NCBI GenBank assembly: GCA_003152225.1
Contig: PLZQ01000525.1
Coordinates: 3,620-38,563, forward strand
Reading direction: 5' to 3'
Origin: Limisphaerales bacterium
Lineage (GTDB): Bacteria; Verrucomicrobiota; Verrucomicrobiia; Limisphaerales; UBA8199
DNA length: 34,944 nt
Under the pieces are notes generated by a model. That model saw only the letters and a program-made list of their open reading frames with translations, had not been told where the DNA came from and did not search any database. Position 1 is the first letter of the stretch. Every line of letters begins with the position of its first letter. This document shows, one piece after another, positions 1-34,944 of the stretch. Both the position numbers and the translations under genes were made by a program.

Positions 1-320
1 CGGGGTTCGACGTTTAAAGTACTCCTGCCCGTCTGCGACCAGGGGGCGGCGGCGGCGCCGACTAATGGCTTCGAATGCGATTCGTCGTCCGAACCGGGCA
101 AAGGGGAGACGGTGCTGGTCGTGGAGGATGAATCGGCGGTTCGCACCCTGGCCGGCGTGTCCCTGTAGAAACGCGGGTGCCAAGTGCTTGACGCCGCCGA
201 CGGCCACACGGCGTTGGATGTCTGGAAGCGGAGTGCCTCGCAAGCTGACATGCTCCTCACGGAGATGGTCATGCCCGGCGGAATTTGAGGAACCAGTTGG
301 GTCCAGAAGCGGGATTTAGT
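1..320 (+). pseudogene. Decayed C-terminal end of a hybrid histidine kinase (HATPase end plus receiver domain)
   Basis: Reading frame 1 from the window edge gives GSTFKVLLPV, the usual last strand of a histidine kinase HATPase domain, then a linker and GETVLVVEDESAVRTLAG, the start of a CheY-like receiver domain. An in-frame TAG at 166-168 interrupts it exactly where a helix should continue; after it the frame still reads KRGCQVLDAADGHTALDVW and LLTEMVMPGGI, the phosphoacceptor strand and loop, followed by TGA at 286-288. The Asp expected before MVMPG is Glu here, so even without the stops the domain could not be phosphorylated normally. The 5' part lies outside the window. I read this as a truncated kinase with a dead, drifting receiver; two sequencing errors plus a D-to-E change would be the alternative. 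Confidence 0.75.
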
Positions 321-424
321 CCGCCGTGAGCTTCTAACCGTTTGCTCCAATCACCGAGCCTTTGCTTCGCATAATATTCCTCTTGCTTCGCCTGGCCGGC
401 CCTGACCTACTACTCGCCCAAGTC

Positions 425-1978
425 ATGAATTCGACCGCTTACGTTTCAATTGTTGTCCTCTACGTGCTGGTCATGCTGGCGGTGGGTTACTGGTGTATGC
501 GGCGCACGAAGGACGTGGGTGATTTCTTCCTCGGCGGGCGCACCCTGGGGCCGTGGATGAGCGCGTTCGCCTACGGCACCACCTATTTCTCGGCCGTGCT
601 GTTCATCGGCTATGCGGGCAAGCTGGGGTGGGCCTATGGCATCCACACCATGTGGATTGTGCTCGGCAACACGCTCGTCGGGACGCTCCTGGCATGGAAG
701 ATTCTGGCCGGACGGACGCGCGACATGACGAGCCGCCTGAACGCCATCACGATGCCGGAGTTCCTGCGCGCTCGTTACGCCGGCAAGGGGCTGCAGCCCG
801 TCGCCGCGCTGGTGGTGTTTGTCTTCCTGGTGCCCTACTCGGCGTCGGTGCTGATGGGCCTGAGCTATCTCTTTGAAATGACCCTCCACATCTCCTACGA
901 AAGTGCCCTTTACTTTCTCACCGCGCTCACGGCGGTGTACCTGGTGATGGGCGGATACTTCGCGGTGGCGGTGAGCGATTTCATCCGGGGGATCGTCGAG
1001 TTCGCCGGGGTCCTGATCATGGTCTATTTGCTGGCGCACCGGCCGGAAATCGGCGGGTTTGTGAGCGCCACGAGCAAGTTGATTTCCGATCCCACCGCCG
1101 CGCCGGGGCTGGCGGGCGTCAAGCAGCTCGGGGCCGGCAGTTGGCTGGCGGTGACCGCGCCCGGCTGGCTCACGCTGCTGGCGCTGGTCATGATCACGAG
1201 CTTCGGCCCGTGGGCGCTGCCCCAGATGGTGCAGAAGTTCTACTCCATCCGCAGCAAAGCGGATGTGACCCGGGCTATGACCATCGCCAGTGTCTTCGCA
1301 GTTTTCCTGGCTTTTGGCGCCTACTTCAGTGGCGCCCTCACCCATCTCTACTACGGGCCGAAACTGCCCGCCGAGCTGATCGGCGCCAAAGGCCCGATCT
1401 GGGACAAAATCATGCCGCACTTCATCACCACTTCGGGCTTGCCCGTCGCGCTGGTGATGATCATCGTGCTGATGGTTTTCTCGGCCTCCATGTCCAGCCT
1501 GTCGTCGCTGGTTCTGGTGTCCAGTTCGGCCATTGCCATTGACCTCTACGGGGCGTTGGTGGACCGCCACGCCCACCCCAAACGGACCATGGCATTGATG
1601 CGCATCATGTGCGCGGTTTTTGTGGGCGGCTCGTTGTTCATCGCACTCAAGAAACCCACCTTCATCGTGAACCTGATGATCATGTCGTGGGGCACACTGC
1701 TGGGCGTGTTCCTGGCTCCTTATGTCTATGGGCTCTTCTGGAAGCGAACCACGAAGGCTGGGGTTTACGCCGGGATCTTCGTGGGCCTGGCCAGCGCCGT
1801 CACGCTCTTCTCCAAATGGGGACAGGACGGCGTGCCGTTGGCGGGGGCGGTAACGATGTTGCTGCCGCTGGTCGTCGTGCCCGCAGTCAGCCTGATGACC
1901 GCGCCACCGGACAAAGAATTGCTGGCGAAGGCGTTCGGCGAAGGCGAGCCGACCGTCCCCTCCGGGTCCGGCCACTGA
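425..1978 (+). CDS. Sodium:solute symporter family (SSS/SLC5) transporter
   Basis: A 517-aa, strongly hydrophobic protein with about 13 predicted membrane helices, the usual size and fold of the SSS family (PutP, PanF, SGLT-like), which import a solute with Na+. The first helix is followed by the family-typical stretch GDFFLGGRTLGPW (about residues 32-44), and a Ser-rich helix FSASMSSLSSLVLVSSS near residue 360 matches the region that forms the Na2 sodium site. The substrate cannot be told from sequence; sugars, amino acids, carboxylates and vitamins are all known in this family. I chose ATG at 425 because the first transmembrane helix starts just after it; the frame is open back to TTG at 362, but that extension is not family-like. 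No clear Shine-Dalgarno sequence precedes either start. It stands alone, with no obvious operon partner. Confidence 0.85.
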   Translation: MNSTAYVSIVVLYVLVMLAVGYWCMRRTKDVGDFFLGGRTLGPWMSAFAYGTTYFSAVLFIGYAGKLGWAYGIHTMWIVLGNTLVGTLLAWKILAGRTRDMTSRLNAITMPEFLRARYAGKGLQPVAALVVFVFLVPYSASVLMGLSYLFEMTLHISYESALYFLTALTAVYLVMGGYFAVAVSDFIRGIVEFAGVLIMVYLLAHRPEIGGFVSATSKLISDPTAAPGLAGVKQLGAGSWLAVTAPGWLTLLALVMITSFGPWALPQMVQKFYSIRSKADVTRAMTIASVFAVFLAFGAYFSGALTHLYYGPKLPAELIGAKGPIWDKIMPHFITTSGLPVALVMIIVLMVFSASMSSLSSLVLVSSSAIAIDLYGALVDRHAHPKRTMALMRIMCAVFVGGSLFIALKKPTFIVNLMIMSWGTLLGVFLAPYVYGLFWKRTTKAGVYAGIFVGLASAVTLFSKWGQDGVPLAGAVTMLLPLVVVPAVSLMTAPPDKELLAKAFGEGEPTVPSGSGH

Positions 1979-2231
1979 AGAGCGGGGAGGCAGACTGTGC
2001 ACGCGGGTCCGAGAGTGTCTACAATAAACCGCCGACCTGCGCGCCCCGGTTGACCCCATTTCGTCCGGCGGCTGATGGAAGCGGCCTCCCGCCGGGGCCA
2101 GACCCGGCGCACGTTGCTCGACTGGCTGCGGATGGAATAGAGTGACCACCTTTCGCGCCAGCGAACGTCAGCTTGCGACACCATCCAACCGCGCTTCAGG
2201 CCGGGCAAGCCGGCGGCCTGGTAGCAGGCTC
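1979..2231. other. Gene-free spacer after the symporter
   Basis: No reading frame here resembles a protein I know, and open frames in this stretch are shadows or tail-ends of frames antisense to the symporter. No strong terminator hairpin with a T-run is visible. Confidence 0.4.
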
Positions 2232-2259
2232 TTGACAGGCTCCCAAACAGCGGTATGTT
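2232..2259 (+). promoter_or_regulatory. Sigma-70-type promoter for the small gene at 2371
   Basis: A perfect -35 box TTGACA (2232-2237), a 16-base spacer and a -10 like TATGTT (2254-2259, four of six consensus bases). Transcription would begin near 2266, about 105 bases before the ATG at 2371. Confidence 0.45.
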
Positions 2260-2370
2260 GACATGTGATCTGGCCCGCTTTCCTGGGCGACTTCCAAGGT
2301 GTCCCTCTCTAGTCCGGCTGAATTCAAAGTCTAAACCATGAACTGCTGCATAACCGCAGCCGGTACCTTT

Positions 2371-2586
2371 ATGAATATATTATTGCAGAACAAAAAGACA
2401 CTGACCTACGTAACGGACGTTTCGACGTGGACGACGCAACACGAAAAGGCGCAGCTGTTTGGAACAGGGATCGAGGCCCTCTTTTTCTGCTTCAACCGCC
2501 ATCTCAAGAACATGCAGATTCTGGGCGAATTTGTTAACCCGCGAATCAATTTCACGATGCCGGTGACGGACCTCAGCGGTGGCTGA
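2371..2586 (+). CDS. Small conserved-looking protein of unknown function (71 aa)
   Basis: A 71-aa soluble protein starting MNILLQNKKTLTYV and including a DVSTWT turn and an FCFNRHLKNMQILGEF helix-strand region. The pattern 'I-L-L-Q-x-K/R-T-x-x-Y/F, then W, then a helix with A-x-x-F, then Q-I at the end' resembles a family of short orphan proteins I have seen in Acidobacteria and Verrucomicrobia, often near signalling genes; their function is not known to me. The frame is open from ATG at 2338, but the shorter start at 2371 matches that family's N-terminus. There is no strong ribosome binding site for either. The gene is less GC-rich than its neighbours. A good promoter lies upstream. Confidence 0.5.
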   Translation: MNILLQNKKTLTYVTDVSTWTTQHEKAQLFGTGIEALFFCFNRHLKNMQILGEFVNPRINFTMPVTDLSGG

Positions 2587-3208
2587 TTTCCAGGGCAAAT
2601 GACAAACGACTGGCTGGCGCAACACCGTCAGCCGTCCCAACGCAGAAGAATGAAACTGAAATTGGAGTCATTATGCCGCGCCTCCTAAGACCTTTCGCCG
2701 CGTTGCCTGTGAAGTTGCTCGCCCTCAACATTGGCGCCGATAGAAACCTCTTGCTGCAATTCCCGGCCGCGATCCCGCAAGCGACATTCCTCGGCGCGGC
2801 AGTTCCTCTTGAGCACCCCATGGAACGTCCCCGCAATCCGTCTGCTGAAACTGGAGCATGGCACCACGGAGGCATCAACGAATGACCGCCAGAAAAGCGC
2901 CTCGCGCAGGGAGGGGTGATGAATGGAGGAGATCGCAGGGAGGCTATTTCCGAATAAGAATATGCGCGCTGCCTCGAGCGGCGGAACGATGGTTCTTGCT
3001 CTGTTGGCGGGGCAGGGTAGATTGTATGGGTTCAGGCTGACGGTCTCCGCAGTTGTAAATGACGAACTATCGCCTGCCGTAACCCGTTCAACAGGAACTG
3101 AAAGTCATTAGTCTGAACCAGCCCAGTAAACGGTTTCGTCTCAAACACAAGCCTATGAAAACGCACGTAGTCCATCGGGTATCCACGGTCAACGGCTGAG
3201 TTCTGCCA
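2587..3208. other. About 620 bp without a recognisable gene
   Basis: Several short open frames of 60-100 codons occur on both strands (for example 2673-2885 + and 2573-2878 -), but none has a recognisable motif, a convincing ribosome binding site or a clear family resemblance. The stretch presumably holds the promoter of the sigma-factor gene; I could not single out a convincing one. It could be decayed coding sequence. Confidence 0.4.
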
Positions 3209-3211
3209 GGG

Positions 3212-3216
3212 AAGGA
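3212..3216 (+). promoter_or_regulatory. Ribosome binding site that decides a TTG start
   Basis: AAGGA within GGGAAGGAACG, seven bases before TTG at 3224. It supports the rare TTG start of the sigma-factor gene, because no ATG lies nearby in that frame. Confidence 0.6.
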
Positions 3217-3223
3217 ACGCAAA

Positions 3224-5152
3224 TTGAATAACAAAACAGAGAATCACGGCGGCGGCAGGCAACGAACGGCCTCCGGCAAGCCGCTGCGGCCCCGCCATCC
3301 TTTCGTCTTTGGAGCCAAGGCCTCCGACCGCGAGAAATCGCGACCGAAGAATGCCCGCCATAACGGCGTTGAAACCGACGGCGCTGCGCAAAGCAAGGCC
3401 CGCCACGCCGGCAATGGTGGCAGCCGCCCTACTGGCGCGCAATCCGAGGCGGCGGACCTGACCGAAACCATCAAGGCTTTGCTCCAGGTGGCCCGCGAGC
3501 AGAGCCATCTTAGCTACGACGACATCAATGAGCTTCTGCCGGATGGCGTTTCGCCGGATGACTTGGACGCGCTCTATGCCAAACTCCACAACCTTGGCAT
3601 CGAGATTGTAGCGCAAATCGAGGTCGAGAAGGCCAAACCCGAGGAACCGGAGCCGGAGGAAGACCGGCAATTCGATGGCCTGGACGACCCCGTTCGGATG
3701 TATATGAACCAGATGAGCAGAGTGCCCCTGCTCACGCGCGAGCAGGAGGTGGAGGGCTTCCGGCAGATCGAGGAGGCTGAGCTCGAAATGAGGCGGTTGG
3801 TTTATAGTCTGGGCTTCGCTGCCAAGGAGCACTGCGCGATTGCCGAGAAGCTGTTGGCCGACCCCCCGAAGGAACGTTTCGACCGGATCGTGGTGGACAA
3901 AAAAATCGCTACGCGCGAAGGGCACCTCAAGGACCTCCGGGGGCTGGTGAAAAAGATTCGGGCGTTGGACGCGGAGGTGGACGAGCTATACACCCGGTTG
4001 CAAAAGTCCGTGTCCCACGGCCACGGTGAAAGACCCTTGGCCAAACTCCAGAAGCTCGAGAGAAAGCTCCAGGCCACCTTTCCGAAGTTCTTTTACAAGC
4101 AAAAGGTGCTGGAGGACATGATCGCCGTAGCCGGTAATGCCCACGACAAATTCCGCGCCGGCTCGCGGCGGATCCAGGAGCTGGGTGACCATCGCAAATG
4201 CAGCCAACAGCAAGCCGCCCTTCGAGAGGAACGAGGCAAGCTCCTCGCCCTCGAACAATTCGTCCGCCGACCGCAGGCGGAGTTCTACGGGACCTTCGGC
4301 CAATTGCACCGCGCTGCCGACCGGGCCCATCAGGCCAGAAACCACATGACCGAAGCCAATCTGCGCCTCGTGGTCTCCATCGCGAAGAAATACGTCAACC
4401 GGGGGCAGTCTTTGCTCGATCTGATTCAGGAGGGTAATCTTGGCCTGCTTAAGGGGGTCGAGAAATTCGAGTATCGGCGCGGCTATAAGTTTTCCACCTA
4501 TGCGGTATGGTGGATTCGCCAGGCGTTGACCCGCTCCATTGCCGACCAGGCCCGCACCATTCGCATCCCGGTCCACATGATCGAGATCATGACCCGGCTC
4601 TGGCGCGCGCAGAAACAGCTCAGCCAGGAACTGGGGCGCGAGCCCACAGCCGAAGACCTCGCGGATGAAATGCGTCTGCCAGTCTCGCGCATCGACGCAT
4701 TACTCAAGATGGCCCGCCAACCGGTCTCGCTCGACGCGCCAGTGGGCGACGACGGGGACGTGAGCGTGGGGGACTTCATCGAAGACAAGCGCGCCGAGAG
4801 CCCGTCCGCAGGAACCAGCAAGAGCATGCTCAAAGAGAAGCTCGAGCACGTGTTGGGCCTGCTCAGCACGCGGGAACGGACGATTCTCGAAATGCGCTTT
4901 GGGCTGGTCGATGGCTACGGCCACACCCTCGAGGAAATCGGTAATCTGTACAGCGTGACCCGCGAGCGCATCCGCCAGATTGAAGCCAAGGCCTTGCGCA
5001 AACTGCGGCACCCCACCCGGGCGCACCACCTTCGCGGTTTCCTCGAGACCCAACAGGAAGCCATCTCGATCAGCACTTCGACTGTTCCCCGCTGCCTTGA
5101 AGCAAATAGTGTCGGCCTGCCCCGCGATGCAGCACTTTCCCGTTGGCGCTGA
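3224..5152 (+). CDS. rpoD: RNA polymerase sigma-70 factor, RpoD/SigA type
   Basis: A 642-aa group 1-like sigma factor, which directs core RNA polymerase to promoters. Domains in order: a basic low-complexity N-terminus (1-75); a region 1.1-like segment (about 79-130); region 1.2 beginning [17 protein letters not shown] (about 154); a long non-conserved insert (about 185-370); region 2 from [16 protein letters not shown] (375) through the melting helix [16 protein letters not shown] (about 418); the region 3 signature [11 protein letters not shown]; and region 4 from [15 protein letters not shown] (about 547) with the -35-binding helix [19 protein letters not shown] 34-aa tail follows the usual end. 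The start is TTG with a good Shine-Dalgarno sequence. It may be the primary sigma factor or one of the RpoD paralogues common in Verrucomicrobiota; the Hsp20 gene downstream makes a stress paralogue possible. Confidence 0.92.
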
Positions 5153-5444
5153 TCTTGTGGTGTGAGGGAGATCAAGGTCCGCGCTGTTCCGGACCGCTCT
5201 TCCACGCCGAGGTCATCCGCATACAAACAGAACGCCCCACCCGGCATCCTGCAGGGTTGGCGGATACCTATCATCCGTCTTTGGCTTCTCTTCGACCCCA
5301 TACCTTCGAGCTATCGTGCGCATACTAACAAGGTATTGGGCAGTTTTCATGGAAGACGGCATAGTTTAAGTGGTGGTGAAGGCCGAGCCCAAACAGCGAA
5401 ATGGATTTGGTCACGTAAGACACCCGCCAACAAGAAATCAAACC
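5153..5444. other. Spacer between the sigma factor and Hsp20 genes
   Basis: A 292-bp gap with no convincing gene. It is long enough to hold an independent promoter for the Hsp20 gene, but I see no clear -35/-10 pair and no CIRCE-type inverted repeat. Confidence 0.35.
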
Positions 5445-5900
5445 ATGAATGCATTGACACGTTTGAATCAGTTGAAAGAACTGGAAGCCCTGCGCCACGG
5501 TCTGGGCAGCCTTTTTAGCCGCTCCGCGATCCACTTGCCCGAGGGCCAGGAGGAACAGATAGCGGTGCCCGAATGGGCCCCGTTGGTGGACATCAGCGAA
5601 GATGACAAGGAATACCTTATCAAGGCAGAGTTGCCTGAAGTGAAGAAAGAAGACGTAAAGGTCACGGCGGAGGAGGGTACGCTTACCATCATGGGCGAAC
5701 GCAAGTTTGAGAAGGAGGAGAAAGGCAAGAAGTATCACCGCGTCGAACGGTCCTACGGCAGTTTTATGCGCAACTTCTGCCTTCCGGATGATGCCAGCCC
5801 CGCGAAAGTCAGCGCCGAGTTCAAAGACGGTGTGCTGACCGTCCATCTGGCCAAGACCCAGAAAGCAAAGCCAACGCAAATAGAGGTCAAGGTCGGCTGA
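5445..5900 (+). CDS. Hsp20/alpha-crystallin family small heat-shock protein
   Basis: A 151-aa ATP-independent chaperone that holds unfolding proteins. The alpha-crystallin domain runs from about residue 43 (EWAPLVDISEDDKEYLIKAE) to 147, with the family landmarks AELPEVKKEDVKV, the loop strand GTLTIMGERK, the ERSYGSFMRNFCLP strand and FKDGVLTVHLAK. A final I-x-V-like sequence (IEVKV) fits the C-terminal anchoring motif I-x-I/V. The N-terminal arm is about 40 residues. The start is ATG at 5445; the open frame extends to 5370 but without family similarity. It sits downstream of the sigma factor and upstream of two small genes on the same strand, which suggests a stress-related group. Confidence 0.93.
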   Translation: MNALTRLNQLKELEALRHGLGSLFSRSAIHLPEGQEEQIAVPEWAPLVDISEDDKEYLIKAELPEVKKEDVKVTAEEGTLTIMGERKFEKEEKGKKYHRVERSYGSFMRNFCLPDDASPAKVSAEFKDGVLTVHLAKTQKAKPTQIEVKVG

Positions 5901-5991
5901 GTGAGCGCAGTAATGGGACGGGCGAGTTCGGCCGGGCCTTGCGCCAGGACCGAAACACGCGCCAACGATTCAAACAAGAACAGAAATACAA

Positions 5992-6303
5992 ATGACAACA
6001 CGATTAAAGAAAACACGATTATTCAAAGATAAAAACCTCGCGGAGGTTAAACCCATGACTCAGTTCGCCTTTCAGGCCCCGACAGCCCGGCAAGTGTCCC
6101 TGGCCGGCGACTTCAACAACTGGAACACCAAAGCCGGTCCGATGCACAAAGGGCCTGACGGCGTATGGCATTTGGGTGTGGCTCTCAGGCCGGGCCGTTA
6201 CGAATATCGGTTCTTCGCGGATGAAGCATGGTGCGACGATCCCGCTGCTAAGCAGAAGGCAGCGAATTCACTGGGCACCGAGAACTGCGTGCGCATCGTC
6301 TGA
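5992..6303 (+). CDS. Stand-alone CBM48/AMPK-type glycogen-binding domain protein
   Basis: A protein of 103 aa consisting almost only of the early-set carbohydrate-binding module found at the N-terminus of glycogen branching enzymes, isoamylases and AMPK beta. Landmarks are QVSLAGDFNNWNTKAGPM (about 35-52), GVWHLGVALRPGRYEYRF with the glucan-contacting aromatic residues, and an end like NSLGTENCVRIV. No catalytic domain follows, so it may bind alpha-glucan or act as a regulatory or scaffold partner. The start is ambiguous: ATG at 5992 gives a basic 20-residue leader seen in similar proteins, but ATG at 6055 has the better ribosome binding site (GGAGG at 6042-6046, eight bases away) and still encodes the whole module (82 aa). 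Confidence 0.85.
   Translation: MTTRLKKTRLFKDKNLAEVKPMTQFAFQAPTARQVSLAGDFNNWNTKAGPMHKGPDGVWHLGVALRPGRYEYRFFADEAWCDDPAAKQKAANSLGTENCVRIV
6042..6046 (+). promoter_or_regulatory. Strong Shine-Dalgarno inside the CBM48 frame
   Basis: GGAGG eight bases before ATG at 6055. It raises the possibility that translation of the CBM48 protein starts at 6055 rather than 5992. Confidence 0.4.
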
Positions 6304-6361
6304 CCGGCTCGCTCTGAGATGCACATCAGCTTGGAACTCAAATGCAATTTCTGATGAGAAG

Positions 6362-6367
6362 AAGGAG
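6362..6367 (+). promoter_or_regulatory. Ribosome binding site for the eRF1-like gene
   Basis: AAGGAG, six bases before ATG at 6374. It fixes the start of that gene well inside a longer open frame that begins at 6176. Confidence 0.7.
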
Positions 6368-6373
6368 AAGGTG

Positions 6374-6817
6374 ATGAAAATAGTAGCCGGTTTATGGATT
6401 GACCATCGAGAGGCCGTCATCGTGATCCTTTCAGACAAAGGACAGGAGACGAGGCGGGTAAAATCCCATGTGGAAAAGCAACTCCGGCGCTCCGGTCGTT
6501 CGCCTTCCCCGGCTCGTTTCGAGGCGCAGATGGTTCCAGCAGATGATTCCCAGGAACGAGAATACTCGGGCCATCTGGCGAATTTCTACGACGAAGTCAT
6601 CTCCTGTCTCCGCCCGGCCGAAGCGATTTTGTTATTTGGACCCGGCGAGGCCAAGGGCGAGCTGCGGAAGCGCATCCAAGGGAACAAACTCGACGTGCGC
6701 ATCAAATGCTTCGAAACGAGCGACAAGATGACAGAGCGCCAGATTTTGCAGAAAGTGCGTCAGCACTATTTGCCTTCTGGCGCAACTCCACCCCTTGGCA
6801 AAAAAAACAAGCGGTGA
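6374..6817 (+). CDS. Small eRF1/host-attachment-like protein of unknown role
   Basis: A 147-aa protein beginning MKIVAGLWIDHREAVIVILS, which matches a widespread group of short bacterial proteins distantly related to domains of archaeal/eukaryotic release factor eRF1 and Pelota (often annotated translational-machinery or host-attachment-like). The second half has the typical strand-loop AEAILLFGPGEAKGELRKRI (about residues 87-106) and then an ETSDKMTERQILQKVRQHY segment, also family-typical. The NIKS and GGQ motifs of real release factors are not seen, so a termination role is not supported. An excellent ribosome binding site precedes the ATG. In many genomes members sit near stress genes, and here it follows Hsp20 and CBM48 genes; a link to stress or ribosome rescue is inference only. 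Confidence 0.65.
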   Translation: MKIVAGLWIDHREAVIVILSDKGQETRRVKSHVEKQLRRSGRSPSPARFEAQMVPADDSQEREYSGHLANFYDEVISCLRPAEAILLFGPGEAKGELRKRIQGNKLDVRIKCFETSDKMTERQILQKVRQHYLPSGATPPLGKKNKR

Positions 6818-6913
6818 CTATGAAGCGAGCAAGAAAGTTCTTTTAACCAGGGCAATAAGCGGGGCAGACCACGGGCTGGCGCGATAGTCAGCGAAAAAAC
6901 GACGACCTAAGGT

Positions 6914-7294
6914 TTGCCCGCATTTCGTTTGGCACCTGGTCGAAAACCGCCCCCCGCATGCCTATCCCCTCGCCCGGGCGTTTCGCCGCTGCCGCTGAAG
7001 CTCCCATCCAAGCGATGGCGCGACCTGATTCTGTGGGTCCGGCATGCAGACCTCCTGCGCTGTCCCGTCTGCCAGTGCCCGATGCGCGTTATCACGGCGG
7101 TTGATGACCCGTGCGCGGTGGAAAAGATCCTCCGCCGCCTCGGCGCCGGGAACGACCTGCCCACCGGCCTATCCCCGCTGGACGCTCCGGGGCCTCATAC
7201 CTGCCAACTCTGTGACGACGCGGGTCCCATGCCCGACTACGAAACGTTCGCCCGAAACCGCTTGTCGGCCGCGCAACCTTTGCATTATCGTTAG
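6914..7294 (+). pseudogene. C-terminal remnant of an IS91-type transposase
   Basis: The frame reads RWRDLILWVRHADLLRCP, then CQCPMRVITAVDDPCAVEK and ILRRLG, followed by a Pro-rich stretch, CDDAGPMPDYE and a stop. This is the pattern of the extreme C-terminus of IS91/IS801-like transposases in this phylum: a C-P-x-C-x-x-x-M-R-V-I strand, 'DDP..VEKILRHLG', then 'GP.T...CDD..PMPDYE'. The N-terminal catalytic HUH part with the two tyrosines is absent; upstream sequence to 6818 has no transposase similarity. The open frame starts at TTG 6914, but clear similarity begins near 7007. No terminal sequences could be recognised. It marks an old insertion beside the glycoside hydrolase gene. Confidence 0.7.
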
Positions 7295-7303
7295 AGCCAC
7301 GTC

Positions 7304-8728
7304 ATGTCGCAGCTCATCTCTTATGCCAGAGGGGCACTCACGAGGAAACCACAAGCGCAACTCCGCTCCTGTCGGGGCCGTATTGGTCGGCTGTTGACCC
7401 ACGCCTGCGTGACGTTGGCGCCATTGGTTGGACTGCCTCTGGCCACGAGCGCCGCCCCGCCTGCCGCTATCCCTACCACCCAATTCCTCAACAGCATCGG
7501 CGTGGATACCACCTTCCCCGATCGCGGTCAGCCGCTCGATAAGACCATCGAGATGGTCAAGTACGGCGGCTTTCGTTGGATTACGGGCGGCATCGAGGGC
7601 CTGAGCGACAACGGCCCCACCACCCTCCAGACCTACCTCGAACTGCACCAGAAGACCGGTGTCCGCTTCAACTGGGGACTCGTCAGCGGCAGCAGTGACC
7701 TCAAGAAACTCATCGAATCCGCCAGGGTGCTCGCCGAGGCGGATGCCCTCATTGCTTTCGAGGGCAATAACGAACCGAATAACTGGGGCGTCACTTACCA
7801 GGGCGAAAAGGGCGGCGGCCAGACGCCGTCCTGGATGGCGGTCGCTAAGTTGCAGCGGGACCTGTATCAAGCCGTCGAGAGCGATCCGGCGCTCAAGAAG
7901 TATCCTGTCTGGTCCATCAGCGAGAACGGCGCCGAAAGAGACAACGTCGGCTTGCAGTTCCTCACCATCCCGAACGGAGCCAAGACTTTGATGCCCGAGG
8001 GCACTCAGTACGCCGACTTTGCCAATGTCCACAACTACATCTATCACCCCGGATCCCCCGGTCTCATGGACAATAAGACCTGGAATGCCGCCGATCCAAC
8101 CCCCGCCTGCAAGGTGGACGGCCTTTATGGCAACTATGGCCTTACCTGGGGCCGAAAGTTCGCCGGCTACACCGTCACTGAACTGCAAACCTTGCCCCGG
8201 GTGACCACGGAGACCGGCTGCACTGTTGAGGGGCAGGTCACGGAGGAGATCCACGCCTTGAATCTCCTGAGCATGTACCTCGATCAGTTCAAACGCGGCT
8301 GGAGCTACACCTCGGTCTATCTCCTCCGCGACCGGACCGATGAAGGCGGCAACCAGAGCTTCGGCTTCTTCAAGCCCGACTACACGCCCCGAAAAGCTGG
8401 CGTTTATCTGCACAATCTAACGACGATCCTGGACGATCACGGTACTCTGACCAAGCCCGGCCAGTTCGACTACTCGATCCCCGAAGAACCCGCTACTGTT
8501 CACGACCTGCTGCTCCAGAACAGCGATGGCACGTTCCAATTGCTGGTCTGGGGCGAGCGGCTCAAGGGCGCCGACCGCGTGACCGTCCGTCTCGGCGGCA
8601 CCCACACCTCGGTCAAGGTCTTCGATCCGACCGTCGGCACGGAACCCGTCCGGACTCTCAGCGGCATTGATTCGCTCGACCTAACCTTGAGCGATCACCC
8701 CCTGATCATTGCGATTCCCAGAAAGTAG
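7304..8728 (+). CDS. Secreted glycoside hydrolase-like protein (clan A TIM barrel)
   Basis: A 474-aa exported protein. A hydrophobic segment (about residues 30-50, ending LATSAAPPA) looks like a signal peptide with an unusually long N-region. Residues 58-375 read like a (beta/alpha)8 barrel: AFEGNNEPNNWG puts Glu157 in the N-E-P motif of the clan A acid/base residue, and RVTTETGC puts Glu303 where the nucleophile is expected at the end of a later strand. The last 95 residues are beta-rich and probably form the small sandwich domain that often packs on such barrels. The substrate family cannot be named. The start is ATG at 7304, ten bases after the transposase remnant, with no good ribosome binding site. 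The gene converges on the GHL10-like gene at 8805. Confidence 0.7.
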   Translation: MSQLISYARGALTRKPQAQLRSCRGRIGRLLTHACVTLAPLVGLPLATSAAPPAAIPTTQFLNSIGVDTTFPDRGQPLDKTIEMVKYGGFRWITGGIEGLSDNGPTTLQTYLELHQKTGVRFNWGLVSGSSDLKKLIESARVLAEADALIAFEGNNEPNNWGVTYQGEKGGGQTPSWMAVAKLQRDLYQAVESDPALKKYPVWSISENGAERDNVGLQFLTIPNGAKTLMPEGTQYADFANVHNYIYHPGSPGLMDNKTWNAADPTPACKVDGLYGNYGLTWGRKFAGYTVTELQTLPRVTTETGCTVEGQVTEEIHALNLLSMYLDQFKRGWSYTSVYLLRDRTDEGGNQSFGFFKPDYTPRKAGVYLHNLTTILDDHGTLTKPGQFDYSIPEEPATVHDLLLQNSDGTFQLLVWGERLKGADRVTVRLGGTHTSVKVFDPTVGTEPVRTLSGIDSLDLTLSDHPLIIAIPRK

Positions 8729-8740
8729 AAGACCGTCCGG

Positions 8741-8759
8741 CGCCACAAAACGGGTGGCG
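8741..8759. terminator. Possible bidirectional terminator between convergent genes
   Basis: CGCCAC (8741-8746), loop AAAACGG, GTGGCG (8754-8759): a perfect six-base stem in the short gap between two convergent genes. No long T-run follows on either side, so the assignment is tentative. Confidence 0.35.
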
Positions 8760-8804
8760 TATTCAAAGGTGAAACCCAACCCAAAGGTGCTTGGAACACT
8801 GTTG

Positions 8805-11678
8805 TTATTTCTGCTGGAGCCAGACGCGGACGCGGAACAAGGCGGACTGGGTCGGGGGAAGAGAAACGGAGAAGACCAATGTCTCGGAACCTGAGGCGAT
8901 GGTGCGGTCGGCAAAGCCACTGACGGGCTCCCAAACGTCCCCGCCCGCCAGGTTTGTCCTGCTTTCGAGGCAGTAATGGCGCTCGGCGTTCTGGTAGCCG
9001 GCGCCAGTGGCCGCCTGGGCCAGGAACGAAAGCTCGATGGAGCCGCTTGCCAGGTGTGCTTGCAGGGTGAGGCCGGGATTGGGGTGGGTGGGATCGGTTC
9101 CAAGGATATACTCCTCGCGGTCCGTCAGCCCGTCGCCGTCGGTGTCGGTGTTCAGTCCCGCCGTGGTAAGGTTGGTGAACCAGCGCAACTCCCAACTGTC
9201 GGGGACGAGGTCGTTGTCGGTGTCGGGTTCATCGGGAGCGGTGGCGCCGGTGTGGATGGGCGGGAGCAGGTTCGTGACTGCTACCGGGCTGAGTTCAAAG
9301 ATGACGAATCCGCGTGTATTGGCGGCGCGCGTCGCCTCGATCTGCGCGAGAGCGGCGTCCGGCTGGAGCAGATAAGCGCCGATGCCGGGGTAAATCGGGA
9401 CGCGCCCGGCGGCGTAGGTGAGTTGCGCGGCGACCAGGTTGGTGAATTGGCTGAGGCTCGTGGTATAATCCATCGGGCACAGGAAATCGACGATGCCGTT
9501 GGTGATCCAGGCGCGCCAATCCTGACCTACGCCGTCATAGGCGCTGGGGGCGTCGGGGAACACAGCCGCGGAGACCTGCACCTTGGGCTTGATAGCCTTG
9601 ACGCCCGCGTGGATGGCCGTGACCAGCCGAGTGATCTGAGCGCGGCGCCAGTCGAGGAAGGAGTTGCGCAGCGCGCCTGTCGCGAGGACGCCGGTGGGCC
9701 AGTTGGTGACGGTTTGCCCGGTCTGGCTCTGGAAACGGGCGGCGCAGCCGGTGCAGTAGCAGTAATCGCTGTCGGGATAGCGGATGTAGTCGAAGTGGAT
9801 GCCGTCCACGTCATAGTTGCGGACAACTTCGAGCATGGAATTGGTTTCGAGCGTGAAGTTGTCGGGGTGGGAGGGGCAGAGCCAGTCGATGGCCGCGCCG
9901 CTGCTGGAAACCTGAGTGCGGTTGCTGGCGCGCAGGCTGTCAATGAACGATTGCGGTGCGCCGACGAGGTTCCAGTTGATCTTCCAAACATGGACCTGCA
10001 GGCCCTGCGCGTGGGCGGCGCTGACGCAGGCGGCGAGCTGGTCGCCGTAGTTGGTGAAGACGGACGAGTGCGGCAGAAAGGTGCTGTTGTAGTGAGCCAC
10101 GCCACCGCAGAGCATGTTGGGGAACACGGCGCTAAGTCCGTTCGTCACCAGGACGTTGGCCGCTGCCGCCCAGTTGCCGGGAAACGGCCCGGTGGCGTCA
10201 GCTTCCCAAAAGGCGCGGAACTCCGGTGTGACCGGCTTCAGGCACAGGTAGTAGGCCTGTAGCAAATGGTCCTGCGCGGATTGAGCCGCGAGGATCGCTT
10301 GCGCGTAATTGGTTGCGGCCAAGGTGGCGATGGCAAGGTCGCGGTCGGCGGCAGTGGTGGCGAGTTCCGCTTCGACCAGGGGCGCGCGGAGGGTGTTTTC
10401 GGCGGTCTGGCGGATGCCGGCCACGGCTTCGGCATAAGTACTGTACGGTCCAACGCGGCCAATCCCGTCGATCGCGCCGGCGGCAGCGGCAGGCCAGACG
10501 TCGGGCAGGAAATAGCCGACCAAACAGAGCAGCGCGTAGGCCTTCCGGTCGGCATCGTCGCCAAGCAGGATGTGGGAGACGAAGAAACCGTGGTCGCTGG
10601 TCAGCCAAGCCGCGTGGCCAGTCGAGGCGCCGTGGCTGTCCTCCCAGGTGGCGCTGACGCGGGAGTTGAGGCCGTTTGTCACGGCGTAGGTGATGTTCCA
10701 CGAAGCCTGCTGCACCCGCGTCGGCAAATCCGGAATGGCCGGGTCGGCAAAAACCCAGGCGGCGAAATCTCCCGCGGCCCAGCCCGTCGCGCGCACGCCG
10801 AGCAGCGCCTCCATGCGCGAGGGCAGGAGGTAATAGACGAGGAGCTTGCCGCCGGCGGCGACGAAGCTCTCCAGGGCGGTCCACTCGGTAGCGGAGATGT
10901 TTTCGTTGTAGGGCAGAATCACGAGCCGGCTTTGCGCTAGCAGGCCGGCCTCGACATTCGTACGCGCCAGCACGCCACAGTCGATATTGTACCCTCCGAG
11001 CCAAGCCGTGTGCAGGTCGATGGTTTGCTGCACGATAGTCGGGTTGCTGCTGTCGTCATCGCGCACCAGCAGCACCGGCGGCGTGAAGGCCCGCAATTGG
11101 CGCGCCGCCAGGTAGGTGTTCCGCGCCGCGCCTTTCCAGGGCGAGAGGCGAATGCCGTCGATATGATCCCAGCCCGAGGGCGTGCCCTCCGGAATAAAGC
11201 TAGCCTTCGAGAAGCGCAACGTCTGCCAACCCGTTTGGCTGACCGAGGCGGAGCCGCCATACCAGCCTGTACCGGAACGAAAGTAGAGCGTAAACGAGGA
11301 AATCGCCCCGGGATCGGGAGCGAACACCTCCAACGCGAAGTCGGTAAAGGCCGCTAGGTTGAGGCTGACCGTGCGGTCCCAATAACACCGCACGTCGCGG
11401 GTGGCAAAATCGCAGGTGAGGGTCATGACCTGGTCGGTGCCCCAATCTCCGGACGTGGCCATGTTCACTGCGGGCGCGCTGCCCACCACCCAGGCCTGGC
11501 GGGCGGCCGCGGTGTTGGTGTAGGCAAAGTCGTCAATGACAAGGGGAGAGCCCTGACTGTGAAGTTGGCTGAGCAGGAACAGCGCCACCGTCCAAGCCAT
11601 CACCATCCGTACCCAGACGGTTCGCCAGAGAAAGCCGTGCCCTGCCAAAGGACGGCTTCGAAAACAGGACGGTTTCAT
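8805..11678 (-). CDS. Secreted GHL10-type glycoside hydrolase-like multidomain protein
   Basis: About 957 aa, exported. The hydrophobic stretch WTVALFLLSQLHSQGSP is the signal peptide. Order from the ATG: a beta-sandwich, carbohydrate-binding-like region (about 45-200); an alpha/beta domain with LVRDDDSSNP and a flavodoxin/amidotransferase-like strand pattern (about 205-400); a helical linker; then the GHL10 (DUF187-like) barrel (about 490-815) with VDGIHFDYIRYP, the conserved Asp-bearing strand, next to a CYCTGCAARF cysteine pair, and FLCPMDYTT. A TSP3-like acidic calcium linker follows (DTDGDGLTDREEYILGTDP), then a beta-rich tail ending ALFRVRVWLQQK. GHL10 proteins are predicted glycosidases. 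The start is uncertain: TTG 11693, ATG 11678 or ATG 11606; I chose 11678. It is divergent from the gene at 11884. Confidence 0.8.
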   Translation of the reverse strand: MKPSCFRSRPLAGHGFLWRTVWVRMVMAWTVALFLLSQLHSQGSPLVIDDFAYTNTAAARQAWVVGSAPAVNMATSGDWGTDQVMTLTCDFATRDVRCYWDRTVSLNLAAFTDFALEVFAPDPGAISSFTLYFRSGTGWYGGSASVSQTGWQTLRFSKASFIPEGTPSGWDHIDGIRLSPWKGAARNTYLAARQLRAFTPPVLLVRDDDSSNPTIVQQTIDLHTAWLGGYNIDCGVLARTNVEAGLLAQSRLVILPYNENISATEWTALESFVAAGGKLLVYYLLPSRMEALLGVRATGWAAGDFAAWVFADPAIPDLPTRVQQASWNITYAVTNGLNSRVSATWEDSHGASTGHAAWLTSDHGFFVSHILLGDDADRKAYALLCLVGYFLPDVWPAAAAGAIDGIGRVGPYSTYAEAVAGIRQTAENTLRAPLVEAELATTAADRDLAIATLAATNYAQAILAAQSAQDHLLQAYYLCLKPVTPEFRAFWEADATGPFPGNWAAAANVLVTNGLSAVFPNMLCGGVAHYNSTFLPHSSVFTNYGDQLAACVSAAHAQGLQVHVWKINWNLVGAPQSFIDSLRASNRTQVSSSGAAIDWLCPSHPDNFTLETNSMLEVVRNYDVDGIHFDYIRYPDSDYCYCTGCAARFQSQTGQTVTNWPTGVLATGALRNSFLDWRRAQITRLVTAIHAGVKAIKPKVQVSAAVFPDAPSAYDGVGQDWRAWITNGIVDFLCPMDYTTSLSQFTNLVAAQLTYAAGRVPIYPGIGAYLLQPDAALAQIEATRAANTRGFVIFELSPVAVTNLLPPIHTGATAPDEPDTDNDLVPDSWELRWFTNLTTAGLNTDTDGDGLTDREEYILGTDPTHPNPGLTLQAHLASGSIELSFLAQAATGAGYQNAERHYCLESRTNLAGGDVWEPVSGFADRTIASGSETLVFSVSLPPTQSALFRVRVWLQQK

Positions 11679-11815
11679 TTGCGCGCATCGCAAGGGTTGG
11701 ATGGCCGGGCGACAAAAGCAAGGTCAATCGAACCCTCCATAGCGCAAAGCCCATTAGACGCCTTTGCAAGCCCCTTAGAATCCGGGAGCAGGCCCTCAAA
11801 ACGTTGAGGATAGGC

Positions 11816-11843
11816 TTGACAGGATACGCCTGCCCGCTAAACT
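11816..11843 (+). promoter_or_regulatory. Sigma-70-type promoter for the gene at 11884
   Basis: TTGACA (11816-11821), a 16-base spacer and TAAACT (11838-11843, four of six). Transcription would start near 11850, about 34 bases before ATG. Box spacing and flanking TTGACAGG are like those of the promoter at 2232. Confidence 0.4.
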
Positions 11844-11883
11844 CGCGATGTCGTTGGAATAATCTAGTACACCTTATGTCCTC

Positions 11884-13269
11884 ATGAAGACTACAACAAA
11901 ATCCGTATCGGTTAGCATACTATGTGGCTGCTTGTTCGGCCTGACGGCCAACGCGCAGATGATGATCGAGAACTTCGAAGAATACGCCAGCGATACCGAT
12001 TTGCAGGCTGCGTGGTACCCTGACATGGACGCGACGTTGACGCTCTCGCCCTACGTGGCTTATGGCTCGACCGGCACGAACTCCATGCGCGTGGATATAT
12101 CCGTGCCCGCCAACGCCTGGCAGACCACAGTGCTCACCGCACCGGCACTCCCGGCTCCGATCGTCATCTCGCCTACTCAATACATCACTCTCAGAATTGC
12201 CGGCGACTCCCAGTACACGAACAGCACTTTTAACATGATCTATGTTTACGCCTGGGATGGAAATGGCAACTTTGGCCGCTGGGGCTCAGCCGTCCCCACG
12301 ACCACCACCAATTGGCAGGTTTTCAATTTCCAAGCGAGCACCGTTGAAAAGCCTTGGAACTCTATTGCGGTCCCAGACTTGGCCAACATCGTCCAATTCA
12401 GATTCTACCTCTACGGCCAAGGTGGCGGCGACATCAATGGCTATATTGATCCGACGAATGCGTTTACCGCCACCATCTTTGTTGACGAACTGCAGGTGCG
12501 CAACGCCCCATTGATCGAATTCCCGGCGCCGTCCCCCATGCGGGCAAAGATTGACAACTTCGAAGAGTACGCCGATGCAACGGCTCTCCTCGGGTTTTAC
12601 CATTACGTGAATGGCGGGCCTACGACGACCACTGCCTCGCTAACGACGCCGGCCCCTCAAGGCACCAACGCCCTGAAGCTCGACATTGCTTTCGGCGCCG
12701 GCCAATGGCCGTGGGGCGCTGCTTACTCCGCCTACGTGGCGCCGTTTTCATTCCCCACCAACGCCGTAGTCTCGCTCTGGCTCAAAGGCGATCCCACCTT
12801 GGCCCCGGTCGCGGACAGCGGCACGGTCTTCTACCTCTCTTTCTACGACCAGGGCGGGAACGCCATGCATTTCACCACGGGTGCCACGGTGACCAACTCC
12901 CAGTGGACCAAGCTCCAGGCCAGCTACAACCAGTTCTGGAGTGGCGCGGTCGTGGATACTGGCAACCTCGTACAATGGCGGGTTCTAGTTGAAGGTTGGA
13001 TGGGAACGGCTGATTCCACCGCGCTCTCCGCTTCCTTCGCCGTTGACGATATCCAGATTACCGTTCCGCCGGTGTTGGCCGTAGTTCGGAATGGAAGCAC
13101 CCTTACGCTGCAGATGGATAGTCTCATCCCCGGAACCAGTTACACACTCCGGCAAACCTCGGATTTCGCACAGTGGACCACGACCACGATCCAGGCCACC
13201 TCCACAAGCCAAACTTGGCCCATTCCTGCGGGCCAGAAGGGCTTCTATCAGCTCTTCTATACGCCTTAG
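11884..13269 (+). CDS. Secreted protein with two tandem carbohydrate-binding-like modules
   Basis: A 461-aa exported protein: the signal peptide covers residues 1-24 (cleavage near ANA-Q). The mature part contains two homologous beta-sandwich modules. The first starts MIENFEEYASDTDLQAAW (about 26-207), the second IDNFEEYADATALLGFYH (about 222-390). Each has the 'NFEEY..D..L' opening, a central N-S-M-R-V-D or N-A-L-K-L-D strand, a 'W..F' or 'WTKLQ' strand and a final 'F.VD..Q' strand. This is the layout of CBM11/CBM4-like carbohydrate-binding or galactose-binding-like folds; no catalytic residues are visible. A short tail (YTLRQTSDFAQWTTTTIQ through YQLFYTP) resembles the ends of other exported proteins here. 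Function is probably polymer binding at the cell surface; a non-sugar ligand cannot be ruled out. Confidence 0.65.
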   Translation: MKTTTKSVSVSILCGCLFGLTANAQMMIENFEEYASDTDLQAAWYPDMDATLTLSPYVAYGSTGTNSMRVDISVPANAWQTTVLTAPALPAPIVISPTQYITLRIAGDSQYTNSTFNMIYVYAWDGNGNFGRWGSAVPTTTTNWQVFNFQASTVEKPWNSIAVPDLANIVQFRFYLYGQGGGDINGYIDPTNAFTATIFVDELQVRNAPLIEFPAPSPMRAKIDNFEEYADATALLGFYHYVNGGPTTTTASLTTPAPQGTNALKLDIAFGAGQWPWGAAYSAYVAPFSFPTNAVVSLWLKGDPTLAPVADSGTVFYLSFYDQGGNAMHFTTGATVTNSQWTKLQASYNQFWSGAVVDTGNLVQWRVLVEGWMGTADSTALSASFAVDDIQITVPPVLAVVRNGSTLTLQMDSLIPGTSYTLRQTSDFAQWTTTTIQATSTSQTWPIPAGQKGFYQLFYTP

Positions 13270-13284
13270 CGCGCCGATTTGGAA

Positions 13285-13316
13285 CGGCGGTGCCTGGCTC
13301 GCGCGAGGCATCGCCG
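13285..13316 (+). terminator. Terminator-like hairpin after the two-module binding protein
   Basis: CGGCGGTGCCT (13285-13295) pairs with AGGCATCGCCG (13306-13316) over 11 bases with one G-U pair and a 10-base loop. It lies 16 bases after the stop codon. No T-run follows, so it could also be an mRNA-stabilising stem. Confidence 0.45.
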
Positions 13317-13342
13317 TGATTGATTGAGGACCCGCCGGTGGT

Positions 13343-13351
13343 GGGGGGGGG
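13343..13351 (+). repeat. Run of nine G upstream of the pseudopilin gene
   Basis: A nine-base homopolymer G tract in the leader region about 104 bases before ATG at 13455. Such tracts can slip during replication; here it would alter spacing upstream of the gene and not a reading frame. Confidence 0.5.
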
Positions 13352-13454
13352 ATTCTACGTCAGGCAAGGACTCCCGTCTCCTTGGGAATAAACGCCGGAA
13401 AGCCGGCGAGACTTACCGCTTGCCGGCGTGGCTCCCGTCTGGCAGGGTTGGTTC

Positions 13455-14426
13455 ATGATGAGTGAGGTCCAGAATCAATTCTCGCTCACCCACGCGGCGC
13501 TGAGTGGGCGCATCTCTGCACCTCCACCAGTGCGTGGACATTTCTGCCCGCAGCAAGCTCCGAAACGCAACGCGGCCCAGCCAATTCCCAAGCCAGTTTA
13601 CTTAACCGGGAGGTCCTCCGAAACGGCGCGCGCGGCGGGGTTCACGCTAATCGAATTATTGGTCGTTATTGCGATCATTGCGATCTTGGCCGCCCTGTTA
13701 TTGCCGGCGCTCGCCAAGGCCAAGGCCAAGGCCACCGCCGTCCAGTGCATGAGCAACTACCGGCAATTGCAGATCGGCTGGCTCATGTATGCCCACGATA
13801 ACAACGAGTCCCTGGCCCGCAACGTCTGGCAGGACGAGGCGGCACATGTCCAGAATGAAAACTGGCTGTCGGGCTGGCTCGACCCCATCACCCCCAATAC
13901 AACGGATAATACCAACACCGCCCTGTTCCTGGATGTTAAATGGGCCACTCTCGGTCCCTACACCAAATCCCCCGGTGTCTATCGCTGCGCCGCCAGCCGA
14001 GTCACGTGCCAGGAGGGGAATGTCCGTTTCCCCCTGTGCCGAAATGTTTCCATGAGCGTCGCCATGGGCACTCCCGACGGCTCATTCGACGGCAAGACAT
14101 TCCACAAACTGAGCGACATCACGAAGATCTCACCCAGCATGACGTTCGTCTTTATTGATGAACGGGATGACAGCATTGACGATGGTGAATTCCTTTTCTT
14201 CCTGGCCGTGAGCCAGATTCCTAATTTTCCAGCCGCCTACCACGCCGGTTCCGGAGGGCTCTCTTTCGCGGATGGCCACGGGGAAATGCATCACTATCGG
14301 ACGGCTGAATTTCAACCTCCTCAGACTATGGGCCAGGAGACGGTTAAAAAACAATTCACCAACATCGCGGCCAATAACGCAGATATGCTCTGGCTGCGAG
14401 CCCATCTTGGCGTCCCGGGCCCGTAG
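13455..14426 (+). CDS. Pseudopilin-like protein with H-X9-DG motif
   Basis: A 323-aa protein with a type IV pilin/type II secretion pseudopilin N-terminus: cleavage would fall between Gly62 and Phe63 in [22 protein letters not shown], with the invariant Glu at mature position +5, followed by a hydrophobic helix and [11 protein letters not shown]. The globular part contains YRCAASR and ends with [20 protein letters not shown], in which His, nine residues and Asp-Gly form the H-X9-DG motif typical of the planctomycete/verrucomicrobial DUF1559-like group. Such orphan proteins are very numerous in these phyla and their role is unknown. The 62-residue leader is unusually long; ATG at 13455 has AGGG seven bases upstream. 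The SGNH hydrolase gene follows 30 bases later, probably co-transcribed. Confidence 0.88.
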
Positions 14427-14456
14427 GACGGCCTCCTCTCTCACCAACCACTCTGC

Positions 14457-15716
14457 ATGAATGAGAATCTGGTCTTCGGGCTGTTTCTGCTTGTGCCCTG
14501 CGTCTGCGGTGCGGGTCTGCTGCTGTTCGCCCGCCAGGTAAAGAAGCGGCCCGGCCCGGCTCGCTGGGGCTTGCTGATTCTGGGCAACGCCCTCATGCTC
14601 CTCTTTCTCCTGTCCATCGGCTTCGCCGCCGGTGAAGGTTATTTCCGGTTCGTTTATGACACCACCGACTCGCTGGACTTCACGAGGGTTTGCCAGCGTT
14701 GGGTCGAGCGCTACTGGCGGGTGAACACCTGGCATTGCCGCGACGACCTCAGTTACGCCTTCCGGATCCAGCCCGGCAAGCGGCGGGTCACGTTCCTCGG
14801 CGATTCATTCACCACCGGCCACGGCATCAAGCGCATCGAAGACCGCTTTGCCAACCGCCTCCGCCGGGCTCACCCGGAGTGGGAAATTCACGTGCTCGCC
14901 CGCAATGGCTTCGATACCGGCAGCGAGATCGCCGGCCTGCGAGAGGTGCTGGCCAAGGGCTACCAGCTCCAGGACGTGGTCCTTGTCTATTGCCTTAATG
15001 ATGTCGCGGACATGCAGCCGGAGTACTCCCAAATGCTGGCTCACGTCGCCGCCGAGGTAGCCCGCGCCGGCTGGTTTCGGCGCAACAGTTACTTGGCCGA
15101 CTTCGTCTATTGCCGATACCGAGCCTGGCGCGATCCGCACATGAAAGACTACTACCCCTTCGTGCGCGACGCCTACCGCGGGCCGCTGTGGGAGCAGCAG
15201 AAGGAGCGGCTCAAATTCTTGCGCGACCTCGTGCGCTCACAGGGCGGTCAGTTATCCGTCGTCACCTTCCCTTTCCTCCATGCCTTGGGACCGGCTTACC
15301 CCTGGCAGTTTGTCCACGATGAACTGGGCCAGCTCTGGCGCGACCTGAACGTGCCACACCTCGATCTCCTCCCGGTCTTCGCCAATCTGCCTCCCGCCCG
15401 GCTAACCGTGAACCGGTTCGACGCCCACCCTAACGAATTCGCCAACCAGCTTGCCGCCGAGGCGATTGACCGATTCCTCTCGGCCACCGTCCAACCTGCT
15501 TCCCCTGCGCCTGGCGCGACAGAGGCTTCCCGGCAACACGTTCTCAGCTACTCCGCAACCCTAGGGCTAACCTACGTGATCCTGCGGTCGGCGGATTTAC
15601 AAGCGAGGGATGGAATCAATACCAACGTGGCCGCCAGTAACCCGGTGGTTTTCCAAGACCACAGCGCAACCGCCAGTCTCGCATACTACCGGGTCCTCCG
15701 GCTGCCGAGCCCCTGA
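14457..15716 (+). CDS. Membrane-anchored SGNH/GDSL hydrolase
   Basis: A 419-aa protein with two N-terminal membrane helices (about residues 5-25 and 38-58) and an SGNH hydrolase domain (about 108-345). Visible blocks: FLGDSFTTGHG with nucleophile Ser117 (block I), a possible block II around ARNGFDTG, LNDVAD with Asn181 (block III), and FDAHPNEFAN with Asp322 and His324 (block V, D-x-x-H). These enzymes are esterases or acyl/acetyl hydrolases and in many bacteria act on exopolysaccharide; the real substrate is unknown. The last 65 residues form an added tail with YVILRSADLQ and YYRVLRLPSP, resembling the ends of secreted proteins in this window. It follows the pseudopilin gene by 30 bases on the same strand. 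Confidence 0.82.
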   Translation: MNENLVFGLFLLVPCVCGAGLLLFARQVKKRPGPARWGLLILGNALMLLFLLSIGFAAGEGYFRFVYDTTDSLDFTRVCQRWVERYWRVNTWHCRDDLSYAFRIQPGKRRVTFLGDSFTTGHGIKRIEDRFANRLRRAHPEWEIHVLARNGFDTGSEIAGLREVLAKGYQLQDVVLVYCLNDVADMQPEYSQMLAHVAAEVARAGWFRRNSYLADFVYCRYRAWRDPHMKDYYPFVRDAYRGPLWEQQKERLKFLRDLVRSQGGQLSVVTFPFLHALGPAYPWQFVHDELGQLWRDLNVPHLDLLPVFANLPPARLTVNRFDAHPNEFANQLAAEAIDRFLSATVQPASPAPGATEASRQHVLSYSATLGLTYVILRSADLQARDGINTNVAASNPVVFQDHSATASLAYYRVLRLPSP

Positions 15717-16130
15717 GCGCGAACTCGGTGGCCGCAAACGGCATTGGGAACACGTGAGGCAAGCCTGTGGATAGCCAAGAGATCTGGAGGGGCTCCGGTA
15801 TTGATCCTTTGAGCATCCTTAGGGCATCCTTAGGGCATCCTTAGGGCACGGGTGCGGACTCCAGCGGCCATGTAGTGCTTCCACTAAGTCTGTGCCTGCT
15901 TTTGACAACGCGAATTTGGCAGGGTTCCAAACAAAACCGCGTCTTCCTGAATCTCCTTCCTGTCGCCTCGTGCCGGTAATTCGGGCCCTTTTAGTGCTGG
16001 CGTTCCGCTTGGCGGCTGCTATGCAGTTCATGCACCGTCCGAACCTATGACACAACGACGCCGGCTGGCCAGAACCGACAAACCACACCCTTCGCACACG
16101 ATCCGGCCAGTCTCTGAACCGGGACGGCGA
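15717..16130. other. Gene-free 414-bp spacer between convergent genes
   Basis: No gene is supported here. It separates the SGNH gene (+) from the TauE/SafE gene (-) and contains a small tandem repeat at 15813-15845. A 92-codon minus-strand open frame at 15819-16097 lacks recognisable features. Confidence 0.5.
15813..15845 (+). repeat. Tandem repeat, 3 x 11 bp (GCATCCTTAGG)
   Basis: Three perfect, adjacent copies of GCATCCTTAGG at 15813-15823, 15824-15834 and 15835-15845, followed by GCAC. It lies in the gene-free gap. Confidence 0.9.
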
Positions 16131-16868
16131 TTAGCGGGTGAAGATTAGTTTTGCGCCGGCGATGAGGAGGACTGTCGCCAGAAGGCGCTTGATCACGGTG
16201 TGCGGAAACTTGCGGCTGCCGAAATAGGACCCAGCGCTGCCTCCAATCACGACCGCCACGGCCAGCATGAGGGCAAGCGTGGGAAGCCGCCGAGTGCTGG
16301 CGAGATTGCCGAGCAGGCCGGACGCCGAGTTCACCAGGATGAAGAGGGCCGAGACAGCCGCCGCCGTCTTGGTGCGCGCCCAGCGCATGAGCAGAAGCAG
16401 TGGGGTCAGAAAGATGCCGCCCCCGGTGCCCGTCAGGCCGGAGAGCAAGCCGAGGCCGGCGCCGATGGAGATCGCAGCCGGGCGGGAGGGTTCATGGAGC
16501 ACGTCGTCTGCGCCGGGCCGCAGGAGAAAGCGCGCGGCAGAGAGCCAGAGCACGAGGCCCACGGCGGCTTTGAAAACATGCGTGGGAAGGTTAATGTAGC
16601 CGCCCAGGAAGGCTGCCGGAATGGAAAGCAGCGCAAAGGGCCAGAAGAGCCGCCACGAGAAGTGCCCGGCGCGCCAGAATTGCCACGCGCCAATGCTGGC
16701 AACCAGGATGTTGAGCAACAGCGCGGTCGGCTTGATCACCTCGGGAGCCAGGCTGAAAAGGGACATGACCGCGATGTAGCCGGATGCGCCCGCGTGCCCG
16801 ACCGAAGAATAGAGGAAGGCCACCAGCAAAACGGCTGCAGCCAGAAAGGGAAGTTGTTCGGGTGTCAT
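16131..16868 (-). CDS. TauE/SafE family membrane permease
   Basis: A 245-aa protein with about eight membrane helices, matching the TauE/SafE (DUF81) family of anion or sulfur-compound exporters. Signatures are the N-terminal VAFLYSSVGHAGASGYIAVM helix, the first-half GGYINLP loop and the second-half GLLSGLTGTGGGIFLTPLLL helix, which is the family's internal-repeat Gly-rich motif. Substrates in the family include sulfite, sulfoacetate and thiosulfate; none can be picked here. ATG at 16868 overlaps the TGA that ends a short frame of the upstream ModE-like remnant (ATGA), which suggests that the two were once translationally coupled. Confidence 0.9.
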   Translation of the reverse strand: MTPEQLPFLAAAVLLVAFLYSSVGHAGASGYIAVMSLFSLAPEVIKPTALLLNILVASIGAWQFWRAGHFSWRLFWPFALLSIPAAFLGGYINLPTHVFKAAVGLVLWLSAARFLLRPGADDVLHEPSRPAAISIGAGLGLLSGLTGTGGGIFLTPLLLLMRWARTKTAAAVSALFILVNSASGLLGNLASTRRLPTLALMLAVAVVIGGSAGSYFGSRKFPHTVIKRLLATVLLIAGAKLIFTR

Positions 16869-17118
16869 CGCTCAATTCCTGCGTCACTACGAAAGCAGCA
16901 GCCGGTAAAACCTCTGCCGATTTCAGCGTTTTCACACGGGTCCAGGCTGTCATGTACACGATCTCCATTGGGGCCGCTGCGTCGCGCAAACTCCCGGTTT
17001 CCCCGACCAACTCCAACAACTGCACACGTCCTCGTCCCAAAGCGACGGCCTGGCCGCACATGACTCGCAGCCGGGGCATTACCAACGCCGGCAGAACCAC
17101 ACGCTTGTTCTTCCGCAT
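16865..17118 (-). pseudogene. ModE-like winged-helix regulator, probably frameshifted
   Basis: From ATG at 17118 the frame reads RLRVMCGQAVALGRGRVQLL, then ELVGETGSLRDAAAPMEIVYMTAWTRVKTL, a clear match to the N-terminal DNA-binding domain of molybdate-responsive ModE proteins ('G.G...LLE.I.ETGS...AA..M..SY..AW..V'). After AWTRVKTL the frame loses similarity and runs into the permease gene. A neighbouring frame continues with NAEIGRGF, which resembles the next ModE helix, and ends at TGA 16865-16867, overlapping the permease start as ATGA. One base gained or lost near 16925-16940 would join them. The usual Gly-rich wing and any molybdate-binding domain are missing, so the gene is either a pseudogene or a much shortened protein. 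The upstream frame is open further without a start codon. Confidence 0.55.
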
Positions 17119-17179
17119 AACGCTCGGAGGCAGGATGGCTTCGAGCTCATCCAGAAAGCGAACCTTTTCTGAACCGTCA

Positions 17180-17208
17180 TTGACCAGGCGCTTGTAATCG
17201 TTTACATA
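17180..17208 (+). promoter_or_regulatory. Promoter of the LacI-type gene overlapped by an operator
   Basis: TTGACC (17180-17185), 17-base spacer and TACATA (17203-17208). The -10 match is poor, but the boxes bracket the operator. Transcription would start only a few bases before ATG at 17220. Confidence 0.35.
17193..17206. promoter_or_regulatory. LacI-family operator, TGTAATCGTTTACA
   Basis: A near-perfect 14-bp inverted repeat with the central CG typical of LacI/PurR-family operators; only one of seven paired positions departs from symmetry. It lies 13 bases before the LacI-type start codon, in the divergent region shared with the ModE/TauE pair. This is the layout expected for autorepression. 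Confidence 0.65.
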
Positions 17209-17219
17209 CTTGGTTCGCG

Positions 17220-18380
17220 ATGAAGAGTTCCGACTCTCAACGAGCTACTCGCCCAGCCAGGGCGGTGACCATCACGGAGGTTGCCACCCAGGCTGGAGTC
17301 TCGACTGCGTCGGTTTCGCGGGTGCTGGCGGGCTCTCGCTTCGTGGGGAGCCGAATGCGGGAGCGTGTATTGGCGACCGTCGCGAAACTGGATTACCATC
17401 CCAATCGTCTGGCCAGGGATTTGCGGGTGGGCTTGCGCAAGGTGATCGGGGTGATTATTCCCGATTTGCAGAACCCGTTCTTTCCCGAGGTGGTGCATGG
17501 GGTGGAGGCGGCGCTTTACACGGCTGGCTACACACTGGTGTTGGGACACTCCGGCGGTTTGGCCGAGCGCGAGCGGACGCATCTCGCGGTGTTGCGAGGC
17601 GAGGGGGTTGCCGGGCTGATCCTCATTCCGGACAGCGAGCGTGAGGCCAGTTACGAGACGCTGCATTCCTGGGACATCCCGGTCGTTGCTGTGGACCGGA
17701 CACCGAGCGGGCTGGAGGTGGACTTGGTGACCTCGAGCAACCGGGTGGGCGCCCGGGAGGCCACCAGTCATCTACTGGCCCACGGCTACAAAACCATCGC
17801 TCTTATCAATGGCCAGAAAGGGGTCAGCGTGGCGCAGGAGCGCCTGGCCGGCTACCAGGAGGCGCTGCACGCTGCGCGGGTGCCTTTGCAGGAAGCTTTC
17901 GTCATCCATAGTGATTTCCGCCAGGAAGGCGGCCGGATGGCAATGTGCCGGTTGCTGGACTTGCCGCGGCCGCCGCGGGCAGCAGTGGTGGCCAACAATC
18001 TCATGGCGCTGGGAGCCTTGCAGGCCATTCATGAACGCGGGCTGCGCATCCCGGACGAGGTGGCGATCGTGGGCTTTGATGACATGCCGTGGGCGACGTC
18101 GCTTCGGCCTCCGCTGACCGCCGTGGCCCAGCCGGCGGAGGAAATCGGCCGGACCGCGGCGCAACTGTTGCTCGAACGGCTCCGCTCGCCGGGGCGGCTG
18201 CCGCGGCGAGTGGTGCTGCCGACCCGGTTAATCATCCGCGCGTCGTGTGGCGCCCACGCTCCTACCGGCGTCGAGCCCGTCGTGGTTTCCGCCGCGCGGA
18301 AGCACGGTCAAACGAACAAATCAGTCAACTCCGAATACCCGGCTTTCAAGCCGCCCGTGCCCGCCGGGCCGGGCCTTTGA
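17220..18380 (+). CDS. LacI-family transcriptional repressor
   Basis: A 386-aa regulator. The helix-turn-helix is at residues 17-62 (TITEVATQAGVSTASVSRVL and then a YHPNRLARDLR hinge region), followed by a periplasmic-binding-protein-like sensor domain (about 75-345): VIGVIIPDLQNPFFPEVVHG, then PVVAVDRTPSG, ATSHLLAHGYKTIALI, and the second-half IPDEVAIVGFDDMPWATSLRPPLTAVAQP, all textbook family blocks. The ligand is probably a sugar but cannot be named. A 40-residue Pro/Ala-rich tail after the usual end is not conserved. ATG at 17220 was chosen because the HTH begins a few residues in. An operator overlaps its promoter. The gene lies just upstream of the 1751-aa secreted protein, its most likely regulated target besides itself. 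Confidence 0.93.
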   Translation: MKSSDSQRATRPARAVTITEVATQAGVSTASVSRVLAGSRFVGSRMRERVLATVAKLDYHPNRLARDLRVGLRKVIGVIIPDLQNPFFPEVVHGVEAALYTAGYTLVLGHSGGLAERERTHLAVLRGEGVAGLILIPDSEREASYETLHSWDIPVVAVDRTPSGLEVDLVTSSNRVGAREATSHLLAHGYKTIALINGQKGVSVAQERLAGYQEALHAARVPLQEAFVIHSDFRQEGGRMAMCRLLDLPRPPRAAVVANNLMALGALQAIHERGLRIPDEVAIVGFDDMPWATSLRPPLTAVAQPAEEIGRTAAQLLLERLRSPGRLPRRVVLPTRLIIRASCGAHAPTGVEPVVVSAARKHGQTNKSVNSEYPAFKPPVPAGPGL

Positions 18381-18389
18381 GCCCGGGCC
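18367..18389 (+). terminator. Terminator-like hairpin at the end of the LacI-type gene
   Basis: GGCCGGGC (18367-18374) can pair with GCCCGGGCC (18381-18389) with one bulged G and the loop CTTTGA. It overlaps the stop codon; only TT follows, so the call is tentative. Confidence 0.35.
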
Positions 18390-18435
18390 TTGCAAATTTG
18401 AGATTCGTCCAACCCGCAGTTAAACTTAAAAACCA

Positions 18436-18441
18436 TATAAT
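18436..18441 (+). promoter_or_regulatory. Perfect -10 box TATAAT next to the 1751-aa gene start
   Basis: TATAAT at 18436-18441 with no good -35. If used, transcription would start near 18448, after ATG 18443, and translation would have to begin at ATG 18461. Confidence 0.3.
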
Positions 18442-18442
18442 A

Positions 18443-21400
18443 ATGAAAAATCAGACCCTTATGAAAACCATGATCAAGACCTTGGGCTACTGGTGTGCGG
18501 CAGCCGTTACGTTCGCCGCCGCGGTGCTTCCGCTGCGGGCGGGCGTGGCCTTGAAACTCCAGTACGACAGCATCACAGGCAACGCGGTGATCAATCTCAC
18601 CACCAATGCCATCTTTCCCAACGGCTCAACCTTCTACAGTGTGCTGACCACCGGCCTGCAGGAGCCGGAGAACATTGGCGACAACTACGGCGCGTGGACG
18701 CGCGGGTTTATCGAGGCCCCGCAGACTGGCCAATACCGGTTCTGGATTGCCAGCGATGATGACGGCGAGTTTTGGCTGAGCACCGACGAGCAGCCCGCGC
18801 ATCTGGCGAAGATTGCCGAGAATGTGGGCGCGGTCGCCTCTCATAATTACACCGCCAAGGCAGCCCAGGAATCGGGCCCGATCACCCTCGTGGCGGGGCA
18901 GAAGTATTATTTTGAAATGTTCCACAAGGAAGGGACCGGCAACGATTCATGCTCAGTAGCGTGGACGCTGCCCGACGGGACGCTCCAGGACCCGGTGCCA
19001 GACGCCCATCTTTGGCCCTTCCCGGTGAACCTGGGCGATCCAGCTTATCCCCCCATCACCGAGGCCCCATCGGTCTTAACCTACTACCAAGGTGTCGGGG
19101 TAACCGCGCTGGATCCGTCCGGCACGACGATGGTAGAGGATGGCCGGCCGCTCGATCTAACGGTTACGGTCGAAGCCAGCCAGCCAGCTTACGTGCAATG
19201 GTTCAGCAACGGCGTCGCGGTGGCCAATGGCAACCTGCTTTCTTACCACATCCCGCGGGTGACGGCGGCCATGAATGGCGCCGTTTACAGTGTGGTCGTC
19301 ACTAACTCCCTTCCTGGCTCGGGCACGGCCTCAACGACGCTTTCCGTAACGCCGGACTCCGATTCTCCGACGTTGATTGATGCGCTGAACCTGGGCAACC
19401 CGGCAGGCGACATCGCCGTGGTCTTCTCGGAACCGATGGACCCGGTCAGCGGCACGACCCTGGCCAATTACGCCATCAATAATGGCGCCAACATCACCAG
19501 CGCGACGATGAGCAGCGACCCTGCGGTGGTATTGCTGCGCGTCACCGGCATGACGCCGGGTACGACGTACACTTTAACGGTCAACAACGTGGCGGACACA
19601 GCTTCAACGGGCAACGTGATTTCGCCTAATCCCAGCACCGTCATCATCGAACAGAATCTGCACACCTGGTTCCGCATGGATGAGGCGACGGGCACGACGG
19701 CCAGCGACTCTTCGGGCTACAGCCGCAACGGCAGCCTCGTCAACGGCGTCTCGCCCGACTACACCGGCAAAGTGCAGGCGGCGATGAAGTTCGACGGTGT
19801 CGCCGGTTACATTCAGGCCCAGAGCAGCGCCGATGACTTTTCCACTAACGGGCTGACCGTGGCCCTGTGGGCTTACCCGGTTGACAACCTCGAGAACTGG
19901 GCGCGCTTCATTGATTATGCCGTCGGCTCATTTTCCGACAACATCCTGTTCGCTCGCAACGCAACCAGCCCCGACCTCACCTTCGAAGTTTATAATGGTG
20001 TCAACTCCGGCGGTAAGGTCACCGCGACCGGCGTCATCGCTCTCCAGCAGTGGCAGCACTTTGCCGCGACGATGGATGCCAGCGGGAATGTGACGCTGTA
20101 CAAGAATGGCATCGCCGTCACCAACGGCGTCACTTACGTCCCTAATGCCGTGGCCCGCACCAACAATTTTGTCGGTCATAGCAACATGGCGCCGGACGGT
20201 TATTACTTTGGGAAGATGGACGACCTGCGACTCTACACGCGCGCGCTCGACCCGGCCGCGATCGCGGCGCTAGCCGCCGGCGGGGCCGCGGATGATTCTT
20301 CCATCCCGGCTGTGTCGGTGGCCGTGACGGTCGCGACCACGGCGCTGAAGGGCACGCCCCCCGGCGTGTTCACGCTCACGCGTACCGGCAGCACCGCCAG
20401 CCCTCTGACGGTCCTCTATTCGCTGGGTGGCACCGCGACCAACGGCGTCACCTATACCAACCTGAGCGGCTCGGTCACCATTCCCGCCGGGACTAACGCA
20501 GCCTCTGTCTATATCACGCCCAAGGACTTCGCCTTCTCACAACTTCAACAGACTGCCATCCTTACATTGGCGGGCAGCGCCAATTATACCATTGGCGACG
20601 CCGACTCCGGCACGGTCACGATTGAGAACAACGACGTGGCCCCCGCCGCCAGGACCGCCACCGCCGAAAACGCGATTGGCTCCACGCCGACCCGGGTGGA
20701 CGTTTGGTTCGGCGCGCCGGTTTCCCTGCCCTCGGCCACGACTTTGTCCAATTATCGGCTGGTCAACGCCGGTGGGCTGTCGATCACTAACGCGGTTTTG
20801 ATCAGCCGCAATCTCAGAGTCCTGCTGGGCATTTCTGGTCCGCTCCCCACGAATGCCTTTGTGAGTGTTAGCAACGTCATGGACCCGGGCGGCAACACCG
20901 CTTCGAACCAGATCCCGATTCTGGCCCGAGTGGAGCCAATCAATATCGTTGCCAACGTCTATCACGGCGGAGCGGGCACCCGTCCCCAGGCCTTTACTTA
21001 CAGCAGCGACGGCGTCGTAAACAACTCCAACAATGGCGGCGCCGGCTTTGACACCTTCAGCGGGGCGGCCAACACGCAAACCCATTTCGCCGGCATGACC
21101 TATCCCTACAATGAGGATTTCCAGGTCATCAAGGTGGACCTGGGCCAGCAGTTCGCCGACGGCGGCGATTGGCAAACCCAGCCGTCAGTTTACATCCTTA
21201 AGGAACCGGTGGACACCGGCTCGACGCGTCCGGAAACCGACACGAACAATTGGGTGCAGGTCGCCGCCACACTCATCAGCGGCAGCCAATTCCAATCCGC
21301 CGTAGATGGTAACCCTTCGCCCAATACTCCGATCGTGTTCGATCTTACGGCCCTGCCCGCAGCTCAGAGGAACGGCTACGGCTGGGCGGTCGGTGGGGTC

Positions 21401-23698
21401 ATGGGCAACGGCACGACTCGTTTCTTGTCGTTCACCGAATTGCGCGCCTACGGCTATACGGGCACGACCAACACCGCCGGTTTCCAACCGCAGCCCCAGG
21501 ATCTCACCGTCGTCCAGGGCCAGCGGGGCACCTTCGTGGAAGTGGCGACCAACAGTATGGGCGCGGTCTTTACCTGCCAGTGGCAAAGGAACGGCACCGA
21601 TATCCCGGGCGCGACGGATGTCAATTACAGTATACCGCCGGCGACCACGGCCGACAACGGGGCCATCTACGACCTCATGTTGAGCCGAGCGGTGCGCAGC
21701 CGGCTCGCCACTCTTGCTGTCGTTCCCAGAACCACGCCGCCGGCTGTGGTCGTGGCGACGCTGGATACCTTCAACTCCGTGATTGATGTATGGTTTGACG
21801 AACCCGTCGAGATCACCTCCGCCACCACCCTCGCCAATTACGGCCTCAATGATCCCGGGCTCTCGCTCTACAACGTGGCGACCAACCTCAACATGTATGG
21901 CGTTACCCTCTATTACGCGGGCACTCCCAGCATCGGCAACCTGACGGTCACGGTCGCCAATGTGATGGACAACTTCGGCCATACTATTGCGGCGCAGACT
22001 AGTCCTGTGCTGCCGCAGAATTGGCCGGTGAACAACGTAGTCGCCAACGCTTACCAGCAAAACCGCGCCACCGTTTGTTTGGTGGATTCCACCGACGGAA
22101 TCGTGTCTCATGCCAACGACGCCAACATTTGGGCCACCTTCGAGGGTACCAAGAACGCCACCACCAGCGACTTCGTCGGGCTGATTTATCCCCAACCGCA
22201 GGTCTTTGGAGCAGTCAAAGTGGACCTGGGCTACCAATTCGGTGACGGTGGCGACTGGGAACTCCAGCCTTTCGTCTATATTCTCAAGAACCCAATCGAT
22301 ACCAACCAGAGATACCCGGAGTATGATCCTGCCGATTGGACTTTAGTACCGGCGACGCTGTTGAGCGGCAACGTGTTCAATTATGGGATAGATGGCCCTG
22401 CCAACGCAGCCCCAGTCAACACGCCGATTGTCTTCGACTTGTCTCGGCTGCCATTGGCATTGCGAACGGGCTTTGGCTGGGCGGTCGGCGGCGTGCCGGC
22501 CAACCAGGCGGCCCATTTCCTCTCTATCACCGAGTTGCGGGCCTTTGGCGTGGCCGCGGCTGATGAAACTAATGGAGCGCCGCAGGTCCTGCTCGACCTG
22601 CCAGCGTCGGTGAGTTCTCCGGCCGGGGCTCCTCTCACGCTGACGGTGTATGCGGCAGGCGCGCAGCCCATCAGCTACCAGTGGCGCTTTAACGGAACCG
22701 ACTTAGCCGACAACGGTCAAATCGCCGGCGCGCACTCCAACGTTCTAACCATCACCGATCCCTCCATCAGCGATGTTGGGAATTATCAACTCATCATCAC
22801 CAATTCGACCGGCTCGAATGCCAGCACGCTGGCGAGTGTCACCCTGACAGGGGTGCAGTTGGGCAACGGCACTGGCTGGGTGCAGACCGGGAACAACGGC
22901 AGCGCCAACAGCGTACCTATCATTGCCAATAACATGGTGACGCTGACCGCTGGCGCCGGCAACGAGGATTCGAGCTGCTTCCTGAGTGCGCCGGTGTACG
23001 TCGGTGCATTCGCGGCCTCATGGATCTACCAGGACGTCGGCGGCGGCGGAGCCGACGGCATGGCTTTTGTCCTGCAGACTGATCCGCGGGGACCCGTGAC
23101 TCTCGGAGGCGGGGGCGGCCAACTGGGTTACGGTGGCATCACTCCGAGCGTGGGCCTGGAGTTTAACATCTATTCTGGTAACGCCCCGTCCACCACCAGT
23201 TCGGGTATTGCCTTCCGAGCTAATGGCGTTACGGGGAAACCCTACGACGACGCCACCCCGGTCAGCCCGGCGAGCGGCAATCCCATTGCGGTTTCCGTGC
23301 GCTATGATGGAGCCACTGCGTTTGTCACGCTGAGCAACATGGTGACGAGTGCCGTGTTCACCACCAATTACGCAGCCGACGTGCCGGGGATTCTCGGGAC
23401 CAACATCGCCTACGTCGGCTTCACGGGCGCTTCGGGCGGCGTCGCCTCGGAGCAGCAGGTGAGCAACTTCACCTTCGGCAGCCTGTACACCTTGACCCTG
23501 CAGTCGGCGGGCTCAAACGGGTTCACCCTATCCTGGCCGGCTTCGGCCGTCGGGGTAGTGCTGCAGCAGAGCTCTGTTTTAGGGTCCTCTGCGACCTGGG
23601 CGAATGTTACGAATCCGGTCACGCTGGTCGGTGACCAGAACCAGGTTCTGGTGGCGCCCGCCGCCGGCGGGCGGTACTATCGGCTCGGGCTGCCATAA
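18443..23698 (+). CDS. Very large secreted multidomain protein (PA14, LamG, Calx-beta, Ig, lectin-like)
   Basis: 1751 aa with a signal peptide ([18 protein letters not shown]). Domains with approximate residues: PA14 (35-190; [20 protein letters not shown] and [10 protein letters not shown]); Ig-like and SbsA-type Ig (205-400); LamG jellyroll (405-612; [18 protein letters not shown]); Calx-beta (620-730); a duplicated unit of SbsA-like Ig plus a beta domain, copy A 733-1007 and copy B 1098-1370; single Ig-like domains (1013-1094 and 1378-1469); an L-type-lectin-like domain (1471-1682; [17 protein letters not shown] and [10 protein letters not shown]); and a tail ending GRYYRLGLP. There is no catalytic domain, so it probably binds polysaccharide or acts as an adhesin. 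ATG 18443 was chosen; ATG 18461 is equally possible. The frame is open upstream into the LacI-type gene, without meaning. Confidence 0.8.
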
Positions 23699-23736
23699 GT
23701 CCAAACTTCTGTTGAGTGGACAGATGATGGTTTACG

Positions 23737-23768
23737 GCCCCGCCCCGACGTTCGAGTCGGGACGGGGC
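23737..23768 (+). terminator. Strong hairpin after the 1751-aa gene
   Basis: GCCCCGCCCCGAC (23737-23749) pairs with GTCGGGACGGGGC (23756-23768) over 13 positions with one mismatch and the loop GTTCGA; TT follows. It lies 39 bases after the stop and before the next start, and probably ends or attenuates transcription. Confidence 0.55.
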
Positions 23769-23801
23769 TTGCGGGCCAATTCGGTCAGTTATGTGAGAGC
23801 T

Positions 23802-24644
23802 ATGAGAATTAAAGACAGCAAACCAAGTCCGGCAGGCCGTCGCGCCATCCTTGGCCACCCGCGCGCACGGATTGGGTTCACGTTGATCGAACTGCTGGTC
23901 GTTATCGCCATCATCGCCATTCTGGCGGCACTGATCCTGCCCGCACTGGCCCGCGCCAAATCCAAGGCCCAGCGCACTTACTGCATGAACAACCTCCGCC
24001 AGATCGGTCTCCACATGCAGCTCTACACCGATGACAACCGCGACTTCTTCCCGGCGCACCGGAATCAGGGCATTGATAACGCGGATTCCACCATCTCCCT
24101 TACCAATTGGTGGGGCACCACCATCATTGGCTATAACCAGGCCCAGTCCAACCTGTATCACTGTCCGGTGCTAAAAGGCAAAATGACCGTCCCGTTCAGC
24201 ACGCTGACCTGGTCCTGGAAGTTCGACTGTCATAATGTCGGCTACGGCTACAACGGTTGGTTCCTGGGCCGGCACCCTTATGATCCGGCCACCCTGTCGG
24301 TGGGCGGCGTTACTTTTACCGCGGGTGTTCAGTTCAAACGCACACTCGTTGTTAAACCGACCGATTGTCTGATGATCGGGGATAAGAATCCCACGCCGGA
24401 CGGGTGGTGGTCCTCCAGTTTATGGTGGGAATCGGCCTGCATGGATCCGATGTCCTCTGACCTCCGGCGTGAAGGAATTGATCCCCTGCGCCATCTGGGC
24501 ACGGGAGTTGTTGTGTTCGTGGACGGCCACTCCGAGGCGCGCAAGAACATCAATATCAACCCGCCGGTGGCCCCCGACAGCGGCGACGCGCGCGGCCTGA
24601 TTAATTCCCGTTATTGGGACCCGCTGCATAGATCGGACCGGTAA
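23802..24644 (+). CDS. Second pseudopilin-like protein with H-X9-DG motif
   Basis: A 280-aa protein with a basic 25-residue leader and a prepilin cleavage site, Gly25/Phe26, before [19 protein letters not shown]; Glu30 is mature position +5. The helix runs into [31 protein letters not shown] with the 'C.NNLRQIG' block usual in the DUF1559-like group. The C-terminal [18 protein letters not shown] is the H-X9-DG motif. Aromatic-rich middle strands ([26 protein letters not shown]) suggest the usual beta-rich head. It is a paralogue of the protein at 13455, sharing the first 40 mature residues closely and little beyond. ATG 23802 gives the normal leader length; the open frame reaches back to 23604. 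Confidence 0.88.
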
Positions 24645-24854
24645 CCGCCGCGGGGGCCGGAACGCCATGCCGCTTTAGTCCAGCTACCACCGCGGCAGCT
24701 ACTACGCCACCAACTCCGGCCGCATTTCGGCTGGAGGAGCGCCCTCGACCGTAAAAGCCTTGAGAAGCTCGGTGCTGTACTGGATGATTGCTGGCGGCGG
24801 CAGGCCACCCGGAACAGCGGCCGAGGTTGGCGATGGCGTGACACAAGCAAGATC

Positions 24855-26645
24855 ATGAGAACGAGAAATGTTCCGGGAGCATACGTGGTTTTGGTAGCAC
24901 GCTGCGTGTTGGCGTGCGTGGGTGTATTGGCTGGCCTGGCCGGGCATGTTCGGGCGGCCACGTACGTGGTTGACCAAGCGGCCCCCGGCACGGCCGACAC
25001 TAACCCGGGAACTGAGGAGAAGCCCTTCAAGACTGTGCAGCGCGCGGCCGGCGTGACCAAGCCGGGCGACACCGTTTACGTCATGGCGGGCAGGTATGAC
25101 GAGCGGGTCAAGGTTCAGGCCGGCGGCACCGAGGGCAAGCCTGTCACCTTCGTCGCGATGCCCCGGCGTTTGGCAACCGTGGGCGGCTTCGACCTGGAGG
25201 CGAGTTACATCCGCGTCGAGGGCTTCGAGATCACGGCCGACCAGCCGGCCACGGCCGTACAACTGCGCGCCAGCCACTGCGAAATCCTGGACAACTACAT
25301 CCACGATATGATGGTGGCGGTCAGCGGCACAGTGGGCCGGCCAAGCGCGGACGGCAACACCCGCGACTACTCCGCGGTGGCACACAACCGAATCGCCTAC
25401 AACAAGGTCTATCACAGCGAGTACGGCTTCATCCTGGGCGGGGAGGACTGGCTGGTCGAGAACAACGAGGTCAACCGGCTCTTCATGTACGCCCGGGGCA
25501 ACCAGTACGACGACTGCGATTACTCGCGGTTCTTCGGCAAGGGCTGCACCCAGCGCTACAATTACTATCACGGCAGCATCCAGCAGGAGATCAAGACCGC
25601 GCACGTTGACTGCCTGCAGACTTTCTGCAACAACGGCGAGATCGCGATGGACCTGCTCTTCGAGCACAACACCTGTTTTGACTTCCACCAGATGTGCATG
25701 GTGGAGAGCGCTCCGCACATCGGCAGCGTGCGGGGCTGGACTTTCCGGCACAACATCGTCTCACCCAATTCGCCGGCAATGCAAGGGGGCTGGGGCCCGG
25801 ACATCATCCAGACGCCCGACGTGACCATCGAGAACTGCACGATCTCGACGGTGAACTGGGCCACCATCGGCCTGCGGGGCAAGGAATCCACCAACGGCCA
25901 GATCCGCAATAACATTCTCTGCGAGGCGGAACGCGCCGTGGACGACACCATGGATTTCACCCCGGCCAAGCCGGTGATCGAATACAATCTGACCTTCAAG
26001 ACTGCACCCGTTTCCGGCGAGCATAACCTCAACGGCCAGGACCCGCTCTTCGTGGATGCGGCCAAACGCGATTTCCGTCTGGGGAAAGGAAGCCCGGCCA
26101 TCGGGGCGGGCAAGGACGGGGTGACGATGGGGGCTCTGGAGTACCCGAACCGCTATTACGTGGACCCGCGGCATCCGGCTGCCTCCGACGAGCCGGCCTG
26201 GGGTTATCCCGGCGTGCCGCTGGCGAGTCTGGCCAGGGCATGCGCGATCGCCCAGCAAGGAGAGACAATCGTGCTGCGAGGTGGAGTATATCGCGAGGTC
26301 CTGGCCCCGAACAACGACCGGGTGACGGTCTGCGCCATGAAGGGCGAGAAAGTGACCCTCAGCGGGGCGGACCTGATCGAAGGCTGGAAGCGCGAGGGAG
26401 ACGGCGGTTGGTCGGCGCCTCTAGCGGCCGAGCCAAAGCAGGTGCTGCGCGACGGCCATCTCTGGAGTGAGTTCAGCTATGACCAGGCAGCCAGGCGAAT
26501 CAGAGTAAAGGGCGGCGACCCTCGGCTGCATGTCTTAGAGACGGTCGTGCGGGAGAAGGGTATCGACCTGGCTGGCAAGAAGGACGTAAAGATTGAAGAG
26601 ATCACGGTAGTTGACATGCTCCAAGCAGGCGCGGCGAAACCATGA
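24855..26645 (+). CDS. Secreted right-handed parallel beta-helix protein (DUF1565/pectate-lyase-like)
   Basis: 596 aa with a signal peptide (about 1-34, ending GLAGHVRA). The mature N-terminus ATYVVDQAAPGTADTNPGT with EEKPFKTVQRA and VMAGRYDERVKV is the DUF1565 opening of parallel beta-helix proteins. The helix coils follow (about 100-400) with many N-N or H-N turns (VEGFEI, ILDNYIHD, VENNEVN, FEHNTCFDF, FRHNIV, IENCTI, IRNNIL) and the closing DPLFVDAAKRDFRLGKGSPAIGAG. A second, shorter copy of the opening module (RYYVDPRHPAA, ASLARACAIAQQGETIVLRGGVYRE) begins near residue 432 and ends as a truncated helix. Such proteins bind or cleave polysaccharides; I see no certain lyase active site. It is downstream of a pseudopilin gene. 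Confidence 0.75.
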   Translation: MRTRNVPGAYVVLVARCVLACVGVLAGLAGHVRAATYVVDQAAPGTADTNPGTEEKPFKTVQRAAGVTKPGDTVYVMAGRYDERVKVQAGGTEGKPVTFVAMPRRLATVGGFDLEASYIRVEGFEITADQPATAVQLRASHCEILDNYIHDMMVAVSGTVGRPSADGNTRDYSAVAHNRIAYNKVYHSEYGFILGGEDWLVENNEVNRLFMYARGNQYDDCDYSRFFGKGCTQRYNYYHGSIQQEIKTAHVDCLQTFCNNGEIAMDLLFEHNTCFDFHQMCMVESAPHIGSVRGWTFRHNIVSPNSPAMQGGWGPDIIQTPDVTIENCTISTVNWATIGLRGKESTNGQIRNNILCEAERAVDDTMDFTPAKPVIEYNLTFKTAPVSGEHNLNGQDPLFVDAAKRDFRLGKGSPAIGAGKDGVTMGALEYPNRYYVDPRHPAASDEPAWGYPGVPLASLARACAIAQQGETIVLRGGVYREVLAPNNDRVTVCAMKGEKVTLSGADLIEGWKREGDGGWSAPLAAEPKQVLRDGHLWSEFSYDQAARRIRVKGGDPRLHVLETVVREKGIDLAGKKDVKIEEITVVDMLQAGAAKP

Positions 26646-26891
26646 AGGTGCATGAAGGGGGCCATGAGAATGTCATGTTTGCACCGGACGCTGTCGGCCC
26701 TGGTGGGCGATTGATGGTTGACTAAAGTGAAACGTCTCGAGGGCAAACAGCAGCCGCTGAGCGCTACCGGCCTTCACGCGTTGCGGCAGGAATGCACCCG
26801 CACGATCGGGCCCGCCCGCGCCGCACCGCCGAAACCTTGGCCTTGGAGCCGCAGGCTCAGCGAGCTCGTCAATTTGAGAGCTAAGCGAGGC
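26646..26891. other. Spacer between the beta-helix and LysM genes
   Basis: About 246 bp between convergent genes with no supported gene. A 27-codon frame starting at 26642 overlaps the preceding stop as ATGA, but has no recognisable content. Confidence 0.4.
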
Positions 26892-27341
26892 CTAAGCGGA
26901 TGGCGACGGTATCATCAGCCTCTGGCCGATCGAGAGGCGATCGGTCGAGAGGCCGTTGGCGGCTCTAATCGCTTTGACCGTGGTCCCATGCCTTTTAGCG
27001 ATGCCGTCGAGTGTGTCGCTGGATATGACGGAATAGACTGTCTCTGGGCGGGCAGGCGCCTGCGTGCTCGCGGCGGGGGGTCGCGGGAGGGCCGCTTGCC
27101 CGAGTGCGGAACTGGCGGCCAAAACTCCTGCGGCAGGCACGGCCACCGGAGCGGGTCCCCCAGGTAGCTCCTTAGCGGAAACCACCAACTCATGATGGTA
27201 ATCGGTGATCAACAAGCCCAGCAAGAGGACCAAGGGAGCGGCCAGGACGCCAAAGAAGACTTTCTTGAACAATTCGCGGCGCCTGCGGGAGGGCACCGTG
27301 ATGAGGCAAACCGTGGGAACGAATGGTGTCAACGCTTTCAC
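26892..27341 (-). CDS. Membrane-anchored LysM protein
   Basis: The C-terminal 48 residues form a LysM domain (VYSVISSDTLDGIAKRHGTT followed by KAIRAANGLSTDRLSIGQRL), which binds peptidoglycan N-acetylglucosamine chains. Before it are a basic patch RRRRELFKK, one membrane helix FFGVLAAPLVLLLGLLI and a Pro/Ala-rich linker, giving an inner-membrane protein with the LysM outside the cytoplasm. The start is uncertain: GTG at 27482, 27341 or 27296 (134, 149 or 196 aa products in reverse order); none has a good ribosome binding site. I chose 27341 as a compromise. The short form starting at 27296 would begin VPSRRRREL, just before the helix, and fits the topology well. Partners are not evident. Confidence 0.65.
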   Translation of the reverse strand: MKALTPFVPTVCLITVPSRRRRELFKKVFFGVLAAPLVLLLGLLITDYHHELVVSAKELPGGPAPVAVPAAGVLAASSALGQAALPRPPAASTQAPARPETVYSVISSDTLDGIAKRHGTTVKAIRAANGLSTDRLSIGQRLMIPSPSA

Positions 27342-27520
27342 AAGAATTGCATCAGACAGCCTGCTAGCATGCTGAATGCCAGCTTGCAGCGTGTTGAACA
27401 CGGGAGGAATCACCCGGAGGCTGCGAACGCAGTGTCTCCAGCCATATCCTGTTTTGAGATACCCTGACCCGAGACAGGACACTTTGGATTGACTCTAACA
27501 ACCGACCCAGCGCGTTCAGT

Positions 27521-30500
27521 CTAGGGGCGGGTGGCGCGCAGCCAGACGCGCACGGTGATAAACTGGTTGGTGGAAGTCGAAAAAGGCGCCACCAGACGGG
27601 CGGTGACGGTTTCGGTCAGGTTGTTGCCATCAGGGATGGCTTGCAGCTCTGTGACATAGTTCGTGCCGGTTTGCCAGGTGACTAAATCACTCGAAACGGC
27701 GACGGCGTAACTGACATCGGTCGGCTCGATACGCCGGGGGTAAGTCAGCATGACGTATCGCTGCTGATCGGTGGGATCAAGCTCGATCGTCATCACCAGC
27801 GGGGCGTTGGTCTCGGGCGTCTTGGGATCGCGGTTGGCGGCGTATTCGGCCAGGTTCACCAGGCCGTCGTGGTCAAAGTCGGCCCCCTCACCGCTCAGGC
27901 TCGGATCGGTCAGTTCCTCCAGCGTGAAATGGCCGATCGTCCACACTCCGTAAGGCGAGTCATGGATGGTCACCGTCGCCTCGCCGTTGCCGATCGAGTA
28001 GGCGAGATTGGTGATGATCGTGAAGATGACCGTTTCATCCCCTTCGGTGCGATGGTCGAGATAGGGGGTGATGACGATCTCAACCGTATCGGTGCCGGCG
28101 GGGAAGACGATGGCGTTGGTCACCTCGACGTAGTCCACACCGTTGCTGGCAATGCCGCCGATGGACAAGAAGACCGGCAGATCAAAACTGGTGTCGCCAT
28201 TGCGGGTGAAAGTAAACGTCCCCGTATCCGGTCCGAGTTCCGCCGCCTCCGGATCACTGGCGAAGACATCGACCCGCGTCGGCTCGATGACCGTCAGCGT
28301 AATATCACTGTAGGTTTTGACCTGGCCATCATCCGCAATGAGGCGGAAAACATACTCGCCGGGGTCGGTGAACGGGATGGTGTTGGTCAGGCTGTTAACA
28401 TTGGTAATCGTAACGGGGACGGGACCGCTGAGGTTTGTCCAGGTGGCGACCACCGTGCCCGGAGGAACGGGCCTGCCGTCGTCGGTGATAAGGCCGGCGA
28501 GCGTGCCGGGCGTGTTGAGCTGCAGCGTAAAGTTGGTGCCGGCATCAACCACCGCCGCGCAGTTGGTCGGCGGCAACGAGGCCAGCGCGGCTGCCTCCCC
28601 GGCCGTGAGCAGACGGGGGAACAGGCGCACGTCATCGATGTGGCCGTTCCACGAGAGCAGCCAATCCGGTGGCCCTTTGCCGACGACGAACTGCGGGCAA
28701 TTAGTCAGGACTCCGCCCAGGGCCACCATGTGGGCCATCGGTTGGTCCAACTGGCCGTTGATGAACAGAGCCGGCGCCACGCCGTTGCTCCACGTCAGCA
28801 GCAAATGCTGCCAGGCGTTGGTGGCGATGTTATTAGCGCTGATGCGCCGGACAAAGCCGCGCGTCGTAGCCACGGTAGCCTCAATGACATTGGTATATTG
28901 ACCGTAGGAAGCGACGTTCTTCGAGGACAAAGAGAGCGTCACATTTGTGCCCGAATCGGCAGCCGTAAAGATACCCTGATCGGCATTCGTGCCGGTCTGC
29001 TTGACCCAGAGCGAGAGCGAAAAGGCCGGCAGACCATCGAGCGAGCTCGTGGCGTTGGTCCCGCGGACTGAATCGTTCCCGCCGGCGAAGCTCAGCGCGC
29101 CGCCCAGCACGCCATTGGTGACCCAGGCGGGGTTGCCCGCCAGGACGCCGTTGTTCCCCGCCCCGGAGGAATCGAGCACGTTCGTCCCGCTGCCCTCATC
29201 AAATGACCAGTGGAGCGAATTGGTGGAGAGCAACTCGACGGCCCCCACCACCGCCGTGACTTCCGCGAAGCTCTGGAGCTGGCCATCGTCAGCCGTCAAC
29301 CTGAGCACATAGATGCCGGCATTCGTGAAACTAACGGTGGTGCTGGCCTGGTTGGTGTCGCCGAAAGCAAGCGAATCGGGTCCGCTGACCTTGCTCCACC
29401 AATACGTGAGCGCATTGGTGTCGCCGTCGTCCATCACCATGGCTTCGAGAATCATATTCACGTTGCTCCCGAGGAGAAAAACGACGTTGGCCGTGGGGCT
29501 CGTGATGTTGACCGCGGGGGCGAGGTTGGTGCCCGCGTCAAGAATGGTCACCAGCGCGTTGCTGGGCGAGAGGATGCTGTAGGCCGGGTCTGGCAACAAC
29601 ATGGCCGTGACGGTCTCCGGGCCTTCGATGACCAGTTCATTGGTGGGGGAAATGAGCAGGTCAATCGAAGTCACCCCGTAGGAGAAGTAGATGTTGGTGA
29701 GAAACGGCGGATAATCGACGCCGTAAGTCGCGGTTCCGCCGACCGCCAGATATGCGGTAAAGGTGTATTTGGGATCACCGCTGCGTGTGACGGTCAAAAC
29801 GCCCGGGGTCTGGCTGCCCTCGACCACTTCGGGCACGGTGGCGGTGATGGTTAGCATCGGTTCGTCGTCATTGATGATCACCGTGGCACTGCTCGGGGTA
29901 TCCACGAAATAGGCCGGGGCGGACTGCAACGTCAACGTGACCGTCTCCGGCCCTTCGACGAGCGTATCGTCTATCACGATGATTGGCAGCGTAGCGAACA
30001 AGCTGCCGGTCGGGATGATGATCGAGTTGGAGATAGCGACGTAATCCACCCCGTTGCCGGCTGTGCCGCTGATCGAATAGAAGACCCGCACATCCGCGTT
30101 GGTGGTTCCGAATCGTGTGAAGGTGAATTCGCCCCTATCGGTTCCGGGCTCGGCGGCGGTGAAATCACTGGCATCGATTCGCACCCGCTGGTCGTTGTCC
30201 TGGATGGTGACAATCGCCGACGCGGTATAGCTGACCCGATACGTGCCAAGTACGGTGAGGTCTGCCACCACGGTCCTCTCACCTTCCACCAACGTGTCAT
30301 CAATGGCTTGGACCGGCACCGACACGGAAACCTGGCCATCCGGGATGGTAATCGAGTCCGGGAGAGCGACGTAGTCCAAGCCGCCGCGACCCGTGCCGCC
30401 AAGCGAGAAATAGAGCGTCAACGGGCCGGCGGTCGTGGAGCGCCAGAAAACAAACTCGCCGTTACTGCCGCCTTCGACCGCATACGGATGATTGGTGGAG

Positions 30501-33500
30501 GTGACCGTGACCACCGGCAGCGAGTTGGGATCATTGTCGTTAATCGTTACCGTGGCGACGCTGGGGGAGACGATCCTTGAACCCGAGGCGCTGATGAGAG
30601 TGACGACAACGGTTTCAGGAAGTTCCACGGTCCGGTCATCCACGGGCAAAACCGGGAGATCAACAAACGCGGCGCTCGCGGGGAGGATTACGGAAGTGCC
30701 GAGAGGCGCGTAATCGGTCGGGGCGCTGGCAGTGCCGGTGACCTGGAAATTGACCAGGAGCGGCGCGGCGGTGCTGCCGGTGCGGGATATCCGGAAATTG
30801 CCCGCCGCAGGCCCGGTCTCAGATCCGCTGGCAGTCGTGGCCGTGATGCTGACCGCGTTAGTATCGTCGTCCAGGATTGTGTACGTGTGAATCTTGATGC
30901 CATCAAGGGTGGCATTGATGGGGTCATAAAGTGCCAGCCGGATTGTGCGATTGGGCTGGGGAATTGAATTGTCTTTGATGGTGAGAGGCAGCGATTTAGC
31001 CAATTCGCCCGGATCGAAGGTCATTGGGCCGGGCGGCAGCGTATAATCGTTGGTCGAGGCGGTGCCACCGACGACCCGGTAATTCACCGTAATGGGCACC
31101 GAGGAGGTCTGACTGAGCGAGACGCTGATGCCCGGCGACTGACTTTCCGGCGCGCTGGAAGTGCTGAAGGTAAACCCAACCCCGGGCACGCTGTTCGCAT
31201 CATCATCCAGAATCATCACGCGCGCCTGGAGCGGCGAACCCAGGTTGTAATTGGTGTTGGCGAGCAGCGTCAGGATGACATCCTCGATCGGCTCCAGGAT
31301 AAGGTCATCAAACGCAATGATATCCACCGAGACGGAGCTCGACCCGTCGGGGATCACCACCGTGTTGTCGATGGGCACATAATCGATGCCATTCATGGCC
31401 GTGCCGCTGATCGCCAGATAGACCGTCAGATTCCCATTCTTCACCGAGCCGCGCGAGATTTGGAACGTGCCGAACTGATCGCCTGGCTCGGAGGCGGTAT
31501 CGGCAGTGGTGGTAATGGTGATGCTAGGTTTTGACTTGTCGTGGATGAACAGCGTCGCGCTGCCGGGCGTGCCGACATTATAGCTGGCGTTGTTGGTGAG
31601 AGCTAGAATGACTGACTCATCCCCTTCGAGCAGATTGTCATCAAGTGGGGTCAGCACAATATCCGCCGAGCTAGCCCCTGCCGGGAGAATCACCGAACCG
31701 CTCAGCGGCACGTAGTCCAAGCCGCTCGTGGCCGTGCCGCTCACGTTGTAATAAACCACCAGGTCGGGGTTGAGGTCCCCGTCCCGCTTCACTGTGAACC
31801 TGCCGGGCGTAGAAGGTTCGGCGGCGTCCGCGCCGGTCGGGAAGATTGTCACGGTCGTCAGATTATCGTTGAGGATCGTGACCTGCGCCGGCGAACCGCC
31901 GATGGTGTAGGCGGCATTCGCGGACAGGGTGACAATCACGGTAGTATCCGGCCCAACGTTCCGGTCATCGAGCGGCTGGAACTGGGCAACGGCGCTGCTT
32001 TGGCCGGCAGGTATCACGACGACACCCAGCAGGCTAGTGTAGTTGGCACCGGGGACCGCGGTGCCGCTGACTGAATAGAATACCGTGAGCGGAGTTTGTG
32101 TGCTGCCGTCGCGGGAAAAGACAAACTGGCTAAGGTCCGTCCCATTCTCAGAAATCGAGGGCGTCGTTGCCACGACCGAAACCGCCGACCTGCTCGGCGC
32201 ATCATCGTCGAGGATCGTAATCGTTGCCTCACCCAGCGAGCCAACCACGTTCGTCAGATCATCCGCAATCGTCAGCGTGGCCGTTTGTGGGCCGCGGACG
32301 AGCGAATCCTTGATGGTCCGGAAGGCGACCCAGAGCGCGTTCGTTCCGGGGGGAATGTCGATGGAGTTCGTGCCGCTGGCCAATGCCGGGTTCAATTTGA
32401 AATCAACGCCGACCGCTGCCGAGCCCGACAGGTTAAGGTTCACTGTCAAATTCGTCGTGGTGTCACCCGTGCGCGTGAGGATGAAGTAATTCGTCGCCGT
32501 GCTGGTTTCCGGGACCTGGTTGGTAGTGACGGCGATGCTGACGGTGGTCAGCGGGATGGCGATAAAGTCCGCGGCCAGAATGTTCGAGCTGGCCGTAATC
32601 GGATTGGCCCACGTGAGGTTGGTGAGGACGTAGCCATAATTAAAGGCGTACAGGTTGATGTCGCCCGAGACGCCCGTAATCACGTAACGGCCATCGCTGT
32701 CGGTGTAGCCGCCGACGTAAGTGGAGGCATTGGTATCGGGACTGTTATCCACGCGCACCCCTTCGACCGGCGCTCCATTGGGGTCTCGCACCACACCCGT
32801 AATGCGGCTGCCCGTTGGCTCGCCCACGGTCACGACCGCGTTAGCGCTGGCGACCCCGCCTTTCATGTCGCTCACCACACACCGGACAACATGTTCACCA
32901 GCGGGGAAGCTCTTGAAGGTCCACGGCAAATTATTGGTCGAAAAGGTTGCATCATCGAACGTCCAGGCGTAGGCCAGCGTATCCCCGTCCGGGTCGGAAG
33001 CGGTGGCATGGAAATGAACCAGCATGTCGGGAGTGGCATTGGTGGGCGATACCTCCACTTGCAACACAGGTGGCTGATTGTCTGGAAACCCGCCCAGGTT
33101 CACCTGCACGTCCATCCAGATGTTGGTGCCCGTGGCTCCGCGCTCCAGCGGCGTGATGTGAACGCCGGCCTGCCGATCGCTGAACGTCCGCCCGACCACC
33201 ACTGCTGCGTCGGTGCGTCCCTGCGGTGTGCCCGGCGTCGTGTCGATCAAATCGCTGCCTCCCTTGCTCTGGTCGAACGGCGACCAATTCAGCAACACCC
33301 CATATTGCAGCCACGGATTATACGTGAACTTCTGGCGGAACTCGACCCAGTAATCGCGTTGATAATCCTTGCGGACAGTGGCCGCATAAAAGCGCCCCGG
33401 TTCGCGGCTCGGCACATCGAAGGGATAAATCCGATAGACGCCGTTGGTGCTGACGTCGGCCACGGCCGTATTCGGCAGCCAATCCAGGAAGTTCTTGAAC

Positions 33501-34944
33501 ATCGAGCTGAACTGGTTATTCCCAGCCGACGCCGCGCCCATCGTGTCGTAGGGGTTGCCGTATTCGGTGTTGGTTCCCAGCCCTGTGCCGAGGGTGAAGT
33601 TGTTCATCGAGGTGTCCCAGAAATTCGCGTGCATCAACCCGTAATTGTGCCCCAGTTCGTGCGCGGTGACTCCCACACCGGTGCTTTGCAGCCAAACTCC
33701 CTTGCCGTGCACATAGGCCAAGCCGGCCCAGCCGCTGAAGTCCTTCCCCGGGACCGAGGTGAAACAAGCGATGTCGAATGCGTAATTGGCGGTGTCATAC
33801 TCAGCGAGGCGGGCGACAGCACGCGCGTCGTCGAGCAGCGCCCCGACGCCGGCAGTGCTGTACCAGGCCTTGATTTGGGGCAGCGTCAGTAACGGCGTCA
33901 CCGTCGCGGTGAGCCAGGTTTGGTCGTAAGAACCTTCCGCGTAAAAGGCGTTGACGCCCACCATCTGGTTGTAGGCGTCGGCTTCTGAAACCGGCTCGGT
34001 GAGGTCATCGGGAAAATTCAGCCGCATGTAGAGCAGCGACTTTTCGCCATGCGTCCAACTATCATTGTCGGCTGACTGATCGGTGGCCACCAGGGGGCGG
34101 ACACCGCCGCCGCTGCTGTCCTCCGCCATCACCGAATGTTGGGTAACCAGTTGTGCGTGTGCCGGGCCGCAAAAGCACGCCAGCTCGCCGCCGATGTCGG
34201 CTGCCAACCCCTGTTGCCCCAGATTAACCGCCGCCCCGCAAACGCCGCAGTTCTGGCTGAGGGCCTGGCCCCGTGCCTTCGCCAAGGCACCGGCCTCGCC
34301 CGGACCCAGCAATCGAATCGGCTCGACCGACACCGCCATCTTCCCGTCGAGAACTATGCCGTGCAGTGGAATCTGCACTTGGCACCCCTGGCGGAGCCGC
34401 CGCCCATAAACGAAGGCTTCATACTTTTGCCCGTTGACGCGAGCCCATCGAAGCATCCGCTCATTGCTGTGTTCGACGTCTTCCGCCATAGCGACATCCA
34501 GCGCGCCCCGCCCATCAACCTGCTGCTCGAAAAGCCGGCTCACGCTCGCCGGCAGTGCGCTGCGCCAGCCAAAGGGCACCGTTAGCGCCAGGGCCTTTTG
34601 CGGGTCGGACCGGATCAGCTCGACCATGGCCTCGCGGCGTTTCCACGCTAGCGCGGCGCCTCGGGCTGCGCTTGCGGAGGTCTCCCCGGCCAGGAATTGC
34701 TCCGCCCAGCGCGAGAAGTCAGTGAAAGCAGAGGGGGCGGGCGGAGAGACCGGCTGCGTGTTGAGGCTTGACTGTAGTGGTATCGCGGGATGGGGGTTGC
34801 GGATTGTGTGGGAAGCAGTAACGACGTGCGCAGCGGCGAGCACATGAGGTGGGTCGGAACCAGCAGGAGCGGCGAGAGGTACGAGGCGAGAGAAGTGCCA
34901 CCAAGCCAAGAAGGCAAGCACCGACAGAAAGATAATTCCTGCAC
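27521..34944 (-). CDS. Giant secreted metzincin-type metalloprotease with ten Calx-beta repeats (5' end outside window)
   Basis: More than 2470 aa; the frame is open through the right edge, where GIIFLSVLAFLAWWHF looks like the signal/membrane segment, so the start is outside. Numbering from GTG 34921: a propeptide with a NCGVCG cysteine pair (about 223-229); a zinc protease domain with HELGHNYGLMH (421-431), the HExxHxxGxxH metzincin site, and a Met-turn-like YDTMGAAS, closest to M11/M72-type peptidases; PKD (about 615-700); a carboxypeptidase-regulatory-like module (about 705-785); nine Calx-beta domains (about 787-1795); PKD; LamG (WSFDEGSGTNVLDSSG); an Ig/PKD-like domain; a tenth Calx-beta; then a DFDHDGLVNLAEYA calcium-type linker and a beta tail ending RVWLRATRP. 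Calx-beta domains bind calcium and stiffen long surface proteins. Probably an extracellular or surface protease-adhesin. Confidence 0.85.
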   Translation of the reverse strand, partial: AGIIFLSVLAFLAWWHFSRLVPLAAPAGSDPPHVLAAAHVVTASHTIRNPHPAIPLQSSLNTQPVSPPAPSAFTDFSRWAEQFLAGETSASAARGAALAWKRREAMVELIRSDPQKALALTVPFGWRSALPASVSRLFEQQVDGRGALDVAMAEDVEHSNERMLRWARVNGQKYEAFVYGRRLRQGCQVQIPLHGIVLDGKMAVSVEPIRLLGPGEAGALAKARGQALSQNCGVCGAAVNLGQQGLAADIGGELACFCGPAHAQLVTQHSVMAEDSSGGGVRPLVATDQSADNDSWTHGEKSLLYMRLNFPDDLTEPVSEADAYNQMVGVNAFYAEGSYDQTWLTATVTPLLTLPQIKAWYSTAGVGALLDDARAVARLAEYDTANYAFDIACFTSVPGKDFSGWAGLAYVHGKGVWLQSTGVGVTAHELGHNYGLMHANFWDTSMNNFTLGTGLGTNTEYGNPYDTMGAASAGNNQFSSMFKNFLDWLPNTAVADVSTNGVYRIYPFDVPSREPGRFYAATVRKDYQRDYWVEFRQKFTYNPWLQYGVLLNWSPFDQSKGGSDLIDTTPGTPQGRTDAAVVVGRTFSDRQAGVHITPLERGATGTNIWMDVQVNLGGFPDNQPPVLQVEVSPTNATPDMLVHFHATASDPDGDTLAYAWTFDDATFSTNNLPWTFKSFPAGEHVVRCVVSDMKGGVASANAVVTVGEPTGSRITGVVRDPNGAPVEGVRVDNSPDTNASTYVGGYTDSDGRYVITGVSGDINLYAFNYGYVLTNLTWANPITASSNILAADFIAIPLTTVSIAVTTNQVPETSTATNYFILTRTGDTTTNLTVNLNLSGSAAVGVDFKLNPALASGTNSIDIPPGTNALWVAFRTIKDSLVRGPQTATLTIADDLTNVVGSLGEATITILDDDAPSRSAVSVVATTPSISENGTDLSQFVFSRDGSTQTPLTVFYSVSGTAVPGANYTSLLGVVVIPAGQSSAVAQFQPLDDRNVGPDTTVIVTLSANAAYTIGGSPAQVTILNDNLTTVTIFPTGADAAEPSTPGRFTVKRDGDLNPDLVVYYNVSGTATSGLDYVPLSGSVILPAGASSADIVLTPLDDNLLEGDESVILALTNNASYNVGTPGSATLFIHDKSKPSITITTTADTASEPGDQFGTFQISRGSVKNGNLTVYLAISGTAMNGIDYVPIDNTVVIPDGSSSVSVDIIAFDDLILEPIEDVILTLLANTNYNLGSPLQARVMILDDDANSVPGVGFTFSTSSAPESQSPGISVSLSQTSSVPITVNYRVVGGTASTNDYTLPPGPMTFDPGELAKSLPLTIKDNSIPQPNRTIRLALYDPINATLDGIKIHTYTILDDDTNAVSITATTASGSETGPAAGNFRISRTGSTAAPLLVNFQVTGTASAPTDYAPLGTSVILPASAAFVDLPVLPVDDRTVELPETVVVTLISASGSRIVSPSVATVTINDNDPNSLPVVTVTSTNHPYAVEGGSNGEFVFWRSTTAGPLTLYFSLGGTGRGGLDYVALPDSITIPDGQVSVSVPVQAIDDTLVEGERTVVADLTVLGTYRVSYTASAIVTIQDNDQRVRIDASDFTAAEPGTDRGEFTFTRFGTTNADVRVFYSISGTAGNGVDYVAISNSIIIPTGSLFATLPIIVIDDTLVEGPETVTLTLQSAPAYFVDTPSSATVIINDDEPMLTITATVPEVVEGSQTPGVLTVTRSGDPKYTFTAYLAVGGTATYGVDYPPFLTNIYFSYGVTSIDLLISPTNELVIEGPETVTAMLLPDPAYSILSPSNALVTILDAGTNLAPAVNITSPTANVVFLLGSNVNMILEAMVMDDGDTNALTYWWSKVSGPDSLAFGDTNQASTTVSFTNAGIYVLRLTADDGQLQSFAEVTAVVGAVELLSTNSLHWSFDEGSGTNVLDSSGAGNNGVLAGNPAWVTNGVLGGALSFAGGNDSVRGTNATSSLDGLPAFSLSLWVKQTGTNADQGIFTAADSGTNVTLSLSSKNVASYGQYTNVIEATVATTRGFVRRISANNIATNAWQHLLLTWSNGVAPALFINGQLDQPMAHMVALGGVLTNCPQFVVGKGPPDWLLSWNGHIDDVRLFPRLLTAGEAAALASLPPTNCAAVVDAGTNFTLQLNTPGTLAGLITDDGRPVPPGTVVATWTNLSGPVPVTITNVNSLTNTIPFTDPGEYVFRLIADDGQVKTYSDITLTVIEPTRVDVFASDPEAAELGPDTGTFTFTRNGDTSFDLPVFLSIGGIASNGVDYVEVTNAIVFPAGTDTVEIVITPYLDHRTEGDETVIFTIITNLAYSIGNGEATVTIHDSPYGVWTIGHFTLEELTDPSLSGEGADFDHDGLVNLAEYAANRDPKTPETNAPLVMTIELDPTDQQRYVMLTYPRRIEPTDVSYAVAVSSDLVTWQTGTNYVTELQAIPDGNNLTETVTARLVAPFSTSTNQFITVRVWLRATRP
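29536..32561 (-). repeat. Array of nine tandem Calx-beta modules
   Basis: About 110 residues per unit, each with a 'E......F...R.G' start, a 'V.Y.VSGTA..G.DY' core (in variants), an 'I.IP.G.....' strand, a 'P.DD...EG.E.V.L.L' acidic turn and a final 'A.V.I.DDD'. A tenth unit, separated by PKD and LamG domains, is at about 27958-28286. Repeats are diverged at DNA level. Confidence 0.75.

Follow-up and report, generated by a model that had tools for sequence, protein, structure and literature searches.

Secreted metzincins that carry prodomains and PKD repeats are already known. In the InhA-type peptidases of family M6, the metzincin catalytic domain is preceded by an N-terminal prodomain and followed by further domains, and structures of the zymogen of B. 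anthracis InhA2 are available for comparison (PDB 4yu5 and 4yu6). PrtV of Vibrio cholerae combines an M6 protease with PKD domains, is processed from a precursor at both its N- and C-termini, and is stabilised by Ca2+ (PMC2613228). Akkermansia OgpA, a protein of 385 residues, is annotated as M11, with no experimental evidence for a proenzyme (PMC7518263). On the adhesin side, BapP of Pseudoalteromonas tunicata is a Ca2+-dependent adhesin with a Calx-beta tandem and predicted Sec export (PMC12153261). The protein described here shares the prodomain-first arrangement and the trailing domains of the InhA/M6 peptidases, and the HEXXHXXGXXH motif and Met-turn of M11, the gametolysin family. Unlike InhA/M6 enzymes, it has a long Calx-beta rod, a lectin-like end and a YHS-like knuckle in its prodomain. 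Among the proteins described in the literature consulted, PrtV is the closest analogue in overall plan. We favor the reading that the gene encodes a putative exported, latent M11-like/InhA-like zinc endopeptidase, which would be freed by cutting, held by its rod and C-terminal modules, and used to digest protein for nutrition. We assign this reading a probability of roughly 0.6.

The gene lies on the minus strand of the window, by which we mean the whole 34,944-nucleotide stretch analyzed (positions 3620-38563 of contig C54 in a fragmented assembly). Its frame at 27521-34942 encodes 2473 residues without an internal stop and is open at the right edge of the window, exactly where C54 terminates. 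We treated the long ORFs on the opposing plus strand as shadows of the gene's reading frame. The first-pass annotation had proposed looking for the start beyond this edge, and the sequence there supplies a probable one. Contig C528 (L038 1-107) shares a 107-base overlap with the right end of the window, with 5/107 bases differing, and reads on past the edge through a purine-rich upstream AGGAAAGGG and a probable TTG start (TTG AAG CGG ...). Joining the two contigs gives the N-terminus MKRFAIRAGIIFLSVLAFLAWWHFSRLVP, the first ~7 residues of which (MKRFAIR) are encoded on C528, and a total protein of ~2480 residues. Because the five mismatches resemble those of a strain-variant break, we infer the join and hence the start codon. 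In related genomes the genes flanking the junction sit on separate contigs, so synteny gives no support for the join.

Upstream of the protease start, C528 carries two 2-hydroxyglutaryl-CoA dehydratase D-component genes and an apolipoprotein N-acyltransferase gene. Near the protease gene, the plus strand of the window encodes a giant, probably exported protein of 1869 residues with PA14, LamG, Ig and legume-lectin-like domains (18089-23698), and a pseudopilin-like protein with an N-terminal methylation motif and a weak DUF1559 match (23604-24644). The features of the protease gene are collected in Table 1.

Table 1. Features of the metalloprotease gene in window coordinates; residue numbers (aa) refer to the 2473-residue frame.
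Feature	Position	Strand	Basis or remark
Hydrophobic N-terminal segment, end of a signal-anchor-like TM	34892..34942	-	rest on C528
Variable Pro/Ala/Ser-rich linker	34757..34891	-	low identity among orthologues
Conserved prodomain, aa 63-277	34112..34756	-	family alignment with invariant and near-invariant positions; confident AlphaFold model
YHS/TRASH-like putative metal-binding knuckle within prodomain, C232-x2-C235 ... C258-x3-H262	34127..34267	-	conservation and hhalign
Flexible pro/catalytic linker, presumed activation site, aa ~278-291	34070..34111	-	pLDDT <50 at model residues 221-235; cleavage presumed
Metzincin catalytic domain, from aa ~292	33464..34069	-	M11 match; InhA2/ADAM-type fold
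Zinc motif HELGHNYGLMH, aa 428-438	33629..33661	-	ligands invariant 60/60
Met-turn PYDTMGA (YDTMG aa 465-469)	33533..33553	-	Met invariant 60/60
Post-catalytic beta domain, to aa ~617	33092..33463	-	InhA2 alignment extends to model residue 561; 59-75 % orthologue identity
PKD domain	32843..33064	-	Pfam PF00801/PF18911
CarboxypepD_reg-like domain	32630..32803	-	below Pfam cut-off
Nine tandem Calx-beta repeats, aa 799-1804, linkers 0-3 residues	29531..32548	-	Pfam, genome search and alignment
K319L-like PKD domain	29249..29455	-	PF22352
LamG/ConA-like lectin domain (Laminin_G_3)	28595..29080	-	PF13385
Second K319L-like PKD domain, boundaries approximate	28289..28567	-	PF22352 in three stretches of the protein; same place in orthologues
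Tenth, separate Calx-beta repeat after LamG, aa 2221-2330	27953..28282	-	genome search and alignment
C-terminal module, EF-hand-like DFDHDGLVNLAEY at aa 2355 plus beta domain, including stop codon; candidate sorting/retention module	27521..27952	-	recurs in other ORFs

The active site is intact, as the first-pass annotation had claimed for the zinc site and the Met-turn. The catalytic residues are H428, E429, H432 and H438, together with M468 of the Met-turn, and the zinc ligands, the catalytic Glu and the Met are invariant in 34/34 and in 60/60 aligned family sequences. Degenerate enzymes do occur in large multidomain adhesins, so the possibility of an inactive pseudo-protease serving as a binding scaffold was considered. 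We found nothing in its favor and, given the invariance of these residues in all 60 sequences, consider it highly improbable. The HEXXHXXGXXH motif, the Met-turn and the metzincin fold of the model together mark the protein as a metzincin. By sequence it is nearest to M11: Peptidase_M11 (Pfam PF05548), with its cut-off of 21 bits, matches it at 23.1 and 27.0 bits, and the same profile matches 56/60 members at some level. The scores of two orthologues, L079 and L110 (19.7 and 20.2), fall just under that cut-off, so that M11 membership is borderline. In structure, M6 comes closest. An AlphaFold model built on the family alignment (pLDDT 90.5, pTM 0.90) has as its best solved match the B. anthracis InhA2 zymogen (Z 20 over 302 residues, model residues 96-561, 18 % identity), and this match runs from the prodomain through the catalytic domain into the post-catalytic part. 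ADAM, TACE, snake-venom and ulilysin/pappalysin-type proteases reach Z of about 10. The M6 profiles, however, refuse the protein. TIGR03296 gives 23.7 bits against a cut-off of 110.8, and PF05547 leaves the window protein unmatched, with weak matches in 17/60 members (best 6e-4). Therefore, we describe the protein as an M11-like/InhA-like metzincin that is not a member of M6.

The first-pass annotation had passed over the prodomain and the knuckle within it. The presence of a prodomain suggests that the enzyme is probably made latent, as a zymogen. Between the prodomain and the catalytic domain, AlphaFold places a low-confidence, presumably flexible linker. The whole protein has nine Cys, five of which fall within residues 187-258. 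Two prodomain Cys are near-invariant in the family (57/60 and 56/60), and a His follows four residues past the second in 53/60. These positions belong to a putative ligand set of the form [CD]-x2-C ... C-x3-C, which in the window protein reads C232, C235, C258 and H262; across the family, position 2 is Ser in 34/60 and position 4 is His in 53/60. In the AlphaFold model, this stretch forms a beta-hairpin followed by a helix, a predicted treble-clef layout. The stretch matches YHS domains, which are thought to bind transition metals, at the profile level: hhalign of 54 family segments against a YHS-domain profile from related genomes (PF04945) gave a probability of 96.0 (E 4.3e-9). Elsewhere in the family alignment, 50-residue windows stayed below 1, save two that overlap the motif. 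Pfam itself makes no YHS call on the window protein, and one family member matches TRASH at E 0.048. Certain members resemble textbook YHS domains, for example L095 with CPIKG...YFTCCSTC.

In the adenylyl cyclase of Mycobacterium phlei, a YHS domain lets Cu2+ turn the enzyme from inactive to active (PMC4626032). As in that cyclase, a short predicted metal-binding knuckle is fused to an enzyme here. The two differ in that the YHS domain of the cyclase is C-terminal, whereas the knuckle described here is part of an exported protease's prodomain, with C-x3-H rather than C-x3-C at its end. The knuckle might act as a metal/redox latch, in which gain or loss of a metal, or oxidation of C232/C235/C258, would time the cutting and activation of the zymogen. 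This is a tentative proposal, and we judge it doubtful. To our knowledge, latency through such a latch is known in no other metallopeptidase, and the literature searched yielded no metalloprotease whose propeptide contains a YHS domain. A simple cysteine switch by the two conserved prodomain Cys was also considered, and is less likely given the YHS profile match.

Behind the catalytic unit, the ten Calx-beta repeats, PKD and LamG domains read from the sequence by the first-pass annotation were all recovered by Pfam, with the refinement that the repeats are arranged as nine in tandem and one apart, after LamG. Pfam finds ten Calx-beta stretches (243.9 bits against a cut-off of 27, whole-protein E 2.9e-73). 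In the whole-genome search, 8/10 repeats are individually significant (E <= 1e-3); repeats 1 and 2 are weaker, with motifs still visible in the alignment. BapP has the same layout, a Calx-beta tandem with a further copy set apart near the C-terminus. It differs in having a five-bladed propeller at its N-terminus and a putative T1SS adjoining, whereas the window protein has a protease in the N-terminal position. Calcium-ligand positions were mapped through alignment to CBD1 of NCX1, using the residues that we take to be its ligands. Repeats 3, 4, 6 and 8 have nearly the whole CBD1-type set, repeats 1, 2, 5, 7, 9 and 10 have part of it, and acidic ligand positions are 74 % conserved versus 60 % for other positions. 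The proposal of a calcium-stiffened stalk is plausible for a portion of the rod: many repeats retain ligand positions and could bind calcium, and the linkers between them measure only 0-3 residues. The partial sets in several repeats count against it. Elsewhere in the same genome, a 3247-residue ORF (L011, C8:26000-45000) has about ten further Calx-beta matches.

The AxA cleavage motif is present in 3/35 family members; of the other exported proteins encoded at these loci, 20/41 have it (p 1.4e-4, which overstates the difference because family members are kin). The hydrophobic segment has a basic/His flank in 89 % of the family versus 61 % of other exported proteins. A relaxed cleavage pattern occurs in 21/35 members versus 39/41 others, so that the evidence for a signal anchor is a tendency, not proof. 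The N-terminal segment thus tends to resemble a signal anchor more than a cleaved signal peptide. An uncleaved inner-membrane anchor would fit an extracellular role awkwardly unless cleavage or C-terminal sorting frees the protein. The genome also encodes secretins, which is consistent with export. From the N-terminus, the order in the protein is signal-anchor-like segment, prodomain, catalytic domain and rod. With the rod downstream of the catalytic domain, it does not raise the protease off an N-terminal membrane anchor, and the earlier notion of a stalked enzyme close to the membrane is not supported. Such a stalk would require the cell-bound end to be the C-terminus, a possible arrangement. 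Two geometries follow. In one, an anchored zymogen would be freed by cleavage of the flexible linker; in the other, the protein would be held by its C-terminus, with the protease at the rod's tip.

The D.D.DG..N..EY motif and beta domain of the C-terminal module recur in other large, otherwise different ORFs of the genome (L172-L177, L179, L180), mostly ending at the stop codon, and this recurrence suggests a sorting or retention signal. Its model is beta, at low confidence (pLDDT 64). If such a module fixed the protein outside the cell, the Calx-beta rod could project the protease onto other cells or surfaces. A surface-anchored contact protease of this kind is consistent with the sorting-domain-like placement of the module in many large ORFs, with the 0-3 residue linkers that suit a stiff rod, and with the occurrence of Calx-beta rods in the Ca2+-dependent adhesin BapP. 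However, the window protein matches no known surface-anchor family and shows no C-terminal TM segment, and it scores 10.6 bits against a threshold of 23 for the T9SS tail family. A search for SprA of T9SS gave no match, but neither did its controls. In addition, the comparison of loci found no neighbor genes conserved across orthologues, for contact, predation or otherwise, and relatives are spread over many uncultured Verrucomicrobiota. The tool for cell contact or predation proposed by the first-pass annotation is therefore not borne out by the locus, and we regard a surface-anchored contact protease as possible but rather unlikely. A gene for an NtrC-type (sigma-54) response regulator adjoins certain relatives (L084 1488-2840, L088, L091, L089), upstream in some, which hints at possible regulation; none was seen at the window locus.

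The pro-catalytic unit is present in 30/58 related genomes searched, and one scan of a genome collection confirmed 383 relatives, the best 80 of which come nearly all from uncultured Verrucomicrobiota MAGs, with a few labeled Planctomycetota and others. Viral carriers amount to 12 remote matches to the catalytic domain only (24-39 % identity). Ten full-length orthologues of 2483-2525 residues have the same C-terminus, and domain order is identical in the three of them scanned with Pfam. Identity to the window protein is 60-67 % in the catalytic domain and 51-64 % in the rod; over the N-terminal 62 residues, identity between orthologues falls to 5-28 %, versus 40-78 % in other segments. Since most of the mass consists of adhesin-type repeats with a lectin-like domain, and since M6 proteases such as PrtV autoprocess (PMC2613228), the protein could be chiefly an adhesin or biofilm matrix component whose protease processes only itself or its neighbors. 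We find this quite improbable, because many more distant relatives carry the pro-catalytic unit on proteins of ~1050-1100 residues, which could not accommodate a rod of this kind, and because the catalytic domain is among the best conserved parts. These same two observations suggest that proteolysis is probably the shared function of the family.

For the latent, nutritional endopeptidase that we favor, the steps would be as follows. The N-terminal hydrophobic segment would carry the zymogen across the inner membrane and probably hold it there, with the prodomain blocking the active site until the flexible linker is cut. Cutting would release the mature enzyme, consisting of the protease, the putatively calcium-stiffened rod and the lectin-like end. 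The rod and C-terminal modules may then keep this enzyme attached to the cell or to (glyco)protein outside it, and there it would digest extracellular protein or glycoprotein for nutrition.

The literature searched holds no description of this family, and Calx-beta, Verrucomicrobia and metalloprotease never appear in it together. What stands out is the YHS-like knuckle, unexpected in the prodomain of such an enzyme, in a family that is large yet little studied. The protein unites three features that are usually found apart: its zymogen is InhA-like, its rod is of the calcium-type adhesin kind, and its presumed inhibitory part contains a YHS-like metal knuckle. The C-terminal module, shared with other large ORFs, is a candidate sorting signal in Verrucomicrobiota that lends itself to testing. 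If the knuckle governs activation, metal status would be linked to extracellular proteolysis, and the metal/redox latch, if true, would lie in a family of hundreds of Verrucomicrobiota proteases.
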